A stretch of 48,953 nucleotides of DNA. It comes from Bacteroidales bacterium. GTDB lineage: Bacteria > Bacteroidota > Bacteroidia > Bacteroidales > P3. The position numbers were made by a program, and so were the translations under genes. The notes under the pieces were generated by a model. That model had not been told where the DNA came from, searched no databases, and saw nothing but the letters and a program-made list of their open reading frames with translations. The stretch covers positions 1 to 48,953 of the forward strand of contig JAFRRK010000083.1 in the NCBI GenBank assembly GCA_017428115.1. Direction: 5' to 3'. Position 1 is the first letter of the stretch. Each line of letters begins with the position of its first letter. This document shows positions 1-48,953 of this stretch, in pieces.

Positions 1-92
1 ATTGACCTATTGATGTTTTTTATTTGTTAAAATGTCCTCCAAGCACCTTGATTGACAAAATCGCCAGTAAAAACAAGCGTTCCGAAAGATTT

Positions 93-112
93 CATCCTGC
101 AAAATGACCTAT
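93..112 (-). repeat. ATAGGTCA...GCAGGATG repeat, left copy
   Basis: Read on the minus strand this 20-mer is identical to the copy at 48841-48860 and differs at two positions from the copy at 48881-48900. A partial copy (ATAGGTCAAT on the minus strand) touches the left edge at 1-10. At the right end the same motif stands upstream of a promoter, so this may be an upstream control repeat of a gene lying off the left edge. Function unknown. Confidence 0.5.
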
Positions 113-140
113 AGACCCTGTTTTTTGCCAAATAGTATCC

Positions 141-252
141 ATGTCGCGTCTCTTCGAGACGCTGATAGGGAGTATGTTCTGTCACCGCACTGCGCTACGC
201 TTGTACGGTGTTATTGAGATTCAACCTCTTCGAGGCTGTAAAAATCAGTCAT
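141..252 (+). repeat. Dispersed three-hairpin repeat, left copy
   Basis: Three successive inverted repeats are visible: GCGTCT/AGACGC with a 5-nt loop, an imperfect CACCGCAC/GTACGGTG stem, and an AACCTC/GAGGCT stem. The same order occurs at 48590-48705 in the same orientation. The middle stem differs in sequence between copies but still pairs (CCCCACAC/GTGTGGGG in the right copy). A small open frame begins inside it but is not believable as a gene. Whether it acts as RNA or as DNA is unknown. Confidence 0.65.
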
Positions 253-262
253 ATATTAAACT

Positions 263-743
263 AGAGCCTTTGTTTTTAATAGGGCCTCTTAAAATGCTCG
301 CTATTAAATCCCCATATATTAATCAAATAAAGGATGAGTGATTTGCTTATTCTATTATTATCAAATTCCTGATTAATAGCACTTCCCGCAGTAGTCTAGC
401 ATATCTCAACCTTCACTTCCATCTTTTTTAGAGTTCGTTGCCCATCTCATGCCCAACCAAAGCCGATTCTGCAACGGCAACCTTCTCCATGCCGTTATTT
501 TCTGAATCGGATGTGCAATGTAGGAGCGGCGCAGTCTACCATATTGATAAAGTGAGCAAAAGCCCGACAGCTATTATACTAGAGCGTTGCTATCCTTGTG
601 AAGCTGGTCTTATGCTATACCCCCACACCGCGCAGGTCATTCGCTCAGTGTGGGGGTATGGTAGATGAGGGTCGCCCAAGTGTCGCACGCTGCTGGTGGC
701 GGTCGGTGCCTGCTGGCACTATTGTCGGGGCGTCAGCTTGTGG
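263..743. other. Non-coding stretch with one perfect hairpin
   Basis: No convincing coding frame was found on either strand. The main structure is a perfect 12-bp inverted repeat, ATACCCCCACAC at 617-628 and GTGTGGGGGTAT at 648-659, with a 19-nt loop. It lies about 85 nt past the stop codon of the large surface protein gene on the minus strand and could end or stabilise that transcript, but there is no T-run after it in that direction. It resembles the middle stem of the dispersed repeats at both window ends. Confidence 0.4.
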
Positions 744-3700
744 CTATTGTATGACTACGACTTTCGTCCTTACTGTGTTGTCGATACACACTAGGTATAC
801 CCCTGCTGCCAGTGGGCTGCCCATTGAATGCCTGCGGCCTGTGAGGTCGTATATCTGCACACGCCGCTCTTCCACCCCTTCTACCAATATGCGGTGCTGA
901 CGCACATACACTTTGTATCCCTCGGCGGTGGCTTCTCCTATGCCTACGTTGGGTTCGAACAGGGCGGTATAGGTGGCGTCGGCAGTCACGGTCACTGTGC
1001 GTTGTGCCTCATCCTCGCCGTCGTCCCACCCCGCAAAGCGGTAGCCCCCGAAGGCGCGGGCCTCTATCGTCACCATGGTGCCGTAGGCATAGCTGCCGCT
1101 GCCCGTCACCTGCCCCATGGCGTAGTCGTTGGCTGCCACGGTGAGGGTGTACATCACCGGCTCAAAGACGGCTGTGTAGGTGGCGTCGCCCGTCACGGTC
1201 ACCACACGCGGGTTGGTGGTCACGCCGTCGCTCCACTGGTCGAAATAGTAGTGCTCGGTGGCTGTTGCGGCAATGGCCACGCTCTCGCCCAGGTAGTACA
1301 GTCCGCCCCCTGCCACGCTGCCACGGGTGGAGTCGTTGGCGATGACAGTAATACGGTACTGCTGGTCACGCTCGAAGAGGGCGGTGAAGGCGGTGTCGCA
1401 GGTCAGCGTCAACAATCGTGGATTGGTGGTGTTGCCGTCGCTCCATTGAGTGAAATGGCTGTGCGGTGCCGCCGTGGCACTGATGGTCACTTGCGACAGG
1501 TAGCTGTAGTCGCCACCACCCTGCACGGTGCCTAAGGTGCTGTCGTTGGTGGTGAGGGTGAGGTGGTAAGTGTTGATGTCGAAGTAGGCCGTCAGCAGGG
1601 TGTCGCCCGAGAGGGTGACGGTGCGTGGGTTGTCGCTGTTGCCATCCTGCCACTGCACAAAGTGGTAGCCGTAGTTGGCGGTGGCGGTCACCACCTCCAC
1701 CAGGTTCGCCGTCTTGGTGTGTGTGGCAGTTCCCATCGTGCTGTTGTTCACCGTAGTGCTGAGGCCTACGAAGAGGGCGGTCAGTGCGGTGTCGCGGGTC
1801 AGGGTGAAGGTGTAGGGGTTGGCGGTGCTGCCGTTGCTCCACCTCAGGAAGTGGTAGTTGGCGGCGGGTGTGGCGGTGAGGGTGAGCGAGGTGAGGTAGG
1901 CATAGCTGCCTCCAGTGGGGGAGACCGTGCCACGGCTATTGTTATTGGCCGAGCAGGTGAGCGCGTACTGGTTGGGTGCGAAGCTGGCGGAGAATGCCGT
2001 GTCATGCGACACCACCACGCGGCGCGGGTTGCTGCTGTTGCCGTCGTTCCACTGGGTGAAATGGTAGCCATAGTTGGGCGTGGCGGTAATCCACACGGCG
2101 GTGTTGTAGTCCACCGTGTTGCTGCCTGTGGCGGTGCCACGTGCCGTGTCGGCAGAGGCCACGGCGATGGTGTGGCGGTCGATGGCGAAGTGGGCAGTCA
2201 GCGTCGTGTCGCGTGTCACGGTGATGGTGCGTGGGTTGTCCTCGATGCTGTCGTTCCACATCGTGAAGTGGTAGTGCGGTGCTGGCACTGCCGTCAGGGC
2301 CACCTGCGACAGGTAGTTGTACGAGCCGCCACCCGTGGCGGTGCCCAGGGTGACGTTGCTGCTCAGTGCGGTGACAAGGTAGCTGTTATAATCGAACTGC
2401 GCCGTGTATTGTGCCGAGTCGGTCACCACCACCGTACGGGGATTCTGTGTGTTGCCGTCCTGCCACTGCACAAAGTGATAGCCGTAATAAGGTGTGGCGG
2501 TCAAGGTGGCTGTGCTGTTGTGGTTGTAGGTGCCGCTGCCGCTCACGCTGCCCATGGTGCTGTTGTTGCTGGTCACACCCACGGCATAGCTGTTGATGGC
2601 GAATTGGGCGGTATAGGTTGCATTGGCGGTGACACTCACCAGACGGGGATTCGTGGTGTTGCCGTCGCTCCACTGGACGAAGTGGTATCCTACGTTGGGC
2701 AGGGCGGTGATGTTCACCGGCGTGAGGTAGTTGTACGAGCCACTACCGCTGGTGGTGCCGATGGCGGGGTTGCTGCTCTGCACGGTGAGGGTGTAGCTGT
2801 TGATGGCGAACTGGGCGGTGTAGGTGGCGTTGTTCAGTACCGTCACGATACGAGGGTTGTCGGTCACAGCATCGCTCCATTGGGTGAAGTGGTAGCCGTA
2901 GTTCGCCACTGCCGACAATGTGGCTGTGGTGTTGTAGTTGTAGCTGCCTGCCCCGTAGGCACTGCCCATGGTGGCATCATTGGCGGCGACGGTCAGCGTG
3001 TAGCTGTTGGCGGCAAACTGGGCGATGAATGCCGAGTCACGTGTCACCGTCAGGGTACGTGGGTTGTCGGTCACGCCGTCGTTCCACTGCACAAAATGGT
3101 AGCCGTAGGCGGGTGTGGCAGTCATGCTCATCTCGTGCAGGTAGGTGTACTGTCCGCCGCCGCTCACGCTGCCCATAGTGGTGCTGTTGCTCGTCGCCAC
3201 GATGCTGTAGGTGTTCAGGGCGAAGAAGGCGGTGAAGGACGAGTCCTGACTCACCAGGATGGTGCGCGGGTTCTGTGTGTTGCCGTCGTTCCACTGCACG
3301 AAGTGGTAGCCGTAGTTGGCGGTGGCGGTGAGGCTCACCAGGTTCTGGTAGTAATAGACCCCGCTGCCGCCCACGTTGCCCATGTCGGGGTTGGCGTTGG
3401 CGACGGTAATGGTGCTGACGTTGCTGACGAAGATGGCGGTGAACGAGCTATCACGAATGGCGGCGAGATAGCGGGGGTTCTGTGTGTTGCCGTCGCTCCA
3501 CCGCAGGAAATGGTAGCCACTGTAAGGTGTGGCTGTGAGGGTGACGGGGGCGTTATAGCCATAGAGACCGGTGCCGCTGACGCTGCCCATGGTCGAGTCG
3601 TTGGCATGGACGGTGATATAGCTGTTGTTCACCACGAAGATGGCGGTGAATGTGCTGTCCTGTGTCATGGGGATGCTGCGTGGGTTGGCGGTGATACCGT

Positions 3701-5837
3701 CGTTCCATTGCAGGAAGTGGTAGCCCGTATGTGCCACGGCATAGATGGTGGCGGTGTGGTTGCTGCAGGTGGTCTGCTGAGTCACCGTAGCGGTACCCAT
3801 CACCTCGTTGTTGCTACCGACGGTCAGGCGGTAGGGTGGAGCCTCTACGATGTTGGGGAAGTTCTCCCAGTAGTCGGTGATGTAGTAGTTCATTACAGCC
3901 CCACAAGGCACGCTGACTGTCACCATGCTGTCCACAGCAGCGAAGGTGTGGGCATGGATGGTAGGCGGTGTACTGCCTTTCATCTCAATCTCCGTGATAT
4001 TGCCTACCCCGTTATAGGCGTAGTCGCCGATATGGGTAATCGAGGCCGGGAAGGTCAGCTTTCCGTTGATGTCGCCGCAGCCGTCGAACGCCCGCGTACC
4101 GATAGTGGCAATGCTATTGGGCATCTCCGGCTTTATCAGACGGATGCACCCGCTGAAAGCACTGTCTCCTATTGAGGTGATGCCCTCCCCTAATGATACA
4201 TTATTCAACCTAAAGCACCCGCTGAATGCCCCACTGCCCAAGGTCTGCACGCTGTCACCCAATGTCACAGACACTAAGCGGTCACAGTTGGCAAAGGCAC
4301 TATTGCCGATTGTTCTAGCATTGGTACTGATGGAAAGAATATTGTCGCAGTTGATAAAAGCATTATTTCCAATATTCTGCACACTATCCCCCAGTATCAC
4401 TCGTGTCAATCTGTTACAATTGGCAAACGCTAATTGACCAATAGTCTTGGCATTAATGGGTGATATTGAGGTAAGGCTGTCGCAGTTGGCAAAAGCACTA
4501 TTCCCAATAACCTGCAAACTATCACCAAACATCACCTGTGTCAATCTATCACAATCGGCGAAAGCCTGTGTACCAATAACCTTTGCATTAATAATAGATA
4601 ATGAAGTGAGATTGTCACAATTGGGAAATGCCAAATCACCAATATAGTGAGCATCTGTATTAACAGATGATAAATTAATACAGCCACGAAATGCATTATC
4701 ACCAATACTATCTCCACCTGAAAAGTCACGAAGACGACTGCAACCACAAAAAACGTTCGAATCAACTATTGTATTATTAGGGATACTTATGGACTTGATA
4801 TTCGAACATCCACCGAAAGCAGAATTTCCAATCGATAGTACACCACTCCCAATATACAGACTGTCAATACCAGAGCAGCTGTTAAATGCATAATCCTCTA
4901 TGTTGGTCACACCATTTGGAATTACCACAATACTATCTATACTATTGCATCCCCAAAAACAACCATACGGAATGGTATTCACTGAGTCACCAATAATAAG
5001 TTTTGTAAAATACGGTGTTGGAGTGTTATAAAAAGGAAAACTATAGGCATTACTCACCATAAAATTACTTGTACTAAGATTCTTTGCATTATAGTACAGG
5101 TATTTTAAATTAGTGCAGCCGTAGAATGCATCTGCTCCAATTGTAATCACCCCACTACCTAAATAAATGCTGTCAATACCCGAGCAATTGGAAAAAGCAT
5201 GATATCCTATACTAGTCACATTATTGGAGATACATAATCTAGTAATACTTTGGCGCCCGAAAAAGCATGCTGAACAAATAGTGTTTACCGAGTCTCCAAT
5301 TATAAGTGTGGTAAAGTTAGGTGTATCCGTATTGTAGAAAGGACAATTAAGGTGATTCGTTGACATCAAGCTTGTGTTGAGATTTTTCGCATTGTAGTAC
5401 AAATATCTAATACCGGAACAACCAGAAAAAGCCAATTGACCCAATGTACTCAGCCCACTGCCTAGATATAGACTATCAATTCCGGAACAACCTGCAAATG
5501 CATACTGACCGATAGTATTCACATTGTCTGGAATAGTAAGATTATGGATGCTTGAGCAGTGATAGAATGCATAATCTCCAATTTGCCTTACTTTATAATA
5601 TACACTATCGTGTAATACCGAATCAGGAATCACCAAATTTCCTCCAGGCATAGAGTAACCATAGTAATAACTATCGGAATAACTATGTCTATAACAAGGA
5701 TATGTTACTCCTACTGTTGAATCACTTATAATACTATAATACAACGTCTGTCCAGTACTGCATACTGCCGAGAAGTCATAGGCATAGCCTTCAAGAATAG
5801 CTGTCGAAAAGAATAAAAGCAACAAATATCTTTTCAT
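744..5837 (-). CDS. Giant BspA-like leucine-rich repeat and InlB-repeat surface protein
   Basis: The 1697-residue protein has an N-terminal signal peptide (residues 1-19). LRR_5/BspA-type repeats (IGDYAF, IGNSAFANCD, LGDSVQ) run to about residue 640. Fourteen copies of a roughly 70-residue divergent InlB B-repeat follow, each with a core like GYHFVQWNDG..NPR, over about residues 670-1625. The last 70 residues resemble a type IX secretion sorting domain (IYDLTGR, GVYLV). It is probably exported and fixed to the cell surface for binding or adhesion. Its ATG is 2 nt after the stop of the reverse transcriptase gene, so the two are probably co-transcribed. Base composition changes inside the gene: 41 of 60 bases are G or C at 1081-1140 but 19 of 60 at 4741-4800. 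Family assignment is solid; the ligand is unknown. Confidence 0.9.
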   Translation of the reverse strand: MKRYLLLLFFSTAILEGYAYDFSAVCSTGQTLYYSIISDSTVGVTYPCYRHSYSDSYYYGYSMPGGNLVIPDSVLHDSVYYKVRQIGDYAFYHCSSIHNLTIPDNVNTIGQYAFAGCSGIDSLYLGSGLSTLGQLAFSGCSGIRYLYYNAKNLNTSLMSTNHLNCPFYNTDTPNFTTLIIGDSVNTICSACFFGRQSITRLCISNNVTSIGYHAFSNCSGIDSIYLGSGVITIGADAFYGCTNLKYLYYNAKNLSTSNFMVSNAYSFPFYNTPTPYFTKLIIGDSVNTIPYGCFWGCNSIDSIVVIPNGVTNIEDYAFNSCSGIDSLYIGSGVLSIGNSAFGGCSNIKSISIPNNTIVDSNVFCGCSRLRDFSGGDSIGDNAFRGCINLSSVNTDAHYIGDLAFPNCDNLTSLSIINAKVIGTQAFADCDRLTQVMFGDSLQVIGNSAFANCDSLTSISPINAKTIGQLAFANCNRLTRVILGDSVQNIGNNAFINCDNILSISTNARTIGNSAFANCDRLVSVTLGDSVQTLGSGAFSGCFRLNNVSLGEGITSIGDSAFSGCIRLIKPEMPNSIATIGTRAFDGCGDINGKLTFPASITHIGDYAYNGVGNITEIEMKGSTPPTIHAHTFAAVDSMVTVSVPCGAVMNYYITDYWENFPNIVEAPPYRLTVGSNNEVMGTATVTQQTTCSNHTATIYAVAHTGYHFLQWNDGITANPRSIPMTQDSTFTAIFVVNNSYITVHANDSTMGSVSGTGLYGYNAPVTLTATPYSGYHFLRWSDGNTQNPRYLAAIRDSSFTAIFVSNVSTITVANANPDMGNVGGSGVYYYQNLVSLTATANYGYHFVQWNDGNTQNPRTILVSQDSSFTAFFALNTYSIVATSNSTTMGSVSGGGQYTYLHEMSMTATPAYGYHFVQWNDGVTDNPRTLTVTRDSAFIAQFAANSYTLTVAANDATMGSAYGAGSYNYNTTATLSAVANYGYHFTQWSDAVTDNPRIVTVLNNATYTAQFAINSYTLTVQSSNPAIGTTSGSGSYNYLTPVNITALPNVGYHFVQWSDGNTTNPRLVSVTANATYTAQFAINSYAVGVTSNNSTMGSVSGSGTYNHNSTATLTATPYYGYHFVQWQDGNTQNPRTVVVTDSAQYTAQFDYNSYLVTALSSNVTLGTATGGGSYNYLSQVALTAVPAPHYHFTMWNDSIEDNPRTITVTRDTTLTAHFAIDRHTIAVASADTARGTATGSNTVDYNTAVWITATPNYGYHFTQWNDGNSSNPRRVVVSHDTAFSASFAPNQYALTCSANNNSRGTVSPTGGSYAYLTSLTLTATPAANYHFLRWSNGSTANPYTFTLTRDTALTALFVGLSTTVNNSTMGTATHTKTANLVEVVTATANYGYHFVQWQDGNSDNPRTVTLSGDTLLTAYFDINTYHLTLTTNDSTLGTVQGGGDYSYLSQVTISATAAPHSHFTQWSDGNTTNPRLLTLTCDTAFTALFERDQQYRITVIANDSTRGSVAGGGLYYLGESVAIAATATEHYYFDQWSDGVTTNPRVVTVTGDATYTAVFEPVMYTLTVAANDYAMGQVTGSGSYAYGTMVTIEARAFGGYRFAGWDDGEDEAQRTVTVTADATYTALFEPNVGIGEATAEGYKVYVRQHRILVEGVEERRVQIYDLTGRRHSMGSPLAAGVYLVCIDNTVRTKVVVIQ

Positions 5838-5839
5838 AT

Positions 5840-7396
5840 TTAGTATTGTTTATTTGCAAAAACATTAACTTCGCTCACTGAAGGTGATGCAGGAAGTTTA
5901 TCTAAAACACTTTCGTCAACAATTCCTTTACTCTCAATCATTTTTTTGAAATCAGAATGTAACCAACTATTATCCCATATAGATATATCTTTATCATATA
6001 ATGTCTGACATAATTTTGAACTGAATACTTTTTTTCGGTCCTCAACAATTGTTAAACGTTGAATCCATATTTGTAAATACTCTGTATTAGGTACAGAATC
6101 AAATTTTAGTAATATACGATTGATTATTTCTTTTCTCTTCATTTGGTCAGACTCAATAGTTAGCATCTTTCCAATGATAGCTATTACATGTGGATATGTT
6201 TTAGGATTGCGGTATGCAATATCTATTAATATGGCAATAAGCACATCCGTATCGTACTCTTTCAAGACTTTCAATGGATAGATTCGTTCAAGAAATTCTG
6301 AGAGGGCACGTATAATGCTTCCTGAATTTGGAAAATCTTCAGATAAACCATGTATGAGTAAAAGATGCTTTTGTAAAGAATGCTGAGAGTTTTTTGCTTT
6401 ATTCCAATATATCTTATCGGGTTTGATGGCGGACGTAATTATTTTATCAGTAATGAACGTTTTTTGCACATTAAGTTTAAAATTCAAATCGGCAAGCACA
6501 GATGAAAGTATTTTTGCTATTCTTGCTGCATCTTCTTGTGTGTGGGTGAATATCCTATAGTCATCACGATAGCGTAGTATCTTATAGTCCCCTATTTGCA
6601 AACTTTTACTGCCTTTATTAGCTGTATTGTATTCTTTGATTTTTTCTACAAGTGTTTCATCTGCATAACAAAGAACGATTTCAGCAATGAAATCCATCAA
6701 TACACTTCCTTGTGGAATGCCATTTGTTTGGTTGTATGTTGACCATCTAAGTATAGTGTCTATCTTATCTCCAAGCAGTTTTCCTCGATTTCCCTTGTCT
6801 TTGGAGACTTGTATACCATGTAATGCCCATGAAATAGCGTGAGTGTATAAAGCACCATAGCAGTCTGTAATATCTGTATTTAGCATATACTGATAATCAA
6901 TTGACATCTTTATTGACTGCTGTTCTATTTCTTTCCACCAATTAATAATTATGTCTTTTCTTTCAACTTCAGATTCTTTCTCGTCAAAAGGAAGGCTATA
7001 GCATATTATACTTTTATTTTTCCTTATCTTACGGATTTTACTACAAATTATCTTCCAATTATCATCCTCAGTGATAAGATTTACCAAAACCACATATACA
7101 AAAGGATTGATAATCTGCAAAGGACGCCAAGCATATTTCCCATCTTTATTAGAATATAGTTTATAATTTACATCCTTCTGTTTTTCCGGATGAGATATTA
7201 GGCTTATTTTCCCTTTTGAAATATTACTACATTTCTCATTTAGTGACCATCCTTTCTTTAATTCATTCGATATTTCATCAAGTATCGGTTGGAAATCGAA
7301 ATAGACAGGCAAATCTATATCACAATAGTTTTTTGAACGTAAGAAGAAATTTTTTGCTTCCTCGCCGGTCATTTCAATAATGCTTGTCTTGTTCAT
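5840..7396 (-). CDS. Reverse transcriptase, defence-associated (Abi/UG/DRT-like) type
   Basis: This 518-residue protein carries reverse transcriptase motifs: a first catalytic aspartate in TDITDCYGALYTHAISWAL, an NGIPQGSVL motif, and the YRDD active site in ILRYRDDYRIF near residue 276. The YTHxIxWAL signature is typical of abortive-infection and 'unknown group' enzymes. The QG motif argues against a diversity-generating retroelement enzyme, which normally has SQ there. No maturase or endonuclease domain is evident. The roughly 200 C-terminal residues are helical-looking and unassigned. The gene is AT-rich, follows a purine-rich leader of about 190 nt, and directly precedes the giant surface protein gene. 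An anti-phage role is inferred from family and context. Confidence 0.85.
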   Translation of the reverse strand: MNKTSIIEMTGEEAKNFFLRSKNYCDIDLPVYFDFQPILDEISNELKKGWSLNEKCSNISKGKISLISHPEKQKDVNYKLYSNKDGKYAWRPLQIINPFVYVVLVNLITEDDNWKIICSKIRKIRKNKSIICYSLPFDEKESEVERKDIIINWWKEIEQQSIKMSIDYQYMLNTDITDCYGALYTHAISWALHGIQVSKDKGNRGKLLGDKIDTILRWSTYNQTNGIPQGSVLMDFIAEIVLCYADETLVEKIKEYNTANKGSKSLQIGDYKILRYRDDYRIFTHTQEDAARIAKILSSVLADLNFKLNVQKTFITDKIITSAIKPDKIYWNKAKNSQHSLQKHLLLIHGLSEDFPNSGSIIRALSEFLERIYPLKVLKEYDTDVLIAILIDIAYRNPKTYPHVIAIIGKMLTIESDQMKRKEIINRILLKFDSVPNTEYLQIWIQRLTIVEDRKKVFSSKLCQTLYDKDISIWDNSWLHSDFKKMIESKGIVDESVLDKLPASPSVSEVNVFANKQY

Positions 7397-7576
7397 ATAT
7401 CAATTCTTCATTAATTGCTAATCAATCCTTCTTTCTGGGTCCTTCAATCCTTCTTCAGTCCTTCTTCCGGTCTGCTCTTTTTCTCTTCTGTTCATATCAT
7501 CATTCATCTGTTCTCATGTTTCCTCTTTCTCTGTGGCGTGGGCGGTGCTGCATCCTTCTCTTCTCTTCATAACCAT
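7397..7576 (-). other. Purine-rich leader of the reverse transcriptase operon
   Basis: No gene is present. On the minus strand this stretch is very rich in G and A. It carries three GAAGGAYTGA repeats close together within 7417-7463. It would be transcribed from the -7 box at 7594-7601. Several defence reverse transcriptases use an adjacent non-coding RNA, so this is the obvious place for one, but that is inference only. Confidence 0.35.
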
Positions 7577-7593
7577 ATAGGGTTTTGCCACCT

Positions 7594-7601
7594 CAAATCT
7601 A
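7594..7601 (-). promoter_or_regulatory. -7 box for the reverse transcriptase/surface protein operon
   Basis: The minus strand reads TAGATTTG, matching the Bacteroidota TAnnTTTG box. Transcription would begin near 7587 and give a leader of about 190 nt. The matching box in the other repeat copy (TATATTTG, 8979-8986) faces the same way and would make RNA antisense to the toxin-antitoxin genes. Confidence 0.5.
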
Positions 7602-7726
7602 TCATCGGACATTGAAAAAAGTTGATTGTTGAAAGTTGAATGTGTTAATTTGTTAATGTGTCAATGCGTTAGTCGATTTAAGAATTAACGCATTCAATTT
7701 TTTCCGCTTTCCTCAAAGTAGTAGTG

Positions 7727-7765
7727 TCATATAGTATGTAATGCGTTGTATATCTTTCTTTTCAT
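7727..7765 (-). pseudogene. Decayed ATPase gene start, copy A
   Basis: An ATG followed by MKRKIYNALHTI and a stop is read on the minus strand. MKRKIYN is a common beginning of Bacteroidales AAA ATPases of this type, though the match rests on memory. Only the start survives here, with a triple repeat array upstream but no clear -7 box (the expected position reads TACAATAA). Confidence 0.4.
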
Positions 7766-7776
7766 ATACCCCAATA

Positions 7777-7860
7777 ACACAAAACGAGATTTTTTATTGT
7801 ACGAAAACTACACAAATCGAGATTTTTCATCTTCATATTCCTACACAAATCGAGATTTTT
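7777..7860. repeat. Phased triple repeat array 1 (33-bp period)
   Basis: Three copies of ACACAAATCGAGATTTTT begin at 7777, 7810 and 7843, exactly 33 bp apart. The first copy has A for T at its eighth base. The 15-bp spacers are unrelated. The array lies 11 bp beyond repeat copy A, upstream (minus strand) of a decayed ATPase start. A GTGCAACA motif follows at 7887-7894. Even phasing of about three helical turns suggests binding sites on one DNA face. Confidence 0.85.
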
Positions 7861-7927
7861 CCGCCCTTCTGTGTCTACTTTTCATGGTGCAACATATCAT
7901 AGTATTCATTGGTTTGTTTGCTATAAA

Positions 7928-7970
7928 ATTACTTTAAAAGGTAATAATCTAAAAAAAAGTTGTATATTTG
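7928..7970 (+). promoter_or_regulatory. Promoter and possible operator of the toxin-antitoxin operon
   Basis: A TATATTTG -7 box lies at 7963-7970, placing transcription start near 7976 and the toxin ATG about 20 nt later. Just upstream, ATTAC at 7928-7932 and GTAAT at 7941-7945 form an imperfect palindrome. This is a plausible operator for autoregulation by the helix-turn-helix antitoxin. Confidence 0.55.
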
Positions 7971-7996
7971 CATTTGAATTATAAACAATATATAGG

Positions 7997-8476
7997 ATGA
8001 CAAGAGCTTACATAGAAGAGGTTCAAAAGACTGATATTGCGGGTCTTTTTACTATTTGCTTTGAAGGTGATGATGCAACCGAATTTCAGAAATTCATTGA
8101 GAAATTCAAGGAAGACGCCACTCGAAAAGAGGAATTGTCGGTGATACTGACAGCTATAAATCGTATGCTTAACGCTAGCGGATTCCTCGAAAGATATTTT
8201 CGTCCCGAAGGCAAAATGGGTGACCACGTTGTTGCTCTGCCAGTAGAGAGAACCAAGATGCGATTGTATTGCTTGCGTATGTCCGACAGTGTTCTTATTG
8301 TTGGCAATGGCGGAATAAAAAGAACCAAGACATATGAGGAGGACGAGAGCCTTAACGGGTATGTCATAACCTTGCAAAAACTTGACAAACTTCTTAATCA
8401 TGCTATAAAAAGTGGTAAGGTGATTATTGAAGAAACCATGATATCAGGTATAGACAAAACAGAATTTGACCTATGA
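7997..8476 (+). CDS. HigB/RelE-like toxin of a type II toxin-antitoxin pair
   Basis: This 159-residue protein resembles Bacteroidales HigB/RelE-fold toxins. Its recognisable core is LPVERTKMRLYCLRMSD followed by SVLIVGNGGIKRTKTYEED. Such toxins usually cut mRNA on the ribosome. Its stop codon overlaps the start of the helix-turn-helix partner by 4 nt (ATGA), the usual sign of a translationally coupled pair. The order toxin-then-antitoxin is that of higBA. It lies between two 190-bp direct repeats. Family recall is good but catalytic residues were not mapped. Confidence 0.75.
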   Translation: MTRAYIEEVQKTDIAGLFTICFEGDDATEFQKFIEKFKEDATRKEELSVILTAINRMLNASGFLERYFRPEGKMGDHVVALPVERTKMRLYCLRMSDSVLIVGNGGIKRTKTYEEDESLNGYVITLQKLDKLLNHAIKSGKVIIEETMISGIDKTEFDL

Positions 8477-8742
8477 GCAAGACAACTGATCTTTTCAACG
8501 AATGTGTCGCGTCTACTCCACAGGACGTTAAACAGCGTGTCGATTGGTCTTTCCAAATTGCCGACAAGATTGACCATATACTTAAAGAACGTGGCATGAC
8601 ACAGAAAGACTTTGCCAAACAGATTGGCCGTTCAGAGGCAGAGGTGAGCCGTTGGGTTGGCGGTACGCATAACTTCACTTTGGCAACCCTCGCAAAAATA
8701 TCGACAGTACTGGAAATACCATTGATAAGTGTCGCAGTATAA
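8473..8742 (+). CDS. XRE/HigA-like antitoxin
   Basis: This 89-residue protein contains a classical helix-turn-helix of the HTH_3/XRE type: MTQKDFAKQIGRSEAEVSRW, then a TLATLAKI segment. It probably neutralises the toxin encoded directly upstream and represses the shared promoter at about 7928-7970. The gene overlaps the toxin gene by 4 nt. No separate promoter is visible. Confidence 0.85.
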   Translation: MSKTTDLFNECVASTPQDVKQRVDWSFQIADKIDHILKERGMTQKDFAKQIGRSEAEVSRWVGGTHNFTLATLAKISTVLEIPLISVAV

Positions 8743-8784
8743 TTTTGGTTATCCATTCCTCTGATATGTTGACATGCTAATATG

Positions 8785-8958
8785 TTGGTTCCTTCGCAAC
8801 CGTCGCTTTCTCGCCTCGGCATAGTGCAAACACTGCGTGATTTGCCCTCTGCACTCGGCTTATCGAAAACGTTGGTTTCTTCGCAACCGTCGTTTTCTCG
8901 CCTCGGCATAGTGCAAACACTGCGTGATTTGCCCTCTGCACTCGGCTTATCGAAAACG
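8785..8958. repeat. Two tandem 87-bp repeats
   Basis: Units 8785-8871 and 8872-8958 differ at two positions. Each contains CTCGGCATAGTGCAAACACT and GCACTCGGCTTATCGAAAAC. Because 87 is a multiple of three, spurious reading frames stay open through it on both strands. The unit looks like a dispersed Bacteroidales repeat; its role is unknown. Confidence 0.85.
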
Positions 8959-8961
8959 ATG

Positions 8962-9151
8962 ATAGGGTTTTGCCACCTCAAATATATCATCGGCCACTGA
9001 AAAAAGTTGATAGTTGAAAATTGAATGTGTTAATGCATTAATGTGTTAATGCGTTAGTCGATTTAGGAATTAACGCATTCAATTTTTTCCGCTTTCCTCA
9101 AAGTAGTGGTGCCATATAGTATGTAATGTGTTGTATATCTTTCTTTTCATA
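8962..9151. repeat. 190-bp direct repeat, copy B
   Basis: Partner of 7577-7766 with no gaps and about 13 differences. It starts 3 bp after the tandem 87-bp repeats and ends in the decayed ATPase start codon at 9150. A minus-strand TATATTTG box at 8979-8986 faces the antitoxin gene. Confidence 0.9.
9079..9150 (-). pseudogene. Decayed ATPase gene start, copy B
   Basis: From ATG at 9150 the minus strand reads MKRKIYNTLHTI followed by WHHYFEESGKN and a stop, 23 codons in all. The start looks like an AAA ATPase of the kind encoded next door, but no Walker motifs follow. Its promoter is intact (TATATTTG on the minus strand, 9178-9185). It may therefore still be transcribed as a short peptide or an RNA. 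Internal deletion of a once complete gene is the simplest reading. Confidence 0.45.
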
Positions 9152-9161
9152 ATGTAATTGC

Positions 9162-9246
9162 ACCAAATTAGTTTTTGCAAATATACGGATTTTACACCAA
9201 ATACAACTTTTGGGCAGTGTCTTTTTTTTACCAAATATGGGTTTTG
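9162..9246. repeat. Phased triple repeat array 2 (34-bp period)
   Basis: ACCAAAT begins at 9162, 9196 and 9230, exactly 34 bp apart. Each is followed after about 5 bases by TTTTG. The array sits at the same distance from repeat copy B as array 1 does from copy A, but has a different repeat sequence. The first unit overlaps the predicted start of transcription. GTGCAACA follows at 9275-9282. Confidence 0.75.
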
Positions 9247-9356
9247 TTCCATTCTTCTTGTGCCACTTTTCTTGGTGCAACACAACACAGTGATACGTGC
9301 GATACGTGGAGATGTTACACAAAATCTGACGAATTGGCAGAGGTCACTCTATTACG

Positions 9357-10697
9357 TTAGGCTCCTTTCTTTATGATATTCTCCATATTTCCCACCATAT
9401 AGAATGGTAGGCTGAATAGTCTGAAACGTTTGCCACCAATAATAGTGGCGAGGTCGTCTTCACGATATTCGCCCGACCACACCCTTACCGCTATATCCAC
9501 ACTGCTGTTGTCGATAAAGGAATGCAGCGAGCGTAGATGCGAATCAGCACCCGACTTTACCTCTATAGGTATGACCTTGCCATCCATCTGCCACACAAAA
9601 TCCACTTCGGCACTGTTGCCACCCTTTCCCCGTCTCCAAAAGGCTCGTCGTTGGCTTATGCGGTCGTTCAACGTAAGGAGTTCCTGTGCCACTATATGCT
9701 CCGCTACCCGACCACGCCAAGTGTCCATCAGGTCGTGTGCATGTATTATTTCACCACGGATGTCGGCAGCATGGTTCACCAATCCAGTATCAAGCCATAT
9801 TAGTTTCGGTTGTCGTCTCATTTCAGTCATGATGGGGGCATCGGTATGTGTGGTTGGATATACCAGCTCCAACAGCATGGCCTTTTGCAACAGGTGGAAA
9901 GCCTCGCCGACCTCTTTTGCCTTGTAGTTGGATCCGGCAAATCCCGTCAGGGTCACAGTCTTACCAGCCATTAACCATCCATGTTCAAGGATGAATCGTA
10001 CTGTGTCGGACAGTTTGTTGTTACGTACATATTTTTCTACGTCGTCGCGGTAGGCCTGAAGCAAGGTCTCGTAGATGTCGTCTATCGCCATGAGGTCCCG
10101 TGTGTCGGCATATCGTTGCACCACTTCGGGCATGCCGCCCACCACCATATATTGGCTGAATAGAGACATCAGCCGACTATGCAACACCCGGCTGCCCACA
10201 GTGTCATACATTATTTCTATAAGATTATCCTGCCCCAAGGCTCCCACAAATTCGGCAAAAGAACATGGCCTTACCGGCAGATACTGCACACGCCCCACTG
10301 GGAAAGATGTGTTTAGGTCTACTACATTCTCTAACAGAGAGCCCGCTGCTACAACATACAGCTCTGGATGCTCCTCATAGAAATAGCGTAGCATGGCAAC
10401 GGCTTTGGGCGAATTCTGTATCTCATCGATGAATAGCAACGTATCGCCGTCTCGGCGTACCATGCCATTTCGGGCAAACAGAAGACCGATACGGTCGTCA
10501 AGAGGCATCTCGGTCTCGAACACTCGTTGTGTCTCAGGACTCTCTAAATTCACATAAAGATAGTTCTCATACGTCTGCCCGAATTCGTTTACCAAAGTTG
10601 TCTTTCCTACCTGACGTGCCCCACGTAGAATGAGCGGCTTACGGTTTTTGCTCTTACGCCATTCGTTCAAGCTATTGATTATGATTCTTTTAAACAT
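9357..10697 (-). CDS. AAA ATPase with DUF4143-type C-terminal domain
   Basis: The ATG at 10697 is chosen because an in-frame TTG at 10724 lies inside the -7 promoter box; this gives 446 residues starting MFKRIIINSLNEW. Walker A is GARQVGKTT near residue 26 and Walker B is TLLFIDEIQ near residue 85. The C-terminal half ends in a PD-(D/E)XK-like pattern, AEVDFVW then IPIEVKSG. This family is abundant in Bacteroidales and its cellular role is not established. Three 16-bp repeats spaced by exactly 33 bp lie just upstream. Two decayed relatives of the same promoter arrangement lie at 7.8 and 9.2 kb. DNA binding or self-regulation is inference. Confidence 0.85.
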   Translation of the reverse strand: MFKRIIINSLNEWRKSKNRKPLILRGARQVGKTTLVNEFGQTYENYLYVNLESPETQRVFETEMPLDDRIGLLFARNGMVRRDGDTLLFIDEIQNSPKAVAMLRYFYEEHPELYVVAAGSLLENVVDLNTSFPVGRVQYLPVRPCSFAEFVGALGQDNLIEIMYDTVGSRVLHSRLMSLFSQYMVVGGMPEVVQRYADTRDLMAIDDIYETLLQAYRDDVEKYVRNNKLSDTVRFILEHGWLMAGKTVTLTGFAGSNYKAKEVGEAFHLLQKAMLLELVYPTTHTDAPIMTEMRRQPKLIWLDTGLVNHAADIRGEIIHAHDLMDTWRGRVAEHIVAQELLTLNDRISQRRAFWRRGKGGNSAEVDFVWQMDGKVIPIEVKSGADSHLRSLHSFIDNSSVDIAVRVWSGEYREDDLATIIGGKRFRLFSLPFYMVGNMENIIKKGA

Positions 10698-10720
10698 TGA
10701 TATTTGTGTTTTTATCTTCT

Positions 10721-10729
10721 GCAAATATA
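10721..10729 (-). promoter_or_regulatory. -7 box of the ATPase gene
   Basis: The minus strand reads TATATTTGC, a good TAnnTTTG match. Transcription would begin near 10715, about 18 nt before the ATG at 10697. The nearest upstream repeat of array 3 covers the expected -33 region. Confidence 0.7.
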
Positions 10730-10742
10730 CGAAAAATAATCT

Positions 10743-10824
10743 ATTCGGTAAGATACTTTATTAAAAAATAGACTCATTCGGTAAGATACTTCGTTAAATA
10801 AACAGACAATTCGGTAAGATACTT
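10743..10824. repeat. Phased triple repeat array 3 (33-bp period), upstream of the intact ATPase
   Basis: ATTCGGTAAGATACTT occurs at 10743-10758, 10776-10791 and 10809-10824, identical in all three copies and exactly 33 bp apart. The 17-bp spacers differ. GTGCAACA follows at 10826-10833, as after arrays 1 and 2. Position upstream of the promoter suggests operator or activator sites. Confidence 0.95.
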
Positions 10825-10900
10825 TGTGCAACACTTATTAATTCGTAAATTCGTGAGTCTTTGATGCATCAAGTACTAACACATTAACGCATTAACGCAT

Positions 10901-12172
10901 TCAATTGTTTGTTGTAAAACTTCTTTCCTCGCCGTACACCGTGCCGGTGGCGTTGGTGGCGTAGGCTCGGTAGTGGTATGTGGTGCTGGGGGTGAGGGCG
11001 GTGAGGTGGCTGACGAAGGTTCCTGTGCCGCTGCCGTCGGTGGTATGCGGGCTGGCAGTGGTGGGATTTGGGGTGGTGCTGTAGCAGACTCCACGCTGGA
11101 TGACGGTATAGCCGCCGTCGGCAGTGACATCGCCACCACATACTGCGCTGGTGGCTGTGACAGCGGTGGCGGATGAAGTGACAACCGTCGGGAGCCCGCT
11201 GGGCGTGGTGACGGTGAGCTGATTGCCATAGACGGTGCCGTTGGCATTGGTGGCGTAGGCACGCAGATAGTAGGTGGATGATGGCTGCAAGCCTGAGAGG
11301 GTGCTGACAAAGGTGCCTGTGCCACTACCGTCGACGGTGTGGAGATTGCTCACCGTAGGCTCGGGCGACATGCTCCAGCATACGCCACGGGCGGTGACAG
11401 TGAAACCGCCATCAGCGGTTACGGTGCCACCACATTGCGCTGTGCCACCACCAAGGAGCGTGACCTCGGCAGCAGTGAGCACAGTGGGCAGGCCGCTGAG
11501 GGTGGTGAAGGAGTGCTGTAGGCCATAGGCGGTGCCGACACCGTTGGTGGCGTAGGCCCGCACATAATAAAGGGTGCCGGGCTGTAGGCTGGTGGCGGTG
11601 GCGGAGAAGTTGCCCAAGGTGCCGCCTACAGAGACTGTGCCGTCGGCAAGGGTGGGATACTGCAATGTGCTGTAGACAAAGCCTCGGCTTATGATGGCGG
11701 AGCGGTTGTCGTCCGTGACACTGCCCGAGAAGGTGGCTGTGGTGGCTCCTATGGCATTGGCTGGCACAGAGTCGGTATGCACCTCGGGCAGGCCGGGGCC
11801 ATCGACATAGAGCACGCCGAGGTCGTATTCCATACGGCCAAAGCCGTGGTCGGGCACATCGGCGGTGCAGCCGATATAGAGCGAGTCGGCACTGACCACC
11901 ACTTGGCAGCCACGCGACTGCCGCTCGGCAGTGAGCGGGAGGCGGAACGAGCCATCGGCGGCGGTGGTGGTTGTTGAGAGGGTGGCGTCGTTACAGACCA
12001 ACTGCACCGTCAGCCCGCCAACAGGCTGCTGTGAGGCACGCTCCAGCACAAGGCCTTTCACCGTGCCCTCGGTGTAGATGCCTTCCTGCTCGAGGTCGCG
12101 GACACAAGAGGAGAGGAGTAATGCAATCAGAGTGATAATTAAGTATAGAGAATTGAGCGTTATTCTTCGCAT
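10901..12172 (-). CDS. Lipoprotein with carboxypeptidase-regulatory-like and Fn3-like domains
   Basis: This 423-residue protein begins with a lipoprotein signal ending in the lipobox LLSSC, so it is probably attached to the outer membrane. Residues of about 40-110 look like a carboxypeptidase-regulatory/CnaB-like fold (VKGLVLERASQQPVGG). Three similar repeats of about 90 residues follow, each with patterns such as RGVCWS and YYLRAYATNANGTVYG, resembling fibronectin type III domains of Bacteroidales surface lipoproteins. It is the last gene of the operon that starts with the ECF sigma gene, 4 nt after its neighbour. The specific partner is unknown. Confidence 0.8.
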   Translation of the reverse strand: MRRITLNSLYLIITLIALLLSSCVRDLEQEGIYTEGTVKGLVLERASQQPVGGLTVQLVCNDATLSTTTTAADGSFRLPLTAERQSRGCQVVVSADSLYIGCTADVPDHGFGRMEYDLGVLYVDGPGLPEVHTDSVPANAIGATTATFSGSVTDDNRSAIISRGFVYSTLQYPTLADGTVSVGGTLGNFSATATSLQPGTLYYVRAYATNGVGTAYGLQHSFTTLSGLPTVLTAAEVTLLGGGTAQCGGTVTADGGFTVTARGVCWSMSPEPTVSNLHTVDGSGTGTFVSTLSGLQPSSTYYLRAYATNANGTVYGNQLTVTTPSGLPTVVTSSATAVTATSAVCGGDVTADGGYTVIQRGVCYSTTPNPTTASPHTTDGSGTGTFVSHLTALTPSTTYHYRAYATNATGTVYGEERSFTTNN

Positions 12173-12176
12173 AAAA

Positions 12177-12992
12177 TCAGAAGTTTAAGGTAAGGGAAAG
12201 TGAGGGCATAGGGCCACTATGCGTGGGGATGGCTGAAGGGGCGAGGGTGAGACCTGTAGAACGGCGGGGCTGCATGGAATAGGCACGGTAGAGGTTGAAG
12301 AGGTATAGCACTGCCGCGCCACCCCAAGCAATGTAGGAGGCGGTGCGGAAAGTGTTGTAGCGGTTTTGCGCCGCATTCCAGTCGTCGTAAGAGGTGGAGG
12401 CGCCCAGCAGCATCTCTAACTGCTGCTGTGCCATATAATAGCTGTAAGCACCCCCACCCACAAAGAGCAGTTGGCCGGTGAGGGTGAGCCAACCCTCGGC
12501 ATGATAGCCCTTGCCCATCTGCCCCAACCCCGGCACCACGAGGCTCTTGGCCAAGGATGTCCAGTTGTTCACCTCGCCATAGCGGGGCAGGGCCTCCCAT
12601 TGGGGTTGGACGTTGCCGCTGGCCGCCACCTGGCAGAGCAGCCAGACACGGTAGGTGCCGTCGCGCAGCTGTTCGTCGTATTGGTCCACCTTGTTGATGG
12701 GGACATTATACTGGCTACTGAGGGTCTGGTAGTCGCTGCCACCGGCAAGGGCCTTGTCGACAGTCTGGGCGTCGAAGGGGCGGCCCAGACGGTTGGCGGT
12801 GTTCTGCATGACGCGGAGGAGGGCCTGGTTGTGCGCCTCGGTGAGGGTAGACCCTTCGCCTGCCTCGCGTACATAGAGGTAGGTGCTGTTGCCCGGACGG
12901 GGCAGTTCGTTCATCCAAGGCGGTAGCCGCTTGGCACCCCAAGCGGCTACATTTGCCAAAATCAATAAGATGAAAAATAAGGGATGTTTCAT
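12177..12992 (-). CDS. DUF5683-like membrane protein
   Basis: This 271-residue protein has a signal peptide and an N-terminal region (to about residue 150) with an LPP20-like pattern of an early NSTYLYVREAGEGST segment and AHNQALLRVMQ helix. Its C-terminal half carries PGLGQMGKGYHAEGW, a signature of the DUF5683 family, with two hydrophobic segments around residues 165-185 and 215-235. The LPP20-like part matches its neighbour's theme, which suggests the two proteins work together in the envelope. Function is not known. Confidence 0.65.
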   Translation of the reverse strand: MKHPLFFILLILANVAAWGAKRLPPWMNELPRPGNSTYLYVREAGEGSTLTEAHNQALLRVMQNTANRLGRPFDAQTVDKALAGGSDYQTLSSQYNVPINKVDQYDEQLRDGTYRVWLLCQVAASGNVQPQWEALPRYGEVNNWTSLAKSLVVPGLGQMGKGYHAEGWLTLTGQLLFVGGGAYSYYMAQQQLEMLLGASTSYDDWNAAQNRYNTFRTASYIAWGGAAVLYLFNLYRAYSMQPRRSTGLTLAPSAIPTHSGPMPSLSLTLNF

Positions 12993-13023
12993 GAGGGAAT
13001 CATTTAGTGAGGCAGAAGGAATC

Positions 13024-13593
13024 TCAATTCCCGTTGTATTGTTTCAGATACTCTTCGGCCCACTTGCGGAACTGGTCGCGATGGAACATACCCTCCAGCT
13101 TCTGGTCGCCACTGAGGGCTGTGGCCATATTCTCGGCCATTTCCTTCTTGGAGATGCGGATGGCGATGTGGCTTTGGTAGGTGCCGTTGGGTGTCTGGTA
13201 CATCTTCTCGCACACCTGCTCGGCATCGTTGAGGAGACGCTCGATAACGTTCACCACCTCGCGCTCGGCGATACGCTGCACGTCGTCCATCTGTGCACCA
13301 CCCGCCTGGGTGCGCACATAGTCGGAGGCAAGACCACGAGCCAGACCGCCCAGTTTGGCATTGATCATACTCTTGGCTGCGTTGAGGGCTGCCAGGCGGG
13401 CATTCTGCATGTTTACATTCTCGCCTACACCCATGCCGCCAAAATAGTCTTGGCTGTCCTGTCCATACATGGCGCAGGGGAGTTCCACTTCGCGGTTGCC
13501 CAGCTGTTCCTGGGTGACGACATTTTTGTTGCTGCGGCAGGCTCCGAAGAGCATCACGGCTGCCATAGTCAGATAGATAATTGTACGTTTCAT
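13024..13593 (-). CDS. LPP20-family lipoprotein
   Basis: The 189-residue product starts with a lipoprotein signal peptide and lipobox LFGAC. The mature part has the LPP20-like arrangement FGGMGVGENVNMQNARLAAL, an Ala-rich helix typical of this envelope family, then a second domain with ISKKEMAEN. It is probably anchored in the outer membrane facing the periplasm. It lies between the transglutaminase-like gene (50 nt upstream) and the DUF5683-like gene in the same operon. Confidence 0.7.
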   Translation of the reverse strand: MKRTIIYLTMAAVMLFGACRSNKNVVTQEQLGNREVELPCAMYGQDSQDYFGGMGVGENVNMQNARLAALNAAKSMINAKLGGLARGLASDYVRTQAGGAQMDDVQRIAEREVVNVIERLLNDAEQVCEKMYQTPNGTYQSHIAIRISKKEMAENMATALSGDQKLEGMFHRDQFRKWAEEYLKQYNGN

Positions 13594-13644
13594 AGTGTTT
13601 ATAAAGATTAATGTTTAATTAATTCAGGGATTTGACAATAGGTA

Positions 13645-15105
13645 TTATAGGGCAATCACGTTGGCCTTCTTATGGCGGTATTTGCGGCTGAGGTCGCCCA
13701 CTGAGGCACCAATGTAGGTAGGGTCGCAGACGGTGAAGCGTTTGCCCTGGATATCGAGGTGGTGGCCTTTGGCTTTAGAGCCAGGTATATTGACTGCTGT
13801 GGCGACGTGGTCGTCATACTCAAGCAGCACCACCTCGTAGCCGAGCAAATTCTTGACGATGCGGGCGAAGAGGATGGCACGGTCCTCGCAATCGTTGGCA
13901 GGATAGTAGAAGTTTTCTTCGCAGAAAAAGTTCTTCTCCCGACCGAATTGCCTGCTGTCGGTTTGATAGGCGAAGCCTTGTTGCATGAATAAAAGCAGGG
14001 TGTTCAGTGCGGTGGCCTCATTCTGACCTTTCACTAGGGGGCGTAGCTGGCGTTCGATGGCGGCGGCGAAAGCCTCTTCCATGGCGGCTGTGGCATAGAT
14101 GGCAAGCTCGGTGGGAGGATATCCGGCATAGAAATCCATGAGGGGTTGATTGACGTGAAACTCGACAGTGTGGCTGCCCAGCGTGGTTTTGTAAGCTGTG
14201 GCAGACAAGGCACCACCCAGGCGGGGAGAGTAGGAGAGATGCAAATCGACAGGGCGGTCGGCATGAGCCATCTGGCGGTCGTAGGTATAGATGCGCCCCT
14301 TGTGTGGCAGATTGCCGAAGAGATAATAGCGAAGATTGTCGATCTCTACGTAAGGGGTCTCGTAGACATGGTTGGCGGTATGGACGAGCATGACAAGGTG
14401 GTCGCCCATGCGGCCGACACGGGCATTGTAGTGCAGGGCATCCAGCAGAAAGACGGAGAGCACCGCCTGCTCATTAGGACGGTCGGGGAGGACGGTGGTG
14501 GCGAGATGGCGTATGAGGTCGAAAAAGCCCCAATCGTTGAGGTAGAGGTTGCGACGCTGTTGGTCGAGCGAGGCAACACATTGGTCGGCATGGCATTCAA
14601 GAAGTTTTTTCCAATAGTGAGCCACCTGGCGTTCGCGGATGTTGGAGAGCTTGATGTCGGCCACCTTGTCGGGGAAAGCAATGTTGAGCATTCGCCCATA
14701 AAAGGTTACGGAATAGTTTTGCAATGGGGTGGCGACGCTGGTGGCTGGAAGGGTGAAATCCTGACTCTCGGCTTCCTGCAGGGTGTTCAAATCGCCATAT
14801 TGTATGAGCTGGTCGATTTTGAGGGTGTCGTCGTTAATCAAAGTGTCGAGCTGGGGCTGGATGACAGGTTTGCTGTCGACGGGGAATAGTTCCCCTTGGA
14901 AGAGTTGGTACTCGGTCCAGAGATGTTCGAGATAGCGCACAAACTCGTCATGGATAGAGTCGGCAAAGCGCGACATCTCCATCTGCTTCTGCTGGCGGTA
15001 GCTGTCGGGCACCACCTGTGCATGGGCTGAATTGAGAATTGAGAATGGAGCGTTGAGAATTAAACCCACGCAAACAAACAATATGCCATGTAGTTTCTTC
15101 TTCAT
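13645..15105 (-). CDS. Secreted transglutaminase-like protein
   Basis: The 486-residue product has a signal peptide ending near AHA. A transglutaminase-like (papain fold) catalytic core is visible near the C-terminus: Cys in NDCEDRAILFARI, His in YDDHVATAV and Asp in VCDPTYIGA. The order and spacing fit a Cys-His-Asp triad. The roughly 380 residues before it are unassigned. It probably acts in the periplasm or envelope, as a peptidase or crosslinking enzyme. Its ATG overlaps the stop of the anti-sigma-like gene by 4 nt, linking it to the sigma system. Confidence 0.7.
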   Translation of the reverse strand: MKKKLHGILFVCVGLILNAPFSILNSAHAQVVPDSYRQQKQMEMSRFADSIHDEFVRYLEHLWTEYQLFQGELFPVDSKPVIQPQLDTLINDDTLKIDQLIQYGDLNTLQEAESQDFTLPATSVATPLQNYSVTFYGRMLNIAFPDKVADIKLSNIRERQVAHYWKKLLECHADQCVASLDQQRRNLYLNDWGFFDLIRHLATTVLPDRPNEQAVLSVFLLDALHYNARVGRMGDHLVMLVHTANHVYETPYVEIDNLRYYLFGNLPHKGRIYTYDRQMAHADRPVDLHLSYSPRLGGALSATAYKTTLGSHTVEFHVNQPLMDFYAGYPPTELAIYATAAMEEAFAAAIERQLRPLVKGQNEATALNTLLLFMQQGFAYQTDSRQFGREKNFFCEENFYYPANDCEDRAILFARIVKNLLGYEVVLLEYDDHVATAVNIPGSKAKGHHLDIQGKRFTVCDPTYIGASVGDLSRKYRHKKANVIAL

Positions 15106-15449
15106 AAGCGGTCCTCCATGCCCGTGGGGGTGATACTATCAATCTCGGCGTATGAGGGTGCTGATTCAACGGCGATGCCGCTTGTAGACATATTGCCATG
15201 CCATAGGCTAAAACCTATGCCAATAATCAGAGCCACAGAGGCTGCGGCAGAGATGGCCGGCCAAAGGGGGCGGAGACGTTTCTTGGGTTTGTGTGGAGCG
15301 AACTGCTCGACAGCAGCCGTCATGGCCAGCAGGTCGTCGACACGTTCATCTTGTTCAGACAGATAGGCCAGCACTGCCTCCATCTCCTGTGGGGTGGCTG
15401 TACCGTTGAGATAGCGGGCTATCGTCTCGTCGGACACATTAGTTTGCAT
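15102..15449 (-). CDS. Anti-sigma-factor-like single-pass membrane protein
   Basis: This 115-residue protein has a soluble N-terminal helical region (MQTNVSDETIARYLNGTAT..EMEAVLAYL) typical of anti-sigma domains, then one membrane segment near residues 63-82 (LWPAISAAASVALIIGIGF) and a short outside tail. It lacks a zinc-binding HxxxCxxC motif. Its gene overlaps the ECF sigma gene by 11 nt and the transglutaminase-like gene by 4 nt. It probably holds the sigma factor at the membrane until a signal arrives. Confidence 0.7.
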   Translation of the reverse strand: MQTNVSDETIARYLNGTATPQEMEAVLAYLSEQDERVDDLLAMTAAVEQFAPHKPKKRLRPLWPAISAAASVALIIGIGFSLWHGNMSTSGIAVESAPSYAEIDSITPTGMEDRL

Positions 15450-16017
15450 AATCCTTCAAATGTTTTTGAATCAATCGGGCCAGCGCACGACGCTTGATGT
15501 TATAGAGATTGTCAACCGTAACCTGGAAGCGGTCGGCCACCCTCTGCGGCTCCTCGTCGTGGAGCAGTAGGGCGGTCAGTATCTCGCGGTCGCGCTGAGG
15601 TTCCAGTTTGGCCAATCCCCGTTGTATGTCCATCATGATATGGTTCATCTGAGTCGTACCTGAGTTAAACAATTCTTGGTCTTCTAAATTGGTAATAGGG
15701 ATTTGGCGGCGGGAATCTATCATGCGAGCAGAAAAATCCTTGAAGAACCGATAAGAAACCACTGAGAGCCAACGGTCGAAAGGAAGAGAAGAATCGTAGC
15801 GGCGCAGCCGTGCCCAATCACCGTCACTGAGGTAGAGGTACAGCTCCTGCACCAAATCGTCCACCGGGACATTGGGGGCGGCCTTCATGGCATTGAAGCG
15901 CAGGAGACGGCGGAAACGGTCGTAGAGCAAGCACGCTAAGGCTCGCTCATCGTTAGCCATGAGGTCGGCCACTAACTGCTGGTCAGAGATGTAGTGATAT
16001 TTGGCAAGGAGCTTCAT
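15439..16017 (-). CDS. ECF-type RNA polymerase sigma factor
   Basis: The 192-residue form starts at ATG 16017 (MKLLAKYHY); a TTG 18 nt upstream is possible but less likely. Region 2 is visible as VDDLVQELYLYLSDGDWARLRRYD followed by FDRWLSVVSYRFFKDF. Region 4 follows as LEPQRDREILTALLLHDEEP plus VTVDNLYNIKRRALARL. It should direct RNA polymerase to envelope-related promoters, including perhaps its own operon. It is the first gene of a six-gene run, with a structured leader in front. Confidence 0.85.
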   Translation of the reverse strand: MKLLAKYHYISDQQLVADLMANDERALACLLYDRFRRLLRFNAMKAAPNVPVDDLVQELYLYLSDGDWARLRRYDSSLPFDRWLSVVSYRFFKDFSARMIDSRRQIPITNLEDQELFNSGTTQMNHIMMDIQRGLAKLEPQRDREILTALLLHDEEPQRVADRFQVTVDNLYNIKRRALARLIQKHLKDYAN

Positions 16018-16064
16018 CGGGCATGGAGTATGCAAATAAAATAGCGTGGAACGTAACTCTGTCA

Positions 16065-16185
16065 GGTATCCAGGGTTTCCACGCCCTCCAAGTCTAACAA
16101 GTCATTCCACGCCGATGCACGGCGTTTCGTCGACCTATTCTTGACTTGGTGCTCCTTAAAGAGCAAGTGTGGAAATTTGGATACC
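16065..16185 (-). ncRNA. Candidate structured leader RNA of the ECF sigma operon
   Basis: Read on the minus strand, several nested complementary pairs occur in order: GGTATCCA (16178-16185) with TGGATACC (16065-16072), TTTCCAC with GTGGAAA, and CCAAGTC with GACTTGG. Two local hairpins lie inside: TGCTC/GAGCA, and ACGCCG/CGGCGT around a TGCAT loop. The region lies between the predicted promoter and the ATG at 16017, ending about 47 nt before it. This looks like a conserved regulatory leader but matches no family I recognise. Confidence 0.55.
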
Positions 16186-16270
16186 AAGAATAGCACGAAT
16201 CGCTATTGTATGTGTTTATTTACCTATTCTATCGTTTTTTACATATCAAATACTATTTTAAATAACAAGT

Positions 16271-16279
16271 GCAAATATA
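16271..16279 (-). promoter_or_regulatory. -7 box of the ECF sigma operon
   Basis: The minus strand reads TATATTTGC. Transcription would begin near 16264, giving a leader of about 250 nt that contains the self-complementary region at 16065-16185. Confidence 0.6.
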
Positions 16280-16360
16280 CACTTTTTTTTCGGAACGGAC
16301 AGTAGAAGATGTGCTGATATGTTTTTTTAGAGGATAGGCATAACCCTATCGTTATTGTAA

Positions 16361-16515
16361 TTGTCATCATGTGCCACTTTTTTTTCTCAGAAGTGGCACC
16401 CTAATTTTTGCCCTTTGTGGGTATAATTATATTTATATTAGGCGGACGAAAACGGACACCCATCGATCCTTCGAAGTGCCTTCTTCGTGCCTTCGCTTCC
16501 AGAGGCGAAGGGAGG
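16361..16515 (+). repeat. Dispersed hairpin repeat, plus-oriented copy
   Basis: It contains TGCCACTT/AAGTGGCA (16373-16397), then CACCCTAATTTTT, TATTAGGCGGACG, and a CCTTCGC/GCGAAGG palindrome around 16490-16510. An inverted, diverged copy lies at 26402-26575. In the second palindrome a C-G pair here is T-A in the other copy, so pairing is kept. Copies bracket the 16.5-26.4 kb gene block. Confidence 0.6.
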
Positions 16516-16570
16516 ATGGATGCTGGGTGGAGGGAAGGTGTAGAGAGAGGTAATACTAATACATAAACAA

Positions 16571-16590
16571 TAATGACCGATTTGGGTTAA
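16571..16590 (+). repeat. Solo end resembling the MITE at 39937-40129
   Basis: ATGACCGATTTGGGTTAA matches the right terminal repeat of the element at 39937-40129. No matching left end was found nearby, so this may be a remnant of a mobile element. Confidence 0.4.
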
Positions 16591-16638
16591 AAAAGCAAGT
16601 TTAGGCAGAATTAAATGTAATAAAATAGATTTTTTTTG

Positions 16639-16646
16639 TATCTTTG
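16639..16646 (+). promoter_or_regulatory. -7 box of the serine palmitoyltransferase-like operon
   Basis: TATCTTTG matches TAnnTTTG. Transcription would begin near 16652, giving a leader of about 58 nt before the ATG at 16710. Confidence 0.65.
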
Positions 16647-16709
16647 CAGTCGTTTAATGTGCTTAATTATGCATAAGCACTTGGCTGAGAATAATTAATA
16701 TTCAATCAA

Positions 16710-17969
16710 ATGAAAGATATATTTGAACGTATTAAAGAATCGACTGGCGGTCCGTTGGGCCAGTATCAGAAGTATGCCGACGGTTATTTCTATTTTCCTA
16801 AGCTGGAAGGCGAGCTGGGACCCGAGATGATGTTCAACGGCAAGAAGGTGCTGAACTGGAGCCTGAACAACTACTTGGGCCTGGCCAACAATCCCGAGGT
16901 GCGCGCCGCCGACGAAGAGGGTGCACGCCGCTGGGGTCTGGCATACCCGATGGGCGCCCGTATGTTGAGTGGCAACACCTCGCTGCACGAGGAGGTGGAG
17001 GCCATGCTGTGTGAATACACCCACAAGAAATACGGCTACCTGCTCAATTTCGGCTACCAAGGGCAGATTAGTATTCTCGACACTGTGGTAACACTGCGCG
17101 ATGTCATCGTATACGACAGTGAGGCCCATGCCTGCCTGATTGACGGCTTCCGCGTGACGGGTGCCAAGCGTTTCAAATATCAGCACAACGATATCGAGAG
17201 CCTGCGCAAGCAGCTGAAACAGGCCACCGCAGTGGCCGAGAAGCAGGGCGGCGGCATATTGGTTGCCACCGAGGGCGTGTATGGCATGGAGGGCGACCTG
17301 GGCGCGCTGGATAAGATAGCCGCTCTGAAGAAGGAGTTCAATTTCCGCCTGCTTATCGACGACGCTCACGGCATGGGCGTGATGGGCCCCGAGGGACGTG
17401 GCACGCACACACACTTCCACTGCGAGGACGACATAGACCTCTATTTCTGCGCCTTTGCCAAGACGATGGCCATTATCGGCGGCTTCATAGGCTGCAACGA
17501 CCCCGACATCATCACCTACCTCCGCATGAACATGCGCAGCCAGATTTATGCCAAGAGCCTGCCCATGCCCATCGTGTACGGTGTGAAACGCCGTCTGGAA
17601 ATCATCAACCAGCATCCCGAGTACCGTGAGAAGCTGTGGGAGGTGGCCAACCACCTGCAGCACTCGCTCCAGGCCGAGGGATTCAACACGGGTGTCACCG
17701 AGTCGCCCATCACCCCGGTGTTCTTCCCGGGCGATGTGAACCAGGGCACCAACGTGGTGGTAGACCTGCGCGAAAACTATGGCATCTTCTGCTCCATAGT
17801 GGTCTATCCCGTGGTGCCGAAGGGTCAGATTATGCTCCGCATTATCCCCACAGCAGTGCACACTATGGAGATGGCCAACCGCACCATCGAGGTGTTCAAG
17901 GAGGTCAAGAAAAAACTGGACGCCGGCGAGTACAACAAGCCGATGCCCGTGATGCGAATCAAGAAATGA
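16710..17969 (+). CDS. Serine palmitoyltransferase-like alpha-oxoamine synthase
   Basis: The 419-residue protein belongs to the PLP-dependent alpha-oxoamine synthase group. Visible motifs are SLNNYLGLANN, MGARMLSGNTSLHEEVE, the cofactor aspartate and histidine in LLIDDAHGMGVMG, and the PLP-binding lysine in FAKTMAIIGGF. In Bacteroidales this enzyme condenses an amino acid (usually serine) with a fatty acyl-CoA to start sphingolipid synthesis. KBL or 8-amino-7-oxononanoate synthase are related alternatives. Its stop overlaps the next ATG (ATGA), and an SDR follows two genes on, a possible 3-ketosphinganine reductase. That grouping supports the sphingolipid reading. Confidence 0.8.
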   Translation: MKDIFERIKESTGGPLGQYQKYADGYFYFPKLEGELGPEMMFNGKKVLNWSLNNYLGLANNPEVRAADEEGARRWGLAYPMGARMLSGNTSLHEEVEAMLCEYTHKKYGYLLNFGYQGQISILDTVVTLRDVIVYDSEAHACLIDGFRVTGAKRFKYQHNDIESLRKQLKQATAVAEKQGGGILVATEGVYGMEGDLGALDKIAALKKEFNFRLLIDDAHGMGVMGPEGRGTHTHFHCEDDIDLYFCAFAKTMAIIGGFIGCNDPDIITYLRMNMRSQIYAKSLPMPIVYGVKRRLEIINQHPEYREKLWEVANHLQHSLQAEGFNTGVTESPITPVFFPGDVNQGTNVVVDLRENYGIFCSIVVYPVVPKGQIMLRIIPTAVHTMEMANRTIEVFKEVKKKLDAGEYNKPMPVMRIKK

Positions 17970-19186
17970 AATATCAGTTAAGATGTAAGAAATGTGGCAA
18001 AGTCATCAACGACTTTGCCACATGGTTTCAGCAAGACCAGAAGTGCGAGTGTGGCTCGGACTATGCCGAAGTGGAATACTTGGAGCTGCCCCCATTCCCG
18101 CCCCAAGGACAGGCAACAGACAGCTTTCAGGACTATTATTTCGACTTCCTGCCGCTGACGCATAGAGAGAATGTGGTGAGCTTTGGCGAGGGCATGGTGG
18201 CCATTGAACGGTGGCAACACCTTGAGGCTGCGGCCAAGGCAATGGGCATAGACTGCGAGGTGTATGTATGTCGCAACGACCAAAACCGTGGCAGCGGCAC
18301 TTTCAAGGACATCAGTGCCGCAATGGCGGCATCGGTGTTGAAGGAACAGGGAGTGAAAGAATACTGCTTGGCCTCGACCGGCAATGCGGGCACGGCCTTT
18401 GCCACCTATCTGGCCAAGGCGGGCATTGCGTTCACCCAGTTTGCCCCTTCGTTTATTGATGCCGACTCGGTTGAAACCATCCGACGGGTGGGGCAGAAGG
18501 TGGTAGTCTCCACAGGCGGCTATGGCGATGCCAAGGCCGAGGCGGCCGGCTTCCACAAGAACCATCATGTGCTAATCAGCGGTGGCAATACCGACCCGTT
18601 GCGCATTGAGTCGAAGCGTACCTTGGTGTTTGAATGCCTAAGGCAGATGGGGTGCCTGCCCACAGTGTATATGCAGGCCGTGGCGGGCGGCACCAGCCCG
18701 CTAGCCTTTGAGAAGGGTTTCCGCGACCTGTGTGAGATGATGCCCGGCGGGGACTATCAGCTACCCCGCATGATGCTGGTGCAGCAGGACGAGTGCGACC
18801 CCATGGTTACAGCCTGGGAAAAAGCCACCGCGGCGGGCTTCCCCGAAGGGTGGGAACAACAGTATGAGGCCAAGAAAGATATGCACACACGGATAGGCAT
18901 CCTCACGGCTGCCAATCCGGGCAACTATCCATTGGTGGCGCCGTTGGTGAAACGTACTGAAGGCACCTTCATTCGTGTCAAGGAGTCGGAGCTGCCCCAA
19001 TATGGACGGACAATGCTGAAGGAGCAGAACGTGCTGCTGGGACCTGCATCGATGGTATGCTATGCCGGATACTACGAGGCATTGCGCCAAGGGCACATAC
19101 ACAATGGCGACAAAGTGTTACTGAACACTGGCGAAGGCTGCGACCGCTCAAAATGGTTCAATGAAGAAGTGAGAGGTAAGGATTAA
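17966..19186 (+). CDS. Threonine synthase-like PLP-dependent enzyme
   Basis: Start ATG 17966 overlaps the previous stop and gives 406 residues; the open frame runs further upstream but inside the previous gene. The N-terminus has CxxC and CxC pairs (RCKKCGKV and KCECGSD) suggesting a small metal ribbon. The PLP lysine lies in GSGTFKDISAAM, and the phosphate-binding loop in STGNAGTAFATYL. The fold is type II (tryptophan synthase beta-like). True threonine synthase takes O-phosphohomoserine. Here the location between a serine palmitoyltransferase-like gene and an SDR is unusual, so another substrate is possible. Confidence 0.75.
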   Translation: MKYQLRCKKCGKVINDFATWFQQDQKCECGSDYAEVEYLELPPFPPQGQATDSFQDYYFDFLPLTHRENVVSFGEGMVAIERWQHLEAAAKAMGIDCEVYVCRNDQNRGSGTFKDISAAMAASVLKEQGVKEYCLASTGNAGTAFATYLAKAGIAFTQFAPSFIDADSVETIRRVGQKVVVSTGGYGDAKAEAAGFHKNHHVLISGGNTDPLRIESKRTLVFECLRQMGCLPTVYMQAVAGGTSPLAFEKGFRDLCEMMPGGDYQLPRMMLVQQDECDPMVTAWEKATAAGFPEGWEQQYEAKKDMHTRIGILTAANPGNYPLVAPLVKRTEGTFIRVKESELPQYGRTMLKEQNVLLGPASMVCYAGYYEALRQGHIHNGDKVLLNTGEGCDRSKWFNEEVRGKD

Positions 19187-19229
19187 GTGCCAGTGAGTTG
19201 AGTCGCGACCCCAAAAAAAACGATAAGTC

Positions 19230-20027
19230 ATGCTTTTTAACAACAAGATAGTTTGGATTACGGGAGCCTCGTCGGGCATTGGCGAGGCTACCGCTTACCG
19301 TTTTGCACAGGAGGGAGCCGTTCTTTTGCTCACCGCCTTGGAGGACGACCTTCTGGAGCGGGTGGCAAAGCGATGTAAGGAAATAGGCGCTCCAGATGCG
19401 AAGGCACTTCCGTTCGACATTTCACAAATCGACCAACTCGACGGCCTGGCCGAAAAGGCTTGGAACTGTTTCGGCCGCATCGATATCTTCTACAACAATG
19501 CCGGCATAAGCCAGCGGGGCACAGTGGTGGAGACCGAGATGCATGTGTTTCGTAAGGTGATGGACATCGACTTCTATGCCCCCGTGGTGCTGACCAAGAA
19601 CATACTGCCACGCATGATAGGGCAGGGGGGAGGCCAACTGGTCGTCACCACCAGCATTGCAGGCTGTTTCGGCTTCCCGATGCGCTGTGCCTATTCTTCG
19701 GCCAAGCATGCGTTGTATGGTTTTTTCGAGACCATACAGGCTGAGAACTATAACGACAACATTCGCGTCACCATAGTCTGTCCCGGACGTGTGCAGACCA
19801 ACATCTCACTCCATGCCCTGGAGAAGGATGGCCGTCAGCATGGCAAGATGGATGCCGGACAGGCGGGCGGGGTAACACCCCAACAAGCGGCCGACAAAAT
19901 AGTTCGCGCCGTCTACAAAAAACGGCGCGAAGTGCTAGTAGGTAAAAAGGAACTGTTGATGGCCTACATCAAGCGTTTCTTCCCTGGCTTATGTGCCCGG
20001 TTGGCACGCAAGGTCAAAGCGATGTAA
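19230..20027 (+). CDS. Short-chain dehydrogenase/reductase
   Basis: The 265-residue protein has the classical SDR cofactor motif TGASSGIGEA, the NNAG motif in YNNAGISQRG, the catalytic serine in TTSIAG and the active-site YSSAKHA pair. The C-terminal tail is basic and hydrophobic (KRFFPGLCARLARKVKAM), suggesting membrane contact, as in DHRS7-type reductases. Position after the serine palmitoyltransferase-like gene makes 3-ketosphinganine reductase a reasonable guess; a general lipid or steroid-type reductase is equally possible from motifs alone. Its end overlaps the convergent HdrA-like gene by 14 nt. Confidence 0.8.
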   Translation: MLFNNKIVWITGASSGIGEATAYRFAQEGAVLLLTALEDDLLERVAKRCKEIGAPDAKALPFDISQIDQLDGLAEKAWNCFGRIDIFYNNAGISQRGTVVETEMHVFRKVMDIDFYAPVVLTKNILPRMIGQGGGQLVVTTSIAGCFGFPMRCAYSSAKHALYGFFETIQAENYNDNIRVTIVCPGRVQTNISLHALEKDGRQHGKMDAGQAGGVTPQQAADKIVRAVYKKRREVLVGKKELLMAYIKRFFPGLCARLARKVKAM

Positions 20028-21042
20028 GAATCTCACAGGCGGCTGCGCGACCATCGTTGATGGCATCGGTGAGGGTCATAGGACGCTTGCATGAGCCTGC
20101 CACAAAGAGGCCGCGGCCCTGTGTGCGGCAGTCGTTGAGGTGAGGGTCGAGCGATTGGGCAAAGCCGTATTCGCCACAAATGTGGCACATCTCCGACAGC
20201 TGTCGAGTGCCTTTAGATGCCTCCATACCCACCATCAGCACCAACAAGTCGCTGGTCATCTTCAAGGGACGTCCCAAGAGGGTGTCTTCAGCCTTTATCT
20301 GCACACGGTCGTCGAAAGTGCCGCCAGCCTCAGATATTCTGCCTCTAACAAAAGTCACCCCATAATCCTGCTGGGCGGTGCGGTACATCTCCTCAAAATG
20401 CTGTCCCCACATACGGAGATCCATGTAGAAGACATACGTCTCACATTCGGGCAGAAGTTTCTTTACCTCAATAGCTTGTTTCACAGCCGTCACACAGCAA
20501 AGCTTGGAGCAGTAGTGATTGCCCGACTTCTCGTCGCGCGAGCCTACACATTGGAGGAAAACCACCCTCTTAGGGTTCTCGCCCACGCTGTTGACAATTT
20601 TCTTCTCGCGTATCATCTTTTCCATCTCCAACGAAGTGTGAACCCCGGCATAGATACCGTAGCCCAACTCCTCCTTGCGATGAGCGTCGAAGGGGGTGTA
20701 GCCCGTGGCCAGCAGCACCACATCGTATAGCTCTTCATTTACCTTCCAAACAGGAGTTCCAGTAAGATTCTCCTCCTGGAAGCCGGCAATAAAAGAGGGC
20801 ATCAGCTGGGTGACCTCGGTATTGCAGCGCAAAGTGATGTTGGGGTTGTCCAGTTTGGCCCGCAATGCCGCCGCCACCTCGTCGGCATCGGCAAAATTGG
20901 GGAATAGAAAAGCCTTGTCGGTTATGTTGCACAAGGGTTGCTGACCTTTCTCAAACAGGGTGACGGGACAATTATTAGCAGCCAGCACGGCGGCAGCCTC
21001 AATGCCCGCAGGACCGGCACCCAGTATGGCTATTTTCTTCAT
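20014..21042 (-). CDS. HdrA-like FAD-dependent heterodisulfide reductase subunit
   Basis: The 342-residue protein has an N-terminal dinucleotide motif GAGPAGIEAA and the HdrA signature VFLQCVGSRDE followed by YCSKLCC. It is about half the length of methanogen HdrA and lacks its extra ferredoxin domain. The family uses FAD and iron-sulfur clusters to pass electrons between dithiol/disulfide substrates and ferredoxin or NAD(P)H. It is the last gene of the Hdr-like operon that begins with the VOC gene. Confidence 0.8.
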   Translation of the reverse strand: MKKIAILGAGPAGIEAAAVLAANNCPVTLFEKGQQPLCNITDKAFLFPNFADADEVAAALRAKLDNPNITLRCNTEVTQLMPSFIAGFQEENLTGTPVWKVNEELYDVVLLATGYTPFDAHRKEELGYGIYAGVHTSLEMEKMIREKKIVNSVGENPKRVVFLQCVGSRDEKSGNHYCSKLCCVTAVKQAIEVKKLLPECETYVFYMDLRMWGQHFEEMYRTAQQDYGVTFVRGRISEAGGTFDDRVQIKAEDTLLGRPLKMTSDLLVLMVGMEASKGTRQLSEMCHICGEYGFAQSLDPHLNDCRTQGRGLFVAGSCKRPMTLTDAINDGRAAACEILTSL

Positions 21043-21105
21043 GATCTTTATTTATTATTATTGTCGGACTGGTCAAACCAGTGTCGGACTAGTACGACGC
21101 TGTGA

Positions 21106-22158
21106 TTAAACTTTTAAGTATTCGGGTTTTTCGGGCGAGGGATGCCTACGGCCGCTGATGCCTATATATTTTTCTGATGGATTGTACGGTATGCCAATCT
21201 TGTCCATCAACCGCTCGCATTGCACTTGGTGCAGTTGCAGACCCAACGACCAAGGGTCGTAGCCCAACAGCAGGCCAGTGAGCTCTTCATAGGTGAGGAC
21301 GGGTATGCCGTAGCCCTCTTTATCATAAGTCTTATGTTCCATCTCGGCAATGGTATACTGCCACTTATCGAGAAACATGTTGCATCCCGGACAATTGGTG
21401 AGGATGAAGTCGGGCTCGTACGACTCCATAGATTCAAACTTCTTCTGCGTGTTGGCAATGCTGTAGCCACGGTTCTCCTGCACCAAATACTGGCGAAAGC
21501 CGAAACCGCAACAATGACGGCGCTCGGGGTAGTCAATCACTTCACCTCCCCACGCCTCAATCATACCCGCCAGCACATAAGGAAACTCGGCGTTGCCGAT
21601 ACCGTTTTGGGTGAATATCTTGGCATAATGGCATCCAATATGCTCTACCACTCGCAGGGGTTGACCGGTGAAGCGGTTCACCAGCTGGTATTTCATCTTG
21701 GGTTTGAGCTCGTGGCGGAACTTGTAGATGATGTCGCTAGGGTGTGCCACATTCTCCGGCACCTCAAATTCGCGCTTGCATGCATCCCAAAGATATTGGC
21801 GTGCCTTCTCTTTTAGCTCGGGGTGCTCCTCCCATTTGGCCATCACCTCGGTAAACACGCCGAAACTGGTGACACACGAAGGGACATAGTTCTTATAGCC
21901 GCACTCGGTCATCAGGGCAAACAGTCTGGCCACCACAGTCATTGTAGTGTCGAAAGGAACTACGTCGGAGTGATACCCGATGCCGGTGCAGGTGTGCTGG
22001 TGGGGATTGTCCAAGATGTCCTTGCCCAGCTCCTCGCGTAATATTTTTAGGAATGCTGTTTCCGACCCAGGAAAGAAAGTCTGCCTGATGCAGCTCCTCT
22101 CATAGAAATAATGGTCGTCGGCTATTGCTTTTTGATATCCGTTCCAGAAACGCTTCAT
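21106..22158 (-). CDS. HdrB-like CCG-domain protein
   Basis: This 350-residue soluble protein contains two cysteine-rich parts of the HdrB/CCG type. The second is clear: HIGCHYAKI, then RRHCCGFGF, then LTNCPGCNMF, the C..CC..CxxC arrangement that holds a noncubane 4Fe-4S pair in HdrB. It probably forms the catalytic thiol/disulfide site of a complex with the HdrA-like and HdrC-like neighbours. Gaps of 63 nt and 36 nt to its neighbours support one operon. Confidence 0.75.
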   Translation of the reverse strand: MKRFWNGYQKAIADDHYFYERSCIRQTFFPGSETAFLKILREELGKDILDNPHQHTCTGIGYHSDVVPFDTTMTVVARLFALMTECGYKNYVPSCVTSFGVFTEVMAKWEEHPELKEKARQYLWDACKREFEVPENVAHPSDIIYKFRHELKPKMKYQLVNRFTGQPLRVVEHIGCHYAKIFTQNGIGNAEFPYVLAGMIEAWGGEVIDYPERRHCCGFGFRQYLVQENRGYSIANTQKKFESMESYEPDFILTNCPGCNMFLDKWQYTIAEMEHKTYDKEGYGIPVLTYEELTGLLLGYDPWSLGLQLHQVQCERLMDKIGIPYNPSEKYIGISGRRHPSPEKPEYLKV

Positions 22159-22194
22159 AGATAATAGAAAAAACTAACTATAAACAATAAACTA

Positions 22195-23994
22195 TCAACT
22201 ATCAACTAAATTACATGCCACAATCTCGGCGATGTCGCTCACTGGGATGTCGCTGCCACGAGTCATAGCCTTCTTACACATGGGGCAGGCGGTGGCTATC
22301 ATGTCGGGATTGGGTGCCAGCAGATTGCGCAGGGCGGCATCGCGAATAAGCTTCTGTTGCTCGCTGTCGATGTGGATATTGCCTAGATTATAGCCGCAGC
22401 ACAAACTCTTCTCTCTCTCCTCTTCAGTCGCCACCAGGTTGGCAGCGGAGGCAACCACATGGCGCGGCTCGTCATACACACCACAGCCACGGCCCAATTC
22501 GCATGGGTCGTGATATGTGACCCTTTGGCCGCCATTCTTCACCTTGATTCTTCCCTCGTTAATCAACATGTCAATATATTGGGAATGGTGTATCACAGGG
22601 ATATTCAGCTTATAGTCCTTCACGAATGTTTGGTAGCATATCGGACACGAGGTCACCAACATAGTGGCATTCGACTTCTTTATCACCCTTTTGTTCAAGT
22701 CGCGCAATGCCTCAGCCTGTCGTACCATGCCCTGCTGCATCAGCGGACGGCCACAACACATGGTGCCCTCCTTGTCCATAAACCAATAACTCTGCCCGGC
22801 GGCCATGAAAATCTTCTCCATGGCCTCGGTGATGCCGGGCGTCAGGTGCGACATGCAGCCGCCGAAATAGGCCACGCGTCCCACCGCGTTGAAATGGTGC
22901 ACCGACTTGAGATATTGGTAGCCGTCGGGGTGGTCGATACTGCTCACCTGCTCGTTGCGCACCTGCCGGCGTATAGGCTCCAAGTCGATACCCACCGGAC
23001 ACTCTGTCGAGCACCTCCCACACACCATGCACATGTTGGCGATGTCGTTAGCTTTATTTAGCACATCCTTGTTGCGGATAGCCTGCAACAAGTATACCCC
23101 CTGTATGTCGGTCACCCCCAACTCCCTATTGATAGGGCATCCGTCGATGCAGATGCCGCAGCGCGAGCAGGCACTCAGCTCAAACAGCGTGTAGCCATTC
23201 TTCTTGTCGCTGTCGCGCAGTCCGAGCTGGCGGAAGTAGATTAAGAAAACTTCGGTGAAGATGTGCATATAACGGGTGAAGGGCATCAGGGTGAAAAAAA
23301 CGCCCAACGCCAGCGAATAGAGCAGCCATAGGTTATACTCCAATATGCCGTTATCAAGCCCTATGCTCTCCATCACACTGCCCAACCCTGCCACAAGGAA
23401 TCCTCCATTATGGTATATCGCAGAGGTGGCACCCTCAGCCAGCAGACGCAATGGAAAGATACACCACAAGGCAAATTTAGCCACGCGGTCGGTCACATTG
23501 TGGCGGGTGGTACGTTTCATGCCTAGGGGTTTGGACCATAGCTTCTTCAATATGGCTAGCGACAATCCCGAAAACACATACAGCAGCAACACATCCATAA
23601 CTGTGGCAATTGTGTCCATGGCATGAGTGTGTGCCATGTCGGGAGTGCGGGGTTCAAAGTAGTTGAAAAAGATGGCCATATACAGGTGATGCCCGCCGGG
23701 GAATGCCACAGCGGCCTGCACCGCGCCCACCGCTATAAGCAGAAACCACCCGAAGGCCAGGCTTCGGTGCATATAGCCCAGCAGGACGTTGTGTTTCGTT
23801 ATGCGCCAGTGCAGCAGGCATTCGCGTATCATCTCCCAAATGGCGGGGACAAACTTCCACGAGAGGATATTCTTCCTCACCAGCATCTGCTGCCTGCGGT
23901 CAAAGCCTTTAATCCAATTATAATACTTTATTACCGATATTACCAGCAGTGCCAGCACCCCAAGACAGAACGGTATGACGAAAATATCGAACAT
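22195..23994 (-). CDS. Membrane-bound HdrC-HdrB-like fusion (NarI-like membrane domain, 4Fe-4S, CCG domains)
   Basis: The 599-residue protein begins with about five membrane segments including conserved histidines (MAHTHAMDTI, HNVLLGYMHR) that could hold haem, like NarI or HmeD/DsrK relatives. Next comes a two-cluster ferredoxin domain (CSRCGICIDGCPI and CMVCGRCSTECPV) near residues 285-345. Two CCG domains end it (YFGGCMSH..MCCGRPL..TSCPICY, and YHDPCELG..SLCCGYN..TACPMCK). The layout suggests transfer of electrons between the quinone pool and a cytoplasmic Hdr-like complex. The substrate is unknown. Confidence 0.8.
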   Translation of the reverse strand: MFDIFVIPFCLGVLALLVISVIKYYNWIKGFDRRQQMLVRKNILSWKFVPAIWEMIRECLLHWRITKHNVLLGYMHRSLAFGWFLLIAVGAVQAAVAFPGGHHLYMAIFFNYFEPRTPDMAHTHAMDTIATVMDVLLLYVFSGLSLAILKKLWSKPLGMKRTTRHNVTDRVAKFALWCIFPLRLLAEGATSAIYHNGGFLVAGLGSVMESIGLDNGILEYNLWLLYSLALGVFFTLMPFTRYMHIFTEVFLIYFRQLGLRDSDKKNGYTLFELSACSRCGICIDGCPINRELGVTDIQGVYLLQAIRNKDVLNKANDIANMCMVCGRCSTECPVGIDLEPIRRQVRNEQVSSIDHPDGYQYLKSVHHFNAVGRVAYFGGCMSHLTPGITEAMEKIFMAAGQSYWFMDKEGTMCCGRPLMQQGMVRQAEALRDLNKRVIKKSNATMLVTSCPICYQTFVKDYKLNIPVIHHSQYIDMLINEGRIKVKNGGQRVTYHDPCELGRGCGVYDEPRHVVASAANLVATEEEREKSLCCGYNLGNIHIDSEQQKLIRDAALRNLLAPNPDMIATACPMCKKAMTRGSDIPVSDIAEIVACNLVDS

Positions 23995-24006
23995 CGCAAC
24001 TTCTTT

Positions 24007-24354
24007 TTATTTATTGTTCAACAGCATTCTCATTTCAACTATCAGTCCACGGGTGTTCACTCCGCGAGGGCACACCAACGAGCATTTGCCACACAGCATA
24101 CACTTATTCAAGTCTGCCTCGGGCAGCAACTCCGTCGACAGTTTGTCATATTGTCGGCGACTAAAGAGGAAATGGGTTTTGCGGATATTAAAGTCAGTAA
24201 ACTGCCCCGCCGAGCAGGTGGCAGTGCATCCCCCACAGCCTATACAATAGCGATAAGAGGGCACCGTCGCTACCAACTCATCATACAACCTTCTGTCGCC
24301 ATTGTCCAAGTCTATCGACCTCGGAGTTGATATCTTAAAGCCAAATTTATTCAT
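24007..24354 (-). CDS. HdrC-like two-cluster ferredoxin, small
   Basis: This 115-residue protein has two CxxCxxCxxxC-type clusters: CIGCGGCTATC and CMLCGKCSLVC. Such subunits carry electrons between HdrA and HdrB. It is a separate ORF that overlaps the end of the next HdrC-like gene by 8 nt and lies 12 nt before the membrane fusion gene. Confidence 0.75.
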   Translation of the reverse strand: MNKFGFKISTPRSIDLDNGDRRLYDELVATVPSYRYCIGCGGCTATCSAGQFTDFNIRKTHFLFSRRQYDKLSTELLPEADLNKCMLCGKCSLVCPRGVNTRGLIVEMRMLLNNK

Positions 24355-24949
24355 TTTCTACAGCCTTTTTCAAATCCATGCCGCCTGTAACTTCAAAAAT
24401 CTTTCTTACCTCATCCAGATCCTCCTTCGGTATGTCGCGCAGAGCCCCGGCTCCATCGCCGTGGTAGTTTGCCCCCAGCTTAGGTGCAATGTCGGCTATA
24501 TGCTCATGATACCATCTCCATATAGGGCCCTGCTCAGGATGATAGTCGGGGTCCACACGGTCAGGGTAAACGCAGTAGCCTATCTCCAGTATGTTCCTTT
24601 GCACAGAGTCCATCAGCTGCAACTGCTGGCGACCCTTCTCGCTGTGGCGGAAGAAGCCCATCTCTTGCGACACCTTGCGCAACACACTGATCAGCTCGCC
24701 TGGCACATTGCCCCGTGGGCAACGGGGTTTGCACGACATGCACTGTCCGCAATACCATATAGTGTCGCTCTTCAGCAGTCGCTCTATCTCCTCTTCGTCG
24801 CCCCGTTGCACCACGTCGCAGATGCGGCGGGGGTCATAGTCATAGAACTCCGCAGCCGGGCAAACGGCAGTACACACTCCGCAGTTCATGCACGCCCTCA
24901 GCGACTCCTCAAAGCGCACATCCTCTTTTAAATGCTCAATCAAATTCAT
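24347..24949 (-). CDS. HdrC-like two-cluster iron-sulfur protein
   Basis: This 200-residue protein has two clusters, CMNCGVCTAVC near residue 20 and CGQCMSCKPRC near residue 67, in a helical HdrC frame (DPRRICDVVQRGD..EEIERLL). It has a longer C-terminal tail than the small neighbour. It probably links the HdrA-like and HdrB-like subunits. It lies 82 nt after the VOC gene, with no clear promoter in the gap. Confidence 0.8.
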   Translation of the reverse strand: MNLIEHLKEDVRFEESLRACMNCGVCTAVCPAAEFYDYDPRRICDVVQRGDEEEIERLLKSDTIWYCGQCMSCKPRCPRGNVPGELISVLRKVSQEMGFFRHSEKGRQQLQLMDSVQRNILEIGYCVYPDRVDPDYHPEQGPIWRWYHEHIADIAPKLGANYHGDGAGALRDIPKEDLDEVRKIFEVTGGMDLKKAVENE

Positions 24950-25031
24950 CTTTTTGAAGTAAGAATTATGAACTAAGAACTAAGAATTAAGTATCAATAA
25001 ATATTATGGCTCACTCCCTACTTGTTGATTC

Positions 25032-26102
25032 CTAACTCTTACCGCTCACTTTACTCAGACCCATCAGACGGAAGAAGAACTTAGGGAAAGCCTTCTCACG
25101 GTCGCGTTTCAACATATTGATAGCGATGTGGGGATGCTTGAGGATGGTAAGCTTGTGCGCTTCCACCAGCTCTATCAGCGTGCCGTCGGCATCCTCAATA
25201 TAAGTGAAGTGGCCGCTAGCCTCGCCCATGTCGAAATGGCCGTCGTCCTTACAACTGTCAACAGTGAATGGGTAGCCCAGCTCGTTGCAGCGTTTCTCCA
25301 AGTTGCGCATATGCGTCACGTCGAAACATATTTGAATAAACCCCGGGTCGCCCCAAAAGCGTCCCTCATATATCTTGCGGGGAGTGCGGTCGAGGGCCTG
25401 CACCAGCTCTATCGTGCTGTCGCCATAGAGGGGGGCAAAGGCGCCGCGCCGTTTCTCGCTGCAGGCCAACAGCACACGCCTGTACTGCTCCTTGCCGCCC
25501 GTCATCGAGCCGAAGTCGTCGAAGACGCCTGTCCTGTCATACACCACACGGTCGTAACCCAGCAGGTCGCGGTATAGGGGCATACTCCTGTCGATGTCGG
25601 TGCAGCCTATCATGCCGCCCACCACACCTCCGCTCAAAGTATTCTGCTGGATGAAGACCGACTTGTCCTCCACCACCTGAAAATAGTTGTCCCACGGGTC
25701 GCGCACAACAAAGCATTGGGTGCCGTCAGGCATCATGCTCAACGGACCCACCTTGTCGTACTTTGAGCGTAGCTGGTGGTGATACGCCACCACATCGTGG
25801 CTCTTCAATTTGGCGGCAAAAATACCCAGGTCGCCCACTGCCGTCTCAAAAGTCTTAGGCATAGGCTTGCGCTCCGAATACTGCCATATCTCGAACCCGC
25901 CGCCGCCCTGCAGGTTGACGGCAATGCAGGCGTGGCGCTTTTGCGCCTTGCCGCCCGTGTAGGGAAGCATACGTTCTGCCACCGTGTCGTCCTCCAATAT
26001 GCGCACATTCATCTGGAACATATTGATATACCAGCTCCACGCCTCTTGGAAATTCTCGCAGCCGATACCCATCTGCTGTATACCAGAAATCAGATAATCC
26101 AT
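25032..26102 (-). CDS. VOC-family (glyoxalase/dioxygenase fold) protein
   Basis: The 356-residue protein looks like two vicinal-oxygen-chelate halves. The first begins ISGIQQMGIGCENFQEA; the second begins near residue 182 with GGMIGCTDIDRSMPLYRDLL. Glutamate in GTLIELVEAHK is a likely metal ligand. The family includes glyoxalases, epimerases and 4-hydroxyphenylpyruvate dioxygenase-like proteins; the residues seen do not decide among these. Its position as first gene of the Hdr-like operon suggests its substrate feeds, or is made by, the redox complex. Confidence 0.7.
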   Translation of the reverse strand: MDYLISGIQQMGIGCENFQEAWSWYINMFQMNVRILEDDTVAERMLPYTGGKAQKRHACIAVNLQGGGGFEIWQYSERKPMPKTFETAVGDLGIFAAKLKSHDVVAYHHQLRSKYDKVGPLSMMPDGTQCFVVRDPWDNYFQVVEDKSVFIQQNTLSGGVVGGMIGCTDIDRSMPLYRDLLGYDRVVYDRTGVFDDFGSMTGGKEQYRRVLLACSEKRRGAFAPLYGDSTIELVQALDRTPRKIYEGRFWGDPGFIQICFDVTHMRNLEKRCNELGYPFTVDSCKDDGHFDMGEASGHFTYIEDADGTLIELVEAHKLTILKHPHIAINMLKRDREKAFPKFFFRLMGLSKVSGKS

Positions 26103-26160
26103 ATACTAACACAATTAATTAATACACATGGCACTATAGCCATTGACATTAAAAAAACGC

Positions 26161-26170
26161 TGCAAAAGTA
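26161..26170 (-). promoter_or_regulatory. -7 box of the VOC-Hdr operon
   Basis: The minus strand reads TACTTTTGCA, matching TAnnTTTG. Transcription would begin near 26155 and give a leader of about 53 nt. Confidence 0.65.
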
Positions 26171-26970
26171 CGAAAAAAAACGATACCAACAACAATCCGC
26201 AACAAAAAAAAACAAACAATTAACACTTTGAAGACAAAACGCTACTTCCAAAACAATCCCATTGCTTCACTCAATAAATCCTTTACTCTAGTATGACAAG
26301 TAACAACGGACATGCACCCCGAGTCGCTTTTAGCCATACACTTTCGTTTTCCCTTTTCTCTTTTCTCGGTCCTCAGTAGGGTGGTATAGTTGTGGAGGCA
26401 TCCTGCCTTGTTCCTGCCTTCGCCCTGTTTTCGTCTCCGGAAACGAAGGCACTACGAAAGCACAACGAAAGCATGACAAGAGCACGGTGTGTGATTAAAC
26501 GTCCGCCTAATACAATTATACCAATAAAAGTAAAAAATTAGGGTGCCACTTTTAATAATAAAAAAGTGGCATAACGATGTACAAGGCGGGAGCAAAGAAT
26601 ACAGCACGCTTTCTTTGCTCCCAACAAAGCAACGTCACGAAGAAAAGTGGGACATGATGACGATGACAATGACAATAGGGATGAATGCACGAATCGCCCC
26701 TTTGAGGCACAAATTAGAACAGCCAAGTCGGCAACCCACTGACTTCTAATGCAAATAATACTAAGAAACAGCTATCCGTAAAATGTATCATGTCCCTTTT
26801 TAAAGAACAATGGCTTGTCAAACTTTAGCACATAAAAACCACATTGTTAATCCCATCATATTAAGTGGGGTATCAGTGATTTTATTGTTTGTACTGTTCT
26901 TGCTCTGCGATGATAGGTCGAAGAGCAATTGGCTAACAATCTGATAACAAATGGATAGCGAACAAAGTGA
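26171..26970. other. Intergenic region with dispersed repeat
   Basis: No believable gene was found. It contains the inverted hairpin repeat at 26402-26575 and a second CCACTTTT-type match around 26640-26660, as if part of the repeat were duplicated. The rest, 26740-26970, shows nothing I can name. Confidence 0.5.
26402..26575 (-). repeat. Dispersed hairpin repeat, minus-oriented copy
   Basis: Read on the minus strand it holds TGCCACTTTT/AAAAGTGGCA, then CACCCTAATTTTTT, TATTAGGCGGACG and a TTCGT/ACGAA palindrome, in the same order as 16361-16515. Compared with that copy the lower palindrome carries a T-A in place of a C-G pair. Confidence 0.6.
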
Positions 26971-29286
26971 CTACTCCTTGTGAGAGAGGTAGCGGTGTAT
27001 GGCTTGCGCGGCCACACGACCGGCTCCCATGGCAAGAATGACGGTGGCGGCACCGCTCACGGCATCGCCGCCGGCAAATACCCCTGGGCGGCTAGTCAGG
27101 CCGTCGGCATCAGTCTTCAGTCCACCCCACGTCTCGGTGTCCAGTCCGGGAGTGGTGCTCTTGATGAGTGGGTTGGGGTTGGTGCCAAGGGCGACGACTA
27201 CATTGTCTATTTCCATCTCGAAGTCGCTACCTTCAATGGTGCTGAATTTACGACGTCCTTTTTCGTCAAGGTCGCCCATGGCCATTCTTACGCACCGCAT
27301 GGCACGGACGTTTCCCTGTTCGTCGCCGAGGAATTCGGTGGGGTTGGTAAGGAATGAGAAGTGGATGCCCTCTTCCATGGCGTGGTGGACCTCTTCTTTT
27401 CGGGCTGGCATGTCGGCCTGTTCGCGACGGTATACCACGGTCACTTCGCTGCCCAGTCGCTTGGCGGTACGGGCGGCATCCATGGCCACATTGCCGCCGC
27501 CTATCACAGCCACACGGCGGCCCAGGTAGATGGGGGTGTCGTACTGCTCGTCGTAGCCGTGCATGAGGTTGGTGCGGGTAAGCAGCTCATTGGCTGAGAT
27601 TACGCCCACGAGGGTCTCGCCCGGAATGCCCATGAATTTTGGCAGCCCTGCGCCGCTGGCAATGTATACGGCATTGTATCCATGGCGGTCGAAGAGTTCG
27701 TCGATGGTGACACTTTTGCCAACAATTACGTTGGTCTTTATTTCAACTCCCAGCTGGCGCAGGCTGTCGATTTCGGGTTCGACCACTTTTTGCTTGGGGA
27801 GACGGAACTCGGGTATGCCGTACACCAATACACCGCCTGGGTGGTGCAGTGCCTCGAAGATGGTGACGCTATAGCCCATCTTGGCCAAGTCGCCGGCACA
27901 GGTGAGTCCTGAGGGGCCTGAACCGATGATGGCCACCTTTTTTAATTGAGAGTTGGGAGCTGAGAATTGAGGATTAAGAGGCGTGTGGGTCAAAATGTCT
28001 TTTTTCAATTCTCCATTCTCTATTGCAGTGCGTTTCCAATCGGCCACGAAGCGTTCCAGAGCTCCTATGGCTATGGGTTCGCCTCGTTTGCCGAGTATGC
28101 AGCTGCCCTCGCACTGAGTTTCTTGAGGGCATACACGACCGCATACGGCAGGCAGGGCAGAGTCTTGTGCTATGATGTCGGCGGCTTTGGCAAAGTCCTG
28201 CTCTGCCACGGCGGCGATAAAGTCGGGGATGTGTATGCTGACAGGGCATTTGGTGACGCAGAGCGGTTTTTTGCAGTGGAGGCAGCGGCGTGCTTCGGCC
28301 ACTGCCTGTTGGGCAGTGAAGCCGTAGGATACCTCTTCGAAGTTGGATGCCCTGACGACGGGGTCTTGCTCTTGTGGACGTTGGCGGCTAATGGCTTGCT
28401 CAACGGCGGGGGCTAGGTTGCAGCGATGGTGGCTGTTGGGGGAGGAGGGTGTGGTGGCTATGCGGTATCTGCGCTCGTCGGGGGTGCGCAGACGGCGTGC
28501 TGCCTCGTCGAAATCGACTTGGTGGCCGTCGAATTCGGGGCCATCGACGCAGGTGAACTTAACTTTGCCGCCCACGGTGACGCGGCAGGCTCCGCACATG
28601 CCTGTGCCGTCGACCATCATGCAGTTCATGCTGACAATAGTGGGCAGCGAGAGCCGCCGGGTGAGGAGCGAAACGAATTTCATCATCGGTATTGGGCCGA
28701 TGGCCACACAGTGGGTGTAGGGTCGTGCTGCTGCTGGCACAATCTGCTCTATCTTGGTGGTGACGAGGCCTTTTTCTCCATAGCTGCCATCGTCGGTCAT
28801 GATGTAAAGGTTATCGCATACGGCACGTAGGGGCTTTTCGAAAAAAAGTAGGTCGCGATTGCGGGCACCGATGATGACATCGGTGGGGATACCGTTTGCG
28901 TGAGCCCATTTTACCTGAGGATAGACGGGTGCTATGCCCACTCCTCCTGCCACAAAGAGTAGGCGCATCTGTTGTCGCTCCTCGGCAGGAGCGGTGACGA
29001 GCTCGCTGGCGCAGCCTAGGGGACCGACAATGGTGTAGAGGCTGTCGCCTTCGGCCATCTGGCTAAGACGGCGGGTGCTGTCGCCTACTACTTGGTACAC
29101 GATAGAGATGCTCTCATGTTCGGGGTGTATGTCGCAGATTGTGAGGGGTACACGCTCGCCTTTGGTGATGGGTATTACGATGACGAACTGCCCGGGCTGG
29201 GCGTTATGTGCAATCCAAGGCGCGTAGATTTCCATAAGGTAAATCTCGTTGCTGTTGAGGAGCTCTTTCTTCAGTATCGTGTACAT
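26971..29286 (-). CDS. Fused NfnA-NfnB-type NADPH/ferredoxin oxidoreductase (GltD-like)
   Basis: The 771-residue protein joins two modules. Residues 1-270 form a ferredoxin-NADP reductase-like module of the NfnA/PyrK type, with GVGIAPVYPQV and a CGACRVTVGG iron-sulfur motif. Residues 300-771 form a glutamate synthase small-subunit-like module with CLHCKKPLCVTKCPV, IGSGPSGLTCAG, GGGNVAMDAARTA, and FAGGDAVSGAATV. Separate genes in many bacteria perform electron-bifurcating NADH/NADPH/ferredoxin transhydrogenation; this fused form is common in Bacteroidales and is often named after glutamate synthase. It probably balances reduced ferredoxin and NADPH. Confidence 0.85.
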   Translation of the reverse strand: MYTILKKELLNSNEIYLMEIYAPWIAHNAQPGQFVIVIPITKGERVPLTICDIHPEHESISIVYQVVGDSTRRLSQMAEGDSLYTIVGPLGCASELVTAPAEERQQMRLLFVAGGVGIAPVYPQVKWAHANGIPTDVIIGARNRDLLFFEKPLRAVCDNLYIMTDDGSYGEKGLVTTKIEQIVPAAARPYTHCVAIGPIPMMKFVSLLTRRLSLPTIVSMNCMMVDGTGMCGACRVTVGGKVKFTCVDGPEFDGHQVDFDEAARRLRTPDERRYRIATTPSSPNSHHRCNLAPAVEQAISRQRPQEQDPVVRASNFEEVSYGFTAQQAVAEARRCLHCKKPLCVTKCPVSIHIPDFIAAVAEQDFAKAADIIAQDSALPAVCGRVCPQETQCEGSCILGKRGEPIAIGALERFVADWKRTAIENGELKKDILTHTPLNPQFSAPNSQLKKVAIIGSGPSGLTCAGDLAKMGYSVTIFEALHHPGGVLVYGIPEFRLPKQKVVEPEIDSLRQLGVEIKTNVIVGKSVTIDELFDRHGYNAVYIASGAGLPKFMGIPGETLVGVISANELLTRTNLMHGYDEQYDTPIYLGRRVAVIGGGNVAMDAARTAKRLGSEVTVVYRREQADMPARKEEVHHAMEEGIHFSFLTNPTEFLGDEQGNVRAMRCVRMAMGDLDEKGRRKFSTIEGSDFEMEIDNVVVALGTNPNPLIKSTTPGLDTETWGGLKTDADGLTSRPGVFAGGDAVSGAATVILAMGAGRVAAQAIHRYLSHKE

Positions 29287-29396
29287 TGTATGTGGTTTTA
29301 TGTGTTTTGTGTTTATGGTGATAATGATTGGAGGTTTAATGTTTCAATCATCATTTTATCCTCTCAATCAGAATCAACATGATTACATTTTAAATT

Positions 29397-29405
29397 GCAA
29401 AGGTA
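29397..29405 (-). promoter_or_regulatory. -7 box of the Nfn-like gene
   Basis: The minus strand reads TACCTTTGC. Transcription would begin near 29390, about 105 nt before the ATG at 29286. Confidence 0.6.
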
Positions 29406-29493
29406 CGAAGAATATTTTGATTTATGAGTTTTTTTATGAAAATAATTGTGCGATGAGGGGACAATATAATTGCAGCAGGTTCGTTATAGAAAA

Positions 29494-30363
29494 ATGATGA
29501 GGAAAATAGGACTGATAATGTTGTCGCTGTCCATCATGGTGATGGGTTGTCGGGGCGAGGAACCAGAGGTGGAACGTCCGTTGTACCCTACCGAAGGGGC
29601 GATTAATGCACGTTATACGATAGCCGACCAGGTGACGGTGGTGTTTGCCAAGGGCAATCTGCAGTATCATCCCAGGAGTGGGATGTGGCGTTTTGCGGGG
29701 CATCAATACGATGTGGCCGGTTTCGACAATGAGCTGGCTGACACTAATTATAATGGTTGGATAGACCTTTTTGGATGGGGCACATCGGGTGAAAATGGTT
29801 TGATGCCCTATACGGTGACCGATTCGAGCGGCTACTATGCTTTGGGGTTGTTCGACATAGGTGGCGGCGAGTATGACTGGGGCCTTCACAACGCAATCAC
29901 TAATGGGGGCAATAGCGCAGGGTCTTGGCGCACCTTGACATACGACGAATGGGAATATTTGCTTAAATATCGCACGGCAGCTAATATGAAAAGGGGGTTG
30001 GCGACAATTGAGGTGCCGGGAGTGTACGGCTCAGCGATGCATGGAATGCTTTTGCTGCCCGATAAATGGGAACTGCCTGAGGGTTGTACCTTCCAATATG
30101 GTACAAGGGATGGCTTTGGAACCAATGTGTATACTATGGAACAATGGAACCGAATGGAGGGGGCTGGTGCGGTATTCTTGCCTGCAGCCGGCGAGCGAAC
30201 CGGCGTGAGGGTGAGCATGGTGGGCGATTATGGCTGCTATTGGTCTTCTACAGGATATACGCTTGAGTCGGCTTATGAACTATATTTCTTGTCGAGCGGA
30301 TACCAGTTCTATACAACAGACCGAGCCTCAGGCCATAGTGTCCGCCTGGTGATGGAAAGATAA
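29494..30363 (+). CDS. Lipoprotein with Fibrobacter major-paralog-like C-terminus
   Basis: The start is taken at ATG 29494 (MMRKIGLIMLSLS); an upstream in-frame TTG at 29470 is less likely. A lipobox VMGC gives a lipoprotein of about 270 mature residues. The middle has FAKGNLQYHP, and the end has GCYWSSTGYT and GHSVRLVMER, reminiscent of the FISUMP family seen in Bacteroidota. No enzyme motif was recognised. Confidence 0.65.
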   Translation: MMRKIGLIMLSLSIMVMGCRGEEPEVERPLYPTEGAINARYTIADQVTVVFAKGNLQYHPRSGMWRFAGHQYDVAGFDNELADTNYNGWIDLFGWGTSGENGLMPYTVTDSSGYYALGLFDIGGGEYDWGLHNAITNGGNSAGSWRTLTYDEWEYLLKYRTAANMKRGLATIEVPGVYGSAMHGMLLLPDKWELPEGCTFQYGTRDGFGTNVYTMEQWNRMEGAGAVFLPAAGERTGVRVSMVGDYGCYWSSTGYTLESAYELYFLSSGYQFYTTDRASGHSVRLVMER

Positions 30364-30413
30364 ACTATCAGTGCTTGCAAGCCATCCCAATTCACAATTA
30401 ACAGAACCAAGCA

Positions 30414-31820
30414 ATGGAAGATATTAGAGCAATAGTAGAAAAACAACGTGCATATTTCAGGACCGGCGAGACGTTGGATGTGAAATGGCGTATAGCACAG
30501 CTAAAGAAATTGAGGGCCGCAGTGAAATCTCATGCCCAAGAGATGGAAGAGGCACTGGCTAAGGACCTCGGCCGTTCGGCGGTGGAGGCCTATCTGTGTG
30601 ATGTGCTGCCTATTGTTTTTGAGATAGATGAGACTATCAGAGGACTGCGTCGCTGGGCACGTCCCGAATGCCACTACAGCGGTATGGCTTGTTTTCCCAG
30701 CGTGGTGACTAAGGTGTATAAGATGCCTTATGGGGTAACTCTGATAATCAGTCCTTTCAATTTTCCGATGCTGTTGACTTTGGGGGTGCTTACAGCCAGC
30801 ATAGCCGGTGGCAACACTGCTGTGCTCAAGGCTAGCTCTAAGTCGGCCGCCAGCACAGCCATGCTGAAGCGGTTTATTGCAGACCTCTTCCCGCCAGAGT
30901 ATGTTACACTAGTGGACGGCGGACACGATGTGGCCGATGCCTGTTTGGCACAGCCTTTCGACAAGATATTCTACACCGGGTCGCCGGCGGTGGGAAGGCA
31001 TGTGATGGCTGAGGCGGCCAAGAACCTCACCCCCGTGGCCCTTGAGCTGGGCGGTGAGACGGGCAACTGGTGCGTAGTGCGCAAGGATGCCGACTTGAAG
31101 GATGCTGCCCGAAAGATAGCTTTTTTCAAGCTTTGCAATGCGGGTCAGATATGTATTAATATCAACCAAGTGGCAGTGGCTGAAGAGGTGGCGGAGCCTT
31201 TTGTGGAGGAATTGAAATCGGCCTTTGACTATCAGATAGGGAAAACACCTGAATATAGCGATGAGTATCCCAAGCTCATCACTGAGGGTGCCTACGATAG
31301 ATGTGCCGCATTGGCCGACGAATACCGTGGGCGTATTGTTTATGGGGGACGTGGCGATAGGTCCTCACGCCGTTATTCGCCAACGCTTATCTATCCTGTG
31401 AGGTGTGATGAGCCCATTGTGATGCATGAACTGTTCAATCCCATACTTCCCATAATCCCGTTCAAGGATGCCGATATAGAACAGCTGATGGATACTATAG
31501 CAGAACGAGAGCATCCGTTGGCCCTCTATCTCTTCACTCGCGACATTCGTTGGGCTCGGCACACGATGCAACGCCAACAGTATGGAGGGGGGTGCATCAA
31601 CGAGGTGTGTGTGCATTTGATGGTGAAGGGAGTCCCGTTTAATGGTACTGGCCATTCGGGCATGGGCGCCTACCATGGTGAGTGGGGATTTCGCGAATTC
31701 ACACACCCCTCTACCGTATTGATTGGTTGCAATAGGTTTAACCTTTCACTGCGTGAACATCCATATAGTGGTAAAAGGGGAGAGAGGAAATTAAAAATAT
31801 TAAAGTTATTTACTAAATAA
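30414..31820 (+). CDS. Aldehyde dehydrogenase (class 3-like)
   Basis: The 468-residue protein shows the NAD-dependent aldehyde dehydrogenase pattern: PFNFP near residue 116, FYTGSPAVG near 185, the general base glutamate in LELGGETGNW, and the catalytic cysteine in NAGQICINI near residue 245. The end has SGMGAYHGEWGFREFTH, typical of ALDH3/YwdH-type fatty aldehyde dehydrogenases. One oddity is LELGGET, where most family members have GGK. The next gene is 10 nt away and probably in the same transcript. It oxidises aldehydes; the substrate is not shown. Confidence 0.85.
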   Translation: MEDIRAIVEKQRAYFRTGETLDVKWRIAQLKKLRAAVKSHAQEMEEALAKDLGRSAVEAYLCDVLPIVFEIDETIRGLRRWARPECHYSGMACFPSVVTKVYKMPYGVTLIISPFNFPMLLTLGVLTASIAGGNTAVLKASSKSAASTAMLKRFIADLFPPEYVTLVDGGHDVADACLAQPFDKIFYTGSPAVGRHVMAEAAKNLTPVALELGGETGNWCVVRKDADLKDAARKIAFFKLCNAGQICININQVAVAEEVAEPFVEELKSAFDYQIGKTPEYSDEYPKLITEGAYDRCAALADEYRGRIVYGGRGDRSSRRYSPTLIYPVRCDEPIVMHELFNPILPIIPFKDADIEQLMDTIAEREHPLALYLFTRDIRWARHTMQRQQYGGGCINEVCVHLMVKGVPFNGTGHSGMGAYHGEWGFREFTHPSTVLIGCNRFNLSLREHPYSGKRGERKLKILKLFTK

Positions 31821-31830
31821 AATATTTATT

Positions 31831-32289
31831 ATGAAAAAAATACTATTTGTTATCTCATTTCTTTGTTTAGGTGGGTTTGTCTTGGCACAGGAACCCGTGA
31901 AACAGGACACTCTCGTCCAGCAGCCCAAGGTGTACGAACACACCACGTACGATACCGTATACCAAGTTAATCCCACAGCTAGGGTGGCGGTACCTCAGAA
32001 AGCACAAGAGCAACAGGGGGTAACGGTGCTCGAACCCGAAACGATGGTCCTGAAAGCAGGCGTAGAGAATGTGGTGCGTGTGAAACTGGAAAAGGTGGGT
32101 GCCAACAACACTATTCTTAAGGTGGTAAACGAGGATGTCTGTGCCATGAGAAAAGGGGGCGAGTTAGGCACCTATTACCTTACGCCTAAGGTAAACGAAG
32201 GGACGGTGACGGTGCGAGCGGGCTATATGGACTTTATGGGTGCCTACTTTAAGGTGGCCGATATCGATTTTACTATCAGCGCAGAGTAG
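31831..32289 (+). CDS. Secreted protein with GldM C-terminal-like domain
   Basis: The 152-residue product has a signal peptide ending FVLAQ. The rest has a beta-rich pattern (VLKAGVENVVRVKLE..GGELGTYYLTPKVNEGTVTV) like C-terminal Ig-type domains of GldM. The family match is from memory and tentative. The gene lies 10 nt downstream of the aldehyde dehydrogenase gene and overlaps the end of the convergent PPTase gene by 14 nt. Confidence 0.55.
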   Translation: MKKILFVISFLCLGGFVLAQEPVKQDTLVQQPKVYEHTTYDTVYQVNPTARVAVPQKAQEQQGVTVLEPETMVLKAGVENVVRVKLEKVGANNTILKVVNEDVCAMRKGGELGTYYLTPKVNEGTVTVRAGYMDFMGAYFKVADIDFTISAE

Positions 32290-32899
32290 GGGAGCCTGTC
32301 ATGTGCTCTTGTCGAGTGGCAGTGGCAATAGTAAAGGCAAACTGCTGCTGGAAGTATATGTGTGTAGTCAATTCCACATCGGGGTGCGAGTGTGCCAACA
32401 CTTGGCGCAGCTCTTTTGTGATGCCGGTGCCGCGCTGCTTGAATAGGGCCTCTTTCTGGGTCCAAAGTGAGGCGAAGGTAGCTTCGGGATGTTCGGACTG
32501 CTGGTATTGCAGCACTTCGTCATCGTTCATACAATAGTGTAGGAGCGACTCAGAGGGGGTGACAAACCTTTCAACGTCCACACCAATGGGCTGCTTGTCT
32601 ATGGCCACCGCCACCGCCTTAGGACAATGGCTTATGTTGAAATGGATGCCGGCATGGTCGGCCAAGGAGGGCTTGCCATGCGAGTTGAATTTAAAATGTA
32701 ATGGGTCGTCAGGTGACACAACACTATTATCAACCAGCAATTCTTTCAACATAAGAAAACTCTTGAGGGTGGCAAACTGACCAAATGTATGCTTAAATTT
32801 TAGTGCAAAGGCCTGTTGCTCTTCGGGTGCTAATACAAACAACCGCTGCACCTCCTCGGGGGTGCAGCGGTCCATGTCAGTAAATAGTGAGTATAGCAT
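32276..32899 (-). CDS. 4'-phosphopantetheinyl transferase
   Basis: The 207-residue protein has the Sfp/AcpS-type motifs FNISHCPKAV, IGVDVERF and WTQKEALFK, including the metal-binding Asp and Glu in GVDVE and the WxxKEA helix. The enzyme moves the phosphopantetheine arm of coenzyme A onto carrier proteins of fatty acid, polyketide or peptide synthesis. No carrier protein gene is next to it. Confidence 0.85.
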   Translation of the reverse strand: MLYSLFTDMDRCTPEEVQRLFVLAPEEQQAFALKFKHTFGQFATLKSFLMLKELLVDNSVVSPDDPLHFKFNSHGKPSLADHAGIHFNISHCPKAVAVAIDKQPIGVDVERFVTPSESLLHYCMNDDEVLQYQQSEHPEATFASLWTQKEALFKQRGTGITKELRQVLAHSHPDVELTTHIYFQQQFAFTIATATRQEHMTGSPTLR

Positions 32900-33042
32900 A
32901 ACGTTTCAATAACATAAGGGGGCTTCTATTTATCAAGAATTTGAGAATTAAAGAATTTGTATATTCTACACTTTGAATCCAATAAGAATTTAAGACTATA
33001 ATTACAAGCAATTAATAGGATCCACCATAATTACTTAATAAC

Positions 33043-33707
33043 TTACAGTTGAAGTATCTGTTGAACAATAACCACTTCATTTCCATCTAGTAAGTATTCC
33101 TTATTTTTCAAAGTACAACTTGTACACAACCACTTGTCGCCTTTTTTCTGCTTTTTTATTAGCTGTGTGTAGCAATTGCCTGGTTCGTATATACTGAAAG
33201 TGATGAATACAGCACCGATGGGTATTTCGTCAATACGGTATTGGAAATAAAATACTCACGATAATTATCGAGCTTGTATTGCATTTCATTCTTTTGCCGG
33301 TTTGCATGAAAATTTCTGGTCGGAAGAATGTCCAAAAAACGTTGTATCGCCTCTGCCAATGGTGCAGGAAACAGATGAATGTACCGTTCCATTATTTGGC
33401 GGTATATCAGTTGATACTCTTTGCCATGCGCCACACTGGTATTAGGGTATCTCAACTTTTTTTCCATGTGTGCCCATTCATGTATAAACACCTCTAAAAA
33501 TAAGTATGGGGGAAGGTCTCCTCTGATGTTTATATTATAATAAGGCGATGTGTCAGTGGGAAAACAGCAGCTTCCTAAGGTAGCATGATAACCACTTATT
33601 TTCAAACGCACGTGGTCGGTTGTTTCCAATAGTTGATATATCTCGTCCACTGCCTGCGGGGGCAGATACTCTGATAAAGTATCCTTATTTTTGACGAGCT
33701 TTCCCAT
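33043..33707 (-). pseudogene. SprT-like zinc metalloprotease, frameshifted
   Basis: From ATG 33707 the first frame gives the zinc site HEWAHMEKKLRYPNT (HExxH). The frame then changes near 33255-33262. After NYR the other frame continues RIDEIPIGAVFITFS, KKGDKWLCTSC and NKEYLLDGNEVVIV to a stop at 33043. This ending looks like a natural SprT-like C-terminus, with a CxxC that could join the metal ribbon. Without the shift the protein ends as a 182-residue form with an unrelated tail. A 1- or 2-nt insertion or deletion is needed; it could be a real lesion or a sequencing error. The gene follows the FMN-binding protein by 12 nt. Confidence 0.7.
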
Positions 33708-33719
33708 GAAAACAAGTGT

Positions 33720-34268
33720 TTACAGGTTTCCTAAAGCGGCTTGAAGAGTCTGGATAATACTGCGCGACGAGTAAGTGGCACCGCTGACGCAGTCTACCTT
33801 TTTCTTGGCAGCCTTCTTGGCTTTCATGCCGTCCCAACTCTTGAGGAGACCGGCATCAAGCACCCTTTTCACAAATCCTGGGGTCTCTTGATTGTCGAGG
33901 AGTATTACAGTCATCACTTTCTTCTTGGGTGTGAGGGCAATCATCAGAGGGGTTTCGCCATTGTAGCCTTTGATGCCATTGCTGGCGGGCTTGGAATAGA
34001 CGGCATAGCCCAGAAGGCTTTTCTTGCTGTCGTACACAAGGGTCCACTTGTCTTCCACCTTGATGCTCTTGACATTGGGGAAGGCTTTGACAATCTCTAC
34101 GGCAATGCCATTAATGGTCTTGGGCTGCTTTTGCTGTGCCTGCTGGTGATGAGGACAGTTGCCACAGCTGTGGTTGCACTGGCCATGCTGGCCGTGGTGA
34201 TGCTGATTTTGAGCCATGGCCGGAACCAGAGCCATGGCTAACAGCGCTATGAGAAATATTTTTTTCAT
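33720..34268 (-). CDS. Secreted FMN-binding-domain protein with His/Cys-rich N-terminus
   Basis: The 182-residue product has a signal peptide, then a short His/Cys-rich stretch (HHHGQHGQCNHSCGNCPHH) that could bind metal. The C-terminal half is an FMN_bind domain like those of NqrC/RnfG. The SGATYSS motif near the end (DCVSGATYSSRSI) is where FMN is linked through its threonine in the family. It probably takes part in electron transfer in the periplasm. It lies between the M20 peptidase and the SprT-like gene. Confidence 0.75.
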   Translation of the reverse strand: MKKIFLIALLAMALVPAMAQNQHHHGQHGQCNHSCGNCPHHQQAQQKQPKTINGIAVEIVKAFPNVKSIKVEDKWTLVYDSKKSLLGYAVYSKPASNGIKGYNGETPLMIALTPKKKVMTVILLDNQETPGFVKRVLDAGLLKSWDGMKAKKAAKKKVDCVSGATYSSRSIIQTLQAALGNL

Positions 34269-34355
34269 GTTATGTATAGTTATTATAATGTGATGTAGTG
34301 TGTTCGTGTGTTGGTCGAATAACGTATTAGCGCATGGACGAAGACATTCTCTCTA

Positions 34356-35717
34356 CTATTGAGCGAAATACTCGTAAAAATAGGGGATGGTCTCGATGCC
34401 TTTGAAGAACTGCTCGAGGGGATAGTTCTCGTTGGGGGCATGGATGTCGTCGCTGCCCAGGCCAAAGCCCATGAGGATGCTCTTGGTGCCGAGGATGTTC
34501 TCAAATCCGGCCACGATAGGTATGCTTCCGCCACTGCGTGTGGGGATGGGGCGTTTGCCATAGGTGGTTTCCATGGCCTTTTCGGCAGCCTGGTAGGCTT
34601 TCATCTCCAAGGGGCTCACATAGGCGGCACCACCATGGCAAGGGGTCACCTTGACACGCACACAGTCGGGAGCGATGCTCTCGAAATAGTGCTGGAAGAG
34701 GTCGCTGATTTTGTGGAAGTCCTGGTTGGCAACCAGTCGGGTGCTGATTTTGGCGTAGGCCTTGCTGGGCAGCACGGTCTTGGAGCCTTCGCCGGTGTGT
34801 CCGCCCCAGATGCCGCAAACGTCGAGACAGGGACGTATGCCGGTGCGTTCCTTGGTGGTGTAACCCTTCTCGCCATGAACGGTCTTGATGTCGAGTTCTT
34901 TTTTGTAAGCCTCTTCGTCGAAAGGTGCCTGAGCCATGAGGGCGCGCTCTTCGTCGCTGATGACCAGCACGTCGTCGTAGAATCCGGGGATGGTGATGTG
35001 GTTGTTCTCGTCGTGGAGGCCGGCAATCATCTTGCAGAGTATGTTGATGGGGTTGGCTACGGCACCGCCATAGATGCCGCTATGCAGGTCGTGGTTGGCA
35101 CCGGTCACCTCCACCTCCCAATAGCACAGGCCGCGCAGGCCGCTGGTGATACTGGGCACATCGGGGGCTATCATGCTGGTGTCGCACACTAGTATTACAT
35201 CACTCTTGAGCAGCTCTTTGTTCTGTTCGCAGAAACCGTAGAGGCTGGGCGAGCCAATTTCCTCTTCGCCCTCGAGCATAAACTTCACGTTGCAAGGCAG
35301 CTGGTTGGTTTTGACCATGAATTCAAATGCCTTGGCCTGCATGAAACTCTGCCCCTTGTCGTCGTCGGCTCCGCGGGCCCATATCTTGCCATCCTTGACC
35401 ACGGGTTCGAAGGGGCTGGTACGCCACAGCTCCAAAGGGGCCACGGGCATCACATCGTAGTGGCCATAGACGCACACGGTGGGCTTCTGTGGGTCGACAA
35501 TCTTCTCGCCATACACCACGGGGTTGCCCTCGGTGGGCATCACCTCTGCCTTGTCGCAACCGGCCTTAAGCAACAGCTCTTTCCATTTCTCGGCACAGCG
35601 CATCATGTCGGGCTTATGTTCGCTTTCGGCACTGATGGAAGGAATGCGGATTAATTCAAACAATTCTTCTAGGAAGCGCTCTTTGTTGGCTTCGATGTAA
35701 GCTTTAACATCTTTCAT
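34356..35717 (-). CDS. M20 family dipeptidase/aminopeptidase
   Basis: The start at ATG 35717 (MKDVKAYIEANKERF) is favoured; a TTG at 35759 lies inside the promoter, and ATG 35744 would leave almost no leader. The 453-residue protein shows the two-metal site of the M20 family: His in YGHYDVMP, Asp in GADDDKG, the base and metal glutamates in EGEEEIGS, Asp in VCDTSM and His in DDIHAPNE. It removes amino acids from short peptides. A divergent promoter region separates it from the feoB-like gene. Confidence 0.85.
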   Translation of the reverse strand: MKDVKAYIEANKERFLEELFELIRIPSISAESEHKPDMMRCAEKWKELLLKAGCDKAEVMPTEGNPVVYGEKIVDPQKPTVCVYGHYDVMPVAPLELWRTSPFEPVVKDGKIWARGADDDKGQSFMQAKAFEFMVKTNQLPCNVKFMLEGEEEIGSPSLYGFCEQNKELLKSDVILVCDTSMIAPDVPSITSGLRGLCYWEVEVTGANHDLHSGIYGGAVANPINILCKMIAGLHDENNHITIPGFYDDVLVISDEERALMAQAPFDEEAYKKELDIKTVHGEKGYTTKERTGIRPCLDVCGIWGGHTGEGSKTVLPSKAYAKISTRLVANQDFHKISDLFQHYFESIAPDCVRVKVTPCHGGAAYVSPLEMKAYQAAEKAMETTYGKRPIPTRSGGSIPIVAGFENILGTKSILMGFGLGSDDIHAPNENYPLEQFFKGIETIPYFYEYFAQ

Positions 35718-35755
35718 ATCGGTATGTTTGTTTAATAGATTCATTTTTTGAGATT

Positions 35756-35764
35756 GCAAAAATA
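35756..35764 (-). promoter_or_regulatory. -7 box of the M20 peptidase gene
   Basis: The minus strand reads TATTTTTGC. It places transcription start near 35750, leaving about 33 nt before the ATG at 35717. Confidence 0.55.
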
Positions 35765-35862
35765 CGAAAAAAAATTCAATTTCAAACTTTTTTACGCCAA
35801 TCTATTCTATCTGGTTACGAAAATCCCTACTATTAATGATATGCTATCATAAAATAAATAAA

Positions 35863-35870
35863 TATCTTTG
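35863..35870 (+). promoter_or_regulatory. -7 box abutting the feoB-like start codon
   Basis: TATCTTTG ends 7 nt before the ATG at 35878. Transcription would begin at or just before the start codon, so the transcript may have nearly no leader. Confidence 0.6.
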
Positions 35871-35877
35871 TACCACT

Positions 35878-37932
35878 ATGCAAGATACAAAACCAATCAA
35901 AATCTATGTCGTAGGCTCTTCTGGCAGTGGTAAATCCACTCTCTGCCAGCAGGGGGCAAAAGTGGCTTCGCAATTAGAAAATGTGCCTTACCAGTTGGAA
36001 TGGCTGGAGGGTGACGACCCTGAGCAAGTGGTGCATCAGCATCCCGACGTGGTGGTGCAGATGGTGGACTGTACCGACTTAGAGGAGTCGCTGGTCATCA
36101 CACCTCAGCTTATCGACATGCATCTGAAACTGGTGCTGGCCCTCAACCGCTACGACCAGCTCTTGGCGACCGACCATTCGATTGACTATGAGCAGCTGGG
36201 CCGTCTGATGGGTGTGCAGACATTTCCCGTCAACGCCCTCGACGGAACAGGTGTCGACGCGCTGGTGGAAGGGGTGGTGGCAGCCTATCAGGAGCGCGAG
36301 CATACCAGCCGACATGTACATGTAGACTATGGCTCCGACATCGAGAATGCTATCAACAACCTGCTCGACGAGGTGTCGAAAATACCTAATATTAGCGATG
36401 GCTATTCCAAGCGCTATCTGGCCATCCGACTGCTCGAACGCCCAGAGGTGACGCTGGCTGTGCTGCACGATGCACCCAACTATATGGCCTTGGCCTATGC
36501 GGCCGAGGGCAACCGCCGCACCATTGAGAGGCACCTGCATCAGTCGCCCGCCACCGTCATCCACGAGGCACGCCACGGCTTTATACGCGGCGCACTGAAC
36601 GAGACCCTCCATCACAGCGACCACACTCGGCTGGAGAAGTTGGATGCCATTCTCACCAACCGCTGGCTGGGACTGCCCATCCTTATCGTGGTGCTGTACA
36701 TAGTGTTCCAATGCACCTTCACCCTCGGGGCCTATCCACAGGACTGGATTCAGGCGGGCGTGGATTGGCTGAGCGAGCTGCTGCACTCCGTCATGCCCGA
36801 CAAGTGGTACACCTCGTTGCTTGCCGACGGCATCGTGCAGGGTGTCGGCGCGGTGCTCTCCTTCTTGCCCAATATCATCATCCTCTTCTTTTTCATCTCC
36901 ATTATGGAGGACACAGGCTATATGGCCCGTGTGGCCTTCTTGATGGACAAGCTGATGCACAAGGTGGGACTCCACGGACGCTCGTTTGTACCCATGCTGG
37001 TGGGCTTTGGCTGCAATGTACCCGCCATCATGGCTGCCCGCAATATCGAGAATAAGAAGGACCGCACACTGACCATGCTTATGATACCATTTATGAGTTG
37101 CGGAGCCCGCCTGCCAGTCTACCTGCTTTTCGTGGGGGCCTTTTTCCCACACCACAAGGCCTTGGTGATGATGTCACTCTATGTGATAGGGGTATTACTT
37201 TCTATAGTCTTCGCACTCATTATGAAACGTACCAAGTATTTCCGACAGGACGAACAGGACTATGTGAGCGAATTGCCCGCCTTCCACCGCCCTGTGTGGC
37301 GTAGCACATGGCAGCACATCTGGGAGCGTTGCGAGGATTACCTTAAGAAAATATCTACCGTTATCCTTTGGGCTTCTATCATCATCTGGGCGCTCTACTA
37401 TTTCCCCCGCAACGAGGAGCTGACGCAGCCCTATCAGGCACAGATTGAACAATTGCAACAGGTGGAGGTCGACGGCTATATCACCTCCAACGATGCACTG
37501 AAAGCATCGGCAATGGTCGATTCCCTTGCTTTCGAGATGGATGTGGTGCAAAAGGAACATTCTGCCCTTGCCGCCATTGGTCGTTGGATGGAGCCTGTGA
37601 TGCGTCCGCTAGGCTTCGACTGGCGCATGAACGTGTGCATCCTCACGGGACTGCCCGCCAAAGAGGCCATTGTCAGCACTATGGGCATACTCTATCATCA
37701 GGAGAGTGATAGTGGGTTAGAAGGGTCGTTGCGTGCCAACCCCTTCTTCACACCCGTCAAGGCCTACGCCTTCCTCATCTTTGTACTGCTCTATTTCCCC
37801 TGTGTGGCCACCATCGCCACCCTGCGCCGCGAGGCGGGTAGGGGATGGGCCCTCTTCACTGTGGTGAATAGCCTAGTGCTGGCCTGGGTGATGGCATTCC
37901 TCGTTTTCCAAGTGGGCTCGCTGCTGTTCTAG
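35878..37932 (+). CDS. feoB: FeoB-like ferrous iron transporter with shortened G domain
   Basis: The start at ATG 35878 is used, because an upstream ATG at 35836 precedes the promoter; this gives 684 residues. The membrane half is typical of FeoB, with gate motifs GFGCNVPAI and MSCGARLPVY and a late AKEAIVSTMG. The N-terminal GTPase part has a P-loop GSSGSGKST and a LNRYD that can serve as G4. Only about 35 residues separate the P-loop from the DVVVQMVD strand, where E. coli FeoB has about 67, and no G2 threonine loop or DxPG (G3) is seen. GTP hydrolysis may therefore be weak or different. No FeoA gene is adjacent. Confidence 0.8.
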   Translation: MQDTKPIKIYVVGSSGSGKSTLCQQGAKVASQLENVPYQLEWLEGDDPEQVVHQHPDVVVQMVDCTDLEESLVITPQLIDMHLKLVLALNRYDQLLATDHSIDYEQLGRLMGVQTFPVNALDGTGVDALVEGVVAAYQEREHTSRHVHVDYGSDIENAINNLLDEVSKIPNISDGYSKRYLAIRLLERPEVTLAVLHDAPNYMALAYAAEGNRRTIERHLHQSPATVIHEARHGFIRGALNETLHHSDHTRLEKLDAILTNRWLGLPILIVVLYIVFQCTFTLGAYPQDWIQAGVDWLSELLHSVMPDKWYTSLLADGIVQGVGAVLSFLPNIIILFFFISIMEDTGYMARVAFLMDKLMHKVGLHGRSFVPMLVGFGCNVPAIMAARNIENKKDRTLTMLMIPFMSCGARLPVYLLFVGAFFPHHKALVMMSLYVIGVLLSIVFALIMKRTKYFRQDEQDYVSELPAFHRPVWRSTWQHIWERCEDYLKKISTVILWASIIIWALYYFPRNEELTQPYQAQIEQLQQVEVDGYITSNDALKASAMVDSLAFEMDVVQKEHSALAAIGRWMEPVMRPLGFDWRMNVCILTGLPAKEAIVSTMGILYHQESDSGLEGSLRANPFFTPVKAYAFLIFVLLYFPCVATIATLRREAGRGWALFTVVNSLVLAWVMAFLVFQVGSLLF

Positions 37933-37933
37933 G

Positions 37934-38143
37934 CAAGAGAACAACCTCCAGAAGTCAGAGAGGCGTTGCCTAGTGGAACACCTCTTCGAGTTTATGGAGC
38001 AGACGATGTGCGGGTTGGACTTCCGATGGGGCAGCATGGTGACGGCAGAAGCCAATATCGCATTGATAAACCATGTCTATAACATGTGCATATTGGTGCA
38101 AATCGAGAAATACCATGCAGAATGGATTGTTTGCTATCGTTAA
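37934..38143 (+). pseudogene. C-terminal remnant of an IS5-like transposase
   Basis: The plus frame directly after the feoB-like stop reads VEHLFEFMEQ, then MCGLDFRW and ANIALINHVYNMC, ending at TAA 38141-38143. This resembles the conserved C-terminal part of IS5-type DDE transposases, with the final catalytic glutamate in VEHLF. No N-terminal part or inverted repeats remain. Confidence 0.55.
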
Positions 38144-38482
38144 TACAATCAGTCAATTACACCCCCCCCAAAAAAAAAAATTAAAACCACCAACAAAATT
38201 TTATAAAAAAGATTGCCGTATCAAAAACATTTTGTATCTTTGCATCGAAAAAATAACAGTGCAAACACGCTGGTTTAAGGGTTCTGCCAGTGTCGGACGC
38301 TAATATGTGAATTAATAGAACCCACCTTACTAGAACCTCTCTAAACTCTATTTATGGATCAATGAATAATTATCCTTATCATTCACAGCCTTTTTCACTC
38401 TCACGAATACCCATTTCGGAGTTTCCACAATTACCTTTTTATTTAGCACCTCATTGTTTTGAACCCTAAAAAACCAAAAAAC
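38144..38482 (+). promoter_or_regulatory. Promoter and long leader of the frameshifted sorting-domain gene
   Basis: A TATCTTTG -7 box lies at 38235-38242, so transcription would begin near 38249. This leaves a leader of about 235 nt. It contains a CAGTGTCGGAC segment also seen at 21079-21089. No gene is visible. Confidence 0.5.
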
Positions 38483-39896
38483 ATGAAAAAACGTTTCTTC
38501 TTTATTTTATTAATTGTGTCTTTGTTAGGAAATGTGAATGCACAGCAGGACAAAGATACCATAAGTTATCCCGACGGGCGTTACTATTATATTCCACTAG
38601 ATACAGTGAGGGCGAATATCCCTCCTGCTGATAATTATGGTCACTTTAATTTAATTTCATCTCCAGGATATCTTGGCAACCTTCAATACAAAGTGATACA
38701 GCCACTCAGAATTTTTGGAATTGCGATTACGCCAAGAAATAGTACTAACGGACCTATATTCTTGAGATCATTATCCTTCTTCTATAACCCCTTACAAACC
38801 AGATCCACCTAATGTGGATTCAAGCACCCTTGACCTCTACGCCGTACTGATACAGAAGGAGGACAGCCAGTTTGTACATGTAGATTCCGTGAAATGGCAC
38901 CGTCGCAGTCCAGATAAGTATTTTAAATATAGCTCCACATATACAACAGGGTTTATACAAGACACTGTAGCCCCCGTATATGAGTTCTTTTTCGACACGC
39001 CTCATTTTGTACATGACTCTTTTTATGTCGGATTTAGGTCGGACTATGTGAGGTCGCCCAACTACGACCCGTCGATATTTATATATAACCCTTATCCTCA
39101 GCAGTGGGCATGGGACATACAAGGCATGGTAGTCCAGGTTCCAGATAATCCTAGCGAGAATTTTTATGAAACATATTTTCGAACATGGTATAATGAAGGC
39201 TGGGTGGTGAATAGGCTAGGTCATAGTCCATTATATAGATCCGTTACCTTGTGGGGCGGCATCTTTCCCATCATTGTGCCGCCCGACACAGACGCGGTGG
39301 TAGGGCTGCCAGTGTGGGGGTTCCACCGAGGGGAGGACTATGATGGGTGGCCCGTATTCGAGTGGAGCCGGACAGAGGGACAGGAACTGTATGAGGTGGC
39401 TTATGGACGTGCCGACCAAGACCCTCACGACTACCATGTGGTGGGTACCACCTACCCGTGGCTCATATTGCGCGACAGCACGCTGGACTCGACGGTGGTG
39501 TACGCTGCGCAGTGCCGTTCGCGGCACCACCACGCATGCGCGATTCACGACACGCTGGTGTGGAGCGGATGGACAGACACGGTCGAGTTCTACACCGGCC
39601 GCTACCGCCCGGGCAGCGCACCCACAGAAGCCATAGCAGAGGCGGTAGGCGGAACATCGTTCACGCTGAGCCCCAACCCAGCTAGAGAGAGCGTGCGTTG
39701 CGAGGTCGATGCCGAGGGTTTCCGTGGGGGCGTGCTGATAGTGGCTGACGCCGCGGGGCGCGAAGTGATGCGCAAGGAACTGAAGACCTCGGAGAGGGTG
39801 AGCGAGCTCCGCGTGGCAGTGCTGCCCGCAGGCACCTATTTCGTCACCCTCACCACCAAGGAAAGCTCCAGCACCCAGAAACTGATAGTAGAATGA
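38483..39896 (+). pseudogene. Frameshifted secreted protein with T9SS-type sorting domain
   Basis: The first frame from ATG 38483 (MKKRFFFILLIVSLLG) gives a signal peptide and runs to a stop at 38812. The second frame, open upstream of the GTG at 38814 as PYKPDPPNVDSSTLD, runs to 39896. The frames join naturally at the C-run 38788-38791 if one C is removed. The joined protein would have about 470 residues. Its end has FTLSPNPARESV, VADAAGREVMRK and LPAGTYFVTL, a good type A sorting domain of the type IX secretion system. A homopolymer error or a phase-variable tract are both possible. Confidence 0.75.
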
Positions 39897-39936
39897 GATG
39901 GAAAGTAAGAAGCTAAAGTTTTACAAGAAAGATAAT

Positions 39937-40129
39937 CCCAAATCGGTCATTAGGCCGACTTTTAAAGTATTCTTGTCTTTTTTATGTCTGTTTTAGCCAT
40001 ATCAGCATTTCTTTCGGCATCTTGACCACATCCCTGTCTCGCCGTAGCCCGCTACGTCTTCGCCAGCGATGAGGCCAATCTGCTCGAAACAAATGCTAAT
40101 CTGCCATAAACCCTGATGACCGATTTGGG
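39937..40129. mobile_element. MITE-like element with inverted terminal repeats
   Basis: The left end CCCAAATCGGTCATTAGG (39937-39954) and the right end CCTGATGACCGATTTGGG (40112-40129) are inverted copies with one mismatch over 18 bp. The 193-bp element codes for nothing obvious. A related solo end is at 16571-16590. It is probably a non-autonomous transposon. Confidence 0.6.
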
Positions 40130-40436
40130 TTAAAGTCATGACACTTCGTTTTTTCTTTGATCGATACACGTTTATTCTCTGTTAGGCCTCCGCCCTACTA
40201 ACGCAGAACAAACTATAATTCTGTAACTAAGCTATTTCCACTCAACAAAGTATAATAGGAGAAAGAGAGGCGTAATTTTGTTTTTTTCAAGTCTATGACT
40301 TGTCAAACTATAGCAAGAAGTATGTGGAAAATGAGTGTTGATAATTGAGGGAGCCATTTTTTCGAATTAATCCCATTGCACTCTCAAAAACGAATCAATA
40401 GAACCTATCTAAATTCAAACGGCCTGTCTGAGTTGA
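40130..40436. other. Non-coding stretch
   Basis: Only short, unlikely frames are present. A line beginning near 40393 (AATAGAACCTATCTAAA) resembles AATAGAACCCACC and AGAACCTCTCTAAA at 38315-38345, so the two segments may share a short repeat. Nothing else was recognised. Confidence 0.35.
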
Positions 40437-40480
40437 GACAACAAACCCTCCGACTATTTGAAGCGGAGGGTTGTTGTTTT
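40437..40480 (-). terminator. Rho-independent terminator
   Basis: ACAACAAACCCTCCG and CGGAGGGTTGTTGT form a stem of about 14 bp with one bulged A and an 11-nt loop. It directly follows the stop of the small peptide gene on the minus strand. Read on the plus strand the stem is followed by TTTATTTC, so it may also stop plus-strand transcription. Confidence 0.75.
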
Positions 40481-40565
40481 ATTTCTTCTTCTTGCGGCTG
40501 TCGAAGTAGAGCATTCCGGCAGTCCAAAGGAGGGCACATATCAGAGCCCATGCTGCACCACTCAT
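40479..40565 (-). CDS. Small single-pass membrane peptide
   Basis: ATG 40565 overlaps the stop of the upstream DUF3857 gene (ATGA). The 28-residue product reads MSGAAWALICALLWTAGMLY then a charged tail FDSRKKKK. One hydrophobic segment followed by lysines fits an inner-membrane peptide with its C-terminus in the cytoplasm. A strong terminator follows at once. Overlap, hydrophobic pattern and terminator together make it a likely real gene; its role is unknown. Confidence 0.6.
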   Translation of the reverse strand: MSGAAWALICALLWTAGMLYFDSRKKKK

Positions 40566-41968
40566 AGGCTGAAGATTAGCTCTTTGTGACCATTCCAGTC
40601 GATCATCAGCTGGCGGAAGGAGGAGTAGTCGGCCTTGGTGATGACGGCTTTGCGTAGGCGCAGGCTGCGAGTGACAAGCAGGCGGTTTTTCTTCTGCTTG
40701 ACGACAATCTGGATGCTGCCAACGGAGTTGGTGTATTCAATTTCGATGTTGCCGCCGATGAGGGTGGCTCCCTTGGGCAGTTCCATGGTGTAGTGGTAAT
40801 ATTCGGGGCGTAGGCTGGCCTGCAGGTCGCTGGTGCGGCTGGGGGCAAGCAGTGCAGGGTCAATATGCAGTCCTTCGACCTCGTTGGGCAGGGTGATGCG
40901 CACATAGCCGTCGGCAAGAGCTTCGGGTGCCCACTCTAGTTTGCTTTCCTTGTAGATGGGGGCGGCGGCAACATTGGCAGCGTCAGCTTTCTCAGCCTCG
41001 GTCATCAGGGGAGTCTTCTTGGAGGCCGACAACCGGTAGGCTTTACCCTCGAGGGTCACCTCCACCTCGAGAGGACGGTCGCCAAAGACGTTGATGCTGC
41101 CATCGACAATGGTGGCTTGGAAGCCGGCCTCGCCCAGCAGGGCGGCCAGGAGACCGGTCTTGTCGATGGCAGTGCCGCAGTTGCTGGAGAAGACGTCGTG
41201 GGCAGGGGTCATGGTATAGTTAGTGCGGGCAGGGTCGACGGGGTTGAGATGCACATAGTCCACTACCCAGTCGCGTATAGCGGCAATGTATTCCTTGCTG
41301 TTGCTTTTCTTCAGGTTGGCAAGCAGTGTTCGGGCAGCAGGGAGTTCCTTTTCGGCCGTGTATATGGGCTTTTCTCCCAGCTGGAATTCCACGTCGTAGC
41401 CTTGGCGGGCAGGCATATAGGGGTCGTTGACGGTCTGTGGCAGGTTGTTCTCTATCTGTGTGTGACCGTCGGCATAGCGTATCTCGTAGCGTTTTACTGG
41501 GCAGTCTTGGTTGAGGTTGAAGCGTTCTACCAATAGGCTGCTATTGCGATGCAGGGTGTAGTCTAGCACGATGGTGCAATTGTATTCCAGAGCGGTGTGG
41601 ACGATAGCCATCTCGCGGATGTCGTTAAGCCGTCCGCAGTCGGTACATTCGGCAGGCAGCTGCAGTACGAAGGCATTTTGTGGAGTCACCACCTTGGTGC
41701 CGTCGGCCATGATGGTGTAGCACTCGTTGATGGTGAGGGTTTCGAACGAAGGGTTGTAGCTGATAAAGGTCTCGCCTTTGTCGGCATAGGCGGTGATGGC
41801 GCGGTTGCGCAGCAGTTTGATTTCCTTGCGGTAGCGTATGTCCATCGAGCCGTCTTTGTTCACCTTGTAGGAGCGGCGTATCAGGTTATATTCGGCATCG
41901 GGCTGTGTCTGTGCCATGCCGGTGATGGCAAACGCCAATGTTATGATTGTGAGAACTATCTTTTTCAT
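40562..41968 (-). CDS. DUF3857/transglutaminase-like secreted protein
   Basis: The start is at ATG 41968 (MKKIVLTIITLAFAITG), with a signal peptide; the open frame extends 30 nt upstream. The 468-residue protein has an N-terminal DUF3857-type beta domain and a middle transglutaminase-like part with Cys in SSNCGTAIDKTGLLAALL. The expected histidine and aspartate are less clear (a VDGSINVFGDRP stretch is at the right distance), so activity is uncertain. A sister gene lies directly upstream and a small peptide gene directly downstream. Confidence 0.75.
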   Translation of the reverse strand: MKKIVLTIITLAFAITGMAQTQPDAEYNLIRRSYKVNKDGSMDIRYRKEIKLLRNRAITAYADKGETFISYNPSFETLTINECYTIMADGTKVVTPQNAFVLQLPAECTDCGRLNDIREMAIVHTALEYNCTIVLDYTLHRNSSLLVERFNLNQDCPVKRYEIRYADGHTQIENNLPQTVNDPYMPARQGYDVEFQLGEKPIYTAEKELPAARTLLANLKKSNSKEYIAAIRDWVVDYVHLNPVDPARTNYTMTPAHDVFSSNCGTAIDKTGLLAALLGEAGFQATIVDGSINVFGDRPLEVEVTLEGKAYRLSASKKTPLMTEAEKADAANVAAAPIYKESKLEWAPEALADGYVRITLPNEVEGLHIDPALLAPSRTSDLQASLRPEYYHYTMELPKGATLIGGNIEIEYTNSVGSIQIVVKQKKNRLLVTRSLRLRKAVITKADYSSFRQLMIDWNGHKELIFSL

Positions 41969-42026
41969 GAATGGGATGTTGTTATATTTATGCGACAAAA
42001 ACTTCTTAGTTCTTAGCTCTTAATTC

Positions 42027-43937
42027 TTACTTCGTAAGTATTACGGGTGTGTTGGCTAGTTTCATTTGGTTGGCAACCACCTGGCGGAAGCAGTGCCAGT
42101 CGTTGGCATCATACACGCGTTTGCCCAGCAGTGCGCTCTCGGCAAAGGTGAGGGTGTTGCCCTCTATCCAATATTGGCATCCGAAACTGGCAGCGGGATC
42201 GGCCACCCCACCAATGAATGGGAAGTGCAGCTGCTTGTATTCGGCCGGTAGCGTGATAGTCTCTTTGATTTCGACCAGTCGTGAACAGGCGTCGGCAAAG
42301 GGCTGTGTGCGCTCTTCGGGTGTGGTGTCGAAACGCAGGTGGCTCATGGCGCGACTGAAGAAGTTGCGTGCCGTGAGGGGAGTGAAGGCGATGGTCTTGT
42401 CGCCCATGACGGCATACTTGGGTATGGTATAGGTGTAGGTGATGCTCACCGGCTGCTCCAGGTAGCGGTCGTTGTCGGTATGGCTGATTTTGCTGATGCG
42501 TGCGCCCGGGGCTATGCGCAGCAGCTCGGTCTCCATGTTGCGTTTCCATTCGGCGGTGCGACAGCTAAAGATGCGGCGCACAGCTGCATCGCTCTGTCCT
42601 TCGGCAGTGATGGTTATGGTGCCGCTCAGGGTGCCGTCGGCACCGATGGTGCTGTTGCCAGTGATGCGCAGATAATGGTTCTCGGGGGCGGAGATGGGGG
42701 TGTACATCAGGTCGGCGCCTTCGGGCAGGCCCATCAGGTAGCCCTGCTGTTGCTCGGCACTGCTCCACAGCTCGCGCACGTTGGGCACCCATGTGGGGTC
42801 GAGCATCTCGAAGCGTCCATCCCTATGTTGCACGGCACAGACGCTGTGGTTGAATTGGTCGGCTGGTATGCGGTCGATACGTTCGTGTGCCATTGTCATG
42901 GCGGCATAGGCCTTAAAGCCGGCAGCACGCAGCATGGCCACAAGCATTCCCGCCTTGTCCTTGCACACACCGCAACGGTTGGTGTAGTTCATCTGAGCGT
43001 TGTGGAGTGTATATCCCTCGCCAGGGCCCATGCTGATACCGGCATAGCGTATGTTGTCCGCCACCCAGTGGGTGAGGATGCTGATGCTGTCCTGCTCGTT
43101 CTTGGCGGGGAGTAGCAGCTCGTTGACCTTGGCCTGCACCTCGGGGGTGGGCACAAAGCTGCCATAGTCTTCGTTCACTCCGTAGAACCACACCGATTTG
43201 GCCTGCCAGTTGGGGCTGGTGCTGAGGAGCAGCTTGCACTGTATGTCGTTGTTGGCTAATGCAGCAGGCTCGCGTTTGAGTGGCTGGATATTAGTCTTGG
43301 TGAAGGTATACACCGTGCGGTCTTCAACCACCGAGCTGTCAATCTTCACCGTACAGATGCTGTCGGCCATGCAGTTGTACAGCTCGAAGCGGAGGTTCTT
43401 GCTGGTCAGCACATTCACTGAGTAGACCTTCTTGTTCACAGGATGGTCGCTCCAGAAAGGAACAATGTCGTAGAAGTGTCCTCGCATGGGCGGCACATAC
43501 TTGTCGTCGTCGCCATCGCCCAGCAGGGCATAGGTGAATCCTTTGCGATAGGTGATGTACTCTACCTCGTCGCCGGGGTCCAGGTGTCCCACCTGCACCA
43601 TCTTCTGGCTGGCACCCCAGTAGATGAGGCGGGCCGGGGCCACATAGTCATACACGCGCAGCAGCACGTCCTCTTGGCTGCCGTCGGTGTGGTGCACTAT
43701 CACCTTGCGGAATTCGACATAGGCCGACAGTGGGTCGTAGTCCACTTTGAGGGTGGCAAGGTCGCGACAGCCATCAAAGTCGTTGGCGCGTATGCGTTGA
43801 TGGTTGATAACGTGGCTCAGCCCCGACTCTTCCATCACCACACTGGTGCTGTCGAAGAGTGTGGTCTTGTGCTGGGCAAGGGCAGGCAGCGCCATACTCA
43901 GCACAATAGCTGTAATAAATAGTTTTCTAAAATTCAT
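42027..43937 (-). CDS. DUF3857/transglutaminase-like protein, active-site complete
   Basis: The 636-residue protein has a signal peptide ending LPALAQ, a DUF3857 domain to about residue 240, and a transglutaminase-like core with Cys in NRCGVCKDKAGMLVAMLRAAG, His in FNHSVCAV and Asp in MLDPTWVP. The C-terminal 200 residues are beta-rich and unassigned. Compared with its downstream neighbour the Cys-His-Asp triad is complete. It probably acts in the periplasm; the substrate is unknown. Confidence 0.8.
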   Translation of the reverse strand: MNFRKLFITAIVLSMALPALAQHKTTLFDSTSVVMEESGLSHVINHQRIRANDFDGCRDLATLKVDYDPLSAYVEFRKVIVHHTDGSQEDVLLRVYDYVAPARLIYWGASQKMVQVGHLDPGDEVEYITYRKGFTYALLGDGDDDKYVPPMRGHFYDIVPFWSDHPVNKKVYSVNVLTSKNLRFELYNCMADSICTVKIDSSVVEDRTVYTFTKTNIQPLKREPAALANNDIQCKLLLSTSPNWQAKSVWFYGVNEDYGSFVPTPEVQAKVNELLLPAKNEQDSISILTHWVADNIRYAGISMGPGEGYTLHNAQMNYTNRCGVCKDKAGMLVAMLRAAGFKAYAAMTMAHERIDRIPADQFNHSVCAVQHRDGRFEMLDPTWVPNVRELWSSAEQQQGYLMGLPEGADLMYTPISAPENHYLRITGNSTIGADGTLSGTITITAEGQSDAAVRRIFSCRTAEWKRNMETELLRIAPGARISKISHTDNDRYLEQPVSITYTYTIPKYAVMGDKTIAFTPLTARNFFSRAMSHLRFDTTPEERTQPFADACSRLVEIKETITLPAEYKQLHFPFIGGVADPAASFGCQYWIEGNTLTFAESALLGKRVYDANDWHCFRQVVANQMKLANTPVILTK

Positions 43938-43976
43938 ATTGTAACGTTTTTATCTGATTTTTAATCTGCTTATTCC

Positions 43977-45110
43977 CTATATCTCACTATAAGCCTTCAT
44001 CACGGCTGCCGTCATGCGGTCCCAGCCATATTTTTTCTTCTCCTGGCGCACACCTGCGGTGAAAGGCTCTTCCTTCTTCTCCTTGTAAAACTGTAGCAGA
44101 GCGTCGGCAATGCTCTGGGCGTTGGGTTCCACCACATATCCTATTTTGCCGTCGGGCACTATCTCGGGCAGTCCGCCCACATTGGTCACCAGCATCGGCT
44201 TTTCGAAGTGGAATGCCACCTGTGTCACCCCGCTTTGTGTGGCACTCTTGTAGGGCTGCGCCACAATGTCGCTGGCACAGAAGTAAAGATTCACACGGTT
44301 GTCGGGGATATAGTCGTTGTGGAGTACCACTATATCGTTGATATCCAGCGAGCGTATACGTTCCAGATAGGGTGCGGGGTCGCCATAGAATTCGCCAGCC
44401 ACCAGCAGCCGTGCTCCGCAGTCTTGCAGCCGTGGGTCACCAAAGGCATCAATCAGCAGGTCTAGCCCCTTATAGTCGCGTATGAAACCGAAAAACAGCA
44501 CATAGCGTCCGTCCACATGCAGCCCCAGCTGCCGTCGTGCTTCGGCCTTGTCAACCAAAGCCCCATAGTGGTCGTAGATAGGGTGGGGGGCCCAGCTCTT
44601 GGGTTTGCCCTTGTGGTCGAACTTGGCTATATCGTGCGCCACACTCTCCGACAGCGTGGTGAAGCCGTCCATAGCCTTAACAAAGTAGCCAGGAAATAGC
44701 TTGTCAAGCACATTGGGTTCATGAGGTATCATATTATGCACTAGACCAATGCACTTGGTATGTCGGTTGCGCTTCACTATACGGGCTATCCTCCCGAAAC
44801 AGGGTGCCATAAACGACATCCAATAGGCAAATACCACCACATCGGGACGTTTGCGCCGTATCTCTCTACCCACGGCACCCCAGTTGAAGGGATTGCACGA
44901 ATTGATGCGCCTCGTTATCCTCAGCCCAGCTGGAGCAGGGCCATCGGTAAACTGAGTTTTTCCAGGAAACAAAAAATTGGGATACTGCAAGGTGAAAGTG
45001 TACATCTCCACCTCGTGTCCCTCCTTCTGGAACTGAGCAGCCAGCCGCTCGTTGAAAGCCGCCAGACCGCCTCGATAGGGATATGCCGTACCTATGATTA
45101 TTATTTTCAT
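43977..45110 (-). CDS. Glycosyltransferase family 4 protein
   Basis: The start is taken at ATG 45110 (MKIIIIGTAYPYRGGLAAF), since the longer frame runs into the promoter. The 377-residue protein shows the GT-B/GT4 arrangement: an N-terminal GG motif, FFGFIRDYKGLDLLIDAF in the second domain, and the donor-binding region KPMLVTNVGGLPEIV. It probably builds a surface polysaccharide or glycolipid. It is the first gene of the operon ending in the small peptide. Confidence 0.85.
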   Translation of the reverse strand: MKIIIIGTAYPYRGGLAAFNERLAAQFQKEGHEVEMYTFTLQYPNFLFPGKTQFTDGPAPAGLRITRRINSCNPFNWGAVGREIRRKRPDVVVFAYWMSFMAPCFGRIARIVKRNRHTKCIGLVHNMIPHEPNVLDKLFPGYFVKAMDGFTTLSESVAHDIAKFDHKGKPKSWAPHPIYDHYGALVDKAEARRQLGLHVDGRYVLFFGFIRDYKGLDLLIDAFGDPRLQDCGARLLVAGEFYGDPAPYLERIRSLDINDIVVLHNDYIPDNRVNLYFCASDIVAQPYKSATQSGVTQVAFHFEKPMLVTNVGGLPEIVPDGKIGYVVEPNAQSIADALLQFYKEKKEEPFTAGVRQEKKKYGWDRMTAAVMKAYSEI

Positions 45111-45113
45111 GTT

Positions 45114-45122
45114 GCAAAAATA
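45114..45122 (-). promoter_or_regulatory. -7 box abutting the glycosyltransferase start
   Basis: The minus strand reads TATTTTTGC, and the ATG is only 4 nt after the TTTG. The transcript would start at or beside the start codon and may be leaderless. Confidence 0.55.
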
Positions 45123-45182
45123 CAAAAAATATTAAACATACAATATTTTTTACTCTTTTTTGTTTTCAACAATTGGTTGTAC

Positions 45183-45201
45183 GACGTATTTATTCTACGT
45201 C
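45183..45201. promoter_or_regulatory. Small inverted repeat between divergent genes
   Basis: GACGTA and TACGTC form a perfect 6-bp inverted repeat with a 7-nt centre. It lies between the divergent glycosyltransferase and HtrA-like genes. It could be an operator; no TAnnTTTG box was found for the HtrA-like gene. Confidence 0.3.
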
Positions 45202-45257
45202 TACAAAACCCTCATTGAGCAGGTCACCAATATCGAAACTATTTAATATATAAAAAA

Positions 45258-46379
45258 ATGAAGAAACTGTTTTTAACCATCACGTTACTCTCCGTACTCA
45301 CCACCTCGTGTGCACAAAAACCAGAACAGCCCCAGCAGGCACAACAGCCGCAATACGCCCCCCAGCAAGTCCGCTATGCCGACTTCAGCGACGTGGCCTC
45401 TCAGACCATCGACGGCGTGGTGCATATCCGCACTGTCCAAACACGTCTCACCCCACTCTACCAATCTTTCTTCGGCTTCATCATCAACCAAGGTATGCAA
45501 CGCCAAGAATATGCCGCCTATGGCTCGGGAGTAATCATCTCCGACGATGGCTATATTGTCACTAACAACCACGTGGTTCAGGATGCCGAACGCATCAGCG
45601 TAACCCTCAACGACAAGCGTGTGGTCTCTGCCTCCCTGGTGGGCAACGACCCCGCCACCGACCTGGCAGTGATTAAAATAGATGCCTCCGACCTGCATCC
45701 CATCGCCTTCGGCAATAGCGACAGCGCACGTGTCGGCCAGCCTGTCTTAGCCATCGGCAATCCCTTCAACCTCACCTCCACCGTCACCGCCGGCATCATC
45801 AGTGCCAAGGCCCGCAACATGGGCATCATCGAGAACACCCGTGGCAAAGAGAGCACCATCGAGGCCTTCATCCAGACCGATGCCGCCGTCAACCCCGGCA
45901 ACTCTGGCGGCGCACTAGTCGATGCCAGTGCCAAACTCATCGGCATCGTCACCGCCATCGCCTCAGCCGACGGCTATTACACCGGCTACAGCTTTGCCAT
46001 CCCATCCAACCTGGTCAAGAAGGTGTCTGACGACTTGCGTCGCTACGGCTATGTGCAACGCGCCTACCTGGGGGTGAACGTACTAGAAATGACCTCCGAG
46101 ATGGCTCAACGCATGTCCCTCTCCGAAGTAAAAGGTGTGCTGATTGCACGCGTAGTCCCTGGCTCAGCTGCCGACAAGGCCGGCCTCCGCAATGGCGACC
46201 TCCTGCTCAGTGTGGCCGGCGTTGCGGTCAACAGCTATGCTCAGATGATGGAAGAACTAGGCCGTTTCAACCCTGGCGACCACGTGGATATCACCTACTA
46301 CCGCGACGGTAGAACCCATTCCGTCACTGTCACCCTCCAAAACTCCAAAGGCACCACCGAACTCCACATCCGCAACTAG
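45258..46379 (+). CDS. HtrA/DegP-like serine protease, lipoprotein
   Basis: The 373-residue protein has a lipobox TTSC at about residue 18, so it is likely a lipoprotein, unlike classical DegP. The catalytic triad is visible: His in VTNNHVVQ, Asp in DPATDLAVIK and Ser in NPGNSGGALV. One PDZ domain follows (AYLGVNVLEM..GVLIARVVPGSAADKAGL); DegP has two. Such enzymes degrade misfolded envelope proteins. A Gln/Pro-rich linker follows the signal. Confidence 0.9.
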   Translation: MKKLFLTITLLSVLTTSCAQKPEQPQQAQQPQYAPQQVRYADFSDVASQTIDGVVHIRTVQTRLTPLYQSFFGFIINQGMQRQEYAAYGSGVIISDDGYIVTNNHVVQDAERISVTLNDKRVVSASLVGNDPATDLAVIKIDASDLHPIAFGNSDSARVGQPVLAIGNPFNLTSTVTAGIISAKARNMGIIENTRGKESTIEAFIQTDAAVNPGNSGGALVDASAKLIGIVTAIASADGYYTGYSFAIPSNLVKKVSDDLRRYGYVQRAYLGVNVLEMTSEMAQRMSLSEVKGVLIARVVPGSAADKAGLRNGDLLLSVAGVAVNSYAQMMEELGRFNPGDHVDITYYRDGRTHSVTVTLQNSKGTTELHIRN

Positions 46380-46506
46380 CCTCCCATCCTCCTCACCATT
46401 GTTTCGCCATCCCTTCGCATCGTTTTCGCTAAAGGCTCGACAAGACTTTATGCTGGAAAAGTGGCTGCGGAGGGATGTTTTTTTCTTGTGTTATCTATTT
46501 TTTTTG

Positions 46507-46514
46507 TATTTTTG
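46507..46514 (+). promoter_or_regulatory. -7 box of the aguB gene
   Basis: TATTTTTG matches TAnnTTTG. Transcription would begin near 46521, about 29 nt before the ATG at 46550. This supports the shorter start for the amidase. Confidence 0.6.
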
Positions 46515-46549
46515 CAAAACCATTTTTTTACATAAAAGCAGTTATCTTA

Positions 46550-47416
46550 ATGAAAGTCAAAGTAGGTATAGCCCAGATGACGTGCATGGCGGACAAGCAG
46601 CAAAATATTGCCCGCTATACTGACAAGGTGCGCGAGCTGGCAGCCCAAGGGGCGCAAATCGTTTGTTTGCAAGAGCTGTTTGCGTCGCTCTATTTTTGCG
46701 ACGAAGAACGCTATCAGAATTTCCAATTGGCCGAGCCTATTCCCGAAGGCCCCACATGCCAACACTTTATGGCGTTGGCAAAGGAATTGGGGGTAGTGCT
46801 GGTTTGTTCGCTCTTTGAGAAACGTGCCGAGGGGCTTTATCACAACACTACCGCCGTCATCGATGCCGATGGCAGCTATCTGGGCAAATACCGCAAGATG
46901 CACATCCCCGACGACCCAGGTTATTACGAGAAGTTTTACTTCACTCCCGGCGACTTGGGCTACAAGGTGTTCAAGACCCGCTTTGCCACCCTCGGCGTAC
47001 TGATATGTTGGGACCAGTGGTATCCCGAGGCAGCCCGCATCACCAGCCTGATGGGGGCACAAATGCTCTTTTTCCCCACGGCCATAGGCTGGGACGTGCG
47101 CCAGAACGAACACGACAACCGCGAGCAGTACGAGGCGTGGCAGACCATTCAGCGCAGCCACGCTGTGGCCAACGGAGTGCCCGTCATCAGCGTCAATCGC
47201 ACCGGCCTCGAGGGCGGCATGCAGTTCTGGGGCGGCAGTTTCATCACCAATGCCTTCGGGCGTGTACTCTACCAGGCGCCACACCTGGAGGAGGCGTTGC
47301 ATGTCGAAGAGCTTGACCTTGACGAGAGCGACCACTACCGCCGCCACTGGCCATATCTTCGCGACCGCCGGATAGACAGCTACGCTCCTATACTGAAAAG
47401 ATTTATAGACGACTAA
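46550..47416 (+). CDS. aguB: N-carbamoylputrescine amidase
   Basis: The start is ATG 46550 (MKVKVGIAQM); upstream codons are hydrophobic and lie across the promoter. The 288-residue nitrilase-fold enzyme has the Glu-Lys-Cys triad: Glu in LQELFASLYF, Lys in YRKMHIPDDPGY and Cys in LICWDQWYPE. It splits N-carbamoylputrescine into putrescine, CO2 and ammonia. The next gene encodes the enzyme for the preceding step, which supports the call. Confidence 0.9.
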   Translation: MKVKVGIAQMTCMADKQQNIARYTDKVRELAAQGAQIVCLQELFASLYFCDEERYQNFQLAEPIPEGPTCQHFMALAKELGVVLVCSLFEKRAEGLYHNTTAVIDADGSYLGKYRKMHIPDDPGYYEKFYFTPGDLGYKVFKTRFATLGVLICWDQWYPEAARITSLMGAQMLFFPTAIGWDVRQNEHDNREQYEAWQTIQRSHAVANGVPVISVNRTGLEGGMQFWGGSFITNAFGRVLYQAPHLEEALHVEELDLDESDHYRRHWPYLRDRRIDSYAPILKRFIDD

Positions 47417-47482
47417 TTATTGAGAATTATCCGGGTGCGATAGCCAATTCTCAATTCTCAAATCTCAATTCTCAAATAAAAA

Positions 47483-48529
47483 ATGACCCCCAAAGAACTA
47501 GGATACTACATGCCCGCCGAGTGGGCACAACACAAGGCCACCTGGCTTAGCTACCCCCATAACGAGGATTCGTGGCCCGGCAAGATAGAGTCCATCTTCC
47601 CATCGTATCATTTGTTTATTAAAGTGCTGGCCGAGGACGAGGAAGTCCACATCAATGTGGACGATCAGCGCATGCAGGACCATGTGGCAGAACAGCTCTC
47701 TTCCATTGGCACCAGCATGGATCGGGTGTTCTTCCACCAGTTTCCGACCAACGACGCATGGTGCCGCGACCATGGTCCCGCCTTCCTGCTCAACCACAAC
47801 GATGCCACAAAACGCGCCATGGTGAACTGGCACCACAACGCCTGGGGCGGCAAATATCCCTACGAGCTGGACACACAGATACCCGTGCATATATTTAACT
47901 ACCTTTCAACAGACGACAAGACGCTGCAGCTGTTCGAACCTGGCATCGTGATGGAGGGAGGCAGCATCGACGTTAACGGGGTGGGCGACCTGCTCACCAC
48001 CTCCTCCTGTCTGCTCAATCCCAATCGCAACCCCCACTTGAATCAAGAGCAGATAGAAGGCTATCTGCGCGACTATTACGGTGTGGACAACATCATCTGG
48101 CTAGGCGACGGAATCATAGGCGACGACACCGACGGCCATGTCGACGACCTCAGTCGTTTCATTGCCGAGGACATCATCATCACCGCCGTAGAAGAAGACA
48201 TCTGGGACGAGAACTATCAGGCGTTGCAAGCCAACCTGAAGACCCTCAACAGCTGTCGTCTATCCAATGGCAAGCAGCCCACCGTAGTGGAGCTGCCCAT
48301 GCCCGACATGGTGTTTTACGACAACCAGCGGCTGCCCGCCAGCTATGCCAACTTCTATGTGGCCAACCACAAAGTCATCTTCCCCACCTACCGCTGCATC
48401 ACCGACAACGAGGCAGCCTACATCCTCGAGGCCTGCTTCCCCGACCGCGAGGTGGTGGGCATCGACAGCACCGACATCGTATGGGGCCTAGGCAGTTTCC
48501 ACTGCCTCAGCCAGCAACAGCCTGCGTAA
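47483..48529 (+). CDS. aguA: Agmatine deiminase
   Basis: The 348-residue protein matches agmatine deiminase of the guanidino-group hydrolase fold: WCRDHGPAFL, the His/Asp part GDDTDGHVDDLSRF and the catalytic cysteine in GSFHCLSQQQPA at the end. It turns agmatine into N-carbamoylputrescine, which AguB then cleaves. The pair makes putrescine from agmatine. No arginine decarboxylase gene is within the window. Confidence 0.92.
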   Translation: MTPKELGYYMPAEWAQHKATWLSYPHNEDSWPGKIESIFPSYHLFIKVLAEDEEVHINVDDQRMQDHVAEQLSSIGTSMDRVFFHQFPTNDAWCRDHGPAFLLNHNDATKRAMVNWHHNAWGGKYPYELDTQIPVHIFNYLSTDDKTLQLFEPGIVMEGGSIDVNGVGDLLTTSSCLLNPNRNPHLNQEQIEGYLRDYYGVDNIIWLGDGIIGDDTDGHVDDLSRFIAEDIIITAVEEDIWDENYQALQANLKTLNSCRLSNGKQPTVVELPMPDMVFYDNQRLPASYANFYVANHKVIFPTYRCITDNEAAYILEACFPDREVVGIDSTDIVWGLGSFHCLSQQQPA

Positions 48530-48589
48530 TAATAGAATAAAAGTAAGTCTCCTATGTAATATATGACTGATTTCTATCATACTTTCTCA

Positions 48590-48705
48590 ATGTCGCGTCT
48601 CTCCGAGACGCTGAGCAGTAGGGGATTTGTTGCCCCCACACTGCGTTCCTTGTGTGGGGTTATTGAGATTCAGCCTCTCCGAGGCTGGTGAAAAATCAGT
48701 CAAAT
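48590..48705 (+). repeat. Dispersed three-hairpin repeat, right copy
   Basis: Same order of stems as at 141-252: GCGTCT/AGACGC, CCCCACAC/GTGTGGGG, and AGCCTC/GAGGCT. The sequence ATTGAGATTCA between stems 2 and 3 is nearly identical in both copies. Confidence 0.65.
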
Positions 48706-48840
48706 ATAGCATAAGAGCGAAAAGTAATAATATATTCAGATTTATAACAACAAAACAACACATAATAAAGGACATAACAATATAATATAAAGCGTTTTTC
48801 GCATTTCAAGCAGTCCGAAACCTAGGAAATTTCTGGGCGT

Positions 48841-48900
48841 ATAGGTCATTTTGCAGGATGATTTTTTGTACTTGTTGTCAATAGGTCAAATTGCAGGATG
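48841..48900 (+). repeat. Two direct 20-bp repeats, 40-bp period, upstream of a promoter
   Basis: ATAGGTCATTTTGCAGGATG at 48841-48860 and a copy differing at two bases at 48881-48900 begin exactly 40 bp apart. They stand upstream of the TACTTTTG box at 48921-48928, similar in arrangement to the triple arrays near the ATPase gene. The gene they would control is outside the window. Confidence 0.7.
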
Positions 48901-48920
48901 GCCATTTCAAAAAAAATCAG

Positions 48921-48928
48921 TACTTTTG
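48921..48928 (+). promoter_or_regulatory. -7 box near the right edge
   Basis: TACTTTTG matches TAnnTTTG and faces off the right edge. It is preceded by the two direct repeats. Confidence 0.55.
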
Positions 48929-48953
48929 CCGCGCAGTTTGAAGCATAGCGGAG

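Follow-up and report, generated by a model that had tools for sequence, protein, structure and literature searches.

Repeat arrays and ATPase genes of the window

The stretch of DNA analysed here (the window, 48,953 bp of a Bacteroidales contig) carries three arrays of short direct repeats, one intact ATPase gene and two ATPase remnants on its minus strand (Table 1).

Table 1. Positions of the repeat arrays, ATPase sequences and associated elements in the window
Feature	Position	Strand
Array 1: three copies of an 18-bp repeat, 33 bp period (starts 7777/7810/7843), orphan	7777..7860	-
Array 2: three copies, 34 bp period (starts 9162/9196/9230), weakest array, orphan	9162..9245	-
Array 3: three copies of a 16-bp core, 33 bp period (starts 10743/10776/10809)	10743..10825	-
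Intact ATPase, 446 aa, AAA_14 + DUF4143, PADLOC PDC-S01	9357..10697	-
ATPase remnant behind array 2: first codons fused out of frame to last codons	9098..9150	-
Second ATPase remnant, behind array 1, similar junction	7713..7765	-
190-bp copy (93%) of 7577-7766, holding remnant and 3' flank	8962..9151	-
23-bp element; some cassettes with unlike arrays carry it at their outer edge	7871..7893	-
TATATTTG, -7 box of the intact ATPase; copy 1 of array 3 lies over the expected -33 region	10722..10729	-
TATATTTG, -7 box within array 2	9178..9185	-

All nine copies claimed in the original prediction (9/9 in arrays 1-3) were located at the predicted starts and periods, and the copies of array 3 were indeed identical, 16 bases being the same in all three; the copies of array 1 vary at a single position of 18. 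A score over three copies, allowing any period from 15 to 60 and compared with 1000 dinucleotide shuffles, came to 13/14 for array 1 and 14/14 for array 3, each reached by 0/1000 shuffles, and 9/14 for array 2, reached by 2/1000. Scores of at least 12/14 occurred in 4 of the 697 overlapping 210-bp windows of the 49-kb sequence, and all four belonged to arrays 1 and 3.

The common word expected after each array, GTGCAACA, was found at 7887, 9275 and 10826. At array 1 it is a portion of the 23-bp element, at array 2 this element is degenerate (73% over 48 nt, with no match when up to 2 mismatches were allowed), and at array 3 the match is limited to the short word itself. The two TATATTTG boxes, which we take to be -7 promoter elements on the basis of the Bacteroidales consensus TAnnTTTG, fit the earlier placement of copy 1 of array 3 at -33 and of copy 1 of array 2 at the transcription start.

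The starts at 9150 and 7765 had been described as decayed ATPase starts, and the structure of the remnants agrees with this: in each, the opening 9 codons or so run out of frame into roughly the closing 8-9, and a related genome (L227) has intact 449-aa ATPases behind both an array-1-type and an array-2-type array, the former being near-identical to array 1. According to the best reading, arrays 1 and 2 would be orphan operators that remained after the internal deletion of their genes.

The intact ATPase matches several PADLOC PDC-S01 models near full length (the best spans residues 1-444 of 446, 1.3e-173), and PDC-S01 models also matched 10/10 of the relatives compared. AAA_14 and DUF4143 were both matched by 21/21 aligned members at E <=1; in these 21 sequences E364, E379 and K381 are invariant and D366 nearly so, which makes them candidate active-site residues of a putative C-terminal PD-(D/E)XK-like part. 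A PDB sequence search with the window ATPase alone gave no match at E <=1. A profile picked up P-loop stretches, led by midasin (6.9e-10), along with a ribosomal protein (0.044) and, at 0.065, a Cas4 nuclease. A winged helix was looked for in residues 225-311, where a Pfam scan gave DUF4143 only. PDCs were reportedly named in a preprint. In the consulted sections of PMC12988326, PDC-S01 is described as an ATPase fused to PD-(D/E)XK and an unvalidated defence candidate, which ranks fourth among defence systems by commonness across prokaryotes, experimental validation still pending for most PDCs; the consulted sections of PMC13356809 name it as the most frequent individual locus of rumen genomes.

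Phased repeats upstream of other DUF4143 ATPases

Family members were picked by similarity and not randomly, and class names other than PDC-S01 were coined in this analysis. Duplicate upstream regions, starts too near a contig end and short ORFs (<380 aa in the set of 153 regions, <340 aa in the set of 159) were dropped before counting; the sets of 80, 153 and 159 regions overlap in membership.

An enrichment of phased repeats upstream of other family members was found, as the original prediction demanded. A self-match of 13/14 at 31-34 bp was present in 115 of 159 non-redundant upstream regions of the window ATPase class, 33 bp being dominant, and in 0/196 control regions. Among 153 long-class regions, 128 reached at least 12/14, 111 at least 13/14 and 85 the full 14/14, the corresponding figures for the controls being 3, 0 and 0 of 196; the 25/153 regions below 12/14 count against the explanation favoured below. 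The period goes with the protein class: it was detected in 22/35 regions of the ~377-aa class, mostly at 32 bp and with dyad-like cores (13/35 without period), at 23 bp in 14/20 regions of the 'WCGK' class (6/20 without), and in 3/54 regions only of the 'PRQSGK' class, which mostly has none. In 130 arrays with 2 to 6 copies each, a search confined to 31-35 bp yielded 264 spacings, 224 of 33 bp and 38 of 32 bp. Fixed geometry combined with private sequence is valid widely in the ATPase family, and the observation is far more general than was visible from the window.

Cores of about 16 bp are conserved within an array and the spacers less so: in the 102 arrays with at least three copies the identity was 0.88 in the core, somewhat inflated by choosing the densest 16 columns as core, and 0.48 in the remainder of the unit. 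The cores are inverted in one subclade (by eye), which argues for recognition at the DNA level. Between arrays, the median repeat similarity fell from 0.94 for proteins at least 90% identical to 0.30 for those below 40%, with an overall Spearman correlation of only 0.24, confounded by common descent. A repeat (similarity >=0.6) was shared by 3/40 paralogue pairs within one genome, counted in a partial hand-made table that omits some two-array genomes. The private sequence of the proposed paralogue-specific operators stands, and the term needs amendment: they are better called subfamily-specific. Close relatives share their repeat. The suggested covariation with the C-terminal part of the protein fared less well: covariation was weak and followed no single domain. 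The highest partial r, 0.20, belonged to residues 226-250, with two segments of the AAA part close behind (0.19 at residues 61-85, 0.18 at 111-135); over the PD-(D/E)XK-like portion of DUF4143 the values were below zero. Since these peaks are only weak, they were set aside as proof of a DNA-binding domain.

Array, promoter and gene as a probable one-gene cassette

A -7 box was recognised in 97 of the 130 arrays and none in 33. Where the box is present, a core lies over the -33, the -7 or the transcription start region in 78/97 cases (a raw count), and the core promoter is untouched in 19/97.

The ends of homology were compared in 175 related pairs, which are non-independent. Similarity ended within 250 bp in 142 of the 152 pairs with 450 bp of upstream sequence available, and the left end of homology differed from the outermost shared copy by a median of 0 bp (IQR -5 to 31.5). 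The right end was not more than 60 bp from the stop codon in 106/132; the L032/L034 pair, whose right flank is masked with N, is therefore uninformative on this end. The ATPase is the sole gene inside the stretch shared by relatives. Because homology tends to run from the outermost repeat to the ATPase stop codon, array, core promoter and gene behave as one small cassette, which appears to change place between genomes.

An alternative, which we regard as rather unlikely, would see the array chiefly as the left end of a mobile cassette, where the AAA+/nuclease-like protein is loaded or cuts during its own transfer, and the promoter overlap as incidental. The extent of the shared homology would fit it, and so would the 23-bp element, which occurs at 12 sites in 59 genomes: 8 of the 12 adjoin a long-class ATPase or remnant (four of these eight in one locus), and the cassettes that carry it at their outer edge differ in their arrays. 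However, this element or a close variant was present in only 7/130 flanks, and the right end is devoid of repeats, the cassette's own core at >=0.85 appearing within 200 bp past the stop codon in 0/126 cassettes (8/625 with the cores of other arrays). Furthermore, no target duplication was recognised by eye in the junctions examined, and where a box was recognised the array mostly covers promoter elements. A general target site in the outer flanks was also considered and discarded, the enriched words occurring in at most 9/130 flanks; these words presumably resemble insertion-sequence ends.

Possible function of the arrays

The arrays, their class-linked period, the conservation of core over spacer, the private sequence and the co-travel with the gene were demonstrated by computation. 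Repeats private to each branch, together with class-linked spacing, suggest that each protein reads its own row, so the DNA target is testable. We consider it moderately probable that each array is a private operator of the adjacent ATPase gene, putatively bound and autorepressed by its own ATPase. An operator read by the ATPase itself would be the most economical reading, because geometry and private sequence are widespread, relatives share the repeat, paralogues rarely do so, and the ATPase is the sole gene in the shared stretch.

Binding of the ATPase to its own repeats is probable, perhaps through the segment that links the AAA+ core to the nuclease-like part, and the protein might oligomerise along the DNA at a step fixed by its subfamily (33, 32 or 23 bp). 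With about 11 bp per turn, these spacings come near to whole helical turns; the putative phasing requires this value, since 33 bp makes 3.1 turns at 10.5. The bound protein would repress its own transcription, as the repeats often cover the -33, -7 or start region, and the private sequences would allow many paralogues to share a cell, none of them reading the switch of another. More tentatively, the DUF4143 ATPases could make up a large class of self-addressed mobile cassettes of one gene each. The array would be a private address, read by its ATPase as a ruler-like oligomer whose step (33, 32 or 23 bp) is built into the protein class. This address might at once switch the gene off, keep paralogues orthogonal and dock a DNA-attacking ATPase, which would stay harmless until foreign DNA or loss of the array sets it free.

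The overlap with the promoter would also suit operators of a host regulator rather than of the ATPase, but this is improbable: 130 arrays with many cores and nearly one spacing, mostly different between paralogues, are hard to attribute to one host factor, and the ATPase is the only gene in the shared stretch. The regular repeat-spacer appearance could recall a CRISPR-like template, read as RNA or small RNA; this is very improbable in view of the inverted cores of one subclade and of the many arrays which lie upstream of the -7 box and therefore are not transcribed from that promoter. Neutral tandem duplication by replication slippage, to which the variable copy number and a few arrays with similarity through a large part of the unit (L055 and L056, for example) could point, is largely contradicted and scarcely credible, since cores and spacing were kept while spacers diverged, one period occurs with unrelated sequences and changes by protein class, and 13/14 was reached in none of the controls.

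The private operator reading has partial parallels in known systems. Plasmid iterons are direct repeats at near-integral helical turns; they cover the promoter of the Rep gene, whose product binds them and autoregulates its synthesis. The arrays resemble them in their constant, near-integral-turn spacing over the promoter of the adjacent gene (the raw 78/97 overlap), and differ in the three spacings of 33, 32 and 23 bp, in a sequence private to each subfamily and in the AAA+/nuclease-like ATPase. The operators of toxin-antitoxin systems and of restriction-modification C-proteins are autorepressing and consist of one or two dyads. The cassettes are similarly self-contained, with their own product on the promoter (for the ATPase, a proposed role), but have no partner gene in the shared stretch, and their repeats are direct and phased; the ~377-aa class is nearer to these operators in its dyad-like cores. 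For PDC-S01 itself, the consulted sections of PMC12988326 mention no upstream repeats or operators and the word 'promoter' is absent from its text; no description of such arrays was found among the matches listed in the literature searched on DUF4143/PDC-S01.

A class-linked array beside most genes of the PDC-S01 type offers a concrete candidate substrate for a common, uncharacterised ATPase suspected of a role in phage defence, and the arrays of other paralogues are built-in specificity controls for a binding assay. More than 100 candidate protein-DNA pairs provide a natural set for studying the evolution of DNA specificity, and private arrays would also account for the many such genes found side by side in one genome. 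Such ATPase loci appear to be few on viral contigs among the matches of pattern-limited profile searches, in which at least 10 and at least 27 loci were found; 13 phage records were found besides.

Repeat arrays and ATPase genes of the window

The three arrays of phased repeats described in the original prediction could be re-located at their positions in the window, which belongs to a genome of 2.78 Mb. By a three-copy statistic 13/14, 9/14 and 14/14 columns were identical in arrays 1, 2 and 3, scores reached by 0, 2 and 0 of 1000 shuffles, respectively. Array 3 stands upstream of an intact ATPase gene, whose product matched the PADLOC model PDC-S01 at 1.3e-173 and has its closest relative in the uncultured Bacteroidetes RUG11139 (95% protein identity). 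In the accessible text of PMC12988326 PDC-S01 ranks fourth in frequency among the defences of prokaryotes, and the PDCs count as unvalidated; in that of PMC13356809 it is the individual locus met most often in rumen genomes. No description of upstream arrays at such ATPases was found in the accessible parts of the literature searched.

Features of the window
Feature	Position	Strand	Remarks
Reverse transcriptase gene (RVT_1)	5840-7396	-	downstream of orphan array 1; similar to antiviral Drt4 and Drt3b, under curated cut-offs
Array 1	from 7777	-	33-bp period; orphan
23-bp element	7871-7893		
Two overlapping genes resembling a toxin-antitoxin pair	7997-8742	+	between arrays 1 and 2; 159-aa protein and HTH protein (HTH_26/HTH_3)
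Two tandem 87-bp copies	8784-8958		95% identical in one comparison, 97% matches in another; between HTH gene and array-2 remnant
Array 2	from 9162	-	34-bp period; orphan
ATPase gene	10697-9357	-	446 aa; AAA_14 and DUF4143
Array 3	from 10743	-	33-bp period

Arrays 1 and 2 have lost their genes: in both cases what remains is about 9 codons of the start and about 8-9 of the end, fused out of frame. In the same stretch of a related genome (L227) two intact 449-aa ATPases are found behind an array-2-type and an array-1-type array, and a helix-turn-helix gene sits between them. Over 190 bp the two remnants, together with their 3' flanks, share 93% identity, yet the arrays themselves are unlike, which suggests that neighbouring cassettes recombined, or a duplication took place, at a later time. 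In the gene pair between the orphan arrays, the first product (159 aa) had no match in Pfam or NCBIfam; L227 carries the HTH gene at the same place, and its 159-aa gene is short of some 220 bp.

Occurrence and anatomy of the arrays

Relatives were gathered from the genus, the family, the phylum, other collections, and plasmid and phage records. Among 153 non-redundant upstream regions a 14-bp self-match at 31-34 bp reached at least 12/14 in 128, at least 13/14 in 111 and 14/14 in 85, compared with 3, 0 and 0 of 196 control regions, which lay upstream of other genes of the window or of these loci. An initial set of 80 regions had a winning period of 31-36 bp in 65%, versus 9% in shuffles. Records outside Bacteroidota, scored as raw, individually unshuffled self-matches, included Collinsella aerofaciens with three copies and 14/14 at 33 bp, Fusobacterium animalis with 13/14 and Vibrio coralliilyticus with 12/14, both at 32 bp, and Criblamydia sequanensis (12/14 in the band, but with a best period of 64); in Fusobacterium vincentii (10/14) no array was seen. 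On the same raw scale two Bacteroidota matched at 33 bp, Parabacteroides distasonis with 12/14 and Segatella copri with 14/14; a third, the plasmid gene of Bacteroides cellulosilyticus, scored 10/14 in the band and reached 13/14 only at 66 bp. Mucispirillum, also from outside Bacteroidota, had 12/14, which was not significant by shuffling (p 0.32).

The 130 of the 153 regions above the array threshold mostly held three copies (73 arrays), the others two (28), four (27), five (1) or six (1). With the spacing search limited to 31-35 bp, 224 of 264 intervals measured 33 bp and 38 measured 32 bp. Across the 102 arrays of three or more copies the 16-bp core had a between-copy identity of 0.88 and the remaining unit one of 0.48, so that the repeats look like selected sites held at a kept distance rather than simple duplications. 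For 97 of the 130 arrays there was a TAnn(T/G)TTG box; 78 of these have a core that overlaps the start, -7 or -33 region, a raw count that includes any chance overlap. In one subclade (L040, L142, L145, L151) the core is, by eye, the reverse complement of that of its relatives, as would be expected of DNA recognition.

Private sequences in a probably mobile unit

Median repeat similarity fell with protein identity, from 0.94 at 90% or more through 0.71-0.77 at 70-90%, 0.42 at 60-70% and 0.32-0.39 at 40-60% to 0.30 under 40%, with an overall Spearman of 0.24, and only 3 of 40 co-resident array pairs (19 genomes, partial table) reached a similarity of 0.6. The repeat sequence thus appears to be common to a subfamily and mostly unlike between paralogues of one genome.

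Cassette limits were mapped in 175 pairs of relatives with at least 68% protein identity, 152 of them having at least 450 bp upstream. In these 152, homology ran past 250 bp in 10, ended at 250-100 bp in 77 and within 100 bp in 65; excluding the 10 long pairs, its left end lay a median of 0 bp from the outermost shared repeat (IQR -5 to 31.5). Of the right ends (n=132), 106 were no more than 60 bp away from the stop codon and 8 more than 100 bp past it. The loci L187 and L191, for example, match at 98% identity between -103 and a point 5 bp after the stop, and their flanks are unlike. No array core was detected at the right end (0/126 at ≥0.85). In L044/L045 array-like sequence turns up a second time, some 2.2 kb downstream of where the ATPase gene starts.

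Some cassettes with unlike arrays share the 23-bp element at their outer edge. Its 12 sites come from 7 of the 59 genomes (seen at L388, L391, L392, L393 and L396-L398); 8 adjoin an ATPase or remnant (4 of them in one locus), two are cut by contig ends and two are without an ATPase. As it or a close variant was present in 7 of 130 flanks, it is not a general cassette part. The commonest flank word, which presumably resembles an insertion-sequence end, occurs in 9 of the 130 outer flanks but in none of the 196 controls.

Spacing, protein class and possible function

Self-matches of 13/14 by DUF4143 class, assigned by best-matching reference protein
Class	31-34 bp	22-24 bp	Periods
Long (window ATPase)	115/159	5/159	33 bp in 97, 32 bp in 24
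About 377 aa	22/35	1/35	32 bp in 17; cores dyad-like
L239-type	2/2		
PRQSGK	3/54	3/54	none favoured; match at some period 11/54 vs 8/196 controls
GIRRSGK	0/4		
WCGK	0/20	14/20	23 bp in 14, 46 in 14, 69 in 9
Controls	0/196	0/196	

The class-linked period is the strongest hint that the spacing may be measured by the ATPase itself. As the shared stretch encodes no product other than the ATPase, and no other factor is likely to match so great a number of private sequences, binding of each private array by its own ATPase would be the economical reading. The overlap with the promoter points to autorepression, and the spacing that goes with class to a ruler-like oligomer of the ATPase. Repeat-protein covariation had a weak peak at residues 226-250, nearly equalled in parts of the AAA domain, and was negative over the nuclease-like part, so that the DUF4143-type region put forward in the original prediction is one candidate for the binding part. 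Around this peak a winged helix may be present, as in related proteins; a Pfam scan of this candidate region gave no support. The arrays would work like an iteron-type autoregulated operator, but differ in protein family, in their class-linked steps and in their cassette form.

In the class of about 377 aa (L316, L322, L323 and others) dyad cores, e.g. TTGGATTATATTCCAA, occur at 32-33 bp, suggesting one dimer per core. The WCGK loci L241-L257 carry arrays with a 23-bp period; some of them, such as L242 and L243, show five or six copies within 190 bp.
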